From NCBI GenBank assembly GCA_015522635.1, contig WALW01000019.1, positions 248,001-312,000 on the forward strand: a stretch of 64,000 nt of DNA. Direction: 5' to 3'. The translations under genes and the position numbers were made by a program. The notes beneath the pieces are model-generated. The model saw only the letters and a program-made list of their open reading frames with translations, was not told the origin of the DNA and did not search any database. This stretch comes from Candidatus Tiamatella incendiivivens (GTDB taxonomy: Archaea; Thermoproteota; Thermoprotei_A; Sulfolobales; Acidilobaceae). This document shows positions 1 to 64,000 of this stretch, piece by piece (within the stretch, counting starts at the first letter, position 1; each line of letters opens with the position of its first letter).

Positions 1-488
1 ACCGCACTACTAACTGCTATATATGTCACATGATCCCATCCTTTGCCCCTGATACTATAGGCATCCGCAAGTCTTCCTGCCACCTCGTAAGCAGCCACGA
101 TTCCTTCAATTACTTTTCTTCCCGAGGCTCCCACAATCTCTGCTGCTGCCATGATTGCCGGTATATTGTCACTAGGATGTAATGCCTCCTTACTAAGATA
201 GGTATCGTTGAAATCGAAGTATCGAATAGCACAACCATTTGCAAATACCGCATGATCAGGCGTAGATTTCAGAAGAGTACCCCAGATCGACACTGGATAC
301 TTTGAACTAGTTGTATATGCAGCATAGCTTCTCGCTATACTTGGCGGTGTCTCATAAAATGCTCCTAATGAGACTGCAAAACCATCGAGAACCCTCTTTT
401 TGGCTTCTTCAACTACATCTGCAGGCAATTGGTCATAGTTTAACTCATATGCCCATCTAGCTATTCTTTCCGCCAAATTCAAGGACAT
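1..488 (-). CDS. MmgE/PrpD family protein (2-methylcitrate dehydratase-like), C-terminus off the edge
   Basis: Reading the minus strand from the ATG at 488 gives an open frame to the window edge. It encodes the N-terminal ~160 residues of an MmgE/PrpD protein: LAERIARWAYELNY, the segment KRVLDGFAVSLGA, and the ligand-binding stretch RYFDFNDTYLSKEALHPSDN. Characterised members dehydrate 2-methylcitrate or isomerise cis-aconitate-like acids. Substrate cannot be fixed from this fragment; a propionate route or another dehydratase role is possible. The gene is divergent from the amidohydrolase gene at 603, with ~115 bp between them that must hold both promoters. Confidence 0.85.
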   Translation of the reverse strand, partial: MSLNLAERIARWAYELNYDQLPADVVEEAKKRVLDGFAVSLGAFYETPPSIARSYAAYTTSSKYPVSIWGTLLKSTPDHAVFANGCAIRYFDFNDTYLSKEALHPSDNIPAIMAAAEIVGASGRKVIEGIVAAYEVAGRLADAYSIRGKGWDHVTYIAVSSA

Positions 489-602
489 AACACCTCTGCT
501 ACTGAAATTTATCAAGTGTTTCATGTATTGTTAATGTTGACAAACAGAAATATAAACTAGCAATACCTCATACTAGTCACAAAAACAGAGTGGGATACTA
601 TA

Positions 603-1766
603 TTGATTGAAGCTGAAACTGCCATAATACATGGCAAAATAATCTATGATGCAAAACTGCCTATCGAATGGACTGATGGATCTTATAAGACGATAATCAT
701 TCCAGGTTTTAGCGACGGGCACATTCATCCTCAAGTCATTGACCCAGGATTCTCACAACCATATTTATATTCAAACTCGTATGAATGGATAGAACAAAGG
801 GTCATGGCAGTCGACGAGGCAGCCGTAAGGAAAGATGAACCCCTCTCAGCTAGACTGGCTTTCCTCACGTATTTAAGAAGCGTCCTAGAAGGATCAACAT
901 TAATCTCAGTAACCGGTGCATTTGTTCCTAATGTTAAAGCCTGGAATCACACTTTGGATAAACCTAGGACAGTTTTCTTGCCAACAACCATGAGAAAATG
1001 TGGTTGGTTGCCTCCCCAAGAGATTTTCAATATTAGTGAAAAACTAAGAAACAGTATTAATGATTCACTTGCCAGACTAGGCATCTTCGTCCATAGCCTA
1101 AAATACAGTTCACCGAGGGATATAGAATATTCCTATACAATGGTCGAAACGAGAAAAGGAGTAATGGGGTTACATCTCAGCGAAGGTATAAGCGAATTAA
1201 ATAATCTTAAGAAGATTATGAAACGCGACAGATTTAATAGAATTATCGCTGTTCACTGCTTAAATGATAAAGTTAAACCGCAAGGTCTCTCCTGCATCTC
1301 ATGCCCGGGAACTAATATTATTCTATATAATAAGTTGAAGAGAGACATCTATGATATAGATTCATTCGGATCAGACTGGCCGCATATCCTTGGCACTGTT
1401 GCTAGTCACGTCCATATAGTCAATCGCCTATTCAATATTCCCATTGAAACACTATTATTCCGTTTAACTACAGGTGGATATATAATCCACGGCATATCGT
1501 CACAAGGAGACCTTATAGGGTTTGACAAACCGCTAGACAAAATACTAACAAGTGGAGAACAGCCTGTTGATGTATATGTAGCTGGCAGAAAAATCGTAGA
1601 AGATAAGCAAACAGTGTTCACTGGGTATAAACTAACGGATGTTAATAGAGAAACGAGCAATACTATAAATGCTGCATTAGATCTGCATGGAACAGGTTAT
1701 GTTAGTAAGAGTGAACTACACCTGCGGTTGAGGAAGGCTAAAGAAGCCTTCTTAAATTTCAGTTAG
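603..1766 (+). CDS. Amidohydrolase-superfamily metal-dependent hydrolase/deaminase
   Basis: A 387-residue protein with the plan of cyclic-amidine deaminases. It has a short N-terminal beta segment, the metal motif GFSDGHIHP (His40 and His42), a later LHLSEG resembling the HxxE of cytosine/guanine deaminases, a further His in IAVHCLND, the metal Asp in FGSDWPH, and a C-terminal composite-domain strand DVYVAGRKIVED. All expected ligand positions are present, so it is probably an active mononuclear deaminase or amidohydrolase acting in the cytoplasm. Substrate is unknown. The start is TTG at 603. The 3' end overlaps the convergent rhomboid gene by 4 bp. Confidence 0.75.
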   Translation: MIEAETAIIHGKIIYDAKLPIEWTDGSYKTIIIPGFSDGHIHPQVIDPGFSQPYLYSNSYEWIEQRVMAVDEAAVRKDEPLSARLAFLTYLRSVLEGSTLISVTGAFVPNVKAWNHTLDKPRTVFLPTTMRKCGWLPPQEIFNISEKLRNSINDSLARLGIFVHSLKYSSPRDIEYSYTMVETRKGVMGLHLSEGISELNNLKKIMKRDRFNRIIAVHCLNDKVKPQGLSCISCPGTNIILYNKLKRDIYDIDSFGSDWPHILGTVASHVHIVNRLFNIPIETLLFRLTTGGYIIHGISSQGDLIGFDKPLDKILTSGEQPVDVYVAGRKIVEDKQTVFTGYKLTDVNRETSNTINAALDLHGTGYVSKSELHLRLRKAKEAFLNFS

Positions 1767-2530
1767 TAGTAATGATACATCCAGCGTAACAGCCAATGCT
1801 TATACAGGTTCAGTCTTTGTTTATCAACAAACAGTGGGAATAGAGCTATACCTGTTACAAATCCTCCTATGTGAGCCCAGAAAGCCACGCCATAAAGTGT
1901 TCCGGTTAACAAGGTTGATACCCCTAAAAGTAGCTGATAAACAAACCATATCCCTATATAGACAATGGCGGGGAAGTCTAGTGGAATCGGTATAAACCCT
2001 ATGAATGTCAAGGCCCTTATCCTTGCAAAAGGCATTGTTAAAGCATAGACTCCTAGAACTCCGGATATAGCCCCTGAAGCTCCTATAGCAGGGATCATCC
2101 ACGGATTAGTTCCCGATGCCAACTGCGTGTTTAGGAGTGCTTCTGTGGGAATAAATAATAGACTAAAAATATGGAAAAGCGTAGCTCCAAGACCGGCTAC
2201 AAGATAGAATACTAGATACCTTACCGAACCCATCAAGCTTTCAACATTATCGCCGAATATATATAGATATAGCATATTTCCCAGCAGGTGAACCCATCCA
2301 GCGTGAAGAAACATTGATGTAAAAATGGTCCAAAGAGCGACTCCAGCAACTATATTCGCTGGTTTCAAACCCAGCGACTCTATTACATCATTGTAGCTAT
2401 TAGCACCTGGTACAAGAAGATAAGGGGCAAGCATTCCTATTAAGAATATGAGAATGTTCAGTAATATGATTACTATATTAACTATTGCCCTCCGCTGGAA
2501 AGGCAGGTTTTCATCTGATACTGGCATCAT
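1763..2530 (-). CDS. Rhomboid family intramembrane serine protease
   Basis: A 255-residue polytopic membrane protein. The rhomboid signature is complete: HLLGNMLYLYIFGDNVE in the second membrane segment (conserved His/Asn side), the nucleophile motif GASGAISGVLG (Ser near residue 150), and the catalytic His in AHIGGFVTG (near residue 217). About six hydrophobic segments are visible. The family cleaves single-pass membrane proteins within the lipid bilayer. Tandem ATGs at 2530 and 2527 follow a purine-rich GGGAGG. Physiological substrate is unknown. Confidence 0.9.
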   Translation of the reverse strand: MMPVSDENLPFQRRAIVNIVIILLNILIFLIGMLAPYLLVPGANSYNDVIESLGLKPANIVAGVALWTIFTSMFLHAGWVHLLGNMLYLYIFGDNVESLMGSVRYLVFYLVAGLGATLFHIFSLLFIPTEALLNTQLASGTNPWMIPAIGASGAISGVLGVYALTMPFARIRALTFIGFIPIPLDFPAIVYIGIWFVYQLLLGVSTLLTGTLYGVAFWAHIGGFVTGIALFPLFVDKQRLNLYKHWLLRWMYHYY

Positions 2531-2693
2531 TTTTCATGAAGCCTCCCAAAGGGTTTATGATTGCCTAACTCATTATCCAACGATTTAGATAGTGCTCTTC
2601 ATATATCCGTTTAATATAAATTAACTAAAACGTTAATTCAGTATTCTGGATATCAATAGGAGAGCTAGGTGAAGAAACAGCCGGTGAACAGAT

Positions 2694-3584
2694 GTGGTGA
2701 TAATTGGTAGGATTAAGAGCATCATAGAAATGACTAAACCCTTGCAGACAATGTTACTTATGATAACAATGATAGGAGGATACTTAGCTGCTGGTGGAAA
2801 CAGCATCTGGACTGTTATCATTCTTCTATTAGCTGGATATACAAGTATAGGAGGCACTACAGTGCTCAACATGTACCTTGAACGAGATATTGATTCTGTT
2901 ATGAATAGAACAATGAAAAGGCCTTTGCCCTCCGGTAGAGTAGGTGGGATAGAAACCGTTGCATCCTCTTTAATTCTGCTATCCATTAGCGTTTACTTGT
3001 CCCAATTGATAAATTCGTATGTTCTTTTGGCTGTTTTAGCTGGAGTATACTTTGACATTCTAATATATACAAACCTAGTTAAGAGAAAAACACCTTACAA
3101 TATTATACTAGGAGGCATTGCTGGGGCTATGCCCTCTCTTGGAGGATGGGCTGCTGCAACAGGAGTTATAAGTCTTGGAGGTCTTCTACTATCCTTTGCA
3201 GTTATGTTATGGATACCTCTCCATATATGGATATTAGCTTATTACCTGAAGGATGAATATGCAAGAGCACAGGTCCCTATGTTCCCCGTGATTTCCTCTC
3301 CCATTAAAACTGCAACCTATATTAAAGCGGCCCTATATACTTTGATAGTTAACATAGCTTTGTTCATGTTCACACAAGGCTATGGAATAATAGCATTCGC
3401 GTTTACAACAATCCTTATCATTAGAGCCCTTAAAATGCTTGACAATTTCAAGGCAGACCCTAATAAAGCAACTGCATTTAAATTATACAAGTTTGCTAGC
3501 CCAATAGTTGGAACTTTGTTTATACTGCTACCGATAGATTATTGGCTTAAGAGCTATGAGCTTCTTCTTTTCAAAGTGTTTTGA
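2694..3584 (+). CDS. ctaB: UbiA-superfamily prenyltransferase, heme O synthase (CtaB)-like
   Basis: A 296-residue multi-pass membrane protein. The first Asp-rich prenyl-diphosphate motif, NMYLERDIDSVMNRTMKRPL followed by PSGR, is the CtaB form of the UbiA motif. The second loop carries YTNLVKRKTPYNIILGGIAG and GGWAAATG, again typical of protoheme IX farnesyltransferases. Expected reaction: transfer of farnesyl to heme B to make heme O. No heme-copper oxidase gene is in the window, so use in respiration is inferred. The start is GTG 2694 or GTG 2697; an internal ATG at 2731 would remove the first amphipathic stretch. The next gene follows within ~15 bp and is probably cotranscribed. Confidence 0.8.
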   Translation: MVIIGRIKSIIEMTKPLQTMLLMITMIGGYLAAGGNSIWTVIILLLAGYTSIGGTTVLNMYLERDIDSVMNRTMKRPLPSGRVGGIETVASSLILLSISVYLSQLINSYVLLAVLAGVYFDILIYTNLVKRKTPYNIILGGIAGAMPSLGGWAAATGVISLGGLLLSFAVMLWIPLHIWILAYYLKDEYARAQVPMFPVISSPIKTATYIKAALYTLIVNIALFMFTQGYGIIAFAFTTILIIRALKMLDNFKADPNKATAFKLYKFASPIVGTLFILLPIDYWLKSYELLLFKVF

Positions 3585-3597
3585 GAGTGATAACACG

Positions 3598-4383
3598 ATG
3601 ACTGTGAGAGAGAAGCAGGCTGGTAGACTAAATATTAGCTATATAAGCGCTTTAATACTCATATTCACCACCGGGCTTCTTATGATATCAATTATTCTCC
3701 TAGGAATACTGGATAACCTATTACTAATAGCTCTTGCTCTGTCAACGAGTGTCGTATACTTGCAGTGGAGAACTCCCAATATATCGCTTATTGAAATATT
3801 ATGTATCATATTATTCGACCTGACATACATTGTTGAAATATTTGTAATGGAAAACCTTACGGTACTAACAGCCCTAATATTCTTGTCCCTGATAACAGCA
3901 TTTATAGCTCTAGTAAGGAGAGATCTAGTAGCTTTAGCGTCCATAACTACGTTAGCCATTGAGGGTGTATCCTATCCTCTCCACACCACCGATTATTTAG
4001 CTATACTTTCCTTGTTATCCTTAATGCCTTTGGCTTCTTCAAAAAAAATTCATTCCCTTCTACCATTAACTGCTTTATTTCCTATACTACTAATCTCATC
4101 AAATGCTCTAGTTCCGATTCTAACAACATTAACATATATACTATTCATATCAAGCATTATTGAAACCGGTGATAAATGCCTGTTTCGAAGGGAGGTATCC
4201 CTGGTTATAGGAGGCTTCCTCATTCAAGCATCAATAATAGTTTTAGTCCTACTTTCCTACGAACCTTACCGCCTCCTTTCGTATTGGGTTCTAGGATACA
4301 TGATTAATGCCATAGGACTTACATCTCCTCCATTTTATAGGCCTCCTCCTGATAATGAGGTGGTTTATAAAACGGACGTCTAA
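3598..4383 (+). CDS. Unknown multi-pass membrane protein downstream of ctaB
   Basis: A roughly 261-residue protein made almost entirely of hydrophobic helices (about eight segments) with a short basic N-terminus MTVREKQAGRLN. I do not recognise a family. I chose the ATG at 3598, just after the ctaB stop, rather than an in-frame ATG at 3556 inside ctaB, because the extra residues would only re-read the ctaB end. Its position suggests cotranscription with ctaB and perhaps a membrane or heme-related role, but that is inference. Its 3' end overlaps the convergent moaA gene by 65 bp. Confidence 0.65.
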   Translation: MTVREKQAGRLNISYISALILIFTTGLLMISIILLGILDNLLLIALALSTSVVYLQWRTPNISLIEILCIILFDLTYIVEIFVMENLTVLTALIFLSLITAFIALVRRDLVALASITTLAIEGVSYPLHTTDYLAILSLLSLMPLASSKKIHSLLPLTALFPILLISSNALVPILTTLTYILFISSIIETGDKCLFRREVSLVIGGFLIQASIIVLVLLSYEPYRLLSYWVLGYMINAIGLTSPPFYRPPPDNEVVYKTDV

Positions 4384-5326
4384 GTTTATTCACTTTCTTT
4401 ACAGCATTCACAACAGCTTGAATTTTATCTTCCCTTTCTCCCAAGCCTCTAATATAGCTTCTAATATTAGGCCTCGGACCAAACCAGTTTATACAAGGGA
4501 ATAGTTCTCCGATAGGGGAGATTCGTATTCTCGTGCAACCCATACAGAATCTCCAGTTGTTGTACGGCCTGACTACTTCTACTTTCACACCATTATCCAG
4601 AATATAGATAGGCCTATTGTGTAACTCTTTTCTAATCATCATCGTTTCAGCTCTTTCGTGTAGATAACTTTCAACTCCACTTAAAGGTACATAGTATTTG
4701 CCGAAATTCTCTTTCCCAAGCCCCACAGGATGAAGTTCTATTAACTGTAGAACTAGGCCCTTTCCGTATGCAAATTCTATCATACTAGGTATCTCAGAAT
4801 CATTTATCCCTCTCATAACGACCATGTTTATCTTTATTTGCCGGTAACCGGTTTGTATAGCCTTATCAATCCCTTGCAGCACTCTTTGATGCGCATCAAC
4901 ACCTGTTATGAACTTATACGTCTCTGGCCTAAGAGTATGCAAACTCACATTTAATCTATCCAGGCCAGCCTCCCTCAACAGGCTACTAAGGTTTTTTAAG
5001 AGATAACCATTCGTGGTTAAAGATAAGTCATTAAAGGAGCCATACTCTCTGAAAACATTTATGATTTTAGGTAGTTCCCCCCTTAGAAGGGGCTCCCCGC
5101 CGGTGAATTTTATTTTATTAATCCCCACCCGGGATGCTGCTTCAGCTACTAAACTATATTCTTCCAGTGAAAGGTAACCTAAACTCTTAGCCATTCCTGG
5201 AGGAATTGGAGAGTCTAAAGGTTCTCCTTCTATATGGCAAAAGAGACAACGGTAATTACATTCATCCGTTACTATTACCCTGAGATTCAGTAGCGGTCGC
5301 CCGAAATTGTCAATCAATACCATCAT
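4319..5326 (-). CDS. moaA: GTP 3',8-cyclase MoaA (radical SAM)
   Basis: A 335-residue radical SAM enzyme. The N-terminal cluster motif is CNYRCLFC (CxxxCxxC), followed by KFTGGEPLLRGELP (SAM-binding GGEP). The second, substrate-binding cluster lies near the C-terminus in CMGCTRIRISPIGELFPC. This two-cluster layout is diagnostic of MoaA, which converts GTP to the cyclic precursor of molybdopterin. The ATG at 5326 is preceded by GGTG at good spacing and gives the usual N-terminus MMVLIDNFGRPL; an upstream in-frame ATG at 5347 is less likely. It fits with the two moeA genes at 19-22 kb. The extreme C-terminus lacks the double Gly that many MoaA proteins carry. Confidence 0.92.
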   Translation of the reverse strand: MMVLIDNFGRPLLNLRVIVTDECNYRCLFCHIEGEPLDSPIPPGMAKSLGYLSLEEYSLVAEAASRVGINKIKFTGGEPLLRGELPKIINVFREYGSFNDLSLTTNGYLLKNLSSLLREAGLDRLNVSLHTLRPETYKFITGVDAHQRVLQGIDKAIQTGYRQIKINMVVMRGINDSEIPSMIEFAYGKGLVLQLIELHPVGLGKENFGKYYVPLSGVESYLHERAETMMIRKELHNRPIYILDNGVKVEVVRPYNNWRFCMGCTRIRISPIGELFPCINWFGPRPNIRSYIRGLGEREDKIQAVVNAVKKVNKLRRPFYKPPHYQEEAYKMEEM

Positions 5327-5434
5327 CCGAACACCGTACATCAGCATTCCAAAGCCAAGCCGCCGGATCTAATGTGGTATTATTAGAGATTAAATGTGAA
5401 TAGTTCGTGTTCCATAGAATGTGATTGAAAAGTT

Positions 5435-5511
5435 TGGTGGACCGGCCGGGATTTGAACCCGGGGCCTCTCGGGTGCAAGCCGAGCGCTCTTCCAAGCTGA
5501 GCTACCGGCCC
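5435..5511 (-). tRNA. tRNA-Ala(UGC)
   Basis: A complete cloverleaf on the minus strand with encoded CCA. The acceptor stem is GGGCCGG pairing with CCGGTCC, which contains the G3-U70 identity pair of alanine tRNA. The anticodon loop CTTGCAC gives anticodon TGC. There is no intron. The D arm and T arm match the tRNA-Ala(GGC) at 33271 except in the anticodon stem-loop. Confidence 0.97.
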
Positions 5512-5577
5512 ACTCTTCCATATTATACGTATCCATTCAATTATGGTTTTATAACGCTTTCCCTGCCGCCCAAACTT

Positions 5578-5613
5578 CTTATAAACCTATTTATGGTAGT
5601 GTTCTAATGGAAC
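5578..5613 (+). promoter_or_regulatory. cdc6 promoter with an ORB-like core over the predicted transcription start
   Basis: A TATA-like CTTATAAAC (5578-5586) sits about 50 bp upstream of the cdc6 ATG. Roughly 20 bp downstream is GTTCTAATGGAAC (5601-5613), read on the minus strand as GTTCCATTAGAAC. The same TCCATTAGAA core recurs in the repeats at 35.6-36.0 kb. This copy lacks the adjoining G-run. Placement over the expected start of transcription would suit autoregulation by Orc1/Cdc6; this is inference. Confidence 0.45.
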
Positions 5614-5632
5614 TTGTGGAGGATGCTCAGTA

Positions 5633-6865
5633 ATGGATGATATACTTGACGAAGTCTTCGATAGAACCCTCAAGAAATCTGTTTTCAGGCACAGAAGAGT
5701 ACTACTACCGGACTATATACCAACAATGCTTCTCCATAGAGATGAGGAAATTAAGAGACTTGGGTTAGTTCTTGCTCCCAGTTTAAAAGGAGAAAAGCCT
5801 AGTAACATATTCATATACGGCCTAACAGGCACTGGGAAAACAGCTGTAGCGAAATACGTTCTAGACAAACTAGTGAGAAAAGCTGGTGAGCTAGGTGTTA
5901 GAACTCGATACGTATACGTTAATCTGAGACAGCGGGATACGCCTTATAGGGTTTTAGCTGATATCGCAGAGTCCTTATCCGTGCAAATACCGTTTACTGG
6001 TCTGTCAACAGGAGAAGTTCTTACCAGGATAGTTAAGAGGCTTAATAGCGAAGAAGATATCATTCTAATTGCTGTTCTAGACGAAATAGACTTCCTTGTA
6101 AAGAAACATGGTGATGATCTGCTTTACAAGCTTGTTCGAATGAATAGCGAGCTAAAGAGTTCAAGTATTTCCCTCGTAGGTATAACTAACAACATATACT
6201 TTGTAGAACATTTGGATGCTAGGATTAAAAGTAGTCTAGGGGAAGAGGAACTGGTATTTTCTCCATATAAGACTGAACAACTGATAGATATTTTGAAAAA
6301 CAGAGCGGACGAGGCTTTTGCTTCAAGCGTCCTAGAGAACGGTGTAATAGAATTATGCGCCTCATATGCAGCTAAAGAGCATGGAGATGCAAGAAGAGCC
6401 CTTGACTTACTGCGAATAGCTGGAGAACTCGCTGACAGGTTAGGAGAAAACAGAGTTAGACTGGAACATGTGAAAATGGCAAGAGTAGAATTAGAGAAAA
6501 ATAGGTTAACTGAGATAACGAGGACTCTCCCTCTTCACGGTAAACTTGTTCTCTTATCCGTAATTCAATCCACACTAGGCGGTAGACGCTACGGAACCAC
6601 TGGAGAGATATACGATATTTACAAGAAAACGGCATTAGATATAGGACTAGATCCTGTGACGCTAAGGAGGGTTAGTGATATAATTTCTGATCTAGACATG
6701 TTGGGCCTCATTTCTGCTAGGCTCGTCAGTAAAGGTAGATACGGGAAAACAAGAGTAGTGTCACTAGAATCCGACGTAGGAACAATTATAGATGTTATAA
6801 GCGAAGAACCATTCCTGGGAGAATCTCCTGTGCTTGATAAAATAAGAAAAAGTTTAGGTATATAG
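5633..6865 (+). CDS. cdc6: Orc1/Cdc6 replication initiator
   Basis: A 410-residue AAA+ ATPase with a winged-helix C-terminus. Walker A is YGLTGTGKTAVAKY (near residues 62-75) and Walker B is VLDEIDFLV. Sensor-2 and lid features lie in HGDARRALDLLR, and the C-terminal winged helix spans about residues 300-400. This length and order are standard for archaeal Orc1/Cdc6, which binds origin recognition boxes and loads the MCM helicase. The ATG at 5633 follows GGAGGATG. DUF99 follows four bases after the stop. Confidence 0.95.
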   Translation: MDDILDEVFDRTLKKSVFRHRRVLLPDYIPTMLLHRDEEIKRLGLVLAPSLKGEKPSNIFIYGLTGTGKTAVAKYVLDKLVRKAGELGVRTRYVYVNLRQRDTPYRVLADIAESLSVQIPFTGLSTGEVLTRIVKRLNSEEDIILIAVLDEIDFLVKKHGDDLLYKLVRMNSELKSSSISLVGITNNIYFVEHLDARIKSSLGEEELVFSPYKTEQLIDILKNRADEAFASSVLENGVIELCASYAAKEHGDARRALDLLRIAGELADRLGENRVRLEHVKMARVELEKNRLTEITRTLPLHGKLVLLSVIQSTLGGRRYGTTGEIYDIYKKTALDIGLDPVTLRRVSDIISDLDMLGLISARLVSKGRYGKTRVVSLESDVGTIIDVISEEPFLGESPVLDKIRKSLGI

Positions 6866-6869
6866 AAAA

Positions 6870-7451
6870 TTGCCCTGTATAATAGCATGCGATGATGGAT
6901 TCGTTCACAAAGTAGGGAATGCAAAAAAAGGTTTCACTCTAGTAGGATGCATACTCTACAAGGACATGTTCCCTTTAGACATAGACTTTTCTCATATAAG
7001 GATCGACGGGTTAGATTCTTCTTCTATAATATCAGGCCTTGCAATCAAGCTAATAGAAGGTAAAAAAGGTTGTTCGCTTGTAAAACCAACTATTCTATTG
7101 GATACTATAATTTTTGCAGGATTTAATATTGCCTCTGTAAACCTGATTAAACAGCAAACGGGAATGGATGTTATAGCGTTCTATCCGTATAAACCAAATG
7201 CTGATCTTCTAGTTGATACCGTATTTAAACACCTAGATTTTCCCCATTTAAGAGTACGGTTGATCAAGTCCCAGCTGGCTAAACTAACGAAAATAACTAC
7301 TAACAAAGGAACTTCTTATGTAGTATCTACAGTCGAAGACAAATACTTTTTGAATAGCATAGTAGAATTCTACCAAGTATACACCAATCTCCTAGAACCG
7401 CTTAGGACAGCTCATATGACAACTTCGAGTCTATCTAGGCTATTCCGTTGA
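6870..7451 (+). CDS. DUF99 (endonuclease dU/UPF0215) family protein
   Basis: A 193-residue protein with the DUF99 pattern: N-terminal IIACDDGFVHK, FTLVGCILY, IRIDGLDSSSII, and the core ILLDTIIFAGFNIASVN followed by DVIAFYPYKPN. Members of this archaeal family have been linked to cleavage at deoxyuridine in DNA; I infer a DNA-repair-related role but cannot confirm activity. The start is TTG at 6870, four bases after the cdc6 stop, so it is probably cotranscribed with the replication initiator. Confidence 0.8.
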   Translation: MPCIIACDDGFVHKVGNAKKGFTLVGCILYKDMFPLDIDFSHIRIDGLDSSSIISGLAIKLIEGKKGCSLVKPTILLDTIIFAGFNIASVNLIKQQTGMDVIAFYPYKPNADLLVDTVFKHLDFPHLRVRLIKSQLAKLTKITTNKGTSYVVSTVEDKYFLNSIVEFYQVYTNLLEPLRTAHMTTSSLSRLFR

Positions 7452-7528
7452 AACAGGTATAATAAACATATAAATGTACGTGTGAAAACAATTGAACCGA
7501 TACCAAATATTCTGGATAGGTGGAAAAC

Positions 7529-8455
7529 ATGATCACAATAATAGGAGCTGGAAAGGTAGGATCCTCTGCAGCATTATTTATGGCTTTAGAGAAACTCGAT
7601 GATTTAATGTTACTCGATGTTATTGATGGAGTTCCGCAAGGCCAAGCACTCGACTTGTCACATGCACTATCGATCTTAGGTATAAACGTGAGAATAGAAG
7701 GATCAACAGATTTCAGTGCGATGAAAGGGAGCAAACTAGTAATAGTTACAGCGGGATTCCCCAGGAAACCTGGTATGACGAGGGAAGAACTCGCGGCTAA
7801 AAACGCCGGTGTTATAGCAGATATTGCCGGGAAAATAAAGAAATATGCTCCAGACGCCATTGTAATGCTGACAACCAATCCACTAGACGCTATGGCATAT
7901 CTAATGTATAAGAGGCTGGGTTGGGACAGATCCCGCGTTATTGGATTTAGTGGAGTATTGGATTCCGGCAGACTAGCATATTATGCTAGTAGAAAAATAG
8001 GTGCTTCACCTTCATCAATAGTACCTATAGTCCTAGGTATGCACGGTCAGGCAATGTTCCCTGTTCCTAGACTATCAACAGTTGGAGGAGCACCATTAAC
8101 CACTCTGCTCGATGAACAATCTATAAACGAAATTGTGGATGAAACCGTAAAGGCAGGTGCTACTATCACCAACCTAAGAGGTTACAGTAGCAATTATGGT
8201 CCAGGAGCAGGACTTGCTGTTATGGCGGAGTCTATTCTAAAGAATCAGAAGAGGGTATTCCTTGCAAGCGTTTATCTAGATGGGGAATACGGAGTAAAGG
8301 ATGTAACAGCAGGAGTCCCCGTTATACTAGGAAGGAATGGTGTTGAAAAGATAATCGAGCTACCCTTGACAGAAGAAGAGAAGAAAGGTTTCCTAGAGAG
8401 CGTAGAAGCTATAAGAGCAAACCTAGGTCAAGTGCCAAAGGAGTATCTAAGCTAA
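7529..8455 (+). CDS. mdh: Malate dehydrogenase (LDH-like superfamily)
   Basis: A roughly 308-residue NAD(P)-dependent dehydrogenase. The Rossmann motif is IIGAGKVGSSAA at the N-terminus. Substrate-binding arginines lie in FPRKPGMTREEL, followed by TTNPLDAMAYL, GFSGVLDSGRLAYY and the catalytic His in GMHGQAMFPV. Arg at the specificity loop favours malate over lactate. Expected reaction: malate to oxaloacetate in the cytoplasm. The ATG at 7529 has GGTGG five bases upstream, so I prefer it over an in-frame GTG at 7520. Confidence 0.93.
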   Translation: MITIIGAGKVGSSAALFMALEKLDDLMLLDVIDGVPQGQALDLSHALSILGINVRIEGSTDFSAMKGSKLVIVTAGFPRKPGMTREELAAKNAGVIADIAGKIKKYAPDAIVMLTTNPLDAMAYLMYKRLGWDRSRVIGFSGVLDSGRLAYYASRKIGASPSSIVPIVLGMHGQAMFPVPRLSTVGGAPLTTLLDEQSINEIVDETVKAGATITNLRGYSSNYGPGAGLAVMAESILKNQKRVFLASVYLDGEYGVKDVTAGVPVILGRNGVEKIIELPLTEEEKKGFLESVEAIRANLGQVPKEYLS

Positions 8456-8467
8456 ACTTATTCTTTT

Positions 8468-8728
8468 TTATTCTTCAAATCCCTCTTCCTCAACTATCTC
8501 GGCACCTAGGTACTTTCTAGCCAGTTCATCTATTTCTATATCTACAGCTTCCTTGAAGTGTTTTGACTTCAGTTCAACGATTAAATTGTAGGCACGTTCA
8601 ACTTTACTTGTAGGTATATAAAGAACCGTTCCCTCAGAGTCCTCCAAGAACACAGCATATCTTTTCCTCCGAACATCAAAGATCACGTGAATACAAGGTG
8701 GATCGTCGCATTCTTTTACACTGTTCAT
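8468..8728 (-). CDS. Small conserved-looking protein of unknown function
   Basis: About 86 residues from the ATG at 8728, which has GGGTG upstream. The frame stays open into the preceding gene, but a longer start would overlap it by ~80 bp. The N-terminal half is beta-rich (CIHVIFDVRRKRYAVFLED, GTVLYIPTSKVE) and the C-terminal half helical and acidic (LARKYLGAEIVEEEGFEE). I do not recognise the family. It lies immediately downstream of the HypE-like gene and is probably cotranscribed with it. Confidence 0.6.
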   Translation of the reverse strand: MNSVKECDDPPCIHVIFDVRRKRYAVFLEDSEGTVLYIPTSKVERAYNLIVELKSKHFKEAVDIEIDELARKYLGAEIVEEEGFEE

Positions 8729-8750
8729 CAGAGCATACACCCAACTAGAG

Positions 8751-9770
8751 TCATTTGTCGAATAATCCTGATATCTCGTCTCTGATATAGCCGTTATAGA
8801 ATTTATCTTCTTTTTCCAGAAAGACGTCAAATCCGGAATATCTTAAAACCTTTCCTATAATAGAAAACTCGAAGCCCGTTTTCTCAGCAATATTCGACGC
8901 CTCGTCAACGTATTCAGGCTTTAACGTCCCAATTATAGCTCCACTACTAACTAGTTTCATCCAATTAATGTTTAATGCCTCAGAGATAATCATAGTCTCT
9001 TTTCTGACAATGATTTTACTATCTTCGATATTAAGTGAAACATTTGAAGCTCTAGCAAGTTCTATTAAACCACCAATCAGGCCTCCCTCTGTTGGATCAT
9101 GCATAGACTCAACAAGTCTTTTTTCAGCTAGAGCAACAGCCGGCTCCACAATACTTATTTCATTAATGAATCCCCTAGCATTGACTATTATATGCTCAGG
9201 TACTCCTCGAGAAATTAATTTATCATAAAAATCATGACCTATTATTGCAGTTCCCTCTAGTGCAGCAGGCTTTACTTGGAAAACAAAGCTTCCTGGTTTA
9301 GCCCCCCCAGTCCTTATGAACGTGTTTGTATTAGTTACTCCTATAGCTGTAGTTATTAGTATGGGTTTGCTTATTCCAGGAGAAACCTCTGTATGCCCTC
9401 CCACTACTACACCTCCCAAACTACGGGCTGCCGAGGAGATTTCACTAGCCAAGTTAATAATATCCTTACCGATGGAACCCGGCGGCATTAAGATGGTTAC
9501 AGTAAACCAGGATGGCCGGGCTCCAGTAACAGCAATATCGTTTGCAGCAACGTTAATCGATAGCCAACCTAACTTCGAGAAGGCTTCTGTTATGGGGTCT
9601 GTGTGAACCACTATGACATAATCAGTATCATCTATACGAATAACAGCTGCATCCTCACCTAAACTAGGACCGACGATAACTTCCTTTCTCTCACTAACAG
9701 AATTTAGATCAAGTATTTTTTGAAGAATAGAATAGGGTACCTTCCCTACACTAATGAACTCATCCTCCAT
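8751..9770 (-). CDS. HypE/AIR synthase-related protein
   Basis: A 339-residue member of the PurM/HypE/SelD/ThiL ATP-binding superfamily. Diagnostic stretches are GPSLGEDAAVIRI, VVHTDPITEAF, GWLSINVAANDIAVTGARP and, in the second domain, MHDPTEGGLIGGLIELARA. In HypE the C-terminal Cys carries a thiocarboxamide en route to the hydrogenase CN ligand. The C-terminus here ends YIRDEISGLFDK with no Cys, and no other hyp genes or hydrogenase are visible, so I call it HypE-related with unknown reaction. It is a common orphan in crenarchaea. Confidence 0.8.
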   Translation of the reverse strand: MEDEFISVGKVPYSILQKILDLNSVSERKEVIVGPSLGEDAAVIRIDDTDYVIVVHTDPITEAFSKLGWLSINVAANDIAVTGARPSWFTVTILMPPGSIGKDIINLASEISSAARSLGGVVVGGHTEVSPGISKPILITTAIGVTNTNTFIRTGGAKPGSFVFQVKPAALEGTAIIGHDFYDKLISRGVPEHIIVNARGFINEISIVEPAVALAEKRLVESMHDPTEGGLIGGLIELARASNVSLNIEDSKIIVRKETMIISEALNINWMKLVSSGAIIGTLKPEYVDEASNIAEKTGFEFSIIGKVLRYSGFDVFLEKEDKFYNGYIRDEISGLFDK

Positions 9771-9845
9771 TCCTCAACACTAATTACCTTAGGTCTATTA
9801 AACCCGAATAATTCAATTTATCCTTGAAGGAGGAGGCGGGTATAA

Positions 9846-10697
9846 ATGAAATGCAGTTATGCGGATCCACATTTACACCCAAATCCTATAAAGGGACTAG
9901 GGGGGGAGAAAATAGCTTTTAAATCGAAAAAGGCGGGTATATGGTTTCTAGGTTTTCTGAGTCTTCCTCCATGGGACTATGGTTTAGAACCTAGCCTACA
10001 TAATTATGAGAAAGTTATGGAAATGATAACCAAGGAATGTAGAAAAGCCTTAAATATAGGTATCCAAGTAAAATGCTTCTCTGGTTTTCATCCCGCTGAA
10101 ATTGATAGGCTTATAGATCACTACAGGCTCAAACCGCTTGAAGTACTCGAAATGGGGGTGAAAATTCTTAGTATAATAAAAAACAAGTGTGTTAATGGAG
10201 AACTAGACGGTATTGGTGAAGTCGGCCATCAGCACTACAAGACTTTTCCAGATAGAGCATTAATATCCCACCAAATACTAGAGAAAGCTCTTGAGATTTC
10301 GGGTGACTATGAATGTCCTATTCAGATGCACTTAGAAAACAACGAGCATTCTACTGTTGCTATAATTCACGAAACAATTATGAAAACTGTGGGGAAGCCT
10401 AGTAGAAGGATAATATTCCATCACAGTAAACCCTCAATGGCAATCCAAGCATACGAAAAAGGATACATGTCTACAGTGCCGGGAGTAAAGAAGCCTCTTC
10501 TAGAGTATTTATTCAGCCGGATTCCTCCAGTATACATGCTGGAAAGCGACTTCGTTGATGATAATAGAGGGTTCAGTACTGTTTATCCATGGATTGCCGT
10601 TGAAATGCAGGAATCCTTATTACATGAGGGTAAGGTTGACGAGGAATACTTATGTAAGATAAACTTGGATATTCCCCGTGAAGTGTTTAGTATTTAG
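9846..10697 (+). CDS. TatD-like metal-dependent hydrolase
   Basis: A 283-residue TIM-barrel hydrolase. The N-terminal YADPHLHPNP supplies the HxH metal ligands. Later ligands appear in order: DGIGEVGHQHY (Glu), IQMHLENNEH (His), IIFHHSKP (His) and MLESDFVDD (Asp). This order matches the TatD/PHP-like amidohydrolase group, often DNases or deacylases. The exact substrate is unknown. A strong GGAGGAGGCGG lies ahead of the ATG at 9846. It overlaps the convergent VWA gene by 4 bp. Confidence 0.75.
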   Translation: MKCSYADPHLHPNPIKGLGGEKIAFKSKKAGIWFLGFLSLPPWDYGLEPSLHNYEKVMEMITKECRKALNIGIQVKCFSGFHPAEIDRLIDHYRLKPLEVLEMGVKILSIIKNKCVNGELDGIGEVGHQHYKTFPDRALISHQILEKALEISGDYECPIQMHLENNEHSTVAIIHETIMKTVGKPSRRIIFHHSKPSMAIQAYEKGYMSTVPGVKKPLLEYLFSRIPPVYMLESDFVDDNRGFSTVYPWIAVEMQESLLHEGKVDEEYLCKINLDIPREVFSI

Positions 10698-12082
10698 TGC
10701 TCTCTTTTATAGTAGACTACCTTCAAGGCTTCCTTATCACTAAGTTTATAGGCTTTCATATAGTAGTCAGAGGCTTGTCTTAGACTTTCGTTATCTCCAC
10801 TAATCATTACCGCTACAAGATTCAGGTTAGCTTTACCTAAGGTTTTCTTTATATCAACAGTATTAATTCTATCCTCACCATCAGTTATCAAGACTATATC
10901 GCCAGGCTTGAGTCTTTTCTGCTTAGTCTCCACGACATCTTGCACAGCTGTCCTTATGGCTCTTGATATATCAGTACCACCCTGTGGTTTCACTCTCATC
11001 ATATAATCTATGAGTTTAACAACTTCTCTCCCCTTAGCTCTAGGACTAATTTTATATAACGGATATGGGACGCTGTCAAAGAATCTTATCATAAACCATC
11101 TACTCTCGGATATGGCTCTCTTAAATAACGTTAGTGTCACAGTTTTAGCCCATATCATTTTCTTCCCAGTCATGCTCCCACTTTTATCGAGCAATACGTA
11201 TACAGGGCCTTGCCTGGCTGGTAATCCCTTCTCATACAATAACATGTTCTGATTAGCGAAATTAGCTAAGAACATGATTTCAGGTAACGCTAGTTGTGAA
11301 GGATGAAGCCTCTCTAGATCTGTTCCGGATTCAAGACCTATTATTTCACCCTTAGTTGACCTATCAATTATCCTTGAAAATCTAACCTTTCCCATATCAA
11401 ACCCTGAAAGATTATCTAGTAATTGCTTTACATCACTTTTCTCCGCCATTCTGACTAGTTCTGGTACAGCATCCTCTAACGTCATTATAGACGATAATCC
11501 CGAAGTGAAGCTCTTAACGAATGCTGCCAGTTCTTTAGTAGCTTTAACAGACTTCACTGTCTTATTTAACGAGGATTCAACTGCTTTTTTCAGCTTCTGA
11601 TCTTCTATATTCTTCGGCTCACCTTCATCCTTAGAACTAGACATTGAGGATTGTTCTCCCTTTCTAGAGTAGCCTCCTTCACCGGGGAAGCCGGCTTGTT
11701 TCTGTAGTTCAAGGACTAGATTATGGAGGAAGATGGAGGCTGCTACAGTAGAGGCTACTGGATCTGCTATTGTATATACCTTAGCTTTTTGAAAGGATTC
11801 ACTACCTAGCAAAGTGCTTAAGATAACATACCGGTAATAGAAATCTTTCTCATCAAAGCTTAGGTTGCTTCTGAAAATGGGGTAAGGTATGAAGAAAGCA
11901 TAGTACACTTCTTCTGCTAGTTCTAGTGAAATCTTCACGCTAGGATAGCCTGTTTTTGATTCACTTATTTTCCTCGCGATTCTAACGATGCGTGATCCCC
12001 TGTATTTTTTCAGGGGATCACTTATATCTAGGCCTTCAAGAAGGCTTCTTTCCCTTTCTTTCTTGACTCCAATTACATTCAT
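10694..12082 (-). CDS. VWA-domain protein, partner of MoxR ATPase
   Basis: A 462-residue protein whose C-terminal ~190 residues form a von Willebrand A domain with a MIDAS motif, VYVLLDKSGSMTGKKM (DxSxS), followed by GGTDISRAI and VLITDGEDR. The N-terminal part is helical, with a charged low-complexity stretch around residues 140-160 (GEGGYSRKGEQSSMSSSKDE). It starts three bases after the MoxR gene stops. MoxR-VWA pairs act like RavA-ViaA, as chaperone-type machines that insert metals or remodel protein complexes; the client here is unknown. Confidence 0.88.
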   Translation of the reverse strand: MNVIGVKKERERSLLEGLDISDPLKKYRGSRIVRIARKISESKTGYPSVKISLELAEEVYYAFFIPYPIFRSNLSFDEKDFYYRYVILSTLLGSESFQKAKVYTIADPVASTVAASIFLHNLVLELQKQAGFPGEGGYSRKGEQSSMSSSKDEGEPKNIEDQKLKKAVESSLNKTVKSVKATKELAAFVKSFTSGLSSIMTLEDAVPELVRMAEKSDVKQLLDNLSGFDMGKVRFSRIIDRSTKGEIIGLESGTDLERLHPSQLALPEIMFLANFANQNMLLYEKGLPARQGPVYVLLDKSGSMTGKKMIWAKTVTLTLFKRAISESRWFMIRFFDSVPYPLYKISPRAKGREVVKLIDYMMRVKPQGGTDISRAIRTAVQDVVETKQKRLKPGDIVLITDGEDRINTVDIKKTLGKANLNLVAVMISGDNESLRQASDYYMKAYKLSDKEALKVVYYKREH

Positions 12083-12084
12083 GA

Positions 12085-13236
12085 CTACATTCCTAGTTTA
12101 TTCGTTACTTCATCAAGCAAATCGTCAACCTTATTGATTAAAGAATCAACTTTATCGACAACCCTGGGATCATCGCTTGTTCTGGAGATCATTGCAACTC
12201 TCCTTCTCGCAGCTTTGAGGCTCCTGTATATCTCTACAAGCTTAGGATCGAAACTCTTGAGCTTCTCAACCTCTCTTCTTATGATCCCTACATTCCGCTC
12301 AATCTCTTCTAGTTCAGCCAATATTTTCTCAGGGGTTCTCAACTCTTCTAACAATATGTTCGTTATTTTATCAAAGTCCTCTGCATCCCTCGGAGCGATA
12401 TATTTCAGAACAAAGAGGTCCTCTATCTTGGCTTTCAATCTTCCTTCAAATATTGCGTGTGCAGCAATGGCTTTCAATGCTTTGCCCTTACGTCTGTCTG
12501 TTAGGTGCATACCGTTGTCTTCTAGTATAGCGAATAGCCTAAGCAAGCTTTGTTTGATACCCCCTAAATTAATCTGAAAAACTAGTTTATACAGCTCTAG
12601 TAGATCACTAGAAGTCATGACCGGTTTTACATCTTCGAACTCTCCTTTTTCAATACCCCAAGATCTATCTAAGAGTTTCTCCCAAAGTTCTTCTGGCACC
12701 GGTTTCACTATATGACGGTATAGGAGCCTATCATATAATGCGTCCAACTCAGGTTCATCAGGTATTCTGTTACTGGCACTTACAAGAGACCAGAGCGGAA
12801 CCTTTATTTCACTATAACCGTCATATAACACTCTCTCCTGTAGAATGCTTAGCAAACTGTTCAATACAGCACTATTAGCATTAAATATTTCATCGAGAAA
12901 AGCTATTTCCGCGTCTGGTAATTTATTTGCAGTAATCCTCTTGTAAAAGCCTTTTCTTAATGCGTTTATGTCAAGTGGGCCAAAGAGTTCTGAGGGTTCA
13001 GTGAACCGAGTAAGCAGATACTTGAAGAACTTGACGTTTAGAAGCCTAGCAGCTCTTCTAGCTAGTGCACTTTTCGCAGTACCTGGTTCCCCGATAATAA
13101 TCACATGTTCGCCAGATAACAAAGCTAGAACTACTGTGAGAGCCTCTTCATCTCTCCCTACAAAAGGCTCCCTAAGTTTATCATAAAACAGCCGAGGCTT
13201 TCTCAGCAAATCATTATCTACTGTCGTCACACTCAA
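12085..13236 (-). CDS. MoxR-family AAA+ ATPase (RavA-like)
   Basis: A 383-residue AAA+ ATPase. Walker A is IIIGEPGTAKSALARRAA, Walker B is AEIAFLDEIFNANSA, sensor 1 is in VSASNRIPDEPELDAL, and the arginine-finger region DALYDRLLYRHIV follows. After the AAA+ core come a helical lid and a C-terminal coiled-coil stretch (LAELEEIERNVGIIRREVEK), as in RavA-like proteins. The start is TTG 13236 or GTG 13230, with GGGTGAAGGG upstream. It forms a two-gene unit with the VWA protein. Confidence 0.9.
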   Translation of the reverse strand: MSVTTVDNDLLRKPRLFYDKLREPFVGRDEEALTVVLALLSGEHVIIIGEPGTAKSALARRAARLLNVKFFKYLLTRFTEPSELFGPLDINALRKGFYKRITANKLPDAEIAFLDEIFNANSAVLNSLLSILQERVLYDGYSEIKVPLWSLVSASNRIPDEPELDALYDRLLYRHIVKPVPEELWEKLLDRSWGIEKGEFEDVKPVMTSSDLLELYKLVFQINLGGIKQSLLRLFAILEDNGMHLTDRRKGKALKAIAAHAIFEGRLKAKIEDLFVLKYIAPRDAEDFDKITNILLEELRTPEKILAELEEIERNVGIIRREVEKLKSFDPKLVEIYRSLKAARRRVAMISRTSDDPRVVDKVDSLINKVDDLLDEVTNKLGM

Positions 13237-13300
13237 CTTGTTTTATCCCTTCACCCTAAATATATCCCACGACTAAAAAGAGTTACTAGGAGAGATAATA

Positions 13301-13693
13301 TTGGTGAGTGAAGAGGAATTATTTGGGCTTGCAAGAAAACTAATATCATACGCATATGCACCTTACTCTAACTTCAAAGTTGTCGCTTTTGCTGAAACAA
13401 GATTGGGGGAACTTTTCCAAGGCGTGAACATAGAAAATGCTAGTTATAGTTTAACCATATGTGCCGAAAGAACGGCAGTATTCAATGCCATATCAAATGG
13501 CCATAGAGACATAGAGAGAATTCACATATTCACTGAAACAGACGAACCTGTAAGTCCTTGTGGGGCATGTAGACAGGTCATAGCGGAGTTTAACCCGACA
13601 GCTACTATTATATCATACAGTCTCTCTACAGGCAGAAAGAAACAGTGGACTCTAAAAGAACTTCTTCCCGACCACTTTAATCTAAAAATCTAA
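13301..13693 (+). CDS. cdd: Cytidine deaminase
   Basis: A 130-residue zinc deaminase of the homotetrameric cytidine deaminase type. It has YAYAPYSNFKV (substrate loop), GVNIENASYSLTICAERTA (Cys zinc ligand plus catalytic Glu) and SPCGACRQVI (two zinc Cys). Reaction: cytidine or deoxycytidine to uridine plus ammonia in pyrimidine salvage. The start is TTG 13301 or GTG 13304 after GGAGAG. Confidence 0.93.
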   Translation: MVSEEELFGLARKLISYAYAPYSNFKVVAFAETRLGELFQGVNIENASYSLTICAERTAVFNAISNGHRDIERIHIFTETDEPVSPCGACRQVIAEFNPTATIISYSLSTGRKKQWTLKELLPDHFNLKI

Positions 13694-13757
13694 ACTAGTT
13701 ACTAACCATAAGTTTCCATGAAGAATAGAAGTGTGATGGCGGGGCCCCGCATAAGTA

Positions 13758-13870
13758 TGGTAGCGGGGGGTGGACTTTCCCGGAGCAACCTATTAGAGTA
13801 GCCGCTCCGTTTTGAACCACCGACCTCGGGGTTATGAGCCCCGCGGGCTTCCAGGCTACCCTACCCCGCT
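13758..13870 (-). tRNA. Initiator tRNA-Met(CAU) with an intron in the T loop
   Basis: Minus-strand cloverleaf: acceptor AGCGGGG pairing with CCCCGCT, encoded CCA, and anticodon arm CGGGG-CTCATAA-CCCCG with the three G-C pairs typical of initiator tRNA. The T loop is interrupted after TTCAAA. An intron of about 36 nt (13775-13810) lies at canonical position 59/60. Its ends can form a bulge-helix-bulge with CGGAGC pairing with GCTCCG, the substrate of archaeal splicing endonuclease. The exact boundaries may shift by a base. Confidence 0.93.
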
Positions 13871-13940
13871 TTTTTCCCCGCCAGACTCATTAAATTGGAA
13901 AGGCCTGATTTTTATTTTTAACCTAGTAGAAGATGGCCTT

Positions 13941-14093
13941 TCAACATTTAATGCTATCTGCTTCTAAATTATATCTTTTAAAGAATTTACATAAACTGGA
14001 TTTCGGAATCACCGCATCCATTCCTCCTGGGACTGAAACCCTAACAGTGTTGCCCTTATCAATGACTTTTGCCTTAGCTTTGTTATACCCCAT
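13941..14093 (-). CDS. Small basic protein, 50 residues, unknown
   Basis: An ATG at 14093 on the minus strand, preceded by GAGGGATGATT, opens a 50-codon frame. The product begins MGYNKAKAKVIDKGNTVRV and continues SVPGGMDAVIPKSSLCKFF before a helical, Cys-ending tail. The pattern looks like a small beta-barrel followed by one helix. A good ribosome site and sensible amino-acid make-up support it; an overlapping plus-strand frame is less convincing. I do not recognise a family. It occupies much of the otherwise empty stretch between the initiator tRNA and the helix-turn-helix gene. Confidence 0.5.
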   Translation of the reverse strand: MGYNKAKAKVIDKGNTVRVSVPGGMDAVIPKSSLCKFFKRYNLEADSIKC

Positions 14094-14277
14094 AATCATC
14101 CCTCAATCATACTATCTGATATAGCTGGATATCAAAAAAACTACTGTGCTGAAAAATTTAGAAAAAGATTTGAAATAGATTAGAGGTTTATTGTCTTCTT
14201 TGGCAAGGAGATGCTTGATAGTATAATTACAGCGAGTTGAATAGTAGATACTCGGATCACTAGTTATATAAAGAATA

Positions 14278-14598
14278 CTATGCTATACTCTCTAGTCCTG
14301 TATGTGTAACCGCGGCAGGGTTTTTGATCTTGGAGTAATCTATATGTTCCAAGTATTTGGGGAGAATAAACCTAGTTCCAGTTAGTTCTACTACATCCCC
14401 CCTAACTTTTAGCCTATATATGGTCTTCCGGAGCCTGTCTTCACCAGCAATTCCACTAAACATTCTCTTAAGCTCTCTCCATGAAACTGGCCTCTTTGCT
14501 TTGTCCAACATCTCAATTACCAACCTCTCTAATTCATCGTCTCTAGGTGCTTCCGTCACTATAACGTCCCTATCCTCATATACTATTTCATTATCCAT
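14278..14598 (-). CDS. Small winged-helix protein, probable transcriptional regulator
   Basis: A 106-residue protein. After an acidic N-terminus, residues ~25-85 (LERLVIEMLDKAKRPVSWRE, then DRLRKTIYRLKVRGDVVELT and TRFILP) have the spacing of a winged helix: helix, helix, recognition helix, beta-wing. DNA binding is inferred from this pattern. It is divergent from iorA, so it might regulate it, but nothing in the sequence proves that. The 14094-14277 gap upstream of the small ORF shows no further gene. Confidence 0.6.
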   Translation of the reverse strand: MDNEIVYEDRDVIVTEAPRDDELERLVIEMLDKAKRPVSWRELKRMFSGIAGEDRLRKTIYRLKVRGDVVELTGTRFILPKYLEHIDYSKIKNPAAVTHTGLESIA

Positions 14599-14740
14599 CG
14601 TTTTACACCGTATAATATCTATTACAGAAACAATTATTTAAAGTTAACCGGGTGAAAACAGTTTTACATCATTCTATTCTTGAAGGCTAGGATTAAGATA
14701 AAAACACGCAACAGTAAATCCATAGAATTGGTGCGTATTA

Positions 14741-16669
14741 ATGGTTAGTAAAGGAGAACTTCTATCTCCCCCAGGAAGTACGCGTTTATTCCTAGGAAAC
14801 GAGGCAATAGCTCGAGGTGCTTTAGAGGCTGGTGTGGGTTTTGTAGCAGGATATCCAGGCACACCATCAACCGAGATAATTGAAACACTAGCGAAAGTAG
14901 CTAAGGATGTTGGAATACATGTTGAGTGGAGCACTAATGAGAAAGTAGCATTGGAAGCAGTTTTCGGTGCTCAACTCACTGGAGTAAGATCCATGGCTGT
15001 TATGAAGCACGTTGGGTTAAATGTTGCTGCTGACCCATTTATGACTCTTTCTTATACTGGTGTTGTAGGAGGGACTGTTATAGTCACAGCTGATGATCCG
15101 AACATGTGGAGCAGTCAGAACGAACAGGACAATAGGTTTTTCGGGTTAAAAAGCTATATTCCAGTCTTTGAACCTAGTGAACCTAAAGAAGCTAAGGAAT
15201 TAGTTAAAACTCTCTTCGATTTCAGTGAAACCCAAGAACACCCCGTACTCTTCCGGACAACTACTAGAATATCCCATGTAAGAGGGCCGGTTAAAATCGG
15301 TGAACTATCTCAACCTAAGGTGAAAGGCTTCTTCAAAAAAGATCGACCCAGGTTCACAATGATACCTGCACATGCTAGGAATAGAAGAAAGATACTTATA
15401 GAGAAATGGCCTAGCATTGTCAAAGCTTTAGAAGGGTTTAAACCGTTCAATAGAATAGAGAATCCTGGGAGTAAAAAAACCATAATTGCATCAGGATTAT
15501 CCTACTCTTATACGAGGGAAGCACTTGAATCCCTAGGCTTGTATGAAAAGACCACTTTAATTAAACTTTCAACTCCATTTCCTATACCATATGATATGTT
15601 AGAACCCTTAAAAGACTCTACGGATGTTTTAGTGATCGAAGAATTAGAGCCTGTAGTTGAAATGCAGGTCAAAAGTAAAGCATATGACATGGGGTTAAAC
15701 GTACCAGTAAAAGGCAAGGATCTTGTTCCAATTATAGGAGAATTAAGCCTTGATAAAGTAGCTAGAGCGATAGCTAAATTCCATGGAATAGAAACTGTAC
15801 CATTAAATATTTCCGGGGATAATCCTTTGACTGCACAAATAGAGTTACCTCCTAGGCCACCAGCAATGTGCCCTGGATGCCCGCATAGAGGCACTTACTA
15901 TGCATTGCGAAAAGCTGTTAATAAAGCTAAAGTAAAACCAGTCTTTAGTGGAGATATAGGATGCTATAGCCTCGGAGTACTTCCCCCATTCCAAGAGCAA
16001 GATACAATAATAGAAATGGGGGGAAGCATTGGTTTAGGAAATGGTTTCGCTCACACACTCGACCAACAATTTCCTATTGCTATAATAGGTGACTCCACAT
16101 TCTTCCACTCAGGAATAACAGGACTAGTAAATGCTGTATACAACCGAGCTCCACAGCTTATTATAGTACTTGATAACAGAGTAACTGGAATGACAGGTGA
16201 ACAGCCTCATCCAGGTACAGGTCTCACAGCCACTTATGAAGAAACCAACCCCATCAGTATTAAGGAGATGGCTAAAGGCGTGGGGCTGAAGTATGTAGAT
16301 GAGTTTGATCCTTTCAACATCGACGAATCGTTCAAAACAATATATAAAGCGATAGAATATGTAAAAACGAATAGGAAACCAGCATTTCTAGTTGCTAGGA
16401 GAGCTTGCGCTCTTGAAATAGATAGAAGAGCTGCGAGAAAGGGTGTTAGCAACCCAATATACCAGGTTATACTCGATAAATGTACTGGCTGCGGAGTATG
16501 TTACAATGCATTTACATGCCCTGCAATAATGGTTAGAGGCGATAAAAAAGCATACATTGATGAAACCCTATGCACAGGTTGCGGGGTTTGCGCAGAGGTA
16601 TGTCCATTTGATGCTATAGTAAAGACCAAGGAAGGAGATCCTGAGTGGTATGATCTATGGAACATTTAG
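14741..16669 (+). CDS. iorA: Indolepyruvate ferredoxin oxidoreductase, alpha subunit
   Basis: A 642-residue fused subunit: N-terminal pyrimidine-binding half (FLGNEAIARGALEAGVGF, GYPGTPSTEI), a central transketolase-like domain, a TPP-binding half (CPGCPHRGTYYAL, SGDIGCYSLG, GDSTFFHSGITGL), and two C-terminal [4Fe-4S] motifs (CTGCGVCYNAFTCP and CTGCGVCAEVCP). It oxidatively decarboxylates aryl pyruvates from aromatic amino acids to aryl-acetyl-CoA, reducing ferredoxin. The first ferredoxin motif has a spaced last Cys, as is usual in IorA. iorB follows 12 bp downstream. Confidence 0.95.
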   Translation: MVSKGELLSPPGSTRLFLGNEAIARGALEAGVGFVAGYPGTPSTEIIETLAKVAKDVGIHVEWSTNEKVALEAVFGAQLTGVRSMAVMKHVGLNVAADPFMTLSYTGVVGGTVIVTADDPNMWSSQNEQDNRFFGLKSYIPVFEPSEPKEAKELVKTLFDFSETQEHPVLFRTTTRISHVRGPVKIGELSQPKVKGFFKKDRPRFTMIPAHARNRRKILIEKWPSIVKALEGFKPFNRIENPGSKKTIIASGLSYSYTREALESLGLYEKTTLIKLSTPFPIPYDMLEPLKDSTDVLVIEELEPVVEMQVKSKAYDMGLNVPVKGKDLVPIIGELSLDKVARAIAKFHGIETVPLNISGDNPLTAQIELPPRPPAMCPGCPHRGTYYALRKAVNKAKVKPVFSGDIGCYSLGVLPPFQEQDTIIEMGGSIGLGNGFAHTLDQQFPIAIIGDSTFFHSGITGLVNAVYNRAPQLIIVLDNRVTGMTGEQPHPGTGLTATYEETNPISIKEMAKGVGLKYVDEFDPFNIDESFKTIYKAIEYVKTNRKPAFLVARRACALEIDRRAARKGVSNPIYQVILDKCTGCGVCYNAFTCPAIMVRGDKKAYIDETLCTGCGVCAEVCPFDAIVKTKEGDPEWYDLWNI

Positions 16670-16681
16670 AGGTGGAGTGGA

Positions 16682-17263
16682 GTGGAGAAAGTTAACATAT
16701 TAACTGCAGGAGTTGGGGGACAGGGTCTCATTACACTTTCAAACGTTCTTGCGAAAGCCGCAGTGGCTAGTGGAACTAAAGTACTGGTTGCTGAAACACA
16801 CGGTCTTAGCCAGAGGGGAGGTAGCGTTGAAGTTCACGTTAGAATGGGAAACGTTTATGCGCCTCTAATACCTGTTGGAGGAGCTGACATACTCGTAGGT
16901 ATGGAACTTATTGAAGCCGCTAGATTCCTTTACTATCTGAGAAAAGGCGGTGTAGCTGTCCTTAACGATAGGATTATTAAACCAGCTGTTCCTGGTGTAA
17001 AGGAACCTGCAAGAAACGATTTAATTGAATATGTTTCTAGCCATGCGGATAAAATTTACCTAGTTGACGCGCTAACAATAGCCAAAGAAGCAGGTAGCTC
17101 TCTTGCCCAGAACATGGTGTTGCTAGGATCTCTTCTATCAACAGGTCTCCTAGAAGATTTCTTGTCAAAGGAATCAGTTATCAGGGTTATCAGAACACTT
17201 AGAACTCCTAAAATCAATGAGAGAGCTTTCGAACTAGGTTTCAGTAAAACCAACAGACTCTGA
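16682..17263 (+). CDS. iorB: Indolepyruvate ferredoxin oxidoreductase, beta subunit
   Basis: A 193-residue gamma-domain subunit. The N-terminal TAGVGGQGLITLSNVLAKAA is the nucleotide/CoA-binding signature, followed by ETHGLSQRGGSVEVHVRMG and VGGADILVGMELIEAARFL. It pairs with IorA in the cytoplasmic ferredoxin-reducing enzyme. The start is GTG at 16682 following GGTGGAGTGGAG. Its last 30 bp overlap the opposing hypothetical gene. Confidence 0.95.
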   Translation: MEKVNILTAGVGGQGLITLSNVLAKAAVASGTKVLVAETHGLSQRGGSVEVHVRMGNVYAPLIPVGGADILVGMELIEAARFLYYLRKGGVAVLNDRIIKPAVPGVKEPARNDLIEYVSSHADKIYLVDALTIAKEAGSSLAQNMVLLGSLLSTGLLEDFLSKESVIRVIRTLRTPKINERAFELGFSKTNRL

Positions 17264-17524
17264 AGATTCAGAGACCTTTAACATCCCAATAGTTAATCCA
17301 TATTTCTTTAACTCCCCATATTCTGTTCTAAGATGCGATAGAACCGCGCTATAGACTATTCTCTTTACCTCATCTATTTCTCTATCTTCAGTAGGATTCC
17401 TGAGGTTACGTTTGAATATTTCCATTCGTTTCTCTACGACATTTAGTTCTTCCTCTATTATTTCATTGAAAACAGTCGAGAAAACGCCTTTACCTTGATG
17501 CCCTAAATACATATGCCCACCCAA
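17234..17524 (-). CDS. Hypothetical helical protein
   Basis: A 96-residue protein, mostly alpha-helical and charged (FNEIIEEELNVVEKRMEIF, DEVKRIVYSAVLSHLRTEYG). Family unknown. The start is ATG at 17524; the C-terminal ten codons are antisense to the end of iorB. It could bind nucleic acid or protein through coiled-coil segments, but there is no motif to say which. Confidence 0.5.
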   Translation of the reverse strand: MGGHMYLGHQGKGVFSTVFNEIIEEELNVVEKRMEIFKRNLRNPTEDREIDEVKRIVYSAVLSHLRTEYGELKKYGLTIGMLKVSESSESVGFTET

Positions 17525-17596
17525 TGTTTAATTATGTGAAACTGTTTATCTGGGTGTATCCTGGTAAAACACAAGTAATACTTCCGGGCGGGGAAG

Positions 17597-17932
17597 ATGT
17601 ACAGAAACCAGAGAATAAAATGCGAAATTTGTGGTAAACCAGCAATTGCCACTTGCAGAATTTGCGGTCGCCCAGTGTGTGAAGATCACTTTGATAATGA
17701 GAAACAAGTTTGTACTATATGCTCTAAAACTCTCTGCGAGTTTTGCGGTAAACGGCTAGCGATAAATACTTGTTCCATCTGTGGAAGACTTGGTTGTGAT
17801 CAATGTCTTATACAGATAGATCCGTCAAGATGGGTTTGCAAAGATTGCCTGCAACGAATATCTGCTACTAAAAATATAGAGGAACTCCTTTGCCGTCCAT
17901 CAACCCATTTAGCTAGATCGATATGGGGATAG
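17597..17932 (+). CDS. Cys-rich zinc-finger protein
   Basis: A 111-residue protein with repeated Cys pairs: CEICGKPAIATCRICGRPVC, CTICSKTLCEFCGKR, CSICGRLGCDQC and CKDC, with a His/Asp at EDHFDN. This resembles tandem B-box/HIT-like zinc ribbons and probably binds three or four zinc ions. A protein- or nucleic-acid-binding role is inferred. The ATG at 17597 follows GGGCGGGGAAG. The Cys-containing unknown gene at 18018 follows on the same strand. Confidence 0.65.
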   Translation: MYRNQRIKCEICGKPAIATCRICGRPVCEDHFDNEKQVCTICSKTLCEFCGKRLAINTCSICGRLGCDQCLIQIDPSRWVCKDCLQRISATKNIEELLCRPSTHLARSIWG

Positions 17933-17987
17933 TAGTACACCTCATTCACCATCATTTCCTGGCTTTGCTTATGGTTATCATTTTAAT

Positions 17988-18011
17988 ACCATAGAACCTT
18001 CATTCTATGGT
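17988..18011. promoter_or_regulatory. Perfect 9-bp inverted repeat at the promoter of the 18018 gene
   Basis: ACCATAGAA and TTCTATGGT are separated by six bases. The repeat begins at the end of a TATA-like TTTTAATA (17981-17988) and ends seven bases before the likely start codon, so it would cover the transcription start. It suits a dimeric repressor site or an RNA hairpin in the leader. Confidence 0.45.
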
Positions 18012-18017
18012 TCCGGT

Positions 18018-18581
18018 GTGTATGAAATGGCAATAGAAGTCAATGAAATATTGAAGGGAACCGGGGAGAAGTACGAGGATGTTCTTTCATCAATCTCAAC
18101 CGAGGGACTGAAAAACACGATGACGAGAAGCGTATACTCACGAGTACTTGATATTTTATCTAAAACCGCTACTGTCTACGGGAAAACAACTTGTCTTTCA
18201 AAGTCTGCGGATAAATGTGTAAAAGAAGGAGAAGATGAATATTGCTCAACAAATTGCGGCAATATAGGATTTATAGCCAAGGAACACCTATTTGCTATAT
18301 ATAAATATAGCAGTAATAGTTTTGCATTATCTATAATCGATACCGGCGTCACAGTAAAAGAGAAAGAATCCTCGCTTGAAATCGGCAAAGATTTAGTTCT
18401 AAGAATTAATCTTCCCAGCAGAGAAAAATCCGAGTTAATAGAAATTGATATGACAAATCCAGATGAAGTATATGAGAACCTTACAATAATCAAATATATC
18501 CTCAGGAATGTGGAATCAATGTTTTTGAAGATCTTGGATACCTTAAGTTACTGCGCAAAAATACGCATGATCTCTTGCTGA
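18018..18581 (+). CDS. Unknown Cys-containing protein
   Basis: A roughly 187-residue protein. An N-terminal helical part (VNEILKGTGEKYEDVLSSIS) leads to a Cys cluster, CLSKSADKC and YCSTNCGNIGF, then beta strands and two C-terminal helices containing two further Cys. The four central Cys could bind zinc or an Fe-S cluster. No family recognised. The start is GTG 18018 or ATG 18027; the TATA-like element suggests a leaderless or short-leader transcript. Confidence 0.5.
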   Translation: MYEMAIEVNEILKGTGEKYEDVLSSISTEGLKNTMTRSVYSRVLDILSKTATVYGKTTCLSKSADKCVKEGEDEYCSTNCGNIGFIAKEHLFAIYKYSSNSFALSIIDTGVTVKEKESSLEIGKDLVLRINLPSREKSELIEIDMTNPDEVYENLTIIKYILRNVESMFLKILDTLSYCAKIRMISC

Positions 18582-18667
18582 AATGCCATAGATTCTTACT
18601 TAATTCATTTCACCGCTTCAAACCCGAGTTTCCCCTAATGGTAGAGGCCTTGAAAATTTATTAAACA

Positions 18668-18679
18668 TTATATATAAAA
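18668..18679 (+). promoter_or_regulatory. TATA box of cren7
   Basis: TTATATATAAAA in an A/T-rich stretch about 50 bp upstream of the cren7 ATG, with a conventional ribosome site GGTGACGGG next to the start. This is the clearest strong archaeal promoter in the neighbourhood, as expected for an abundant chromatin protein. Confidence 0.65.
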
Positions 18680-18720
18680 TAATTCTTTATGGAAAGAAAC
18701 TTACAATAAAGGTGACGGGT

Positions 18721-18918
18721 ATGACAATAGAAGAAAAAAACTTAAGTAAACTGTCCCCAGTAAATGTATTCAACCCTTATACCGGTAAAGAAGAGAGTCT
18801 TGTACCCAAGAAAGTGTGGAAAATTAGGGAGAACCTTAAGATGGGCCAATTTCAGTGTCCACACACAGGAAGATTCTTCAAAGCAAAAGTACCTATTGAC
18901 TACCCTGAAGTCAACTAA
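18721..18918 (+). CDS. creN7: Chromatin protein Cren7
   Basis: A 65-residue SH3-like DNA-binding protein. The stretch PVNVFNPYTGKEESLVPKKV, then WKIRENLKMGQF and CPHTGRFFKAKVPIDYP, follows the Cren7 pattern: two beta strands, the LVPxKVW motif, and the C-terminal GxFxxPxTGxxFxxKxPxDYP. Cren7 bends and constrains DNA in crenarchaea. Unusual here are an acidic and longer N-terminus (MTIEEKNLSKLS) and a Cys in the DNA-binding loop. The ATG at 18721 has GGTGACGGG upstream. Confidence 0.88.
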   Translation: MTIEEKNLSKLSPVNVFNPYTGKEESLVPKKVWKIRENLKMGQFQCPHTGRFFKAKVPIDYPEVN

Positions 18919-18925
18919 AATGAAA

Positions 18926-18988
18926 GGGCTCAGCTGAAATCTCTCTGTCTTCACTAAACATCTGATTCCGGCGCAGTCGTCACAGCCC
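18926..18988 (-). ncRNA. Possible C/D box sRNA
   Basis: Minus strand, flanked by GGGC/GCCC able to form a terminal stem. Elements in order: C-like GTGACGA (one change from RTGATGA), 12-nt guide CTGCGCCGGAAT, D'-like CAGA, linker TGTTTA, C'-like GTGAAGA, 14-nt guide, D box CTGA. Spacing suits an archaeal box C/D guide RNA, but two of four boxes are variants. It lies eight bases after cren7 and opposite to it. Target unknown. Confidence 0.45.
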
Positions 18989-19037
18989 TATATTTATCAT
19001 AATAGTTGTTTACAGGCAAGAAATAATTATGCAATTA

Positions 19038-20768
19038 TTATTCAGTATGAGGCTTTGAAGACAGAAATACGTTTTCCTTAGCAATTATATCAGTAGTATA
19101 ACCTAGAAGATCCTTGTTTTCTTCCAGCAAATCCGAGGGCACAATAGCACAGTCCATATATCCTTTTCTAAATAATATCAAGAGGCCCTGAAACCTTGGA
19201 TGGTAAAGTACAGCACCATCGACCTGTTTGGCTAGAAACCCGTATCCCGACCGTATTCCAGTATATTCGCATCTACTGCTTCTCTCTATCCTTACTAAAT
19301 GCCTTGAGTATAGGCGTCTATATAATCTACTGCCAGTGTTGTTTCCAGTATCCATTACAAGATTAGTTGCAATCAAATGTTCAAGGTTTCCTATAATCTT
19401 CTCATCTATCTGATCCCTTGGAACAGGGATAACCTTGTATGGTTCAGAAGCAATATAGCCTTCTATGATACTAGAGTATTTACTTAAGTCACCTATATCC
19501 GTGAGAGAGTATATTGTTCCCACTGGATTCTTATGTAACACAGCACTTACTTTCTCCCCCTTAGTCAGAGGGGCATACGCGTCAGCCGATATTTCTATAT
19601 ACCCGTCAGCCCATGCATATGAGGCTATCATATAACTATCTCTCGCAACAGGCCACAAGTATGTGTTGTCTACTGAAATAGGAATATAGGTTCTCCTACC
19701 TCTAGTTCCAAAAATGTTAACAGGTAACTCGTAAGTATTAATAATAAAACCCGGCTTTACCATTAACCCCATTTTATACAGGTACCTTTCCACTACCTCC
19801 TCGAAAACGTTTAAGGCGCTCCTAGGGTTGCCTGGAAGCCCGAAAAACGGTTTATCTCCTAGTAAACCTATAATAGTAGGTTTACCTGGCTTTATTTTGA
19901 GGCCATGTACCAAAATTTTCCCTACTCTCTCAACTGCCTTATAGAGAACGTCTTCAGGTCCAGCCGACGTTCCTCCAGTAAATATTACTATATCAGACTT
20001 CTTCATAGCATCAGATAGGTGAGCCTCTAGTTCATTTAGATTATCGGGAATTATACCGTAATCAATTACATTCATTCCAAGTTGCCTGATACGGCTTACT
20101 AGATACGATCTATTAGAATTGTATATTTTCCCTTCTTCCAAAGGTTTTCCAGGTTCAATTAGTTCATCGCCTGTACTACCTATCGATACATACAATGGAC
20201 GCGACGTCTTCACGACGTCCAGACCGACTGAAGCTATAGATGATACAAGCTCTGGTGTTACAAGTGTTCCTTTAGAAGCGATCATGTCTCCTTTACCTAT
20301 ATCTGTGGAGGGCAGTGCAATGTTCATTCCAATACCGCTACTTTTAGATAATATCGCAGTGTCTCCTCTAAGCTCCACGTATTCTATTGGTACCACAGAA
20401 TCGGCTCCTACCGGTATCCAAGCACCAGTATCTACTTCTATACATGAACCCTCTGTGACTTTGTCTTTTGGGTTATCCCCGACATGAACTAGGCCTTTAT
20501 ATTTCAGTTCTATAGGTGTAGATTCACCGGCGTGTGCAGTGTCAGATGATTTGACCGCGCAGCCGTCGACAAGTGATCTCGGGTAGTACGGAAGATCCGC
20601 TGGGGAATACACGTTTTCAGCTAACAATCTACCTACAGCTTCTTCTATTTTCATCTCTATACTCTCACTTAATACCTCATTGAGAAACGTTTTCTTTGTC
20701 ATTTTCAGCAAAACGTTCATTACTTCAGATGGTTCGATTAATTTTTTGAATATCTTACGTCCCTTCAC
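19038..20768 (-). CDS. moeA: Molybdopterin molybdenumtransferase MoeA fused to a substrate-binding-like domain
   Basis: A 576-residue protein. Residues ~1-400 are MoeA: LPYYPRSLVDGCAVKSSDT, IEVDTGAWIPVGADSVVPIE, STGDELIEPGKPLEEGKIYN, FTGGTSAGPEDVLYKAV and GLPGNPRSALNVF. After ~residue 420 comes a periplasmic-binding-protein-like domain (DIGDLSKYSSIIEGYIASE ... YTGIRSGYGFLAKQVDGAVL ... GYMDCAIVPSDLLEE) often fused to archaeal MoeA and thought to bind oxyanion or pterin ligand. MoeA inserts Mo or W into adenylylated molybdopterin. It overlaps the upstream moeA by one base. Confidence 0.9.
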   Translation of the reverse strand: MKGRKIFKKLIEPSEVMNVLLKMTKKTFLNEVLSESIEMKIEEAVGRLLAENVYSPADLPYYPRSLVDGCAVKSSDTAHAGESTPIELKYKGLVHVGDNPKDKVTEGSCIEVDTGAWIPVGADSVVPIEYVELRGDTAILSKSSGIGMNIALPSTDIGKGDMIASKGTLVTPELVSSIASVGLDVVKTSRPLYVSIGSTGDELIEPGKPLEEGKIYNSNRSYLVSRIRQLGMNVIDYGIIPDNLNELEAHLSDAMKKSDIVIFTGGTSAGPEDVLYKAVERVGKILVHGLKIKPGKPTIIGLLGDKPFFGLPGNPRSALNVFEEVVERYLYKMGLMVKPGFIINTYELPVNIFGTRGRRTYIPISVDNTYLWPVARDSYMIASYAWADGYIEISADAYAPLTKGEKVSAVLHKNPVGTIYSLTDIGDLSKYSSIIEGYIASEPYKVIPVPRDQIDEKIIGNLEHLIATNLVMDTGNNTGSRLYRRLYSRHLVRIERSSRCEYTGIRSGYGFLAKQVDGAVLYHPRFQGLLILFRKGYMDCAIVPSDLLEENKDLLGYTTDIIAKENVFLSSKPHTE

Positions 20769-22069
20769 TATGCTTCACCCTTGTTTTCCATACAACTTAA
20801 AGAATCTGTGTCGTATATTATCACATCGACTATATCTCCTTCGTTGTATCCTGTTATGTCAGGAGGAACGATCACTATTCCCGGCCCGTCTCTTAGTGTG
20901 GAAAGGATTCCGCTACCAGTAAGTCTTAGGGGTTCAACATGTAATCTTCCATCGGAACCGCATGATAATTTAGAACGGACATAATTCAACATCCCGGGAT
21001 GAGTCACTAATTTCTTCCTCAACACTCCTTTAATGATAGGGAGTATTCTATTTGTTCTACCAATAGCCTTCGACAGTGCAGGTTCTACTATAGCTATTAG
21101 TTCCGTAAGCGACGCAACCGGCATCCCGCTTAGAGAAAGTATTAATTTGCCTGTTCCAGTTTTCGTGACACCAAGAGGTCTTCCCGGAGTTAGAGCAAAT
21201 CCGTGAAGATGCGTTAACGGATTCATTTCCTCTATGACCCTTATAGTAGTATCCTTCTTACCAACACTAGTACCCCCTATAGTTATGATCACATCAGACT
21301 TACCCGTTGCTTTTTCTAAAACACTCTTGATGGTATCCTTGTCATCTGGAACTATACCATAATCTAATAGATCAATAAAGCCTAGTCTTCGTAGAAATCC
21401 TTTTACCAGTCTTCTCGTGGAATCATATATTTTTCCAGGACTATAGCCCTGTCCAGGCTCTATTACCTCACTCCCTGTAGAAACAACAGATATCCTTGGA
21501 AGCTTCCAGATTTCAATCTTGGGAATGCCTAATGCTGAAATCATGGCGATATGGTATTCTAGTATAACATCGCCTGTTCTGACAAGAATTTCACCCGTTT
21601 TCAAGTCCTCACCTTTTAGGCTAACACCGTATCCAGAGTTGAATTCTTTAATAACTCCAATATTATTTTGACCAGCACCCATCAAATATTCTGCAGGGAT
21701 AACGACATCAGCATTCGATGGTAAAACAGCACCTGTAGCTACTTCCACACATTCTCCCCTATTCAAGATAAATCTTTCGGCCTCTCCTGCATAAACTGAC
21801 CCGATCTTTCTAAGAATTACTGGTGCCTCTGGTGAGGTACCCCCTAAATCAATGGATAATGCTGCGCATCCATCTACTACAGCTCTATTTGTAGGAGGAA
21901 TATCTTTATGAGCTCGAATTTCCTCAGCTGAATAAGAGCCTATTACATTACTATCAATATGCCTAGATTCTATAGTTAATTTATCCTTCAAATACCTATA
22001 TACCAACTCTATAGCTTTGTCTACATTATTGAGCCTCCTCATAAACCTATACGACGACAACAACTCCAC
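20768..22069 (-). CDS. moeA: Molybdopterin molybdenumtransferase MoeA (second copy)
   Basis: A 433-residue MoeA without the extra domain. Signatures include IPPTNRAVVDGCAALSIDLG, CVEVATGAVLPSNADVVIPA, VSTGSEVIEPGQGYSPGKIY, TIGGTSVGKKDTTIRVI and LSGMPVASLTELIAI. The NPR-type motif of MoeA domain III (GLPGNP) is changed to SGMPVA. Two MoeA paralogues are common in archaea that use tungsten enzymes, perhaps one for Mo and one for W. The start is ATG at 22069 or the internal ATG at 22042; TAG/ATG overlap with the downstream copy implies translational coupling. Confidence 0.9.
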   Translation of the reverse strand: MELLSSYRFMRRLNNVDKAIELVYRYLKDKLTIESRHIDSNVIGSYSAEEIRAHKDIPPTNRAVVDGCAALSIDLGGTSPEAPVILRKIGSVYAGEAERFILNRGECVEVATGAVLPSNADVVIPAEYLMGAGQNNIGVIKEFNSGYGVSLKGEDLKTGEILVRTGDVILEYHIAMISALGIPKIEIWKLPRISVVSTGSEVIEPGQGYSPGKIYDSTRRLVKGFLRRLGFIDLLDYGIVPDDKDTIKSVLEKATGKSDVIITIGGTSVGKKDTTIRVIEEMNPLTHLHGFALTPGRPLGVTKTGTGKLILSLSGMPVASLTELIAIVEPALSKAIGRTNRILPIIKGVLRKKLVTHPGMLNYVRSKLSCGSDGRLHVEPLRLTGSGILSTLRDGPGIVIVPPDITGYNEGDIVDVIIYDTDSLSCMENKGEA

Positions 22070-22087
22070 CGAAATGTAAACCAGGTG

Positions 22088-22105
22088 ATAATAAAAAAAG
22101 AAAAC
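22088..22105 (-). terminator. T-rich terminator after ssb
   Basis: Read on the minus strand, a run TTTTCTTTTTTTATT follows the ssb stop by about 65 bp and precedes moeA. Oligo-T runs are typical archaeal termination signals. No stable hairpin is evident, as expected in archaea. Confidence 0.4.
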
Positions 22106-22170
22106 AGTTTTGTATGACTAGGTTGTCTTAAAACAATAAAAACTGGTCTGAGAATAATTATGGTGTATGC

Positions 22171-22608
22171 TTAGTAGCTCCTACTACCGTATCCTCTTCT
22201 ATAGCCTCTTGACTGGCTGTATCTCCTTGAACTACCATATCTTCTTCTCTGTGACTCTCCCTTGGGCACTTCTTCAGGTATATCTTCAGTTTGAGGTACT
22301 TCTTCATCGCTTATCTCGTTAACTTCTCCTCGGAAACCAACATTTAATTGAACTTCTCCTCGGAAACTGGTGGTCCACCCACCTTTGATTTCGACGGCTT
22401 GACCTTCTTTGATAGTATCTGCATGCTCCCCCCACAGGGTTAGCTTGACTCTTCCAGTATCGTCTCCTACGATTGCTTCACTTATTGTTCTTTCTCCTTT
22501 TCGGGTCTGAACTGTTTTAGGTTCGAATGTTTCGATAACGCGTGCTTTTACAGACACGTTATCCATATCAGGTTTGAGTTCGGATATTTTCTTATTCTCT
22601 CCTTCCAA
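22171..22608 (-). CDS. ssb: Single-stranded DNA-binding protein, crenarchaeal type
   Basis: A 145-residue protein with one OB fold (ISELKPDMDNVSVKARVIE, GERTISEAIVGDDTGRVKLT, GQAVEIKGGWTTSFRGEVQL) followed by an acidic linker and a basic Arg/Gly/Tyr/Ser tail (RRRYGSSRRYSQSRGYRRGY). This is the architecture of Sulfolobus SSB, which protects and melts DNA and recruits partners through its tail. The start is TTG at 22608. A TATA-like element (plus strand TATATAAAC, ~22661) lies about 50 bp upstream. Confidence 0.93.
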   Translation of the reverse strand: MEGENKKISELKPDMDNVSVKARVIETFEPKTVQTRKGERTISEAIVGDDTGRVKLTLWGEHADTIKEGQAVEIKGGWTTSFRGEVQLNVGFRGEVNEISDEEVPQTEDIPEEVPKGESQRRRYGSSRRYSQSRGYRRGYGSRSY

Positions 22609-22712
22609 GACTCATCTTCCACGCTTTTAGGTTTGTGCGGATTATCTTGTCTCATACAGAGTATATAAACATGTCCCTCAGGATGTTTCATAAGTATCAA
22701 TTCTATAAAAGA

Positions 22713-23363
22713 CTACTCATAATACGGAATTTCCACATAATCTTTTCCGAGGATAAGCAGCCCTTCTTTGGCCATTTCATACATTATATGACGTGCATGG
22801 CTTTTACTCACATTATAAAAGGACGAAACGATTCGTAAGATAGCGTCCTGGTCGATATATCCATACTCGTCTATTGTCTTACGGATCAAGTTAAGAAGTG
22901 TTCTCTTCTCGTCTTCTAGGGCTGGTTGCCCAATCGAGCATTTAGATAGTTTAACCAAGAATTTTACGTTATTCACCTCCATAACATATTGGCTAGGCTT
23001 CACTGTCTGAGTGAAAAGCACTATATCAATTCCGCTATATCCTTGAAAACCTCTAGTCCATTCCACGATAATCAGTCGAGGATTCCCAGGTATTTTTCCC
23101 TTAGACAATTGTTTTAGAATAATAATATCAGCCTCGCAGGGATCGCTAGCTTCTTCATAGTCACATCCACATTCTCTTAAGAACAAGTTTATACCCAGAT
23201 ATTTGTCATAAAACATCAACTTCCTATCATATCTCGATTTAATGTTTCTGCAAACAATGCTTGATAGGACTAAAGCTACCCGTTTACTGGGTTTCTTTAA
23301 TATGACAGTTCTATCAACTACTCCCAAGCCATCCATCCATTTATTCAGTGAGTTGATCGTCAT
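22713..23363 (-). CDS. Unknown protein with C-terminal winged-helix domain
   Basis: About 216 residues. The first ~140 residues mix alpha and beta (RVALVLSSIVCRNIKSRYDR, ADIIILKQLSKGK, RLIIVEWTRGFQGYSG). The last ~70 residues fit a winged helix (EKRTLLNLIRKTIDEYGYID, then YNVSKSHARHIMYEMAKEGL). The ATG at 23363 has GGTGG upstream and lies inside the end of the glycosyltransferase gene (23-bp overlap), so the two are probably translated together. Family not recognised; a DNA-binding regulator is a guess. Confidence 0.55.
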   Translation of the reverse strand: MTINSLNKWMDGLGVVDRTVILKKPSKRVALVLSSIVCRNIKSRYDRKLMFYDKYLGINLFLRECGCDYEEASDPCEADIIILKQLSKGKIPGNPRLIIVEWTRGFQGYSGIDIVLFTQTVKPSQYVMEVNNVKFLVKLSKCSIGQPALEDEKRTLLNLIRKTIDEYGYIDQDAILRIVSSFYNVSKSHARHIMYEMAKEGLLILGKDYVEIPYYE

Positions 23364-25629
23364 GCCGTCCACCTAACCAATAGAGAACTAATCCTATCAT
23401 TATCACATGAAATACGCATCCAATGATATTATGAAGAGCAAACGGGTCTAGCCCGTTAGATGGTGTATATTTGAATAGGATCTTTGAAATCTCATTGGTA
23501 TATGGAATAATATATACAGATGAAATCCCTGCTAGACTTGCTAGTGCAGAGTAAAATCCTAATCCTTTTTTACAGTATACATCGTATAATGCCAGCATTA
23601 TCATGAGTGGTGCTATTCTTTCCGGGCTAAACATGTTTGTCATTGAGTAAACTAGGATGGAAACAGTGGAAAATGCTAAGACAAAATGGTCTGTAGCTAT
23701 AGGCTTGCCTTTAACTTCTACTCGTATAATCGGTTTCCTATCATGTAAAAGTATCAATGATATAATTATTGATGAAAGAAGCATAACTGCCTGCTCACTA
23801 GGGCTTAATCCTCCTATCAGGTTGAATATATTCAGACTACTTCTATAGTTAAATAAATACAGGAAACTACTAAGTGTAAGGGAGCTGCCACAATATCCTA
23901 TTGCTAGGAGAATGCCTGTTAAAACCCCTAGCCCCAGTAACAAAAATTCTAGTGGGGTAGCTAAGAAAACCCCTGCTATAACTAGACCTATGAGAACCGG
24001 TAAGGAGTATGCTGACAAACCCATCATGTACATGCCTAGCAATCGGTTTCTGTACAGGTAGAGAACAGCTATTAGTATAAGCGGTGATACAAGGCTGTTA
24101 GCATTGAATGAGGATAGAATTATTCCAGTTGATAGCAGTAGTAAGCTAGGCGATAGTCTTCTCAGATTACTATGTTTCGGTTTATAGAACTGCAGTATCA
24201 CCGGGAATAATATTGTGGCGAATATAATATTGTATAACCCAGTTTTCGTAGGGTCTGATGGGTAACCTTTGTTTATAATGCAACCTATTCCAATGTAGTC
24301 GTTTAAGAAGGCTGGTTTCTGTAAGAAGAATATGCCGCCGAGGAAGGCTATAGTTGAGATGAAGAATGCTGGCACTGCATAATCCTTAGTAAACCATGGG
24401 AGTATTGAGAATTCCTCTGGAAGTTCATCAAACTTAGCATTCAAGATAACATTTCTATATGGTTGTAAATACTTTCTATATGATTTGCCGAGCTTCCCCT
24501 CCATTAACAGATATAATGCTATAAACACCTCCGAGAAAGCCATGGCAGCGAATGGTGACAACTGTATGGTATAGAAACTATATAGTGTGTGGTTTCCAGC
24601 CACGAATGTTAGAACATAGCCTAACCATATGGATAATAATGCACCTATACCATAGAGAGTTTTACCTGGCATAAACATTGGTAGTAGAATGAAAGATGAG
24701 AGTAACGCGATTATATAAACTACACTATTTACCGTCGCTAGGTACCTGAAGGGTTCGAATGACATGATGAAGTAGTTAGAGTTCAACAACCAGCCCCAGG
24801 GAGAGGAAGCCGGAGGCCCGGGTCCTCTTGATGTTGTATGCCATTCTATAGCCCCTATAACGCTTTGACTAATCCATGTCGATACACCGAAATGTATAAT
24901 TAAAGGGGCATTCAGAACTAGAAGCACTGCAACTGGAAGCACTAGTACATAGTAAAGCGTTTTCCCCGGTTTCTCCCCTTTCATCCTAAACAGCACATAG
25001 AGAAATGGTGCAAGAAAATAGCCACTGTATTTAATACTGAGAGTTAATCCTAGGGATATTCCCGCCAAACTCCTCTTTTCATATACTGCTAGTATAAATG
25101 TTAAAACTGAGAAGAAGGCGAGATAAGGGTCAAGCATAGCTAAACTTCCCATAGTATGAATTACGGGATCAAACAACAGAGTAATTGAAGCTAGAATCCC
25201 GGCTAAAACACCGATTGCGCCTCTAAAATACCGTATAACTGCAACATATACCAGTAGCGGAAGAGTAGATGTTAACACTATACTTGGAATTCGCCATGAA
25301 ACAGGTTTATCTCCCAGCAATAGCATTGCAAGCCCTATAAAGTACTTAGCAAGCGGAGGGTGTTCGAGGTTATAGTAGGCCGGCTTAATAGAGTTACTAC
25401 TCGGCCACCATTCTCTATTATGAACGTGGAAAATGTTGATTAGGAGTTTTCTCGCAACATTTACATAGTATACTTCATCACTAACATAGCATGATGCCCC
25501 CGAACAGTTCTCCGCTAGAAGCTCAGCATTATAGTAAAGTATAACTAGGAGTATAAGGCTGATTGAGAGGGATACTATTAACCCTCCTATTACCAGTTTA
25601 CTGAACCGCAAAGTTGAACGTTCTTTCAC
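23341..25629 (-). CDS. GT-C fold glycosyltransferase, PMT/ArnT-like (dolichyl-phosphate sugar dependent)
   Basis: A 762-residue protein with about 15-18 membrane segments. The first lumenal loop carries YVSDEVYYVNVARKLL, the Asp-Glu catalytic pair of PMT/ArnT enzymes, and NLEHPPLAKYFIGLAMLLLG, the second diagnostic motif (EHPPLxK). The C-terminal half adds many hydrophobic helices of unknown role, making it longer than usual ArnT-type enzymes. Expected: transfer of a sugar from a dolichol-phosphate carrier to protein or lipid on the outer face of the membrane. Acceptor unknown. It is followed by the unknown winged-helix gene with overlapping ends. Confidence 0.8.
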   Translation of the reverse strand: MKERSTLRFSKLVIGGLIVSLSISLILLVILYYNAELLAENCSGASCYVSDEVYYVNVARKLLINIFHVHNREWWPSSNSIKPAYYNLEHPPLAKYFIGLAMLLLGDKPVSWRIPSIVLTSTLPLLVYVAVIRYFRGAIGVLAGILASITLLFDPVIHTMGSLAMLDPYLAFFSVLTFILAVYEKRSLAGISLGLTLSIKYSGYFLAPFLYVLFRMKGEKPGKTLYYVLVLPVAVLLVLNAPLIIHFGVSTWISQSVIGAIEWHTTSRGPGPPASSPWGWLLNSNYFIMSFEPFRYLATVNSVVYIIALLSSFILLPMFMPGKTLYGIGALLSIWLGYVLTFVAGNHTLYSFYTIQLSPFAAMAFSEVFIALYLLMEGKLGKSYRKYLQPYRNVILNAKFDELPEEFSILPWFTKDYAVPAFFISTIAFLGGIFFLQKPAFLNDYIGIGCIINKGYPSDPTKTGLYNIIFATILFPVILQFYKPKHSNLRRLSPSLLLLSTGIILSSFNANSLVSPLILIAVLYLYRNRLLGMYMMGLSAYSLPVLIGLVIAGVFLATPLEFLLLGLGVLTGILLAIGYCGSSLTLSSFLYLFNYRSSLNIFNLIGGLSPSEQAVMLLSSIIISLILLHDRKPIIRVEVKGKPIATDHFVLAFSTVSILVYSMTNMFSPERIAPLMIMLALYDVYCKKGLGFYSALASLAGISSVYIIPYTNEISKILFKYTPSNGLDPFALHNIIGCVFHVIMIGLVLYWLGGRHDDQLTE

Positions 25630-25645
25630 TCGGAGAACACCTATA

Positions 25646-25704
25646 GCCGTCAGAGTAGCTCAGCCCAATCACTATTCAGCCGGCGCCATATACTCATCAT
25701 GCGG
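25646..25704 (-). ncRNA. Box C/D guide sRNA
   Basis: Minus strand: terminal stem GCCG/CGGC, C box ATGATGA (exact RTGATGA), 14-nt guide, D' box CTGA, 3-nt linker, C' GTGATTG, 12-nt guide GGCTGAGCTACT, D box CTGA. Both D boxes are exact and spacing is the archaeal norm. The D guide can pair over all 12 nt (10 Watson-Crick, 2 G-U) with the D arm of the tRNA-Ala genes in this window. The box-D-plus-five rule would then point to G10. An rRNA target is not excluded. It lies just upstream of the glycosyltransferase gene. Confidence 0.75.
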
Positions 25705-25790
25705 CGCGTTATAATGGATTTCCCCCTCATAAACATATATAATCTTCCCCGGGCGCTCTACTTAATGGAACCAACGTAGGGATATGATCC

Positions 25791-26108
25791 ATGGTAAAGG
25801 ATAGATATAAGAAAGGAAGCAACATCTCCACCCGTGATATCAGGCGTTTAAGCATATACCCTAACATGCCACGGCCAAGAGACAACACAACGAAAAACCG
25901 TCCTAGATCTGGCCAAACGATTAAGATAGAAATAGCAGATGTAGATGATAAAGAACGGGGTATAGGCAAGTACAGAGGGTACAATGTAATCATACTAGGC
26001 AACGCTACTGTAGGAGAAGTTATTGAAGCACGTATAAAAACCGTCAGAGGAGATACGATAATAGCGGAAGCCGTATCCTATGGAGACCGAGATCTAGAAC
26101 CTTTCTAA
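25791..26108 (+). CDS. TRAM-domain RNA-binding protein
   Basis: A 105-residue protein. After a basic N-terminal tail of ~45 residues comes a single TRAM domain: IKIEIADVDDKERGIGKYRG, VIILGNATVGEVIEARIKTV, and a closing strand DTIIAEAVSY. Stand-alone TRAM proteins in archaea bind RNA and have been linked to RNA chaperone or cold-shock-like roles. The start could instead be the ATG at 25866, which would give a more typical ~80-residue TRAM protein. Confidence 0.8.
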   Translation: MVKDRYKKGSNISTRDIRRLSIYPNMPRPRDNTTKNRPRSGQTIKIEIADVDDKERGIGKYRGYNVIILGNATVGEVIEARIKTVRGDTIIAEAVSYGDRDLEPF

Positions 26109-26189
26109 TTTATTGACTCGTTGCAACCATTAAAAACTGTTCCCAAGTTTTATATCAATAGATTCAAACTATTGTCTTAGGTGATTAGA

Positions 26190-26738
26190 ATGGCGAGAAA
26201 AGATTTCCTCAGAAATATAGCTAACCACGTTCTTGCAGAGAACTCTGATAAACTACCGCCAAGCTTTGTAGAGGATCTTAGAGAGACATTGGGGAGAATG
26301 GAAATCAAATACGGGTTTTCAAGCATAGACGGTGACCTCAATAAGCTAGCGGATTTTATATTGAGCAATGATTTCGATGACTTAATAATACTTGCCCGGA
26401 ACCAAAAAGCAGTATGGATCATGAAAGAAATCCTTGAAATGGCTAAAGAAGAGTACAAGGATGTTCCCGAGGTCGCTTCTGCGATAGAGGCAAGATTATC
26501 AAACCTTGAGAAAGGATTCGAGGAGAACAAGGCTGATTTAGATAGCTTGATCAAGCTTTTGAAGAATAATGGATATAGAATAGAGAAAAACGATGGAGGC
26601 ATAGAATTGAAGCTTCATAACGCTAGTGTCTCAATAAAAATTGAGAAAAATATGTTCGTATATGAAATAGTAGTTAAAGGAAGAACATCCGATCCCGATG
26701 TTATACTCAAGAAACTGAATGGAATTAGAACAATCTGA
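26190..26738 (+). CDS. Hypothetical helical protein
   Basis: About 182 residues, largely helical in the first two thirds (FLRNIANHVLAENSDKLPPS, AVWIMKEILEMAKEEYKDVP) with a C-terminal alpha/beta part (ELKLHNASVSIKIEKNMFVY). The ATG at 26190 follows GGTGAT at good spacing. No catalytic motif and no family recognised. Its stop overlaps the convergent reductase gene by 14 bp. Confidence 0.6.
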   Translation: MARKDFLRNIANHVLAENSDKLPPSFVEDLRETLGRMEIKYGFSSIDGDLNKLADFILSNDFDDLIILARNQKAVWIMKEILEMAKEEYKDVPEVASAIEARLSNLEKGFEENKADLDSLIKLLKNNGYRIEKNDGGIELKLHNASVSIKIEKNMFVYEIVVKGRTSDPDVILKKLNGIRTI

Positions 26739-27807
26739 AGAGGTAGGGTAGTAATCTCAAACCTCTCGACGGCTCCTTTAGTGCTGAAAGAACTATACCG
26801 GGAAGCGTAAGCTTCGCCTTGAAATAATCCCTCCAGAATCCTTTAGGCACGTTAGAAAGAATCCTCCCCCTCTCGTTAATATTTGCCTTCTCTACAGTCT
26901 CAAAAAGCCTAGCAGACAATTCTGTTTCCTTCACTAAACCTGCTGCTTTTTCCTCGTAAGCCTCCTTTATACCATTAAAATCACCTAAATTCTCTAGAAT
27001 AGCCATAGCCAAGTAATCAGCGCTTAGAAGCCCTGGTCTGATACCTTCACCAGTAATAGACACTAGAAAACCAGCTGCTTCACCTACATTTAAGGACTTA
27101 CTGTAATCATCCCATAATTTGATTTTGGGTTTTATCCTAACAAGAGATGCGGCTTTAGAGTGAATTTCTTTGATACCGGTCTTTTTATTTATATATTTGT
27201 CAACTGTCTTTAACAGCAAATACTGTTTAGGTAGCTCATAGAACCCTCCTCCAGCATTAACAGTATTTTCCCAGGGATTACTGGGAAATATCCAGTAGAA
27301 ACCTAGCTTCCTCGTATCAAACTCAACTAGAATCCCGTCTTCAGGCCATTGTTTCTGGGGACGATAAATAATCCTATATACTGTGACAGCTCCCTCCGAT
27401 CCTCTGGAAAAGGGTCCTCTAGCATCTACAGTTAACGTTTTCTCCCCGTTAAGTGTCCGCTTGAATGGAGTATACGACAATTCTACTCCATGATCCTCCG
27501 CTTCTCTCCTCAACGACAAAACCAGTCTTGTTTTATCTATAATATACCATAAAGGATTGCTGAACTCTTCTTCATAGATTGTTCGCTCATCTACAACAAC
27601 TTTGAACCTTCTAATTAATGCTCTATAACCAGTATATTTGCTCACTATATACTTTGTATATTCATTTATTGGAACTGCTTCTCCGCATGGTTTCCTATAG
27701 CTAATATCCGGGTCGAATGCCTTAACCTTAAGGCCTGCTTTACTCAATAAACCTGCCAGGCGAGCACCAGCTATTCCTAGTCCTGCTATAACAGTATCCA
27801 CAGTCAT
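26725..27807 (-). CDS. Geranylgeranyl reductase-like FAD-dependent oxidoreductase
   Basis: A 360-residue flavoprotein. The N-terminal FAD motif is VIAGLGIAGARLAGLLSKAG, followed by the family signature YRKPCGEAVP and a second nucleotide-contact region around NVGEAAGFLVSITGEGIRPG. This is the geranylgeranyl reductase family, which in archaea saturates the isoprenoid chains of membrane lipids or quinones. It is shorter than the usual ~400-450 residues, with a compact C-terminus, so substrate is uncertain. The ATG at 27807 has GTGAT upstream. Confidence 0.8.
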   Translation of the reverse strand: MTVDTVIAGLGIAGARLAGLLSKAGLKVKAFDPDISYRKPCGEAVPINEYTKYIVSKYTGYRALIRRFKVVVDERTIYEEEFSNPLWYIIDKTRLVLSLRREAEDHGVELSYTPFKRTLNGEKTLTVDARGPFSRGSEGAVTVYRIIYRPQKQWPEDGILVEFDTRKLGFYWIFPSNPWENTVNAGGGFYELPKQYLLLKTVDKYINKKTGIKEIHSKAASLVRIKPKIKLWDDYSKSLNVGEAAGFLVSITGEGIRPGLLSADYLAMAILENLGDFNGIKEAYEEKAAGLVKETELSARLFETVEKANINERGRILSNVPKGFWRDYFKAKLTLPGIVLSALKEPSRGLRLLPYLFRLF

Positions 27808-27895
27808 AATCATCACTTCAACTCAGATCTCATACCAAGATGTCATTGTTGATAGAGGCAGAGACTATTAACTACATCGTATAAAATCAATCCCG

Positions 27896-28300
27896 GTGTT
27901 TCTATTGGATGTGGTGATAGAGCTTACTAAATCTAGGACTAGTAAACATGCAGCTAGGAAAATGGCTTTCATAGTAAACGAGAAGGGAGAGATCATAGAG
28001 CTAACCTCGGGAGATGCTTGTAAAGAATGCAAAACTTACACTAAAGGTGAAGCTAAGAAGATCATAGTTGAAGAACTCTCGCGAGATGAGTATTTGGTTG
28101 TCGTCAAACTAGTGAGAAACCTGCGAGGCCATGTGTTTGGGGAGATCATTGTCTACGACTGGAAACAAGATCTCCTATTCCGAGCAGTATATAGGAAACT
28201 TAAACTGCATAAAACTTTTGGTGAATCAAGGTTTGCATGGATCCCTCGTATTATTGCAGACAAAATAAAACTATACGTTAAAAGGTATAATCTAGAATAG
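27896..28300 (+). CDS. Hypothetical protein upstream of phosphoglycerate mutase
   Basis: About 129-134 residues: a two-Cys strand-turn (LTSGDACKECKTYTKGE), a basic beta-rich middle (EYLVVVKLVRNLRGHVFGEI) and a basic C-terminal helix (IPRIIADKIKLYVKRYNLE). Family unknown. The frame opens with GTG at 27896, but a TATA-like ATAAAATC at ~27880 suggests a leaderless message starting at GTG 27911 or 27914. apgM follows 18 bp downstream. Confidence 0.55.
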   Translation: MFLLDVVIELTKSRTSKHAARKMAFIVNEKGEIIELTSGDACKECKTYTKGEAKKIIVEELSRDEYLVVVKLVRNLRGHVFGEIIVYDWKQDLLFRAVYRKLKLHKTFGESRFAWIPRIIADKIKLYVKRYNLE

Positions 28301-28318
28301 AATAGTTAGGTGGTTGAT

Positions 28319-29590
28319 ATGGTTAGAAAACTTGCTTATATAGTCTTGGATGGTGCACCTGATGGAATAAACGCTCCTAGAAGAGTTTTATCAGAGGCAT
28401 ATAAACCCAATATAGACCATCTTGTTTCCCGATCCTATTGTGGGATTGTATATACTGTAGAGAAGGGAGTGGCTCCGGAAAGCGATGCTGCAACAATGTC
28501 TCTGCTAGGCTACGATCCCCATAAATACTATACAGGTAGAGGTCCTTTAGAGGCGCTGGGAGCAGGTTTAACATTGGAGAATAAGTATGAGGTAGCCCTA
28601 AGAGCAAACTTTGCTACCATAAACCCTAGGACACTTGAAATAACAGATCGACGTGTGGGTAGAAATTTATCTAGCAAAGAAGCTCACGAGTTAGCTAAAT
28701 CTGTAGATGGACTCAAGCTAGTAGATGGAGCAGGTTATGCTAGGTTTAAAGCAACCATAGGTCATAGAGGAGTCCTTATCGTAGGCCATAAAAAGAGTAA
28801 GCTAAGTGCGATGATTACCAATACAGACCCAGCTTATGGTAGAAAAGGACTGATTTCTATAGCATTAAAGAAATTTGAGGCTAAACTCAAATTAGCCGAG
28901 CCTATGGACGATTCTAGCGAAGCAGTTTTGGCTGCAAAACTAGTCAATGAATTCACTCTAAAGGCGATAGAACTACTGGACAATCATCCTGTTAACAAGG
29001 CACGTGTATCACGAGGACTACTTCCTGCTAATGCTATACTTTCCAGGGACGCTGGAGACCAGGTCCCGCCGATGCCTCCTATAGGCGAGTTAACCCGTTT
29101 AAAATGGGGGGCAATCGTGGAAATGCCTGTTGAAAGGGGTATTGCCAGGGCGGCTAGTATAGGGGTTATTCCAGTCGAAGTCGAGGGCAAAAATAAGAAA
29201 GATCTACTTAAAGAAGAAGCTGAGCTTCTTACTAGCAATTTAGAAGAATATGATGCTATCTACGTTCATTTAAAAGGTCCTGACGAACCTGGGCATGACG
29301 GAGATTTCTATGCTAAAAAGAAGGCAGTTGAAATGATCGATCAGTACTTCTTCGCAGAGGTGAAGGATTACCTGCTTGAAAGAAATGTGAGTGTGATTAT
29401 AACGTCAGACCATTCTACTCCATGGTATCTTAAGGCACACAGTGATGATCCCGTCCCGCTAAGCATATTAGTTCCAGGCAAAACTGGAGATGGCCTTCGG
29501 AAACTCGACGAAATAGAATGCAGTAAAGGATCCATAGGAATATTGGAGGGCGGCTATAATATAATTCCAACAGCTTTAGAGTTGCTGTAA
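28319..29590 (+). CDS. apgM: 2,3-bisphosphoglycerate-independent phosphoglycerate mutase, archaeal type
   Basis: A 423-residue alkaline-phosphatase-superfamily mutase. AYIVLDGAPDG gives the first metal Asp, APESDAATMSLLGYDPHKYY the Ser nucleophile, YVHLKGPDEPGHDGD and IITSDHSTPW later metal ligands. It interconverts 3- and 2-phosphoglycerate in glycolysis and gluconeogenesis. The ATG at 28319 has GGTGG five bases upstream; an in-frame GTG at 28310 is less likely. Confidence 0.93.
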   Translation: MVRKLAYIVLDGAPDGINAPRRVLSEAYKPNIDHLVSRSYCGIVYTVEKGVAPESDAATMSLLGYDPHKYYTGRGPLEALGAGLTLENKYEVALRANFATINPRTLEITDRRVGRNLSSKEAHELAKSVDGLKLVDGAGYARFKATIGHRGVLIVGHKKSKLSAMITNTDPAYGRKGLISIALKKFEAKLKLAEPMDDSSEAVLAAKLVNEFTLKAIELLDNHPVNKARVSRGLLPANAILSRDAGDQVPPMPPIGELTRLKWGAIVEMPVERGIARAASIGVIPVEVEGKNKKDLLKEEAELLTSNLEEYDAIYVHLKGPDEPGHDGDFYAKKKAVEMIDQYFFAEVKDYLLERNVSVIITSDHSTPWYLKAHSDDPVPLSILVPGKTGDGLRKLDEIECSKGSIGILEGGYNIIPTALELL

Positions 29591-29592
29591 CA

Positions 29593-30357
29593 CTAATAGT
29601 AAAGAAAGTCTAGAATAACAGACTCCAATTTCCTATTCAGTTCATAAACTCTAGTCTGGACAAGCCTGTAATCTAGTTTTTTCCTCCTAAGGAAGCTAGC
29701 TAGTTTCTTTAGTTCTATGAAATCTTCCTCTGTAACCAAGTTCTTTCTCCGTAAAACAACAGCACATTTAGACGTTACCGCACCAGCCATAACGGCTCCA
29801 TTAACCAGAGAGTCAAGCGCGCTTTCTACATCTGCGTGAGAAAGCATACAAGAATGCTCCGGGTGAGTATGTAGTGATGTTATAGATGATTGTATAGATG
29901 GAATGGAAACGTGGAACCGTTCTCCCTCAAGGTAAACCAATCTGGAGTCGGATAGATATAGCAATACATATTCTACACCGGTTTGATTGGTGTTCAAAGA
30001 GTATTTCCTTAGCAAAGAGGAGTCGTAGAGAAACGGTATCTTGTATACAGCTTCCATTAATTCCCTGTAACTTCTACCATCACCTTCTAATCTCCGGAAG
30101 ATAATCGAAGTTTTCTCGTTTATTTCCACTTTCTCCTCACCTCCTCGCCCTGGAAAAGGGGATATGTATACTATGAAGTTATCAGGAGGCAAGCGACCGA
30201 ATCCTTCTAGGAAATTATAGAGTTCCGGACTATAGAATATGTAGAAGGACGGATCTCTGCCAGATTCCATAGCGTCTTTTTCCATCTTATCTATAATTGC
30301 CCAAGCAACGCTTAACACTATACTTCCCGTCGTTACAGTTACTCCCTGTTCCTTCAA
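29593..30357 (-). CDS. Protein with a JAMM/MPN metalloprotease motif
   Basis: A 254-residue protein. Residues ~165-180 read SLHTHPEHSCMLSHADVESA, an exact H-x-H-x7-S-x2-D JAMM zinc motif; a preceding Glu is available in GVEYVLLYL or EGERFHV. The N-terminal ~110 residues (SIVLSVAWAIIDKMEKDAME, FYIFYSPELYNFLEGFGRLP) are unfamiliar. JAMM enzymes remove ubiquitin-like modifiers or split isopeptide bonds; archaeal ones act on SAMP/Urm1-like proteins. Function here is inferred from the motif alone. It is divergent from the methyltransferase gene. Confidence 0.6.
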   Translation of the reverse strand: MKEQGVTVTTGSIVLSVAWAIIDKMEKDAMESGRDPSFYIFYSPELYNFLEGFGRLPPDNFIVYISPFPGRGGEEKVEINEKTSIIFRRLEGDGRSYRELMEAVYKIPFLYDSSLLRKYSLNTNQTGVEYVLLYLSDSRLVYLEGERFHVSIPSIQSSITSLHTHPEHSCMLSHADVESALDSLVNGAVMAGAVTSKCAVVLRRKNLVTEEDFIELKKLASFLRRKKLDYRLVQTRVYELNRKLESVILDFLYY

Positions 30358-30424
30358 TAAACTCCCCTCTAAAGAGAATTATAGTATATCTGTTATTAAT
30401 GCCGTATTATATGAGAATGGTTCT

Positions 30425-31150
30425 TTGAAGGTTGGCTGGGCAGTGACGGAGAAAGGCTTAGGAGAGTTATGGGAGACCGTTAAGGAGGATTTAGAGAAGC
30501 TAGTCGAATGCTATGAGAAAGTGAATAAGGTAACTAGTCTAGGGCAGATATCGAGACTTAGACGTATAGCTGTTGGAAAAGCTGAAGTAAAAAGGAAAAC
30601 TGTACTTGATGCAGGAGCCGGCCCTGGGTACATAACAGCTGAGGCTCTCAAACAAGGCGCAGTAATAGTATTCACTTTGGATCCTTTAGAGAGGATGATA
30701 GAGGAAGAATTAAGAACTCTATCTGATTATTCCCGCGTTAAATACGAGCCTATACAAGGCGTGTTCGAAGAGATGCCGTTGAAAGATAATAGTGTAGATG
30801 CTGTTGTATCAAGCTTCGCTTTAAGAGACGCCTATGATCTAGAGCGGGCTGTAGGTGAAATAGCTAGAGTATTGAAACCTAAGGGAAAAGTCGTTATACT
30901 AGACTTCTATAAACCTGAATCCCGTACTAAGGCTAAACTCATAGAACTCTATCTAAGAGTTGGCTTTCCTATTCTTTCAATACTTGCCGGATGTGCAAAA
31001 CCTAGCTTATACACCAACCTATACAAGACTTATAGGAAACACTTAAGCGGAGAAGAATATGTGAAATTGTTTAGAAAGCATTTCAGAAAAGTCCATATCG
31101 AAACCAGAATGTTCGGTGTAATGATTCTTGAAGCCTCCAATAAATATTAG
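30425..31150 (+). CDS. Class I SAM-dependent methyltransferase (UbiE-like)
   Basis: A 241-residue protein. After an N-terminal helical cap, motif I is VLDAGAGPGYITAEAL, motif II an acidic residue in FTLDPLERM, and motif IV VDAVVSSFALRDAYDLERAV, followed by IARVLKPKGKVVILDFYKPE. This sequence of motifs is close to UbiE/MenG-type quinone methyltransferases. A quinone or small-molecule substrate is plausible. The start is TTG at 30425. Confidence 0.8.
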   Translation: MKVGWAVTEKGLGELWETVKEDLEKLVECYEKVNKVTSLGQISRLRRIAVGKAEVKRKTVLDAGAGPGYITAEALKQGAVIVFTLDPLERMIEEELRTLSDYSRVKYEPIQGVFEEMPLKDNSVDAVVSSFALRDAYDLERAVGEIARVLKPKGKVVILDFYKPESRTKAKLIELYLRVGFPILSILAGCAKPSLYTNLYKTYRKHLSGEEYVKLFRKHFRKVHIETRMFGVMILEASNKY

Positions 31151-31156
31151 ATGGAA

Positions 31157-31705
31157 TTATCTTTTGCTATTGTTGCATACATATTTAATGTAGTCATAAA
31201 TTTGGGGGCAGCAAGAAGATGCCTTCATCTCGGCTGCATCCTTCATACTAGAATATATAGTATTAACACCGTAGCCTATAGAGAAATACCTCCTCGCTTG
31301 AATACACGTTGAGACATAGTCAGAGACCTTTGCAATACTTGCTTCCAGTGAACTCTCGTTATTATACTCCTCAAATAATTCCTTGATACTTGCATGCAGG
31401 TTTGCCCCTTCAACCGCACTAGCCTCCAACTCCTCCTTCAAACCACTCATCCTAGAACTACTCCACTTAGGGATGTCTCCCACAACAGATTCAGCAAGAT
31501 CATGGATCAACGCTAATACGCTAGCCTTCAATGGGTCAACAGTTATTCCATAATCATTTAACCTGTAAGCTAAATCTAAGGCAATAACAGCAGTTTCAAA
31601 CGAGTGCTGAGAAACGTTTTCAGCTATAGCAGAAGGAACCCCTCTTTGCATCCACCCGGTTCTTGCTAACCACTTCAACGAACCAGCAATCTCTACAATA
31701 TCCAT
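31157..31705 (-). CDS. HD-domain phosphohydrolase (YfbR/HDDC2-like 5'-nucleotidase)
   Basis: A 182-residue HD protein: NVSQHSFETAVIALDLAYRL (first His), ALIHDLAESVVGDIPKW (His-Asp pair plus Glu), and a final Asp in AKVSDYVSTCIQARRYF. This spacing resembles the 5'-deoxynucleotidase YfbR/HDDC2 group, which trims deoxynucleoside monophosphates. The ATG at 31705 has GGTGTG upstream. Confidence 0.8.
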   Translation of the reverse strand: MDIVEIAGSLKWLARTGWMQRGVPSAIAENVSQHSFETAVIALDLAYRLNDYGITVDPLKASVLALIHDLAESVVGDIPKWSSSRMSGLKEELEASAVEGANLHASIKELFEEYNNESSLEASIAKVSDYVSTCIQARRYFSIGYGVNTIYSSMKDAAEMKASSCCPQIYDYIKYVCNNSKR

Positions 31706-31774
31706 AATAACACACCAAAAAGAACTCTAGTCTAGGACGCCCTAAAAATATAGGGTTAAAAATACAAGAATATA

Positions 31775-32102
31775 GGGGGAGACCGGGCTGGCGGCCTACG
31801 GGCTCTAAAGGCCTGAGGAAACTTCACCCTCCCCACGGTAATGGGACCCCGCGAGGGGTACGGGGAGACCTGTGGCAATGCCACAGAAACGGCACGCCCC
31901 CCAGGAGATGCCTGTGAAGCAGAGAGGCGGGCTTGGCAACAGGCCTGTAGTAACCTGCAGAGCACCCTGGGGGAAGCGATGAAACGGGCAGTCCCCCACG
32001 GAGCAAGGCTCCCAGCTAATGAATAACCGTGAAAGGCTGGGGAGACCGCAGAGTCGAATGCCGCCGCAGTACAGAAGGTGAGTTATAGCCCGGACTCCCC
32101 CC
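31775..32102 (+). ncRNA. rnpB: RNase P RNA (archaeal type)
   Basis: About 328 nt. The ends pair as helix P1 (GGGGGAGACCGGGCT with AGCCCGGACTCCCCC, one mismatch). The 5' conserved block is CCTGAGGAAACTTCACCCTC (CR-I), and the 3' conserved block is CAGTACAGAAGGTGAGTTAT (CR-V). Internal GC-rich helices such as CTGTGGCAATGCCACAG are visible. The RNA carries the catalytic core that trims 5' leaders from pre-tRNA. Open frames crossing this stretch on both strands are spurious consequences of its high GC content. Confidence 0.92.
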
Positions 32103-32161
32103 AGGGAAAACATAGACTATCCCAGCTAAAGAGGCGACAACTACATATAGACGAGGTGGTA

Positions 32162-32208
32162 GGCCGGTAGCTCAGCTTGGAAGAGCGCCCGGTTGGCATC
32201 CGGGAGGC
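32162..32208 (+). pseudogene. Truncated tRNA-Ala(GGC) 5' fragment
   Basis: 47 bases identical to positions 2-48 of the tRNA-Ala(GGC) gene at 33271 (acceptor 5' strand, D arm, whole anticodon arm, start of variable loop). G1 is replaced by A, and the T arm and acceptor 3' strand are missing. It lies 60 bp after the RNase P RNA. Between this fragment and the intact gene lie ~1.06 kb with a single transporter gene, which suggests the left scar of an integration event. Confidence 0.88.
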
Positions 32209-32433
32209 TCGCTACAGGTTTATCAAGGGATTTTTAGTGAACTTTTGATAACGCTAATATGTAATAGCCCTATAACGATATTAGAGATTGGTGACGTATG
32301 CCAAATACAGTGTAAAACAATATTATGATATCCTAGCTTGGATGCTGAAAGGGTGTATGAAAACGTATAAAGTTTAATCTTCAATGATTATAAATAAAAT
32401 CTTAATATCCATAAAAATATCAGGTGTAGAATT

Positions 32434-33009
32434 TTGAGCACAGGAGAAAATGTGAATTGGGCGTCAGTTTCTGCAATAGGTAACACTGGATTCGCATTCG
32501 CACTCTTCATAACTGGGTTTACATACACCGGCCTTGTACCCTTCACTGACTCACTTGGTATCCTGATATTCACACTGCTCTGTTTGATAGGCCTTGGATA
32601 TTTCCTAGCATCAATAATAGAGTTGAGAAACAATATGGGGTCTACAGGGTTTGTGATACTTGTTTGGAGTCTTTTCGGTTTTATAGCAGGTTTCGTATAT
32701 CTTTTCACATATGCCATACCAATTCTATCACAGCCGTCTCCAACAACTTTCTTGATGTTTTGGCTCTTTTGGATATTTATGGCCTTGGTTTCCGCAGTTG
32801 TCCTTAAGCCTTTAGGAAAAATGATATCTGCTAACCTCTACTGGCTTGCTATAACATTCGCGTTCCTCGCTGCTGCTGCTTATGGGAACACTATAGTTAT
32901 ATTCACAGCAGGCATAATTTCTCTCGCTCAATCATTATATAACTGGTATCTGACTGCTGCTATTATCATTAATAACACATACAGAAAGAATGTCATACCC
33001 TTAAAATAA
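32434..33009 (+). CDS. GPR1/FUN34/YaaH-family acetate transporter-like protein
   Basis: A 191-residue protein with six membrane segments. The order of motifs matches the AceTr family: an N-terminal Asn-Thr-Gly-Phe segment (SAIGNTGFAFALFITGFTYT), central helices, and the C-terminal AGIISLAQSLYNWYLTAAII, which resembles the family AG...WY.. tail. Family members take up acetate or succinate with protons. The usual NPAPLGL motif is not conserved (SVSAIGNTGF), so substrate is uncertain. The start is TTG at 32434 with AGGTG upstream; a TATA-like TTATAAATAAAA lies at ~32384. The gene sits between two tRNA-Ala copies. The 32209-32433 stretch before it holds only this promoter. Confidence 0.65.
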   Translation: MSTGENVNWASVSAIGNTGFAFALFITGFTYTGLVPFTDSLGILIFTLLCLIGLGYFLASIIELRNNMGSTGFVILVWSLFGFIAGFVYLFTYAIPILSQPSPTTFLMFWLFWIFMALVSAVVLKPLGKMISANLYWLAITFAFLAAAAYGNTIVIFTAGIISLAQSLYNWYLTAAIIINNTYRKNVIPLK

Positions 33010-33010
33010 C

Positions 33011-33022
33011 ATTCTTTTTTTA
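33011..33022 (+). terminator. T-run terminator after the transporter gene
   Basis: TTCTTTTTTT directly follows the transporter stop codon. The remaining 33023-33270 stretch to the tRNA is A/T-rich, with a weak TATA-like CTTTAAAG near 33228 and no credible gene. Confidence 0.5.
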
Positions 33023-33270
33023 ACAAAATCCGAAAACATGCCTATATACGAGCTTACCAGCTTATTAGGTAATTCAAATGGTGATCGATATTTAAGTACA
33101 TTTTAATATTAGCTAAATTCAAGTACCTTTTGAATAACAAGATTCTAATGGTTATACCTAAACAAAACATTTCAACTGGTGAATCTAAATCGAGAGGCTT
33201 TAGACTTGATAGAAAATGCTGTAAATCTTTAAAGCCTTCCAGCCTTTCAGATAGAAGAAAATGGAAGAGT

Positions 33271-33347
33271 GGGCCGGTAGCTCAGCTTGGAAGAGCGCCC
33301 GGTTGGCATCCGGGAGGCCCCGGGTTCAAATCCCGGCCGGTCCACCA
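33271..33347 (+). tRNA. tRNA-Ala(GGC)
   Basis: A full cloverleaf with encoded CCA. The acceptor stem GGGCCGG/CCGGTCC contains the alanine G3-U70 pair; the anticodon loop TTGGCAT gives GGC. T arm CCGGGTTCAAATCCCGG. No intron. Bases 33272-33318 are repeated exactly at 32162. Confidence 0.97.
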
Positions 33348-33451
33348 AACTCTAGTGCTTCTCAAATTCCATATTTGTTCTCAGGTATGAACATCTTATT
33401 ATTCCAGCAAATAACGGTTAACGTGACGGTTAATCAAGACTTTAACCTTGA

Positions 33452-33460
33452 AAAATATAA
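33452..33460 (+). promoter_or_regulatory. TATA box of the GYD-domain gene
   Basis: AAAATATAA lies about 27 bp upstream of the first of two closely spaced ATGs (33487, 33496), placing transcription start at the codon itself. This decides against a longer in-frame start at 33448 and predicts a leaderless mRNA. Confidence 0.5.
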
Positions 33461-33486
33461 GCTTTAAACTCGATACTATTAATAAG

Positions 33487-33792
33487 ATGATAAAAATGCC
33501 TACTTTTGTAGTCTTTTCAAAGCTAACAGATAAAGGAGCAGAGACAGTTTTCCAGAAACCTGTGAGAGTGAAAGAGGTAAATAAAGAGCTTGAGAACATG
33601 GGTGTCAAAGTTATCCAGCAATATGTTATGCTGGGCGAATGGGATTTCCTTAACATAGTAGAGTCTCCTGACGAGAAAACCCTCCTATCAGCCCTGACGA
33701 ATTTAAATATGCGGGGTACCATAAGAACAGCTACTTTGAGGATAATCCCTGTAGATGAGTATATAGAGGCTATATCGAGGAAAAAAGTGTAA
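33487..33792 (+). CDS. GYD-domain protein
   Basis: A small (~101-residue) ferredoxin-fold protein: PTFVVFSKLTDKGAETVFQK, then MGVKVIQQYVMLGEWDFLNI (the GxYD-like motif is GEWDF) and a C-terminal GTIRTATLRIIPVDEY. GYD proteins are alpha/beta barrels of unknown role, sometimes ligand-binding. The start is ATG 33487 or 33496. It is followed by a stand-alone RAM-domain gene of similar fold. Confidence 0.7.
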   Translation: MIKMPTFVVFSKLTDKGAETVFQKPVRVKEVNKELENMGVKVIQQYVMLGEWDFLNIVESPDEKTLLSALTNLNMRGTIRTATLRIIPVDEYIEAISRKKV

Positions 33793-33941
33793 CAGAAGTT
33801 GTTCTTTGTAATCCATATATTTTTTATATCTTTAACAATATGTTCCTGTAACGATCCCTGGAATTAACCTTATATTCCACGGGTTACATATATCTAATTG
33901 ACCCCTTCCACAGAATTCAACTATTTGTGAGGTGAATAATT

Positions 33942-34187
33942 GTGGCATCCGCGATTGTACTTATAAATGTAGAAATAGGAGAGGAAGAGAATGCCTTCAA
34001 CAAACTAAAGGAGATCCCAGAGGTAGATGAAGTCTATATGGTTTATGGAGTCTACGACCTGATAGCGAAGGTCGAAGCTCCAGATATGACTAAACTAAAG
34101 GAAATAATAGCTGACAAGATTAGGAGAATGCCAGCTATTAGAAGTACACTTACAATGATGGTTGTTGAGGGATACAAGAAAGGCTAA
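33942..34187 (+). CDS. Stand-alone Lrp/AsnC ligand-binding (RAM) domain protein
   Basis: An 81-residue protein equal to the effector-binding half of Lrp regulators: AIVLINVEIGEEENAFNKLK, EIPEVDEVYMVYGVYDLIAK, and a closing strand STLTMMVVEGYKK. There is no DNA-binding helix-turn-helix, as in the single-domain archaeal RAM proteins that bind amino acids and may modulate full-length Lrp proteins. The start is GTG at 33942 after GAGGTGA. Confidence 0.85.
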   Translation: MASAIVLINVEIGEEENAFNKLKEIPEVDEVYMVYGVYDLIAKVEAPDMTKLKEIIADKIRRMPAIRSTLTMMVVEGYKKG

Positions 34188-34284
34188 TCTCATAAGTCTT
34201 TTTCCTCAAAAGATAAAAGGATCTCTCTTCTAACAACATATCCGACTTTTAGTAATTTTATAGTAGCAATACGGGGATTTATGA

Positions 34285-35667
34285 TTGCCTGATAAGGTAT
34301 CTTTTTTGAATATAGGTCTAGATGACATAGATACTCCTGGTGGAGGCTGTACAACTCATCTAGGAGCACTTCTAGCAGCATATATTATAGAGTATAAGAA
34401 ATGCAAGCTACTCGATTATCCTAACCTAGTTAGATTAAACCCCGGTATACCATGGAAAACCCGTGGTAATGCTTCGGTAGTCCTTCGAATTGATGGATCC
34501 TGCGATTCATCAATCAATGACCTCATGGAACTAGCATCCAGTTTTGTAGACTTTTACCAGGGTAATTGCAGGCATAGAAATAGCAGCCCTGGAATAGTTG
34601 TCTACGAAGGATACCCGTGGACTGGTGATATTAGAGATTTTTATTTTAGAACCCTCACTGATGTTGTTTTATTAGATGATGCTAGGAACTTCATGGAGAA
34701 CCATGGAATCTTATATAACAAAGGAAGAGGTGTAATAGGAGCCCTAGCAGGTCTAGCAGCTTTAGGTCCAGGTGATCCTTATACTTTTGAGTTGTTAGCC
34801 TATAGAGATCCGGAGTTTTGGGGGAAGAAGAGAGTTATTGGGTATCGTAATGTGCTCGAATATGACGTGTTAACCGGGGAGTTAACATTCTCTAATATCG
34901 ATCCTACAAAAAAGACTCAAATAATAACGCCACACGGCCCTGACCCTACTTATTTCGGTGTAAGAGGAACGGATCCTGAGAAACTTGTCCTAGCACTAGA
35001 AAAAATAAAGAGAAATGAGCCTATCCACGGGTGGTGTGTATACCGGACAAACCAGGCAACCTCTATACATGAAAAAAACATAAGTAAGCCAAGATATTAT
35101 AGAAGCGGTAAATACGATTGCAAAATCACAGATCATCCGAAGAAAATACCTGGAGGACATATAGTTATAGAAGCGACCTGTAATAATACACCTGTAAACC
35201 TAGCATTCTATAGAGAATCATATCCCCTCAACAAACTAGCAGCAATGCTATATCCAGGTGACCATGTAACAGTTACAGGATCTGTAAAACAGAGATCAAC
35301 AAGTAATTATCCAACCATTACCGTAGAAGTCCTATACATCGAGAAACTAGCTGTAAAAACTATAGAAATTACACCCAGATGTCCCAAATGCGGAGCCAGA
35401 ATGAAATCAAAAGGATCCAACAAAGGTTATGCATGCCCTAAGTGCGGATATTACGATAGAAAAGCTGTTAAAATAAAAATCTACATTCCCAGAAGCGTTT
35501 TACCAGGCCGTTATACACCTATACATATGGCTCATCTAGTTTCACCTAACTGGCTGAATGTTCCTACTCTCAGAAAATTCCCAGTTGAGATTATTAGCGG
35601 TTTCTGCAAAAAACTCGTTAACTCCCCAGTTAATCACCCCTCTGTTTCTAATGGATCCCACTTGTAA
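34285..35667 (+). CDS. tiaS: tRNA(Ile2) 2-agmatinylcytidine synthetase TiaS
   Basis: A 460-residue enzyme. The N-terminal catalytic domain has LNIGLDDIDTPGGGCTTHLG (DDxD phosphate-transfer motif); an OB-fold follows (GDHVTVTGSVKQRSTSNYPT), then a zinc ribbon CPKCGARM ... ACPKCGYYD. TiaS attaches agmatine to C34 of the CAU-anticodon isoleucine tRNA so it reads AUA. The start is TTG at 34285. The last ten codons are encoded by the first ORB-like repeat (35637-35662), so the natural C-terminal tail NHPSVSNGSHL is probably not functionally constrained. Confidence 0.93.
   Translation: MPDKVSFLNIGLDDIDTPGGGCTTHLGALLAAYIIEYKKCKLLDYPNLVRLNPGIPWKTRGNASVVLRIDGSCDSSINDLMELASSFVDFYQGNCRHRNSSPGIVVYEGYPWTGDIRDFYFRTLTDVVLLDDARNFMENHGILYNKGRGVIGALAGLAALGPGDPYTFELLAYRDPEFWGKKRVIGYRNVLEYDVLTGELTFSNIDPTKKTQIITPHGPDPTYFGVRGTDPEKLVLALEKIKRNEPIHGWCVYRTNQATSIHEKNISKPRYYRSGKYDCKITDHPKKIPGGHIVIEATCNNTPVNLAFYRESYPLNKLAAMLYPGDHVTVTGSVKQRSTSNYPTITVEVLYIEKLAVKTIEITPRCPKCGARMKSKGSNKGYACPKCGYYDRKAVKIKIYIPRSVLPGRYTPIHMAHLVSPNWLNVPTLRKFPVEIISGFCKKLVNSPVNHPSVSNGSHL
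35637..35662 (-). repeat. ORB-like box 1 (26-bp repeat, copy 1)
   Basis: Identical over 26 bp to 35927-35952. On the minus strand the core reads TCCATTAGAAACAGAGGGG, resembling the archaeal origin recognition box (a TCCA...GAAAC half-site followed by a G-run). It lies in the last codons of tiaS. Confidence 0.6.
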
Positions 35668-35681
35668 ATAGGACTCGGAGC

Positions 35682-35703
35682 CCCCTGTATTTCTAATGGA
35701 ATT
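35682..35703 (-). repeat. ORB-like box, degenerate copy
   Basis: Minus strand TTCCATTAGAAATACAGGGG matches the 26-bp repeat in the core and G-run with two changes. It lies 45 bp after copy 1 in the same orientation. Confidence 0.5.
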
Positions 35704-35926
35704 GCTTTAGCCTATCTTATTTTATAGAGGATGTATTATGTTTGTTTTTGTATAATGATCATATTAACATTAAGTATTCAATAATAATGTGTGTAAGCCA
35801 ATGATTCACATACTTATCTATTCATATTTATATTCCATATGAAGGTAATGGGTGCCAGGCTAGATCCTCTTTAATTCATATCAGTATATTGGCACAATCA
35901 TAGTAATACTGTTATTCTATGCCAGG

Positions 35927-35952
35927 CCCCTCTGTTTCTAATGGATCCCACT
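35927..35952 (-). repeat. ORB-like box 2 (26-bp repeat, copy 2)
   Basis: Exact second copy of the 26-bp repeat in the same orientation as copy 1. It ends about 75 bp before the likely porG start, so it could also affect that promoter. Confidence 0.6.
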
Positions 35953-36025
35953 AAATAATCATTCTTTGTTGGGAGATAAGCTTCATAAATTACTTGATAA
36001 CAATATTCTAACAGGCGGTTTAATT

Positions 36026-36583
36026 TTGTATGTTGAGATAGTGTTTCATGGTAGAGGAGGACAGGGCGGTGTAACTGCTGCAAATATCCTTGCTGGGGCA
36101 GCTGTTAGAGAAGGCAAATGGTCACAGTCGTTTCCTCATTTTGGAGCGGAAAGGCGTGGTGCTCCTGTGAGGGCTTATGCTAGGATAAGCGATCAACCTA
36201 TATTGAGGCATAGTCAAGTAACTAAAGCGGATATATCAGTGGTTCTCGACAGTGAACTTTTTAGTCTCGCAGATATAGTCAGTACTGTAAATAATAATGG
36301 TATCATAGTAGCGAACGCCCCTATAGATTTCAAAGCAGAAGTTAAAGGATCTCAATCTTTGTACTGCGTAGATGCTATGGGGATTGCAAAGGAACTGAAG
36401 TTAATTGTGGCAGGATGGCCGGTGGTCAATACAAGTATGTTGGGAGCATTGGTAAAAGCTACATCTGTAGTTTCTCTGTATAGCATTTTAAGTGAAATCG
36501 AATCTTATTGGCCTGGAAAGCCCGGTGAGCTTAACGCTGAAGCTGCTAGAAGGGCATTTGAGCGTACTATTAAATGTATATGA
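36026..36583 (+). CDS. porG: Pyruvate/2-oxoacid:ferredoxin oxidoreductase, gamma subunit
   Basis: About 185 residues from TTG at 36026, chosen because AGGCGGT lies six bases upstream and the protein then begins just before the family motif EIVFHGRGGQGGVTAANILA. The frame continues open to a TTG at 35966. Further signature: FPHFGAERRGAPVRAYARI and ADISVVLDSELF. The gamma subunit binds CoA in the four-subunit enzyme encoded with the three following genes. Confidence 0.9.
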   Translation: MYVEIVFHGRGGQGGVTAANILAGAAVREGKWSQSFPHFGAERRGAPVRAYARISDQPILRHSQVTKADISVVLDSELFSLADIVSTVNNNGIIVANAPIDFKAEVKGSQSLYCVDAMGIAKELKLIVAGWPVVNTSMLGALVKATSVVSLYSILSEIESYWPGKPGELNAEAARRAFERTIKCI

Positions 36584-36643
36584 GTAGTGGTTTTATCCTC
36601 TTTTTATGATACGATAATTGATTTAGATGTGAGGGGGTTAGTT

Positions 36644-36925
36644 TTGAGTTATAAGATAGAAGAGCCTCAAACTCTATTTATCGCACCTTTATCCAAGCCT
36701 GCTCCAGGCGCTGTTGGAGAGACGGGTACATGGCGTAATGAAAAACCTGTGATAAATGAGGAGAAGTGCGTGAAATGTCTTTTATGCTGGCTTTACTGCC
36801 CTGAAGATGCAATTCTACGGAGAGAAGACGACATGGTATACATAGTATATGATTACTGCAAGGGATGCGGTATATGCTCTAAAGTCTGTCCCGTAGATGC
36901 TATAGAAATGGTACCTGAGAGGTGA
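36644..36925 (+). CDS. porD: 2-oxoacid:ferredoxin oxidoreductase, delta (ferredoxin) subunit
   Basis: About 93 residues from TTG at 36644, preceded by GTGAGGGGG; an in-frame GTG at 36587 would give a poorly conserved extension. Two [4Fe-4S] motifs are present: CVKCLLCWLYCPEDAI and CKGCGICSKVCPVDAI. It passes electrons from the TPP centre to ferredoxin. Its stop overlaps the porA start. Confidence 0.9.
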   Translation: MSYKIEEPQTLFIAPLSKPAPGAVGETGTWRNEKPVINEEKCVKCLLCWLYCPEDAILRREDDMVYIVYDYCKGCGICSKVCPVDAIEMVPER

Positions 36926-38166
36926 CAATATTGGTTGTTAAGACTATAACAGGAAATAAAGCAGTTGCATACGCCGCTAAGGCTGCTAGAGTGAAGGTTG
37001 TAGCAGCCTACCCGATAACTCCTCAGACAACTATCGTCGAGACTTTAGCAGATATAATTGAGCATGGAGAACTTGATGCTAAGATGATTAGAGTGGAAAG
37101 TGAACATTCAGCTCTTGCCGCTACATTAGGAGCCGCTACAACGGGATCCCGAAGCTTCACGGCAACATCAAGCCATGGACTGCTTCTTATGCATGAAGTT
37201 GTATGGTGGACTGCGGGAGCGAGAATCCCAGTAGTTATGTCCGTGGTAACTAGAGCTATAGGGCCGCCTTGGAATATACATGTAGACCATAATGACATAT
37301 GGGATCAGAGAGATGCCGGGTGGATTGTAAGTATAGCTGAGGACAATCAAGAGGTTTTCGACCTTACATTACAGGCCTTCAAAATTTCCGAGGATCCTAG
37401 GGTGTATCTACCAATGATAGTGGGTCTTGATGGGTTCATTCTATCACACACAGTAGCACCGGTAGATATCCCAGATCAGGATAAGATAGATGAATGGTTG
37501 CCGGAAAGGAGGCAACCTTATGTCATAACGCCAGAGTCTGGAGTTGTCATGGGGAACCTAGCTACAGATGAGGATTACTATATGATGAGATACTCTATTC
37601 AAGCAGCTATGGTGGAGGCTAAGAAGGTGATAAGGGAGATTGACAAAGAGTTCGGTGATTTTTTCAGTAGAAGCTATGGTGGGTTGGTAGAATGTTTCCA
37701 TTGTGAGAATGCAGACTATAATATTGTGATATCAGGCTCGTGGTCCGGAGATGCTAAGGAGGCGGTGCTTAGATTAAGGGACGGGGGCTATAGTGTAGGG
37801 GTTATGAGAGTTAGATATTTCCGGCCTTGGCCTGATGAGGAAATACGGGATCTGTTATCCAAATCTAAGGGAGTATTGTTCGTAGATAGGAGCATTAGCT
37901 TCGGCGGAAAAGGACATTTGTTTACAGAGTCTGTAACAAATCTACCTGCATTAGCTAACTTACCAGCTATTAGAGGAGTTATAGCTGGTCTAGGAGGAGT
38001 GGATATGGGATCTGAAGAGTTCTATGATCTCACTAAGAATTTCATTGAAGAAGTAGAAGAGAAGGGGCGGTTCTATGATCCATTGTACTGGTATATTCCT
38101 AGTGTTTACAGGGAGAAGTATAAGCCTAGGCTCCCAGGTTACGAGCTAGCTCATTATAGGAGGTGA
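36922..38166 (+). CDS. porA: 2-oxoacid:ferredoxin oxidoreductase, alpha subunit
   Basis: A 414-residue subunit: GNKAVAYAAKAARVKVVAAY, PITPQTTIVETLADI, then ATSSHGLLLMHEVVWWTAGA and IHVDHNDIWDQRDAGW, and a C-terminal transketolase-like domain (DGGYSVGVMRVRYFRPWP). This is the classical separate Por alpha subunit. Pyruvate is the likeliest substrate, judged from overall pattern; a related 2-oxoacid is possible. The start is TTG at 36922 with a four-base overlap on porD. Confidence 0.92.
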   Translation: MTILVVKTITGNKAVAYAAKAARVKVVAAYPITPQTTIVETLADIIEHGELDAKMIRVESEHSALAATLGAATTGSRSFTATSSHGLLLMHEVVWWTAGARIPVVMSVVTRAIGPPWNIHVDHNDIWDQRDAGWIVSIAEDNQEVFDLTLQAFKISEDPRVYLPMIVGLDGFILSHTVAPVDIPDQDKIDEWLPERRQPYVITPESGVVMGNLATDEDYYMMRYSIQAAMVEAKKVIREIDKEFGDFFSRSYGGLVECFHCENADYNIVISGSWSGDAKEAVLRLRDGGYSVGVMRVRYFRPWPDEEIRDLLSKSKGVLFVDRSISFGGKGHLFTESVTNLPALANLPAIRGVIAGLGGVDMGSEEFYDLTKNFIEEVEEKGRFYDPLYWYIPSVYREKYKPRLPGYELAHYRR

Positions 38167-39113
38167 ATGACATGCCGGTTAAACTGCGTGATTTTCCTCG
38201 GATACATTTTAACATGCCGGGCAACGCTGCTTGCCCCGGGTGTCCTGAAAGTATGGGTTTAAGATACGTGAAGATGGCCCTCGGTGATAAGGCGGTATTG
38301 GTGATACCTGCAGGTTGCAGTAGTGTTATACAAGGCATATCACCTAAGTCCGGAATAAACTTCCCGATACTAAATATAGTGTTTGCAGCTGCAGCTGCAG
38401 CTGCTTCTGGTATGAAAGCGGGATTTGAAATGCTAGGCAGGGATGATGTACAGGTAGTAGTATGGGCAGGGGATGGTGGGACAGCTGATATAGGTTTACA
38501 GGCTATGAGTGGAGCAGCAGAGCGTGGAGATAACATTATCTATATTTGTGTTGACAATGAGGCTTATATGAATACTGGCATACAGAGAAGTGGAGCAACA
38601 CCCTACGGAGCGTGGACAACTACTACATGGACTGGTAAAAAGGAACACAAGAAGAATGTTCCTTTCATAATGATAGCACATGACGCACCATATGTTGCAA
38701 CAGCCAGTGTTGGATATCCCCAAGACTTTATAGAGAAATTGCGGAGGGCTGCGAGTGTTAAGGGATTCAAATACGTGCATTTACATGCTCCATGCCCCGT
38801 AGGGTGGAGGTTTGATCCAGCTTTAACACCGGATATAGCGCAATTAGCCGTTAAAACAGGGTTATGGCCGCTGTTCGAGTACTATAATGGTTCATTAAAG
38901 ATAAGCAGTTTCAGTAGAATGTATAGGAACAAGCAGAAAAGAACTCCTCTAAAAGAGTACCTGAAGCTTCAAGGCAGGTTTAGGCATCTAAAGGAGGATG
39001 ACATCAAAGTTTTGGAAGCATATATTGACAGGCTTTGGGCTTGGCTTGATCTTCTTGAAAAAGCGCCACACCCTAGTGATGAAATGAAACAGTTTGTAAA
39101 AGAAGGCAGGTAA
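38163..39113 (+). CDS. porB: 2-oxoacid:ferredoxin oxidoreductase, beta subunit
   Basis: A 316-residue TPP-binding subunit. CPGCPESMGLRYVKMALG holds the first cluster Cys pair, a third Cys is in VIPAGCSSVIQG, and the TPP motif is WAGDGGTADIGLQAMSGAAE followed by YICVDNEAYMNTGIQRSG. A last cluster Cys is in HAPCPVGW. With PorGDA it oxidises pyruvate to acetyl-CoA and CO2. It overlaps porA by four bases. Confidence 0.93.
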   Translation: MNDMPVKLRDFPRIHFNMPGNAACPGCPESMGLRYVKMALGDKAVLVIPAGCSSVIQGISPKSGINFPILNIVFAAAAAAASGMKAGFEMLGRDDVQVVVWAGDGGTADIGLQAMSGAAERGDNIIYICVDNEAYMNTGIQRSGATPYGAWTTTTWTGKKEHKKNVPFIMIAHDAPYVATASVGYPQDFIEKLRRAASVKGFKYVHLHAPCPVGWRFDPALTPDIAQLAVKTGLWPLFEYYNGSLKISSFSRMYRNKQKRTPLKEYLKLQGRFRHLKEDDIKVLEAYIDRLWAWLDLLEKAPHPSDEMKQFVKEGR

Positions 39114-39181
39114 AAGTATCTATAGGGATCCTTCTTTTTATGATCGATTCCATTACTAGTGTTTGGTAGACTGGGAATATC

Positions 39182-39910
39182 ATGGTGTTTTCCTTGGGAG
39201 ATAAAGGCAAGGTTGCGGCTGCAAAATTAGTTGCTGAAGAGTTTAAGGACGCAATACTAAATGCAAATGTCATAGGAATAGGGACAGGATCAACTATTTC
39301 TCAAATTATAAATGTGTTTATCAATGAGGGTTTACTTGAGGGCAAGACTATTGTTCCAAGCAGTATTGATACTACTATGAAGTTGTCATCTAAAGGTGTT
39401 CGTATAATTCATCCATCTTCTGTTACTATGATAGATATATATTTTGATGGAGCAGATGAGATTGATCCCTTCGGTAATATGGTGAAAGGGAGGGGTGCAG
39501 CTCTGTACGGAGAGAAGATGCTTGCATATAAATCCAAGGTAAATGTGTTTGTTGTCGATGAATCAAAACTGGTAACTAAGCTGGGGTCTAGTAAGCCTGT
39601 TCCACTGGAGGTTAATTGTTGGATGCTTGGTACGGTTGAATTATTGTTGAGTAGGATGGGTTACTGTTACGAGTATAGGAAAGGCGGGAAGGATGGACCT
39701 GTAATAAGTGATTTCGGCGGAGTAATAATTGATGTTTATACAGGCCCAATGGAAGATCCATATGATGTCGAGGAGAAGCTTCTTTATATTCCAGGTATAG
39801 TAGAAACCGGCTTATTTCTAGGTTATACTGACTATGTTGTTGTGGGTTGGGATAAAGGTGGAGGAGAAGTTAGAAGATACTCAAGGTCTAGAGGAGTTAA
39901 TTACAATTAA
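39182..39910 (+). CDS. rpiA: Ribose-5-phosphate isomerase A
   Basis: A 242-residue enzyme. GIGTGSTISQIINVF is the phosphate loop, YFDGADEIDPFGNMVKGRGA carries the catalytic acids, and VNVFVVDESKLVTKLG completes the site. It interconverts ribose- and ribulose-5-phosphate for nucleotide synthesis. The final ~25 residues (GGGEVRRYSRSRGVNYN) go beyond the usual end, within the overlap with the next gene. Confidence 0.92.
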   Translation: MVFSLGDKGKVAAAKLVAEEFKDAILNANVIGIGTGSTISQIINVFINEGLLEGKTIVPSSIDTTMKLSSKGVRIIHPSSVTMIDIYFDGADEIDPFGNMVKGRGAALYGEKMLAYKSKVNVFVVDESKLVTKLGSSKPVPLEVNCWMLGTVELLLSRMGYCYEYRKGGKDGPVISDFGGVIIDVYTGPMEDPYDVEEKLLYIPGIVETGLFLGYTDYVVVGWDKGGGEVRRYSRSRGVNYN

Positions 39911-40286
39911 TGATATGAGAGGGTCTCTAAGCGATTTAGACGAGGTAGACAAAGCTAAGATCGGTGAAGCATTGGCGGGTAGACGTTTTGCAAAGATACA
40001 TGCTGATCCTGATATTTTCGTTTATCTAGGCCTGGACGAGGATTATGTTTTATTGAGGGATACATATTGTTCCTGTAATGGTTTCTTCATTCAGGTGCTA
40101 GGTGAGGGCAAGAAGAAGCATTGTAGTCATCTTGCAGCTCTTTATAGTATTGGTAATGATTATGTTGACTTATCCCAAATGTTTAGCGTTAGTGAGCTCT
40201 TCACAGTAATCCTCGAAGTATTGTATAACAAGAGATCCAAAGCTCTAAGACGATTAGTTTATGGTGTAGAAGAGCTTGCAGAATAA
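39858..40286 (+). CDS. SWIM zinc-finger protein
   Basis: About 142 residues. The motif CSCNGFFIQVLGEGKKKHCS followed by H gives the CxCx(n)CxH signature of SWIM zinc fingers, here in a compact stand-alone form. The C-terminal third is helical. Archaeal SWIM proteins are sometimes linked to DNA recombination, but the role is unknown here. It overlaps the end of rpiA out of frame. Starts at GTG 39858, ATG 39834 or ATG 39915 are all possible, and none has a clear ribosome site. Confidence 0.6.
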   Translation: MEEKLEDTQGLEELITINDMRGSLSDLDEVDKAKIGEALAGRRFAKIHADPDIFVYLGLDEDYVLLRDTYCSCNGFFIQVLGEGKKKHCSHLAALYSIGNDYVDLSQMFSVSELFTVILEVLYNKRSKALRRLVYGVEELAE

Positions 40287-40290
40287 TGAG

Positions 40291-41229
40291 TCAGCTATGT
40301 ATAAAGGTGCCTTTGGCCCTGTTAACAGCATCCTCAAGGTGTTCTAATGATCCTATAACAGCCCAATTACCTGTTTTCTCAACGAACTTGATGCACGCCA
40401 ATATTTTAGGACCCATGCTTCCAGGAGGGAATTCCCCGTTCTCATATAATTCTCTTAGCTTAGAAACGGTTGTTTTTCTAAGTAACTCTGCATTAGGAGA
40501 TCCGTAGTTTAAGTATACCCCCTCTACATCCGTGGCTATCACTAGCCCGCCGGCTCTTATGCTTACGGCTAAGACCATAGATGCTAGATCTTTGTCTATT
40601 ACAGCTTCAACACCTTTTAGTAAGCCGTTCTCTTCTACTACAGGAATTCCCCCTCCACCACTTGCAACCACTATATACCCCTTGTTCAGAAGTGTTTGTA
40701 TTACAGTATGTTCAATATTGAGTCTAGGCATAGGGCTAGACACTACACGCCTATATCCTCCTCGTGGATCTCTCTTCATTACCCAGCCTTTTTCTTTAGA
40801 TAATTTTCTAGTTTCCTCATCAGTATAATACGAACCTATGAATTTTGTGGGATTAGAAAAAGCAGGATCATTATTGTCTACAAGTACTTGGTTAACCAGT
40901 GAAACAATTTTTCTTTTAAAACCATGTGAAACCAATTCGTTGCCTATTGTTTGTGTTAACATATAGCCGAGCCATCCCTGAGTCATCGCTGTGGCAACAT
41001 CCATCGTTAATGGGGGGCGTTTATTTCTCATAGCCTCCGTCCATTCAAGTATGATTCCTACTTGTGGGCCGTTTCCATGTGTTACAACAATGTTATAGCC
41101 ATTAGAGTAGAGGTTTGCTATTTGTTTTGCGGCTATTCTAACGTTCCTCCACTGGTATTCCGGCGTGTTAGGCTCTCCCTTCTTAATGAAAGCATTTCCT
41201 CCTAGTGCTATAACCAGTGTTTTACTCAA
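40291..41229 (-). CDS. arcC: Carbamate kinase
   Basis: A 312-residue amino-acid-kinase fold protein. VIALGGNAFIKKG is the N-terminal phosphate-binding motif, VVTHGNGPQVG the second, and VIDKDLASMVLAVSIRAGGL carries catalytic Asp/Lys residues; VVASGGGGIPVVEENG is typical of ArcC. It makes ATP from carbamoyl phosphate, or carbamoyl phosphate in reverse. The start is TTG at 41229 after GGTGGCGAG. The adjacent NCS1 transporter on the same strand suggests catabolism of a ureido or pyrimidine compound. Confidence 0.93.
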   Translation of the reverse strand: MSKTLVIALGGNAFIKKGEPNTPEYQWRNVRIAAKQIANLYSNGYNIVVTHGNGPQVGIILEWTEAMRNKRPPLTMDVATAMTQGWLGYMLTQTIGNELVSHGFKRKIVSLVNQVLVDNNDPAFSNPTKFIGSYYTDEETRKLSKEKGWVMKRDPRGGYRRVVSSPMPRLNIEHTVIQTLLNKGYIVVASGGGGIPVVEENGLLKGVEAVIDKDLASMVLAVSIRAGGLVIATDVEGVYLNYGSPNAELLRKTTVSKLRELYENGEFPPGSMGPKILACIKFVEKTGNWAVIGSLEHLEDAVNRAKGTFIHS

Positions 41230-41324
41230 ATAATCTCGCCACCAATATTACTGTGTTTGATACTATGACTAATAATCCCTAGAGTGTTCATTGCTTCTAG
41301 TTAAATGGAAAAAAGAGTGTTATT

Positions 41325-42755
41325 CTAGTGGGATTGTTTGTACAGTAATTTGAACAAAACCATTTGGTAGGCGAGCCCAGAGAACACTCCTATATACCAG
41401 CTTAACGGGTTGGGGAATACTAGGAACCCCAAGCTTTGCAGTTCTCCCCTGATCCAACTGTATATGTATGACGTAAGGATTGCTAGTATAAGGGAAGTTA
41501 CACCTGCCCAGTTAACATTATCTAACCATTTCTCACCCGTTCTCATGTAGAGTTCTTTTTCACTATACTTCATTCTCTGAAGTATGTAGTAATCCGCAAG
41601 CATGATGCCTGCTATAGGCCCTAGTATAACTCCATAGTTTGATGAGAAGCTTGTAACATAGTTAACATAATCTTGTCCCTTATCTACAGCCCACCATGGT
41701 GCTATTAAGAATCCTATTATGCCTGCTACTAAAGCTGCCTTCTTAAGTGACAGCTTGAAAGATGCTGTCAAGATATCTATTATTGGTGGAATGTTGGCGG
41801 TAACATCTGTTGAGAATGGGGCCAGAAAGGCGAATAGTTCTCCTAGTATCAATGCAATGGTTCCAGGTGCAGCTACCATTACAATATCCTGAGGAGTGAC
41901 TATTCCTTTTCCATACAACGTTTGCGTGTATAATATTAGGTAGTATCCGAGAAGAGTACCGAAAACCTGCGCTGCAACAATGCCGACTAAAGGCCCTCCT
42001 ACAAGGCCTTCCCAAAGGGTTTTAGAATTCTTTTTCAGTCCTCTGGATAAGTCTGAGATGTTGAGAGCTACTGTTGCCCACCAGTTAGTTTGTACTGCTA
42101 TATATGTCATGAAAGCTGTGCTGCCTACCCCAACTCCGGTAGGGATAATGACGTTGATGTTTTTGCCATGTAAAAACACAAGTAGCCATAAGAAGTATAG
42201 CAGTAGAAGTGGACCCCCATAATTTGCAACATATCCTATTCCCTTTAACCCTCTTGAGGTTACTATTACAGCTAGAGCTATATATGCAACTAGTGCTATT
42301 ATAACATATTTATAAGCCATACCAACAACTTGTGTTCTTTCAACGCCTAACGCCCAAAGTGCTATCATAGTTATTGCCAGCGAACCACCATATGCCTCCA
42401 CTCCGAGCCAGCCTGCACCTACTATTCCTCTTAGAAGCACAGGTAAATGTATTCCCTTTCTTCCGAAGGAAGGCCTTAACTGTACTGGAAAAGGTATTCC
42501 ATATTTCCACCCCGGGTACCCGTTTAGAATCATTACGATTGTCGCTGCAAAGTTCCCTATAAAAGCACCTATAGCCGCTTCTATGGGTGTTAAATTTAGG
42601 CCTTCCGCTATTGGTCCTAGGAAGAACATTGCTAGGCAAGTATTCATTGAGAACATCATGAACCAGAAAGTCAGGGTTCCATACACCCTTTCGTTATCAG
42701 GAATAGGTTTGAGCTCAGGGTGTTCCTCTCCCGCCCAATTCGAACAGGACTCCAT
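41325..42755 (-). CDS. NCS1-family nucleobase:cation symporter
   Basis: A 476-residue membrane protein with about 12 helices. NERVYGTLTFWFMMFSMNTC is the N-terminal NCS1 signature, followed by YPGWKYGIPFPVQLRPSFGR, WLGVEAYGGSL and FSTDVTANIPPIIDILTASF. Family substrates include cytosine, uracil, hydantoin and allantoin. The ATG at 42755 has GAAGGG upstream. Carbamate kinase lies downstream on the same strand, which favours an energy-yielding nitrogen-compound pathway; this is inference. Confidence 0.88.
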   Translation of the reverse strand: MESCSNWAGEEHPELKPIPDNERVYGTLTFWFMMFSMNTCLAMFFLGPIAEGLNLTPIEAAIGAFIGNFAATIVMILNGYPGWKYGIPFPVQLRPSFGRKGIHLPVLLRGIVGAGWLGVEAYGGSLAITMIALWALGVERTQVVGMAYKYVIIALVAYIALAVIVTSRGLKGIGYVANYGGPLLLLYFLWLLVFLHGKNINVIIPTGVGVGSTAFMTYIAVQTNWWATVALNISDLSRGLKKNSKTLWEGLVGGPLVGIVAAQVFGTLLGYYLILYTQTLYGKGIVTPQDIVMVAAPGTIALILGELFAFLAPFSTDVTANIPPIIDILTASFKLSLKKAALVAGIIGFLIAPWWAVDKGQDYVNYVTSFSSNYGVILGPIAGIMLADYYILQRMKYSEKELYMRTGEKWLDNVNWAGVTSLILAILTSYIYSWIRGELQSLGFLVFPNPLSWYIGVFSGLAYQMVLFKLLYKQSH

Positions 42756-42934
42756 AATACCCTTCGCAAGATGGTGATAGGTACATTATTTAAATTTTTT
42801 GTTTATTGGTTTATACATGCAAACATCTTTTATAATCACATATATTTATACATGAGAATTATTCATTGAAAGCATTGTTATATTATCTATCTATAAGGTT
42901 TTGAATATTAATAGATGGGAGGGAGTTAGAGTTA

Positions 42935-43288
42935 ATGGGAGCATTGAATTTCCCTGAAATAACTTCGCTTGCTGCACTATTGTTGTTACTCATGATTATA
43001 GTATATGTATTGTTGAACTATAGGGAATCCTCCCGGATCTTAAGAAAATATAGTGAAGCTATAAAAATGACGATGAATATCGAAGAAGTAAAGCAGTTTA
43101 TTTCCTCTCATAAAGGGATAAGGGTACAAGTGGAAGAAATCAATAACATTGTAGAAATCTATTGGGTAGCACATTCCAAATATCCATACATGTTTATAGA
43201 GTTTGATAGATCTCGAAACAAGATTACGGGTGTGTTTCTAATCGAAACAAAAGAAGATGAAATGAAAGCCAGAAGCGACGGAACATGA
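42935..43288 (+). CDS. Hypothetical membrane-anchored protein
   Basis: A 117-residue protein with one N-terminal transmembrane helix (residues ~10-30) and a soluble alpha/beta domain (NIEEVKQFISSHKGIRVQVE, EIYWVAHSKYPYMFIEF). The ATG at 42935 has GGGAGGGAG upstream. The family is not recognised. It is divergent from the NCS1 gene and followed by two opposing tRNA genes. Confidence 0.6.
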   Translation: MGALNFPEITSLAALLLLLMIIVYVLLNYRESSRILRKYSEAIKMTMNIEEVKQFISSHKGIRVQVEEINNIVEIYWVAHSKYPYMFIEFDRSRNKITGVFLIETKEDEMKARSDGT

Positions 43289-43308
43289 GAAGACCTCTAA
43301 CTTTTAGG

Positions 43309-43432
<124 letters not shown>

Positions 43433-43443
43433 ATCCAAAGGTT

Positions 43444-43531
43444 TGGTGCGGGGGGTGGGGTTCGAACCCACGCAGGCCTACGCCATCGGGTCCTCAGCCC
43501 GACCCCTTTGACCAGGCTCGGGCACCCCCGC
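43444..43531 (-). tRNA. tRNA-Leu(GAG)
   Basis: A class II tRNA with a long variable arm on the minus strand. Acceptor GCGGGGG/CCCCCGC, encoded CCA, anticodon arm TCGGG-CTGAGGA-CCCGA giving GAG, variable arm TGGCGTAGGCCTGC. No intron. It lies 13 bp upstream of tRNA-Val, so the two may be cotranscribed. Confidence 0.95.
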
Positions 43532-43577
43532 TTATCCTTGAATTCCCATTATTATTCCTTAGGTTTTTATTGATTGC

Positions 43578-45119
43578 CTATAGCTTCTCGTATTTTACCA
43601 CACCTTCTCTTTTACCGGCTAAAACTCTATATGTAGGTATAATGTTCCGCGGCTTGTTTGCTTCTGCAGCTTTTATTTTTCTAACAACTGTATTTTTGGG
43701 GGGCACCCCGATTCTTTCAGGATCTTTTTCAGCTACTTCTTTAATCTCTTTAAGTATATCTACATATCTTTCTATGTTTTCCTTTGTCTCGCTTTCCGTG
43801 AACTCTATCATAAGTGCTTCTCTAACAATTAAGGGGAAGTATATGGTTGGTGCGTAGAATCCATTATCCAGTAAATATTTTGCGACGTCGTCAGCAGTTA
43901 TCCCATATTTTTCTTTGAGAGGATAGGCGCTTATGACTATCTCGTGCTTCCTGGGTCTTATAGGATCATAGGGTATGGTATATCCGTCTATTCCCTCGAT
44001 TAGTTTCTTAAAATAGTTGGTATTCAGAGTACTTATAAGTGCGACTTGTCGGAGTCCTTTGCCTCCGAGAGATTTGATATATGCATATGCTTTGATATCC
44101 ACTGGTATATTGCCGTAGAATGAATGCATATAACCTATACATTTCTCACAAAATTGATCTAAGTAGTATCGTTTGCCTCGTTTTTTAACTATCGGTTTCG
44201 GCAGATATTTTACCATTTCTCCTTTAGCACAAACAGCTCCTCCTCCTGGCCCTCCCCCACCATGAGGAGTTGAGAAGGTTTTATGGAGGTTAATATGTAC
44301 AGTATCGAACCCCATATCACCTGGTCTTGCAATTCCCAGTATACCATTAAGGTTAGCTCCATCGTAATATAATTTGCCTCCTACGCCATGTATTAACCTT
44401 GATATTTCAAGGATATCCTTCTCAAAGACTCCAAGAGTATTCGGGTTAGTAAGCATTATTCCAGCAGTATGAGCTCCTGTTATAGACTTAAGCGCCTTCA
44501 AGTCAACGGTTCCCTCAGTATTAGAGGGAATCGTTATTACTTTAAACCCAGCCATCCTAGCACTAGCAGGATTTGTGCCATGAGCCGAATCCGGAACAAT
44601 CATCTCATCACGGTTGAATTGCTCAGTATCAATAAGGTATTTCTTAATCATTAAAGCTCCAGCAAGTTCTCCTGAAGCTCCTGCTGGAACTACAAGAGAA
44701 CATTCATCCATTCCTGTTAATAGAGCAAGCATTGACTGCAGTTCATAAAGTATTTCGAGAATACCTTGAACATCTTCATCTGGCTGCAACGGATGTAGCC
44801 AGGTTGTTTCATCTCTATTAGCCAAGTCTTCACTGATTTTTGGATTGTATTTCATGGTACAGCTACCTAGTGGAACAGGGCCTAAGTCAACGCCATAGGA
44901 CATTTGGCTCAATCTGGTATAATGCCTGGCTACCTCCACTTCACTAATCTCAGGAAGCTTTAGCACATTATGCCTCTTAGCATTTTCAGGCAGTTCCACG
45001 GGGAGATCTTCCAGGTCATCCTCTATTAATATCCCTGTCTTCCCAGGTGACGAATATTCATAGACTATTCTCTCATTCCAAAGTGCTTGCCTCCAAGGTT
45101 TATCGTCTAGGTTGTTCAT
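43578..45119 (-). CDS. gcvPB: Glycine dehydrogenase (decarboxylating), subunit 2
   Basis: A 513-residue PLP subunit of the split P-protein. The PLP lysine lies in HINLHKTFSTPHGGGGPGGG, preceded by YYDGANLNGILG and DSAHGTNPASARMAG. It decarboxylates glycine and passes the aminomethyl group to the H-protein lipoyl arm. The ATG at 45119 has GAGGTGACC upstream. No gcvH or gcvT is seen nearby. Both subunits lie on the minus strand with one base between them. Confidence 0.94.
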   Translation of the reverse strand: MNNLDDKPWRQALWNERIVYEYSSPGKTGILIEDDLEDLPVELPENAKRHNVLKLPEISEVEVARHYTRLSQMSYGVDLGPVPLGSCTMKYNPKISEDLANRDETTWLHPLQPDEDVQGILEILYELQSMLALLTGMDECSLVVPAGASGELAGALMIKKYLIDTEQFNRDEMIVPDSAHGTNPASARMAGFKVITIPSNTEGTVDLKALKSITGAHTAGIMLTNPNTLGVFEKDILEISRLIHGVGGKLYYDGANLNGILGIARPGDMGFDTVHINLHKTFSTPHGGGGPGGGAVCAKGEMVKYLPKPIVKKRGKRYYLDQFCEKCIGYMHSFYGNIPVDIKAYAYIKSLGGKGLRQVALISTLNTNYFKKLIEGIDGYTIPYDPIRPRKHEIVISAYPLKEKYGITADDVAKYLLDNGFYAPTIYFPLIVREALMIEFTESETKENIERYVDILKEIKEVAEKDPERIGVPPKNTVVRKIKAAEANKPRNIIPTYRVLAGKREGVVKYEKL

Positions 45120-45120
45120 C

Positions 45121-46473
45121 TCAGGTCACCTCCTTAATACTCTCTGTTAACATTTTCAAATCCTCTCTACTGTGGATTTCACTAGCACAAAATAGTGCGT
45201 GACGCCGGTATTCACTCCAATATTGACCCAGGTATAATCCTGGAAGAATTCCTTTACTTCTAATATTATCTTCTATCAAACGGTAATTCATATTGAACAG
45301 TATCGGGATTCTCTCAAAATAATATCCGCTATTAGGTATCATACCAGGGTCTATGCCTGCGAAAAGATCAGACATGTACTTAGTTTTCTTAAGTATAATC
45401 TCTCCTATTTTAGTGAATCCGTTCTTCCCCAGTAGAGCCATGAAGACGGCAGCACCTATAGTAATCAGTGCTTGATTAGTAGTAATGTTGCTTGTAGCTC
45501 TCTCCCGCCGGATATGCTGTTCTCTGGTTTGGAGGATCATTAAGTAAGCACGATTACCCTCTAAATCCTCTCCCAACCCTATTATTCTTCCAGGCATCTG
45601 TCTAACAAGCTTGGAATCCCATTTAACAGCTATTATACCTAGCCCATACCCCCCGTAATTCAATCCTAACCCTAGACTTCTCCCCTCTCCTACAGCTATA
45701 TCCGCACCGTATTCTCCTGGAGGTTTTATAACACCTAAAGATAAAGGGTCAGTTAAACTTATTACCAGAGCTCCCTGTTCATGCGCGATTTCCGCTAGTT
45801 CATTTGCGTTCTCACGTATTTTACCAGTAAATGTAGGGTTATCTATGACTATCGATGCAATATCACCGGTTTCTAATGATCTCTTAAGCTCCTCTGATTC
45901 AAGCCCTTCTACATAGATTATTCTACCATTTATACCTGACAAGTATGTTTCGATTACTCGCTTGTAAAACGGGTTAATATATGAGTCTAGGATAACGCTA
46001 TATTTTCTTTTTACACGAAAACTCATCAGTATAGCTTCTGCTAAGGCAGTAGCTCCATCATAATGGGAAGCATTTACAACATCTAATTCGAATAGATCCG
46101 CTATCATACTTTGATACTCAAAGAAGGCTTGCAATAAACCCTGAGATATTTCCGGTTGGTAGGGAGTATATGATGTATAAAATTCTGCTCTTTCCATTAC
46201 ATGCCGAACAAGAGCAGGGGTTATATGAGGGCAGGGAGGCCGAAATATCTTGTTCAGCGGGTATACTCGATTGAATGACATTTTTTCTCTAACAAGAAGA
46301 CTAACCCGGTATTCATCTATAGGATTGCCTATAGAATCAAGTTCATCCTCTGGTAAAATTATCTCTCCTGGAAGATCTCTGAATAAATCCATCACACTGT
46401 TTACTCCTATTTTTATAAGCATTTCACTAATAGTATGAGGAGAAGAGTTAGGCATCCACGGATGAGGCTTCAA
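45121..46473 (-). CDS. gcvPA: Glycine dehydrogenase (decarboxylating), subunit 1
   Basis: A 450-residue partner lacking the PLP lysine: HPWMPNSSPHTISEMLIKIG, YTSYTPYQPEISQGLLQAFF, VVNASHYDGATALAEA and REQHIRRERATSNITTNQAL. With subunit 2 it forms the split archaeal P-protein. The start is TTG at 46473 (GGGTG upstream), giving the expected N-terminus; an ATG at 46455 is an alternative. Confidence 0.93.
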   Translation of the reverse strand: MKPHPWMPNSSPHTISEMLIKIGVNSVMDLFRDLPGEIILPEDELDSIGNPIDEYRVSLLVREKMSFNRVYPLNKIFRPPCPHITPALVRHVMERAEFYTSYTPYQPEISQGLLQAFFEYQSMIADLFELDVVNASHYDGATALAEAILMSFRVKRKYSVILDSYINPFYKRVIETYLSGINGRIIYVEGLESEELKRSLETGDIASIVIDNPTFTGKIRENANELAEIAHEQGALVISLTDPLSLGVIKPPGEYGADIAVGEGRSLGLGLNYGGYGLGIIAVKWDSKLVRQMPGRIIGLGEDLEGNRAYLMILQTREQHIRRERATSNITTNQALITIGAAVFMALLGKNGFTKIGEIILKKTKYMSDLFAGIDPGMIPNSGYYFERIPILFNMNYRLIEDNIRSKGILPGLYLGQYWSEYRRHALFCASEIHSREDLKMLTESIKEVT

Positions 46474-46550
46474 GACAAGTACACCCCCTCCAATAATAGA
46501 TAAGCGTTCGGCGGAATATTATAGAAGTATACCTTCATGTAAATACATTA

Positions 46551-46564
46551 TACTCCTTGGAGTA
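46551..46564. promoter_or_regulatory. Palindrome between gcvPA and the acyl-CoA dehydrogenase gene
   Basis: TACTCC-TT-GGAGTA lies in the 181-bp divergent intergenic region, just upstream of a TATA-like GTTTATATC (46572-46580) on the plus strand. It could be an operator for one or both operons. Confidence 0.35.
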
Positions 46565-46654
46565 AAACCCGGTTTATATCACTCTTTAACATTTATATTA
46601 CCTACCTAACTAACTGTCTAGTCGGATCCAACTAATTTGCATAGGTGAATCGTT

Positions 46655-47908
46655 TTGGTAGATTTCGAGTTCTCAGAGGACGAGATTAGATTCCGTGACA
46701 GCGTAAGAGAATTTGCCAAGCGCTATATAGAGCCTAAATGGATCGAAATAGATGAACAAGGGAAAATCCCAATGGATCTCATAAGGAAGATAGCTGACCA
46801 AGGATTATACGCTATACCAGTTCCAGAGGAATATGGTGGAATGGGCGGTACAATGGTTATGGCTGCTCTAGCTGTGGAAGAAATAGCCTACCATGATCCT
46901 GCGGTTGCTATAGCTGTATACACGCTTCTCCAAAACGGCTGGCCCCTTGCACTAGCACTGTTTGGTCAGGAAGAGGCTAAAATGGAGATACTCCCCAAGG
47001 TAGCTTCCGGGGACGCGTTCTTTGGAATAGCGTCAACAGAACCTCAGGGAGGTAGTGATGTAGCCGGGAATAAGGTGGTTGCTAGGAAAGTAGGTGGCAA
47101 ATGGGTTATAAACGGTGAGAAAGCATTCATAAGCGGTGTAAGGGAGCTACAAGAACTCCCAGAAGGGGGAGGATTCTTCCTAGTAGCTAAAACAGAGAAA
47201 CCAGGATGGAGTCATACGAGAATAACTGATTTCGCAGTCTTACCCAAATGGAATGGTAAAATAAGAGAAGAATGGAAGCCTACGGTTTATGAGGAAATAG
47301 GTAGGCACGGGCTTTCCACAGGAGGATTCACTCTTGAGAACTTTGAAGTGGATGATAAATACAGGATAGGCGATGTCAATAAAGGATTCTACCTAGTTCT
47401 ACAAGGCTTTAACATTGCCAGAATATTAGTCTCTGCAGCGACGATTGGAAGCGCTAGATGGGCTCTTGACAAAGCTAAGGAATGGCTCACTACTAGAAAA
47501 CTATTCCAAGGCAGGCCTATAGCTAGTTTTGAAGGAGTAAGCTTCCGTTATGCAGAGCTTTATACAAAATTAGAGGCAGCAAAGTACTTCACATACAAAG
47601 CAGCTTGGATGGCAGACAACACTTACCTAACAAAGAGCCCTAAGTTCAAACCGCAGGACGTTAACCTGCCTGTAGCTATGGCAAAGATGATGGGTCCTAC
47701 AACGGCAACAGAAGTCTATACTGAAGTGCTCAAGTGGTTTGGTGCATACGGTTTTACTAAAGATTGTACAGCTTATAGAGGATGGCTTGGAACGTTCTCA
47801 TATACTATAGGAGCAGAAGGAGCCCAGAATATAATGAAGTATATCATAGCTAGAGATACGCTAGGTAGTGACGCAGTCAGAAACGTTTGGGTCAAAGAAG
47901 AAGACTAA
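46655..47908 (+). CDS. acd: Acyl-CoA dehydrogenase
   Basis: A 417-residue flavoprotein of the acyl-CoA dehydrogenase fold. FGIASTEPQGGSDVAGNKVV is the FAD-contacting signature (TEPxxGSD), WVINGEKAFISG follows, and a Glu in IGAEGAQNIMKYIIARD occupies the catalytic-base region. It oxidises an acyl-CoA (perhaps a branched chain from amino-acid breakdown) and delivers electrons to ETF encoded next. The start is TTG at 46655 with AGGTGAA upstream. Confidence 0.92.
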   Translation: MVDFEFSEDEIRFRDSVREFAKRYIEPKWIEIDEQGKIPMDLIRKIADQGLYAIPVPEEYGGMGGTMVMAALAVEEIAYHDPAVAIAVYTLLQNGWPLALALFGQEEAKMEILPKVASGDAFFGIASTEPQGGSDVAGNKVVARKVGGKWVINGEKAFISGVRELQELPEGGGFFLVAKTEKPGWSHTRITDFAVLPKWNGKIREEWKPTVYEEIGRHGLSTGGFTLENFEVDDKYRIGDVNKGFYLVLQGFNIARILVSAATIGSARWALDKAKEWLTTRKLFQGRPIASFEGVSFRYAELYTKLEAAKYFTYKAAWMADNTYLTKSPKFKPQDVNLPVAMAKMMGPTTATEVYTEVLKWFGAYGFTKDCTAYRGWLGTFSYTIGAEGAQNIMKYIIARDTLGSDAVRNVWVKEED

Positions 47909-47970
47909 ACTCATTAATTCTCTCCTCTTTTTATTTTCTCAATGGTTCTTAAACATATGGGGGTTTAGGT

Positions 47971-48741
47971 GTGAAAGTACTAGTAGCTATCAAACTAACA
48001 TATGATATTAACCAATTGAAATTCGAGAAAGATGGGACACCACTCCTTGATGCTTGTCCTAAAGTAATGGGAGAGGCTGATAAGTGTGCTATGGAGGAAG
48101 CTGCAAGGCTAAAGGAATCCGGTAAGGCTGGAGAAGTAGTTGCTCTAACTATAGGATCATCTAAGGAACACCAAAGAATGCTTAAAGACGCATACGCCAT
48201 GGGGGCTACAAAGGCTGCTTTGTTCAAGGTGGATGACCCGGATACCCTCTCAGCGCTATCAGTTGCCAACATTATAGCAGCATTCGCCGAGAAAACAGGT
48301 CCCTATGACTTGATATTACTTGGATCAGGAGCAGGCGACACTCACTCCTCGATTGTAGGCCCTATTGTTGCATCACTGCTTAACACTCCTCTTCTAGCTA
48401 ATGCAGACAGGGTAAGTGTGGAAGGCAACAATGTTACTATAGTTTCAACTTTAGAAGACGGACAGTATAAGTTCACAAGTAAAACACCGGTAGTAGTAAC
48501 TGTTACGAGCGAGGCTAATGAGCCTAGGATTCCTACAATACGTGATATATTAAGATCTAAGAAGAAGCCTATAGATGAGGTTTCACCCGAGGACATAGGA
48601 GTGAAACTTGCGATGATAGATCTGGTTGAGATTAAGAAGTACGAGGTGCCTCGTAAGCGTGTGAAAATAGAAGCTACGGACAACGTGGAAGAAGCTATAG
48701 ATCAACTCATTAAGACTCTGGAGCAAGAGGGGGTTATCTAG
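47971..48741 (+). CDS. etfB: Electron transfer flavoprotein, beta subunit
   Basis: A 256-residue protein of the ETF/FixA family: ACPKVMGEADKCAMEEAARL, GEVVALTIGSSKEHQRMLKD, LILLGSGAGDTHSSIVGPIV and ARRG-like LLNTPLLANADRVSV. It binds AMP or FAD and accepts electrons from acyl-CoA dehydrogenase. Start GTG at 47971; etfA begins two bases after its stop. Confidence 0.93.
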   Translation: MKVLVAIKLTYDINQLKFEKDGTPLLDACPKVMGEADKCAMEEAARLKESGKAGEVVALTIGSSKEHQRMLKDAYAMGATKAALFKVDDPDTLSALSVANIIAAFAEKTGPYDLILLGSGAGDTHSSIVGPIVASLLNTPLLANADRVSVEGNNVTIVSTLEDGQYKFTSKTPVVVTVTSEANEPRIPTIRDILRSKKKPIDEVSPEDIGVKLAMIDLVEIKKYEVPRKRVKIEATDNVEEAIDQLIKTLEQEGVI

Positions 48742-48742
48742 G

Positions 48743-49645
48743 GTGCCTAACGTTCTAGTTTATGTGGAGGAATCCTCTTGGGGTAAGCAACTTTCAACTG
48801 CTGCTAGGGGAATAGGTACAGCCGTTCTTTACACTCCTAGCAAAGAGGTTGTAGGAGAATTAACAGGTTACTACGAGAGGCTTTACTATAGCACCTTACA
48901 ACACTTTGACCCCATGGTTGTATCCAAAGCTATACAAGAAGTGCTGTCAAAAGAGTCTCCTAACGCAGTATTGTTTCCATGTACCAATAAGGGAAGAATG
49001 ATAGCAGGATTACTTGCAGGAAGTACTGGGTATGATATTGTAACGGACACGGTTTCACTTAAATCATCAGCAGACAGATTCGAAGCCATTAAGCTAACCT
49101 TTGGTGGAAATGCATCTGCAACACTGAAGGTGAATAAACCTATAATAGCGTGCATAGTAAGCGGTTCCTACAAGGAGTCAGAGCCTAGTGATTCGAAAGG
49201 AGAAGTGATAGAAGTAAGTACCGGAGAATATTTACTGTCTGTAGAGTTTAGCCCGAGGAAACTAGAAGGCGTTGATCCTTCTAAAGCAGATATAGTTGTA
49301 GGTGCAGGTAGAGGTGTTAAAAAGAAAGAAGACTTGGAAATGATAAAAAAGCTTGCTGATATTCTCGGAGGCGCTTGGAGCGTAACCCGCCCCCTCGCCG
49401 CTGACTACGGTTGGGCAGACACTTGGATAGGCATCTCCGGATTGGTTATAAACCCTAAGCTCTATGTAGCGATAGGCGTTTCCGGTCAGCCTCACCATAC
49501 TATGGGAGTTAGAGGGGCCAGGATCATAGTGTCTATAAACAATGATGAATCAGCACCTATATTTGAAGAGTCAGACTACGGTGTTGTCGGTGACTTATAT
49601 ACTGTTGTACCGATTCTCATCGGGAAACTGAAGGAAAAGAAATAA
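48743..49645 (+). CDS. etfA: Electron transfer flavoprotein, alpha subunit
   Basis: A 300-residue ETF alpha/FixB. The C-terminal FAD domain has IVVGAGRGVKKKEDLEMIKK, GGAWSVTRPLAADYGWADTW and VAIGVSGQPHHTMGVRGARI (family form SGAIQH at the central loop is SGQPHH here). It forms the heterodimeric carrier with EtfB, delivering electrons to the FixC-like membrane dehydrogenase. Confidence 0.93.
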   Translation: MPNVLVYVEESSWGKQLSTAARGIGTAVLYTPSKEVVGELTGYYERLYYSTLQHFDPMVVSKAIQEVLSKESPNAVLFPCTNKGRMIAGLLAGSTGYDIVTDTVSLKSSADRFEAIKLTFGGNASATLKVNKPIIACIVSGSYKESEPSDSKGEVIEVSTGEYLLSVEFSPRKLEGVDPSKADIVVGAGRGVKKKEDLEMIKKLADILGGAWSVTRPLAADYGWADTWIGISGLVINPKLYVAIGVSGQPHHTMGVRGARIIVSINNDESAPIFEESDYGVVGDLYTVVPILIGKLKEKK

Positions 49646-49694
49646 TTTCTCTACAACTCAATAATTCCAACTCCACTACAAGGGTAGGCTAACA

Positions 49695-50993
49695 TTGTCC
49701 GAGAAATTCGATGTTGTGGTGATAGGAGGAGGCCCTGCTGGGCTTAGTACAGCTTGTTTCCTAGCTAAAGCTGGATTTGAGCCTGTCGTAGTAGAGAGAG
49801 GCCAGGAACCTGGAGCAAAAAACGTGTTTGGCGGCCGAATATACTCCTATGTACTTGACAAATATTTTCCGGGGTGGAGAAAAGAAGCACCTATAGAGCG
49901 CTGGGTTAGAAGAGAAAAGCTCAGTTTGTCATGTAGAGAAGATACTGTAACTATAGATTTCACGAGGAAGAAACCGTTAGTAGATGAGGAATATGATAGT
50001 TTCACTGCTTTTCTAAGTAAGTTTGTAGGCTGGATGGCAGAGAAAACTGAAGAAGAGGGTGCTATGGTTCTAAGTGGTAGTAAGGTGGATGATATTGTAT
50101 TTGATGAAAACGGCCTAGCTACTGGAGTTATCGCTGATGGAGAGAGGATTGACGCTGACTATATAGTGATCGCTGAAGGTGTTAACACTCTTCTCAGTGA
50201 GAAACTTGGTATTAGGGAGAAACCAGCGCTTGAGACCACGGCTTTAGGTGTCAAAGAAGTGATTAGATTAGGGAGAGAGGAAATAAACAAGCGGTTCGGA
50301 ACAGAAGACTGGGAAGGTATAGCACAATTCTTTGTAGGCGATCCTCTCAAAGGGGTTGCAGGCGGGGGCTTCTTATATACCATGAGTGAATATGTGACTA
50401 TAGGCGCCGTTGTTAGACTCTCAGAGGTTAACAAGAGAGAATTAACGATGAAGGACGTAGCTGAGCAACTAAGACTGCATCCGGCAATATATGACTATGT
50501 TAAAGGGGGTGTTCTAATGGAATACTCTGCTCATCTAACAAGAGAAGGAGGTTTAATGGATATTTTAGAGAAACCATATGGACCGGGGTATCTCGTGGTC
50601 GGAGATGCAGCAGGTTACATACTGAATACTGGTTTCACTATTAGAGGTGTAGACATGGCTATAGAGTCAGGAAGATTGGCAGCTGAAACGATAATCAACG
50701 CTCATAATGAAGGTAGGAGAGACGAGGAAGCATTATCCTATTATAAGAAATTGGTTGATGAAAGCGTGATTGGAAAAAACTTGAGGGAATATAAGAATCT
50801 ACCTAAGTTCCTAGAAAATGATCTTCTCTATAAGGATCTGCCAGAGATTATGTGTGAAGTTTTCAACACAGCATATACTACGAATGAACAAGTTAAGAGA
50901 ATCTACCCTGTTCTAATGGACTCTCTAAAATCCCATGGTCTCAGCTGGTTCACTCTGTTAAAAATGTTATTAGAGGTGAGGCGGGCAATATGA
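49695..50993 (+). CDS. fixC: FixC/ETF-quinone oxidoreductase-like flavoprotein
   Basis: A 432-residue geranylgeranyl-reductase/FixC-type flavoenzyme. DVVVIGGGPAGLSTACFLAK binds ADP, GAKNVFGGRIYSYVLDKYFP follows, and GPGYLVVGDAAGYILNTGFT is the second FAD contact. It should pass electrons from ETF to quinone (or take part in ETF-based bifurcation) at the membrane. The start is TTG at 49695. It overlaps fixX by four bases. Confidence 0.9.
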   Translation: MSEKFDVVVIGGGPAGLSTACFLAKAGFEPVVVERGQEPGAKNVFGGRIYSYVLDKYFPGWRKEAPIERWVRREKLSLSCREDTVTIDFTRKKPLVDEEYDSFTAFLSKFVGWMAEKTEEEGAMVLSGSKVDDIVFDENGLATGVIADGERIDADYIVIAEGVNTLLSEKLGIREKPALETTALGVKEVIRLGREEINKRFGTEDWEGIAQFFVGDPLKGVAGGGFLYTMSEYVTIGAVVRLSEVNKRELTMKDVAEQLRLHPAIYDYVKGGVLMEYSAHLTREGGLMDILEKPYGPGYLVVGDAAGYILNTGFTIRGVDMAIESGRLAAETIINAHNEGRRDEEALSYYKKLVDESVIGKNLREYKNLPKFLENDLLYKDLPEIMCEVFNTAYTTNEQVKRIYPVLMDSLKSHGLSWFTLLKMLLEVRRAI

Positions 50994-51292
50994 GCGTCAA
51001 AGAACTACCGGAGAAACCCTTAACTGTGGAGAAAAGACTCACTCTAACGAAGTTTGAGATATATGAGAAACCTCACATTATCGTTGATACGGAAAAATGT
51101 GAGAGATGCGAAGACAAGCCATGCCTAAACTCTTGTCCCGCCGGGCTATATAGCCTCGATGAGAACGGGAAGCTACTGTTTATATATGAAGGATGCCTGG
51201 AATGCGGTACTTGTAGAATTATATGTCCGCATGAAGCTGTATCATGGAGCTATCCACCCGGAGGATACGGTGTCTGGTATAAATTTGGTTGA
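50990..51292 (+). CDS. fixX: FixX-like ferredoxin
   Basis: A 100-residue ferredoxin with two cysteine sets, CERCEDKPCLNSCPAGLY and CLECGTCRIICPHEAVSW, ending GGYGVWYKFG like FixX. It is the iron-sulfur partner of FixC. The first set has an extended loop, so one cluster may be incomplete, as is normal in FixX. Confidence 0.92.
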   Translation: MSVKELPEKPLTVEKRLTLTKFEIYEKPHIIVDTEKCERCEDKPCLNSCPAGLYSLDENGKLLFIYEGCLECGTCRIICPHEAVSWSYPPGGYGVWYKFG

Positions 51293-51297
51293 AATCA

Positions 51298-51771
51298 ATG
51301 GCAGGTAGTTTTTTGGGACCCGATACATCTAGCCTTGCTGAAGAAACTTATCTTGAGCTAATGGGTTTTTCCTTTGAATCCGCACATTTAACTCATACTA
51401 AGGAAAAGGGAAGCTATGGACTTCATGGGCATACATTTAATGTAAAACTAAGAATATGGGGGGAACCTGACCCTGATACATATATCATAGTTGATGTATC
51501 TCTGGTTAGAGAAATACTAGAGGAAATTATACAAGAATTCGATCATAAAGTCATAATTGGAAGCAGTCAGACTGAACTGCAATCTATGCTTGAAAGACTT
51601 AGCTTACAATATGCAGTTCTCCCCTATCCGCAGGCTTCTATGGAGGCGTTATCTAGACATATCGGCAGGCTTCTATGGGAGAAGCTTGGTAGTAACTATA
51701 ATGTAAAAGCAGTTGAAACATGTGTATCCCAGGGATTAGAGGAGTATGCTTGTTATAAGATAGGTATTTGA
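51298..51771 (+). CDS. 6-pyruvoyl-tetrahydropterin synthase/QueD family protein
   Basis: A roughly 157-residue PTPS-fold protein. FSFESAHLTHTKEKGSYGLH followed by GHTFNVKLRI supplies the three zinc His ligands; YIIVDVSLVREILEEIIQEF and PQASMEALSRHIGRLLW are typical later segments. The catalytic Cys that usually lies just before the HGH motif is absent (SYGLHGH). The ATG at 51298 follows the fixX stop by six bases. It may act on a pterin or deazapurine precursor, but the variant active site makes the reaction uncertain. Confidence 0.8.
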   Translation: MAGSFLGPDTSSLAEETYLELMGFSFESAHLTHTKEKGSYGLHGHTFNVKLRIWGEPDPDTYIIVDVSLVREILEEIIQEFDHKVIIGSSQTELQSMLERLSLQYAVLPYPQASMEALSRHIGRLLWEKLGSNYNVKAVETCVSQGLEEYACYKIGI

Positions 51772-51776
51772 AGGTT

Positions 51777-52031
51777 TTACCGTCTACCCAGTTTCCTCGC
51801 TTCTCTTTCCGTTTCTCTTAGCATTAAGATGTCTCCTATCCTCACTGGGCCGAGAACGTTTCTGGTTATTATCCTACCCTTATCCCTCCCTTCTAGTACT
51901 CTAACATGTACCTGTGTAACCTCTCCTGAGACACCTGTCCTCCCGATGAGTTGAATTACTTCAGCCGGGTATCCAAGCTCCTCTATTATGCTATCTTCTT
52001 TCTTACTCAATTCTAACACCTGTCCATCCAC
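51777..52031 (-). CDS. rps28e: Ribosomal protein eS28
   Basis: An 84-residue small-subunit protein. [40 protein letters not shown] and [16 protein letters not shown] match eS28. The start is GTG at 52031. In many archaea it precedes rpl24e on the same strand; here it points the other way, with a decayed transposon gene in between. Confidence 0.95.
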
Positions 52032-52139
52032 TGCTATACAATCAATGAATAATACCTGGGGATAAAAACTTATTTAAACTATGTCTATTGAACCGTTCAC
52101 TCCAATTGTGCTTTCAAGTATCAATTATTATTGAAGATT

Positions 52140-52660
52140 ATCAGGCGCGGTTGAATTCATCAAGGAGTATTCGAAATTGAAGCATAACACTCAAGGGAGA
52201 ACTTCGAGTTTCACATAACAGCCATAGGCTATAGTGGAAGGAAGGATAGAGTTATTATTAACTAACCATTTCCATGAAATACAAACTATTACTTGACAAG
52301 ATTCTTGGAGAAAAGCAGAGGCATGCAGCTAGAGCGGTTATTAAGGATTATGATGCTAGGAAAGGCAGAAATGGGTTCACGGGGAGATATAGATAGTATA
52401 CAGTATCCATAGGCTTCTACCGCAAACACATGATTTCTTGAGAACCCAGATAGTCTAGGTGGACTCAAGCTCTTGTGGATTAAGAATGGTAGAAGGCTTC
52501 ACAGAAACTACAACTGGAAGGCAGCATCGTTATATGCTATTAATGTAAGATATGTAGACCCTAGAGGAGAACAAAGCACTCCAAGAAACATAATACAACG
52601 AGGAAATACGGACTTGACAAGCCTACAGCTTCAGCATATCTCATTACCCTTAGGTGTATA
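52140..52660 (+). pseudogene. Decayed TnpB (IS200/IS605-type) remnant
   Basis: Broken frames on the plus strand retain parts of a TnpB-like protein. Around 52276-52397 is KYKLLLDKILGEKQRHAARA, and around 52470-52590 is RRLHRNYNWKAASLYAINVR followed by YVDPRGEQSTP, matching the TnpB C-terminal YVDPRGTSSTCP block with the zinc-ribbon Cys lost. Several stops and shifts separate the pieces, and no TnpA or terminal repeats are evident. The stretch 52032-52738 holds nothing else I can support except the eL24 ribosome site. Confidence 0.5.
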
Positions 52661-52738
52661 GAAAGACATAATTTAACACAAAAAGTTATAATCTAAAGTT
52701 TCTGCTTCCCATTATAGTAGTTGTTAAGGTGATAGGAA

Positions 52739-52921
52739 TTGCCCAAGGAGCAGGTATGTGCGTTCTGCGGTAAACCAATCGAGCCTGGGACCGGAATAAA
52801 ATATGTCACCCGCCGAGGGAATATCTTATGGTTCTGTTCAAGCAAGTGTATGAAGAACTATCTCGTATTGAGGAGAAACCCGAGGAAACTAAAGTGGACT
52901 AAGAGCTATGGTATAAGGTGA
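52739..52921 (+). CDS. rpl24e: Ribosomal protein eL24
   Basis: A 60-residue large-subunit protein with a zinc finger: [20 protein letters not shown] and [20 protein letters not shown]. The start is TTG at 52739 with AAGGTGAT upstream. ndk follows six bases after the stop. Confidence 0.95.
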
Positions 52922-52927
52922 TATTCC

Positions 52928-53347
52928 ATGGCTCTCCAGAAAACCTTTGTTATGATTAAACCTGATGCTGTCGAAAGAGGATTGGTTGGGGAGATTATTT
53001 CTAGGTTTGAGCGTAAGGGTTTTACTATAAAAGCATTGAAAATGGTCAAACTAACTAGGGAGAAGGCGGAAGAATTGTATAGCGTGCACAGAGACAAGCC
53101 ATTTTTTAATGACTTAGTAGAATTTGTGACAGGCGGTCCTGTGGTGGCAATGATATTGGAAGGTGATTCTGCTATTGATGTTGTACGAATACTCGTAGGC
53201 TCTACTGATGGAAGGAAGGCTGTTCCGGGAACTATAAGAGGCGATTTCGCATTATCTATACAGGAGAATGTTGTTCATGCATCAGACTCGTATGAAAGTT
53301 TCAAAAGAGAATATAGAGTGTTCTTCTCTCCCGGGGAGATAGAATAG
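52928..53347 (+). CDS. ndk: Nucleoside diphosphate kinase
   Basis: A 139-residue enzyme: [20 protein letters not shown] at the N-terminus, MVGSTD-like [20 protein letters not shown], and the active-site His in [17 protein letters not shown]. It transfers the terminal phosphate between nucleoside di- and triphosphates. The stop abuts the end of the opposing infB gene. Confidence 0.95.
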
Positions 53348-55180
53348 TCACTTTTCTATTAACCGAGTAAGTTTTTTCTGTAAGAGCCTATATACGGGTC
53401 TTTCACTCTTCTTGATTTCAAGTATATCATTTAGAATCATCAACTCATCTTTAGATAGATCTTCCATATGTTTCTCTATCATTTCCCTTATATGATCTAG
53501 TGGAACATCCGTATACAGTACATCTCCTTCAAGCAAGTGTCTACCAACCATAGATTTACCCTTAATTGAGATAGCTACAGCCATTCCTATGGTAGCTTCG
53601 TCTAGGGAAGATTCTCTATCCCGTATACCTGAAATTTCTCCGATGACTCTACTGTCTTGTCTAATCAGTTTGTATCCAGACCTTATTCTGCCTCCTATAA
53701 CCTCTATTCCCACTATTATAGGGCCGCTTCTCCTGAAAACATGTCCTGGTAAGACTCTAATTTTCCCTGGCAAAACCAATCTGTTGAGTTTTTCCAGTTT
53801 TTCTATTTCCTTCTCTCGTTTAACCCAATCTTCATATGATTCCAGTAATCTATAGATAACAGTATCAACAAAAATAGGGATACCTCGAAGTTTAGCTTCC
53901 TCTTCGGCTTCGGATGTGGCCTTTACATTAAAGGCTAAAATAACACCTAGATAACGGTCATGTTTCTTTGTTATGGATGCATCTATAACGTCGTTTCTTG
54001 TAACGTTCCCTATATCAGCTGCCCTGACATTTATTCCCTGCTTCTTTAAGGCAAAAGTAAGTGCCTCCAGCGTCCCTAGAGTATCTGCTTTGACGATTAC
54101 TCCTTCTTTATCTGTTTTTATTAGAACAGATCCAACGTCTTTCATCACGATTTCACTCAATTTCCCCGCATCGTCATAGTCGTTTGCTACATAGAGTGGT
54201 GCGCCAGCTAGAACATTGTCTAGTTCGGGAGCAGCTATCTTAACTCCGGCAGCAGCGGTAGCTTCGTCTACATAGATGAATTTACCCTCATGGCTCCGTA
54301 TCTCTTGAAGCGGTCTTGGCATAAGTAATGCTTTGACTCTAGTTATAACCGGCCCATTTAGTCCTCCTATAACTATTATGTCTCCCTTCCTAAGGATTCC
54401 ATCGTATATTATAACATCTAACGTGGTACCTAGACCGGGTTCTTCTTTGATCTCTAAAACTACACCCTTAGCAGGTCCTTCAACATATACTAGTTTCTTT
54501 GCTAAGTACTGTTGTACCAGTCCTGCTAGGACAGTTAGTAACTCAGGAATTCCTTCTCCAGTTCGGGCGGAAACAGGGACTATAGCAAACGTTTTAGTGA
54601 AGTCTTTGATTTTTAAGAAGAGGTCTGCAGGTAAACCTAAGTCGTACATTTGACCGATCAGTTCATATATCCTGGTTTCGAATAGAGATTTAACATCTTC
54701 TGTCTGCATTTTATATGACTGGATGAATGGTGAGTTCGGATAGGACTTCCATCCAGGCACCCTATCAACTTTGTTTGCAGCTATTATAAAAGGAACACGC
54801 CTTTGTCTAAGTATATCTATAGCTTCATATGTCTGGTTTTTGAATCCCTCCATTACATCAACTACTAGAATAGCAAAATCTGCAACGCTACCGCCTCTTT
54901 TCCTCAAGTTGCTGAATAACTCGTGGCCAGGGGTATCAATGAAAAGAAGGCCAGGTATCCTTAGTTTTATTGGAATAATGTCCTTCAGAGGCTCAGCGAT
55001 CTGTTCGATAACATCAGCTGGTACAATACTAGCTCCGACATGCTGCGTTATTCCACCAGCTTCTTTTACTGCAACAGCAGTACCCCTGATTTTATCTAAG
55101 AGCGTTGTTTTCCCGTGATCCACATGCCCTAGAACAGTTACTATCGGCTGTCTGAGCCTTTTCTCTATATTACCCTCCAT
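53348..55180 (-). CDS. infB: Translation initiation factor aIF5B
   Basis: A 610-residue GTPase. The G domain has [19 protein letters not shown] (G1), GGITQHVGAS (G2), FIDTPGHELF (G3) and AANKVDRVPGW (G4), followed by the domain II beta barrel, domain III and the C-terminal barrel seen in IF2/eIF5B. It promotes subunit joining. The ATG at 55180 has GGGTGAT upstream, preferable to a GTG at 55189. No intein. Confidence 0.95.
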   Translation of the reverse strand: MEGNIEKRLRQPIVTVLGHVDHGKTTLLDKIRGTAVAVKEAGGITQHVGASIVPADVIEQIAEPLKDIIPIKLRIPGLLFIDTPGHELFSNLRKRGGSVADFAILVVDVMEGFKNQTYEAIDILRQRRVPFIIAANKVDRVPGWKSYPNSPFIQSYKMQTEDVKSLFETRIYELIGQMYDLGLPADLFLKIKDFTKTFAIVPVSARTGEGIPELLTVLAGLVQQYLAKKLVYVEGPAKGVVLEIKEEPGLGTTLDVIIYDGILRKGDIIVIGGLNGPVITRVKALLMPRPLQEIRSHEGKFIYVDEATAAAGVKIAAPELDNVLAGAPLYVANDYDDAGKLSEIVMKDVGSVLIKTDKEGVIVKADTLGTLEALTFALKKQGINVRAADIGNVTRNDVIDASITKKHDRYLGVILAFNVKATSEAEEEAKLRGIPIFVDTVIYRLLESYEDWVKREKEIEKLEKLNRLVLPGKIRVLPGHVFRRSGPIIVGIEVIGGRIRSGYKLIRQDSRVIGEISGIRDRESSLDEATIGMAVAISIKGKSMVGRHLLEGDVLYTDVPLDHIREMIEKHMEDLSKDELMILNDILEIKKSERPVYRLLQKKLTRLIEK

Positions 55181-55296
55181 CTTAATCACCCTGCATGAAG
55201 TGTTTTATGGAAAGGATTTATATTGACTGCATCAAGGAGATAATTCATGCTGGCCCCCGCGGCCCGTATACTAGTGGGGACCGGTGGTGTAGAGTA

Positions 55297-55995
55297 ATGA
55301 GTTACATGGAAAGACCGCCTCTGAGAGTGGTAATATCTGATCCCAAGGCAGGGGATCGTGTGATAAAGGTAAAGGTTAAGGGATCCGATGATCCTGCACT
55401 GGAATTGAAGCCCGAAATGACTAAGAAAAAAGACCAAGAAAGGACTCAGCTTCCAGTAGCGTTCGTCAGCAAGAAAATTTATAGAGAGCTCAACTTAGAT
55501 GAAGTAGGCATAATGAACCTTAGGTTCATTAAAGATGATAAGAAAATCAATGTACCATTCAAGGTTATCCAAAAAGAAGAACTCTTGGAGAACGAGGTTC
55601 ACATAAACATTGAGCTAATAGGAGAAGCAACAGGTGAGATGGAAGTCGAAGCTGATGCTTTCCGGGCTAAAGCTTGGCAGATTGCAGTTCCAGAAAATGT
55701 TTCTATCACGCTTTCCGGGCTAAGAATAAAAGACGAGTTCGATGGAGGCCTAGTAGGTCTACCTGGAAAAAGGCTGAAAATAACTGGAGGAACAGATGCG
55801 ACTGGTATACCGATGCGACCAGATATCCCAGGAGCTGCTAGGAAGAGGATACTTCTATCATCGCCGCCGGGATTTCATCCTAAAGAGGAGGGTGAAAGAA
55901 GAAGAAAACTTGTAAGAGGAAGCACTGTACCTGATCCTAGAGGTGAACGCCGGAAAACAGCACTAGCCCAGCTAAACGCTGTAATAGTTTACTGA
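55297..55995 (+). CDS. rps6e: Ribosomal protein eS6 (crenarchaeal long form)
   Basis: About 232 residues. The first ~130 residues (VVISDPKAGDRVIKVKVKGS and following) form the N-terminal extension typical of crenarchaeal eS6, and the C-terminal half has the core DEFDGGLVGLPGKRLKITGG, GIPMRPDIPGAARKRILLSS and KEEGERRRKLVRGSTV. The ATG at 55297 has GGTGGTG upstream; a second ATG at 55306 is also possible. The open frame extends upstream, but that portion looks non-coding. Confidence 0.93.
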   Translation: MSYMERPPLRVVISDPKAGDRVIKVKVKGSDDPALELKPEMTKKKDQERTQLPVAFVSKKIYRELNLDEVGIMNLRFIKDDKKINVPFKVIQKEELLENEVHINIELIGEATGEMEVEADAFRAKAWQIAVPENVSITLSGLRIKDEFDGGLVGLPGKRLKITGGTDATGIPMRPDIPGAARKRILLSSPPGFHPKEEGERRRKLVRGSTVPDPRGERRKTALAQLNAVIVY

Positions 55996-56057
55996 AAACA
56001 AATTCCCTCCTCTTATAACGCTTAATATCTCAATGTCTTCCTATAATCTGTAAATAG

Positions 56058-57311
56058 GTGTGGGTTGTGGTAGAGAAAGCCAAGACGCAACCAGAAGTAA
56101 ATATAGGAGTAGTCGGGCATGTGGATCACGGGAAAACAACGTTAGTGCAGGCACTTACAGGCGTATGGACTTCAAAACATAGTGAGGAATTGAAAAGAGG
56201 GATGACTATAAAACTGGGCTATGCCGATGGGGACATCTGGGTTTGCAGTAAATGCGGCGAACCCGAAGGATACTCTCCTGAACCCGTATGCCCTTGCAGT
56301 AAAGGTGAACCTAAACTTTTGAGGAGAGTTTCATATGTAGACGCCCCTGGTCACGAGATACTAATGGCTACAATGTTATCCGGAGCTGCACTCATGGACG
56401 GTGCAATACTTGTTATAGCAGTCAACGAAAGATGTCCGCAACCACAGACTTACGAGCATTTTATGGCTTTGGATATAATAGGTGTCCGCAACCTTATTGT
56501 AGTTCAAAACAAAGTTGACGCAGTTAGTCCGGAGCGGGCAAAAGATAACTATTTGGAGATAAAAGAATTCTTGAAAGGAACATGGGCAGAAAATGCTCCT
56601 ATAATTCCAGTCAGCGCCCTTCACAAGATAAACATTGATGCCCTATTGATGGCCATGCAGAAATATCTCCCAACAAAACCTAAGGATCTTGGTAAAGATC
56701 CATTAATGTTCATAGCGAGGAGCTTTGACGTCAACAAGCCAGGAACAACACCGAATAAACTTGTGGGAGGAGTCATAGGTGGGAGTATTATGCAAGGAGT
56801 ATTTAGAACAGGAGATGAAATAGAGATTAAACCGGGTGTGAGACTCGTCAAACCGGGTGGAAGGACTGTATATGAACCCTTGACAACTACTATTGAGAGC
56901 CTAAAATTTGGGAATATTACTGTAAAGGAAGCAAAACCCGGAGGTCTTGTAGCAATAGGAACAAGACTTGACCCGTCAGTGACGAAAGCAGATAACCTGG
57001 TAGGAAACGCTATTGGCAAGCCAGGAACGCTTCCCCCAGTGTATAACTCGCTCAGAATAGAATATCATCTACTCGAGAGAGTAGTGGGATTGAAGGAACT
57101 AGTGCGTATTGACAAACTCAATGTTAGAGAACCTCTAATGCTAACAGTGGGAACCGCTATAACTCTAGGTATAATAGCAAAAGTCGGAAAAGACGAGCTT
57201 GAGGTGGTATTGAAACGTCCAGTAGTAGGTTGGCCAGGAGCTAGGGTTGCTATAAGTAAACAAGTTCATGGTAGATGGAGACTAGTGGGCTGGGGTATAA
57301 TAAAGGAGTAG
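56058..57311 (+). CDS. eif2g: Translation initiation factor aIF2, gamma subunit
   Basis: A 417-residue GTPase. [20 protein letters not shown] is G1, [19 protein letters not shown] leads to a zinc knuckle [28 protein letters not shown] is G3, and [11 protein letters not shown] is G4, followed by two beta-barrel domains. It delivers initiator tRNA to the ribosome. The start is GTG at 56058 with AGGTGTG just upstream. Confidence 0.96.
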
Positions 57312-57316
57312 AAATA

Positions 57317-57778
57317 ATGATTAGAGAAATAAGGTTAGATGAATTTGAAACTCTTTTGGTAACAGGTAATGAATTGCTAGTTATATTGGATACAAGTTTT
57401 CTGATGGCAATAGGATCGGGGAGGCCCTCCCTAGAAAAACTACTGGATATTATTGAAGGAAACCCTGTCCTAATAATTCCCCGAACTGTTTTGAGCGAAC
57501 TGGAAAAGCATTCTGGTAACAAACGTTTTTCAATATCGTCTAAAGCCTCCTTAGCACTTGTAATACTAAGGAAAACTCAAATACCTGTCTATGTTCTAGG
57601 CTCTTCTCTCTCTAGCCATGCCGATGACGATATTTACCTCACAGTATCTATGTTAAAGAATACGAGATTCAGACTAGTTGTAGCTACAGTAGATAAGGAG
57701 TTACGTCGGAGAATTAAAACTCTAGGTGTACCCGTGGTCTATCTAAGGAGAACAGAGAACAGGTTTGAACTTGGTTGA
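57317..57778 (+). CDS. PIN-domain ribonuclease, FCF1-like
   Basis: A 153-residue PIN protein. Acidic residues of the metal site appear in LLVILDTSFLMAIGSG, IPRTVLSELEKHSG, ADDDIYLTVSML and VATVDKELRRRIKTLGV. The order resembles the FCF1/Utp24 group that lies next to aIF2gamma in many archaea and may act in rRNA processing. The ATG at 57317 follows the aIF2gamma stop by five bases. Confidence 0.85.
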   Translation: MIREIRLDEFETLLVTGNELLVILDTSFLMAIGSGRPSLEKLLDIIEGNPVLIIPRTVLSELEKHSGNKRFSISSKASLALVILRKTQIPVYVLGSSLSSHADDDIYLTVSMLKNTRFRLVVATVDKELRRRIKTLGVPVVYLRRTENRFELG

Positions 57779-57857
57779 ACTAACATTATAGTTTAATGGG
57801 ATATTTGTTTTAAATACCTTAGAGAAGCAGGTTTAGAACAATGGGGATGGACTAGAA

Positions 57858-58424
57858 ATGTATTACCTATCAAGAGTCAGGAAGGTATTAAAGATACCCC
57901 CTAATATGATGTATGAAGGCCGTAGTGTCAAAGAAGTAGCACTGGAACTTCTCAGAAAAGATTTCGTCGAGGGACTTGAAGGAAGAAACGATGAAGATCT
58001 AGGTATAATTCTCTCTATAGGCAATATTGAAGTTTTATCTCAAGGTATAATTGTCCCCGGAGACCCCCGAATATATGTGGAAGTAGAGTTTGACGTATTA
58101 AGCTATAAGCCCATCCTGAACGAAGTTGTTAGAGGAAAAGTTATTGATGTAAAAAACTTCGGTTTATTCATTAACATAGGCCCTGTCGAAGGCTTAGTTC
58201 ATAAGACTCAGATAATGGATGAGCCGGTAAAATATGATCCTTCCAGAGGTGCTTTCATCGGCGTAAAATCCAATAGAGTAATAGAGCTAGGTGATATCGT
58301 TAGAGCAAGAGTAGTCCAAATATCAACTAAAAGCGGCTGGGTGAAAGTCGGTTTAACTATGAGACAACCATTCTTAGGTAAGGAAGAATGGATTGATGCT
58401 GAAAAAGAGAAGGTGAGCACTTAA
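57858..58424 (+). CDS. rpo7: DNA-directed RNA polymerase subunit Rpo7 (RpoE')
   Basis: A 188-residue stalk subunit. N-terminal domain YYLSRVRKVLKIPPNMM, central VEVEFDVLSYKPILNEVVRG, and C-terminal S1-like domain VIDVKNFGLFINIGPVEGLV. With Rpo4 it forms the polymerase stalk. The stop and the next start overlap as TAATG, implying coupled translation. Confidence 0.95.
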   Translation: MYYLSRVRKVLKIPPNMMYEGRSVKEVALELLRKDFVEGLEGRNDEDLGIILSIGNIEVLSQGIIVPGDPRIYVEVEFDVLSYKPILNEVVRGKVIDVKNFGLFINIGPVEGLVHKTQIMDEPVKYDPSRGAFIGVKSNRVIELGDIVRARVVQISTKSGWVKVGLTMRQPFLGKEEWIDAEKEKVST

Positions 58425-58660
58425 TGAGTTATAGACGTACTCGCAAACCGATTTTCAAAGCTTGTAAGAAATGCGGAGGTTTAGTTCCATTAGATGCTAA
58501 AAGCTGTCCTTACTGCAGTTCCACTAGCTTCACTGAGGACTGGGAGGGCATGATCATTGTAATTGACCCAGAAAAATCACTAGTTGCCAAAATGATTAAC
58601 CGAGGTGGCAAGCTAGGCTTATACGCAATCAAAGTAGGAGGGAAGGTGGTATTAAAATAA
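58424..58660 (+). CDS. spt4: Transcription elongation factor Spt4 (RpoE2)
   Basis: A 78-residue zinc protein: ACKKCGGLVPLDAKSCPYCS binds zinc, followed by SFTEDWEGMIIVIDPEKSLV. It partners Spt5 in processive transcription. The 3' end overlaps the likely start of the dephospho-CoA kinase gene. Confidence 0.95.
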   Translation: MSYRRTRKPIFKACKKCGGLVPLDAKSCPYCSSTSFTEDWEGMIIVIDPEKSLVAKMINRGGKLGLYAIKVGGKVVLK

Positions 58661-59193
58661 GCAACAGGTGCCTAAGAATTCCGAGAAATCTAAGAATAGA
58701 TTTTGCGATTCCTAGAGGCAAGATAATCTCCGAGAATATAGATGAATGGATAAAGGCAAACTTAAAAGATAAAACAATAATTTCTGTAGGTGATGTCGTT
58801 ACAGCTTCTATGGTATCCATCGGCTTAAAACCTCACTTATCTATAGTCGACATGAAGACCAGACGTAATGATATATCACCAAAACTAGTTAGTGCTCTCA
58901 TAGAGGAATGTAATATTTACAGAGTAACCAGTCCTCCAGGGAAGATATCATTGGAGGCCATTAATCTGATATGCAGATTACTAGAAAAAACTGAACTCTC
59001 TAAATGTTATATAATAATTGTTGATGGCGAAGAAGATATGCTTGCTTTACCTACACTATCTTGCGCACCTGAAGGATCTGCTGTTATATACGGTGTTCCT
59101 GGGATAGGTATAGCCGTGTTCTTGACCGATAATGCTATAAGATACTTGGCGTCTAATAGATTATTATATCTAGAACCTGTTGAATGCATGTAA
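58651..59193 (+). CDS. GTP-dependent dephospho-CoA kinase (DUF359), non-canonical start
   Basis: A frame of about 180 codons. Family features are TIISVGDVVTASMVSIGLKP, HLSIVDMKTRRNDISP, YRVTSPPGKISLEAINLICR and IIIVDGEEDMLALPTLSCAP, with GEEDLL-type metal site. The conserved N-terminal part (LRIPRNLRIDFAIPRGKII) lies upstream of the first ATG (58810), yet no ATG, GTG or TTG occurs there. ATT at 58651 or ATA at 58657, both near AGGAGG/GGTGG, are the best starts. The enzyme phosphorylates dephospho-CoA using GTP. It lies in the usual spt4-eS24 position. Confidence 0.8.
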   Translation: MKISNRCLRIPRNLRIDFAIPRGKIISENIDEWIKANLKDKTIISVGDVVTASMVSIGLKPHLSIVDMKTRRNDISPKLVSALIEECNIYRVTSPPGKISLEAINLICRLLEKTELSKCYIIIVDGEEDMLALPTLSCAPEGSAVIYGVPGIGIAVFLTDNAIRYLASNRLLYLEPVECM

Positions 59194-59262
59194 GAAATAT
59201 AAGTCTATTAAGAAAAGCGTAGATAATACCGATGATGTGTTGAGGCGCAGGGTGTTAGAAAA

Positions 59263-59601
59263 TTGAGTGGTAATGAAGGAAAACAAATACGGATAGGAGA
59301 AGGAGTGGTAGCCACTGTTCTCAAAGAGTTTTATAACCCACTGGTAGGCAAGAGGAAACTTTACCTCGTCATAAATCATCCCAATCAAAGCACACCGATG
59401 AGATTCTCTGTAAGAATGGCAATAGCTAACGCTTATGGGGTCGATATGAAAAGGGTTTATGTGAAATCTATACAATCCGAATACGGTAAAGCTGAGTCAA
59501 AGACTATAGCTAATATCTACGATACTGTTGATAGAGCTTTGAAGTTCGAGTCGAAATATATAATAGACAGAAATGGTGGAGTAGAAGGCTTCGAAGAGTA
59601 A
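59263..59601 (+). CDS. rps24e: Ribosomal protein eS24
   Basis: A 112-residue protein: EFYNPLVGKRKLYLVINHPN, MRFSVRMAIANAYGVDMKRV and SEYGKAESKTIANIYDTVDR match eS24. The start is TTG at 59263 with GGGTG upstream. eS31 follows within 20 bp. Confidence 0.94.
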   Translation: MSGNEGKQIRIGEGVVATVLKEFYNPLVGKRKLYLVINHPNQSTPMRFSVRMAIANAYGVDMKRVYVKSIQSEYGKAESKTIANIYDTVDRALKFESKYIIDRNGGVEGFEE

Positions 59602-59617
59602 GTTCGGGTGAATAGTA

Positions 59618-59800
59618 ATGGCATGGGTTCATAAACTTTATGAATACGACTATAATAGTGGTACTATAAGGCTCAAGAACAAAAAATGTCCTAGATGTGG
59701 TAGCATAATGGGTTATTACAAGAAACCCGTGGAGAGGTGGCACTGTGGAAAGTGTGGTTATACAGAATTTATACAATCTCCCTCAAAAAAGAGAAAATAG
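59618..59800 (+). CDS. rps27ae: Ribosomal protein eS31 (S27ae)
   Basis: A 60-residue zinc-ribbon protein: [20 protein letters not shown] and GKCGYTEF. In archaea it lacks the ubiquitin fusion of eukaryotes. Its end overlaps the open frame of kae1. Confidence 0.95.
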
Positions 59801-60800
59801 CATTGTAATAGGAATAGAATCTACTGCCCACACTCTAGGCATTGGAATAGTTTCCCATCCTCCATTCAAAGTTCTAGCAGACGTCAGATTCGAATATAAT
59901 CCCCAAATTGGAGGTCTTCATCCTAGATTTGTAACGGAATACATGGTTGGTAACATAGGTGATGCATTAGAGAAGGCTGTTAAAGAGGCTGGTATAAAAG
60001 CGAGTGATATAAGTGGGATTGCTGTAGCTTTAGGCCCAGGCATTGGGCCCCAGTTAAGGGTGGGTGCTACATTAGCTAGGGCACTAGCCCTTTCTCTTAG
60101 AAAACCTATTATTCCCGTTAACCATGCTGTAGCGCATATAGAGATAGGTAGATTGTTATGTGGTAAAAAGGATCCTTTAGTGGTATACATTTCAGGAGGC
60201 AATACTCAGTTAATCGTCTATAAAGAGAAACGATATCGTGTTATCGGTGAAACACTCGATATTGCTTTGGGTAATCTGTTAGATGCTTTTTCTAGAGAGA
60301 TCGGAATAGCTCCACCTTACATAGTCAATGGCAAGCACGCCATTGACATTTGCGCCAAAGCGGGATCCTACATTAGAGGGTTCCCGTATACAGTTAAGGG
60401 GCAGGATATTTCTTATTCAGGGCTTTTGACTGCAGCATTAAGATACGCTGAGAAAAATTCGAAGGAACTGAACAGTATATGTTATACGGTTAGGGAAATA
60501 GCATTCGCTCAGCTCATAGAGGCTTCTGAACGTGCATTAAGCAGTACTAATAAAAAGGAAATACTAATGGTGGGAGGAGTTGCGGCAAATGATTATTTGC
60601 ATGGGAAGTATATTGAAATGGCTAGAGAGAGGAGTGTCAATTATTGTAGAGTCAGTAAGAAATATGCTGGGGATAATGGGGTAATGATAGCTTGGACCGG
60701 GCTTCTAAGCTACCTGTACGGCTCGGATGTTCCTATCATAAATGCTGTGGCGAGACAGAGATGGAGAATAGATGAGGTAGATATACTTTGGATGCCTTAG
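59745..60800 (+). CDS. kae1: KEOPS tRNA threonylcarbamoyltransferase Kae1
   Basis: A protein of about 348-351 residues with the ASKHA fold. Core: [19 protein letters not shown], metal ligands in [33 protein letters not shown], and a late Asp in [16 protein letters not shown]. It makes t6A37 in ANN-reading tRNAs. GTG at 59745 or 59754 are the only normal starts, and both add a tail overlapping eS31; a start nearer IVIGIEST would need ATT or ATA. bud32 overlaps the 3' end by 13 bp. Confidence 0.93.
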
Positions 60801-61510
60801 AAGAGCTAACAGAACTATTCATCACAGGTAAAGAGCTTTCCATGGGAGCAGAGGCATCCATCTATTTGACTAGTTTTGGAGGGATAGAATTTATAGTGAA
60901 ATATAGGTTTCCTAAGAAATATATTCATCATCTGCTAACAGAAGAATTGATTTTGAAGAGAACTAAAAGAGAGGCGAGAATTCTAGTAAATACTAAGTTA
61001 AACGGTTTGTGTGTTCCACGTGTTTATTTTACTATTATATCCAAGGGGATTCTTGTTATGGAAAAGATCAAGGGGTCAAGGCTAGATGAGTTAATAGAGG
61101 AAATATATCCTAGAAAGGAGTTGAACGAAAGACTCCATAATTTATATTTCAACATAGGAGTGATTCTAGGAAAACTTCATTCTATGAACATAGTACACGG
61201 CGATTTTTCCATATCTAATATAATAGTCAGAGAAAACCAGCCTAATGAGCCTTGCATTATAGATTTCGGTTTAAGCGACTTCTCTAATGATCCCGAAGAT
61301 CGTGCTATGGATCTGCATATACTCTTTAAGTCTATGGAAGCAAGGTTCCCTAGATATTTAGCTTCTTTCAGGGAAAGTGCTATTCGAGGCTATAAGACAG
61401 GGAGCCCCTACTTTAATATTATAATCCAACGCTTACATGAGATGGAGCTGAGAGGAAGGTATGTTGAGAAAAGAAGACGGAAACATAAAACTGGCATTCA
61501 TAACGTCTAA
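60788..61510 (+). CDS. bud32: KEOPS kinase Bud32
   Basis: A 240-residue small kinase/ATPase. Gly-loop-like SMGAEASIYLT, Lys in IEFIVKYRFPKKY, catalytic loop IVHGDFSISNIIV and IIDFGLSDFSNDPEDRAMDL. It partners Kae1 in t6A synthesis. Start TTG at 60788. The two genes are separate here, whereas they are fused in many euryarchaea. Confidence 0.93.
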   Translation: MDALEELTELFITGKELSMGAEASIYLTSFGGIEFIVKYRFPKKYIHHLLTEELILKRTKREARILVNTKLNGLCVPRVYFTIISKGILVMEKIKGSRLDELIEEIYPRKELNERLHNLYFNIGVILGKLHSMNIVHGDFSISNIIVRENQPNEPCIIDFGLSDFSNDPEDRAMDLHILFKSMEARFPRYLASFRESAIRGYKTGSPYFNIIIQRLHEMELRGRYVEKRRRKHKTGIHNV

Positions 61511-62042
61511 CAAACACAAATATATTGAAGTCAAGCAAGTTTTATCAGGCTGGAACATTGAGCTATACTTTACTAGTATAGCTAAAATCGAAATTCAGAA
61601 TGAAGACATTGAGACCATATCTAAAACAGCAGCAATATATGCCTATAATATTCTTAAAAAGCCTCTAGTGGTAGAGGATTCCGGGTTATTCATAGAGGCC
61701 TTAAACGGTTTTCCAGGACCTTTCTCTAACTATGTTTATAAAACGATAGGAAACAAGGGGATCCTTTATTTAATGAGAAACAAATCAAATAGACGAGCAT
61801 ATTTTAAAGCGTCTGTTACATGCGTATATAACCAATATATTATGACGTTTAATGGATTAGTTAATGGTAAAATATCTACTGAACCTAGAGGAGAAAAAGG
61901 GTTTGGTTTCGATCCAATATTTATTCCCGAGGGATTCAATAAAACAGTTGCAGAATTAGGTGAGGATGTGAAGAATAAAATAAGTCATAGGTCAAAAGCG
62001 TTTACAAAGCTGGCTATGTGGATATCTAAGCAGAAACTATAA
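61461..62042 (+). CDS. rdgB: Non-canonical purine NTP pyrophosphatase (RdgB/HAM1)
   Basis: A 193-residue housecleaning enzyme: AFITSNKHKYIEVKQVL, KPLVVEDSGLFIEALNGFPG, and RGEKGFGFDPIFIPEGF. It removes ITP/XTP and their deoxy forms. ATG at 61461 overlaps bud32 by 50 bp; an internal start would lose conserved residues. Confidence 0.93.
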   Translation: MLRKEDGNIKLAFITSNKHKYIEVKQVLSGWNIELYFTSIAKIEIQNEDIETISKTAAIYAYNILKKPLVVEDSGLFIEALNGFPGPFSNYVYKTIGNKGILYLMRNKSNRRAYFKASVTCVYNQYIMTFNGLVNGKISTEPRGEKGFGFDPIFIPEGFNKTVAELGEDVKNKISHRSKAFTKLAMWISKQKL

Positions 62043-62101
62043 AACCTTAAAAACAAGGAGACATGTATTACAGTGCTGATAGTGAGGAGGTGCATTAGAG
62101 T

Positions 62102-62566
62102 TTGAACAAGAAACGGGATAAAGGTAAATCACACTCAACCAGACCGGCAACACTCATGCCACCCAGCTGGGTTCCATATAGGCCTGAGGAAATTGAAATA
62201 ATAATTGAGAACCTTGCAAAGAAAGGCTATGGACCGTCTATGATAGGTATTATTCTTAGAGACCAGTTTGGTATTCCACTCGTTAAACCCTATCTAGGGA
62301 AAAAACTGTCTAAAATACTTGAAGAAAAGAATTTGACTCCTCCTCTACCTGAAGACCTGTTCCACCTGATAAGAAGAGCAGTTAATCTGAGAAGACATCT
62401 AGGAGAACACCCTAAGGACTATCATAGTAAAACGGGTTTAATTGGGATAGAAGGTAAGATTCACAGGCTGTCTAAATATTATAAGAGAACAGGTAAACTG
62501 CCAGTGGATTGGAAGTACAATCCTGAGGAAGCCAAATATTTGGTAGCATCCTATGCGGGTATGTAG
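62102..62566 (+). CDS. rps15: Ribosomal protein uS15
   Basis: A 154-residue archaeal uS15 with the extra N-terminal domain: [40 protein letters not shown], and the S15 core [20 protein letters not shown]. The start is TTG at 62102 after GAGGAGGTG. Confidence 0.95.
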
Positions 62567-62695
62567 AATAATTTTATGTACTCATATAGATATCTATATC
62601 GAACATTTTCTTTTCTCTCGTTTAATGTGATTCTAAAACCTATAATCCAGCAATGCCATTACTAAATGTTGGTTAGACCGATCGGGGGTCTTTTC

Positions 62696-63976
62696 ATGCT
62701 TGCCCTGAGGATTCACGAACGTAATGATTTAGAGTCAAAACGTGATGTATTAGATAGTATTGCTAGAGACCTGCTTAATAATGGAGTTGAGAGCGGAGTA
62801 ATTAGGATATATTCGTATCCATCCATTGACGCTATATTTTCTTCAAGCCTTCTTTTCTTTAACCTACAAAGACTAGGTATTCATGCTACTATGACTATAT
62901 CAGTCGATCCACCGAAATATGTTAAGGAACCCCACATCATTATAGGTTACTCTTCTCCCAAGATATCCGATAATAAGTCTAGTTCGATGAGGGTATGTAT
63001 AACAAAGAAATTAACCGAGCCACCTTCACCAAACACGTTTTGCCTAGAATACAATTCCAGTTTAGGTGTAGCTGTAGCAACTTTCCTGGAAGGAGCTGGT
63101 GTTTTGTCCAAAGAATCCTCTCAGCTTTCTCTATTCTCAGTCTATTTATCTTCCAAAACACTCAGGCCGATAACTACCGATATAGACAGGGCATATATCA
63201 ACGATTGGGTTTCCAGAAGAGAGTTTGAGGACACAAGTCTCAGGGAGGATCTCCTTATACAGGGAATAGATTCCTATAGCATTCTGGACTCTCTTTACTA
63301 TACAATAGAACCTCTGATACCTGGTTTAACCGGAGATAGGCAATCAATAGTTGAGGAATTCAAGTCCAGGGGAATAGAATCACTATTAACAGAGAAAGCT
63401 GGCAACGTGGAAGATAAAGATATGGCTGAAATACTAAAGCTAATAGTTTCAAAAATAAATGAACATTCTAAAAAGAAGATAGATCCGAGAGATCTTATAG
63501 GGGAGGTTATAATATCCAGGAAGATAGGGTTGGATTTTGTTTCCCTCAAAAGAATATTATATTATGCTATAGCTAGGGAAGGAACATTCAATCCTGTAAC
63601 AAGGTTGGTATATGATCCCTCGTCATTTGTAGCTGTTTATTTAAAACAATACGAGAGACTAATAGATGAGTTAAAGATACAGGACAATATAAGAAGATCT
63701 TTTGTCCGGTTCGAAAGAATAAGGCGGCATCCCTGGCTAAACTTATATCTAGTACAAGGAGTACCAGTGGAATATATCCACATTATAGGATTCAACTTAA
63801 GGCTTAACGGGTTCATAGAGGAAGAATCTATAGTAGCTGTTAAGGGTGATAATGAACGACTGTCTACTACACTATCTGAAATAGAATATGGTCAAGATCA
63901 AGATATTATCAAAAAGCTAGAGGCTCAGATGACTGCGAAACTAGTAAATGCCAGGGTGTTCTTCGACTTTGCCTAA
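62696..63976 (+). CDS. RecJ/Cdc45-like (DHH-superfamily) protein, catalytically degenerate
   Basis: About 426 residues from ATG 62696, preceded by GGGGGTC; an ATG at 62666 is also in frame. The gene follows uS15, where archaea usually carry recJ/Cdc45-like genes. The segment YSYPSIDAIFSSSLLFFNLQ sits where RecJ has its first DHH-family motif (DADGxxSA), but key acids are replaced; no DHH triad is visible. This fits an inactive Cdc45-type scaffold that works with GINS and MCM in the replisome. The assignment rests mainly on context, so moderate confidence. Confidence 0.55.
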   Translation: MLALRIHERNDLESKRDVLDSIARDLLNNGVESGVIRIYSYPSIDAIFSSSLLFFNLQRLGIHATMTISVDPPKYVKEPHIIIGYSSPKISDNKSSSMRVCITKKLTEPPSPNTFCLEYNSSLGVAVATFLEGAGVLSKESSQLSLFSVYLSSKTLRPITTDIDRAYINDWVSRREFEDTSLREDLLIQGIDSYSILDSLYYTIEPLIPGLTGDRQSIVEEFKSRGIESLLTEKAGNVEDKDMAEILKLIVSKINEHSKKKIDPRDLIGEVIISRKIGLDFVSLKRILYYAIAREGTFNPVTRLVYDPSSFVAVYLKQYERLIDELKIQDNIRRSFVRFERIRRHPWLNLYLVQGVPVEYIHIIGFNLRLNGFIEEESIVAVKGDNERLSTTLSEIEYGQDQDIIKKLEAQMTAKLVNARVFFDFA

Positions 63977-64000
63977 AATATGTGTGCGGATAATAGTAAA

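Follow-up and report, generated by a model that had tools for sequence, protein, structure and literature searches.

The region analysed (the window) comprises 64,000 nucleotides, positions 248001–312000 of the 389-kb contig C19 in a draft genome (G000) of 1.45 Mb in 27 contigs, from an uncultured thermophilic archaeon related to Candidatus Tiamatella. Within it, tiaS (34285–35667, plus strand; NF040849), the synteny anchor of the origin predicted here, is the left neighbour and porG/porC (35966–36583, plus strand; TIGR02175) the right neighbour of an array of four ORB repeats. ORB1 (35637–35662, minus strand; AGTGGGATCCATTAGAAACAGAGGGG) is an exact 26-bp repeat scoring 10/10 against the ORB pattern, and ORB4 (35927–35952, minus strand) is its second, identical copy. 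ORB2 (35682–35707, minus strand; AAGCAATTCCATTAGAAATACAGGGG) is a 69% copy with a score of 9/10, and ORB3 (35833–35852, plus strand; TTCCATATGAAGGTAATGGG) is a degenerate, inverted inner copy found by alignment and by comparison with relatives. The original prediction had described two exact 26-bp copies and a third degenerate one, all in one orientation, around an AT-rich and gene-free gap between tiaS and porG. These three copies are confirmed at 35637, 35927 and 35682, as are the AT-rich gap and its neighbours, but the inventory lacked the weak inverted copy at 35833–35852, and the array is not wholly extragenic: ORB1 overlaps the final codons of the tiaS ORF, so that the array lies partly inside the gene.

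Read on the minus strand, the strong repeats follow the design TCCATTAGAAA-(C/T)A(G/C)A-GGGG, in agreement with the proposed likeness to Orc1/Cdc6-binding boxes, i.e., a core joined to a run of G. A search of the whole genome, made on joined contig stretches that lacked 4,848 N and, at the ends, a few hundred bases, gave four matches to the full design (TCCANTNGAAA followed by GGGG) in 1.45 Mb, three of them within ~300 bp at the tiaS–porG gap; the motif is thus not scattered. The core TCCATTAGAA by itself is nonspecific (22 copies genome-wide), and exact short direct repeats are not rare (a 16-mer recurs inside 400 bp at 20 genomic loci), so that the weight of the ORB evidence falls on the G-run and on clustering. 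The core TTAG is shared by every strong ORB in the window genome and in its Tiamatella sister; GTGG, CTGG or CAGG occur in many relatives, which bears out the suggestion of a lineage-specific ORB. Elsewhere, a solitary full-score ORB (TCCATTAGAAACTAGGGG) lies between two genes at C16:11661–11678 without a partner; as an origin, this site was rejected, being solitary and having no skew evidence.

Between ORB2 and ORB3 lies a 125-bp spacer (35708–35832), a candidate duplex unwinding element of 77.6% AT, which places it in the top 0.08% of same-size windows within the 64 kb. The spacer contains a ucm (35746–35756, minus strand; ATTATACAAAA) matching at 10 of 11 positions the Sulfolobus ucm ATTATACAAAC, as taken from oligonucleotides printed in PMC12141716. 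An extended ucm 17-mer (TGATCATTATACAAAAA, 35745–35761) has exactly two copies in the genome, the other being on contig C27 at a second predicted origin, and ucm-like matches (two or fewer mismatches allowed) are present in the spacers of many relatives. The same plan of ORBs and spacer was reported in 2025 for Sulfolobus oriC1, where a short essential ucm lies midway in the spacer and mutation of either ORB2 or ORB3 abolishes activity (PMC12141716). The inner inverted ORB3, degenerate in the window, scores 8/10 in the sister (TTCCACTAGAAGAGGACGGG) and is intact in several relatives; as a weak copy here it would make up the last part of the known oriC1 layout. A partial search for the ucm-binding protein UBP found no homologue among the few small basic ORFs compared.

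The orc1/cdc6 gene of the window (5633–6865, plus strand; TIGR02928, 414 bits) encodes an initiator of the Orc1-1 type, presumed to be the ORB-binding protein. In line with its earlier identification, the solved structure that it matches best is chain 2v1u (E=2e-136), the Orc1/Cdc6 protein of A. pernix; it also matches 2qby_A (Cdc6-1; E=1e-121). The core was said to recur in the cdc6 promoter, and it does so (TTCCATTAGAA, 5602–5612), as part of a mini-ORB in the cdc6 leader (5601–5621, minus strand; CTCCACAAGTTCCATTAGAAC) that lacks the G-run and carries a second TCCAC half-site. This element is conserved in the family: a pattern picked after viewing the sequences detects a TCCANNNGAA-type core, without a G-run, in 28 of the 30 cdc6 leaders compared, and in most of these another TCCAC half-site precedes the core. 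It is a candidate autoregulatory site, probably one of Orc1 autorepression. The cdc6 gene lies ~29 kb from the ORB array and is likewise non-adjacent in most relatives with known positions; adjacency of the initiator gene was treated as a common association, usual and not universal, rather than as defining for the oriC1 type.

In the sister, cdc6 lies ~2 kb upstream of tiaS as part of a tRNA-Ala(TGC)-cdc6-mdh block (L124:2573–3996), which here (5435–6865) is 29 kb off and inverted, and tRNA-Ala genes at 5435–5511 and 33271–33347 are near the likely breakpoints of this rearrangement. A further tRNA of 119 bp (43312–43430, minus strand) was matched by Rfam, missed by ARAGORN and probably contains an intron. 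In the Orc1 winged-helix domain (6671–6679, ~residue 349), Tiamatella and one relative (G012) have RRVSD, and the other aligned relatives RR(V/A/L)SG; a match between this VSG-to-VSD change in the recognition helix and the TTAG core was considered and rejected, there being no clean co-occurrence. Finally, a second orc1/cdc6-like gene (C10:30683–31819) sits beside a terminus-like (negative) GC3-skew switch at ~32.8 kb; its locus was rejected as an origin on account of that switch and of the lack of ORB-like repeats beside the gene.

Conservation was examined at the level of the genus (g1), of the family (f1) and of further families in the same order; one of these, f11, has genomes that we infer, from their size and canonical ORBs, to be Sulfolobaceae-like. 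The nearest named relative found is the MAG Candidatus Tiamatella sp. S016_46, with a TiaS 72% identical to that of the window. In 40 relatives, matches to the ORB pattern were clustered, most clusters lying downstream of tiaS, and the reversed-pattern control gave at most two per genome. A density count over the tiaS loci of 60 further genomes found, for family f1, 41 ORB matches in 14.2 kb of gap region versus 5 in the surrounding 221 kb (2.89 versus 0.023 per kb). In family relatives, canonical ORBs (TCCAGTGGAAAC..GGGG) occupy the corresponding gap, downstream of tiaS; the canonical core, e.g., TCCAGTGGAAACGGAGGGG, is found in many relatives, and many have two to four ORBs. The sister retains the three strong ORBs at nearly the spacing seen in the window (46 and 245 bp), and several relatives display the layout ORB1(-), ORB2(-), spacer, ORB3(+), ORB4(-), in which ORB2 and ORB3 point their TCCA ends toward the spacer. 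Four genomes (G007, G008, G010 and G015) have rpiA in place of porG beyond the array and still carry canonical ORBs, indicating that conservation tracks the ORBs and tiaS and not the por operon. In two genomes of genus g13 the ORBs lie 4.5 kb from tiaS, and the exact locus can therefore move.

Strand composition was analysed in a scan blind to the ORBs, in which GC3 skew was modelled by regression from the coding strand of each gene and from whether the gene lay to one side or the other of a moving switch point. On C19, with 348 ORFs, no gene boundary makes a better switch than 283,625, the tiaS–porG boundary over the ORB gap (t=6.0 for an arm effect of 0.044; p=0.003 by permutation, the lowest value that this test can give; p between 0.0005 and 0.02 by block permutation, with blocks of 1 to 20 genes), an inflection such as the original prediction had proposed to look for. 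Four-fold degenerate sites gave an identical switch point, and the bootstrap distribution has a long left tail, with its 5% quantile at 190 kb. This switch is the strongest origin-like one among the contigs tested.

Another origin-like GC3 switch was found on C27 at 154,396 (t=4.8; p between 0.0005 and 0.06 by block permutation). An intergenic gap at C27:154250–154490 contains two copies of the 16-bp sequence ATTATTGTAAGATGAA, 45 bp apart, together with the second ucm 17-mer, and a 258-aa winged-helix gene lies at its edge. Relatives of this gene are present in f1, f3, f4, f7 and f11, and none was found in the sampled f2, f5, f6, f8, f9 and f10. From its context and this patchy, WhiP-like distribution it is probably whiP, and the Pfam and NCBIfam profiles included no WhiP model matching it. 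The genome thus appears to have two origins, as in Aeropyrum pernix, where exactly two are active, one dependent on Orc1-1 and the other on WhiP (PMC10769869). Common to both organisms are the arrangement, with two origin-like switches here, at the Orc1-1 ORBs and beside the probable whiP, both accompanied by ucm, and the initiator, the best PDB match of the window Orc1 being 2v1u; the lineage-specific ORB core and an 18-bp palindrome at both predicted sites set the present genome apart.

We interpret the tiaS–porG locus as an Orc1-1-dependent chromosomal replication origin of the oriC1 type, with a probability of about 0.93. What computation shows is an array of ORBs kept at one locus across related genera, an AT-rich gap with a ucm in it, a gene for the cognate initiator and a skew switch at this point. 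The earlier proposal of a candidate origin is supported by the conserved locus, the ucm and the switch, and every computational check that it had suggested came out in its favour, firing itself being predicted from sequence. By homology to Sulfolobus, Orc1-1, the product of the gene at 5633, would bind the ORBs, which would face the AT-rich unwinding region containing the ucm; this region would open, MCM would be loaded onto it, and the origin would fire with forks departing bidirectionally. Counted against this interpretation are the weak inner inverted ORB3, the distance of ~29 kb to cdc6, the displaced ORBs of g13, the long left tail of the skew bootstrap, the negative outcome of the partial UBP search and the draft state of the assembly.

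A degenerate ORB3 would be expected of a real origin that is now dormant or decayed, its sequence inherited and its firing taken over elsewhere, e.g., by C27 only, and dormant archaeal origins are known (PMC4595724). However, ORB1, ORB2, ORB4 and the ucm are intact, and the switch at tiaS–porG is the strongest origin-like one of the tested contigs, leaving dormancy a slim chance. The position of the repeats directly upstream of porG, with one of them overlapping the end of tiaS, could also be that of operators for a transcription factor of the por operon (or of tiaS), the likeness to ORBs then being coincidental; we hold this to be slimmer still, as operators predict neither a skew switch nor a ucm, and the canonical ORBs persist in the relatives with rpiA instead of porG. 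Although some exact short direct repeat is found at about 20 loci of the genome, a chance local duplication without function is refuted by the related genera, which keep the ORB pattern at this site although their cores differ, and its probability is negligible.

An oriC1-type origin at this locus would be of a known kind. With Sulfolobus oriC1 (PMC12141716, PMC4010727) it shares ORBs composed of TCCANTNGAAAC and a G-run, an AT-rich spacer with ucm, ORB core ends directed toward the spacer, and an Orc1-1 initiator. It differs in the core (TTAG, not GTGG), in the extra outer ORB4, the wide spacing and the weak inner ORB3, and in the cdc6 gene 29 kb away and the tiaS–porG neighbourhood. The analysis locates a very probable origin to within ~300 bp for an uncultured lineage of archaea in which adjacency to cdc6 would mislead, and the retention of an ORB locus just downstream of tiaS across genera with divergent cores allows the co-evolution of initiator and site to be studied.

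The 18-bp palindrome, GTTAACYCCCCRGTTAAC, occurs twice at the predicted origin of the window, once adjoining ORB1 (35617–35634, plus strand; GTTAACTCCCCAGTTAAT) and once inside tiaS (34869–34886, minus strand; GTTAACTCCCCGGTTAAC), and elsewhere in the genome at C27:154260, C27:155342 and C16:645. With up to one mismatch to GTTAACTCCCCRGTTAAC, these are five genome copies, four of which belong to the two predicted origins; the corresponding share in the sister is four of six copies. Among 66 copies in five complete relatives, 10 lie within origin windows, where 0.18 would be expected (~50-fold enrichment), the windows having been set after the association was noticed, so that the p-value is descriptive. 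The best match in each of 30 genomes, a neighbour test that needs no choice of origin windows, agrees with this enrichment: the only recurring neighbour families are tiaS, whiP and their immediate neighbours. The reversed-pattern control was near zero. The palindrome is also dispersed elsewhere, with up to ~30 copies in some relatives.

As far as searched, GTTAACYCCCCRGTTAAC has no earlier description, and among the literature matches listed no archaeal paper gave its letters. Like the GTTAAC palindrome, the SegB sites (TCTAGA-S-TCTAGA) are palindromic and dispersed over the chromosome, but the sequences are unrelated, and in the accessible part of the source (PMC12284271) SegB sites are mostly intragenic and no pairing at both origins is reported. 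A reading of the palindrome as a SegB site was rejected by comparing GTTAACYCCCCRGTTAAC with the SegB consensus TCTAGASTCTAGA. Tentatively, and at somewhat less than even odds, GTTAACYCCCCRGTTAAC may be an undescribed origin-linked cis element, i.e., a protein-binding site that serves two origins differing in their initiators (one Orc1-1, the other WhiP-like) as well as dispersed sites, in this family, some f8 members and some Sulfolobaceae-like genomes; its role might be, e.g., to couple origins, to organise the chromosome or to act in segregation. If functional, a palindrome shared by two such origins would offer a handle on the coordination or segregation of archaeal origins. In one Sulfolobaceae-like genome (G093), 11 of 13 palindrome copies lie inside 41 kb, and in f8 genomes the palindromes come as inverted pairs, with 0.8 to 3.5 kb between the two copies.
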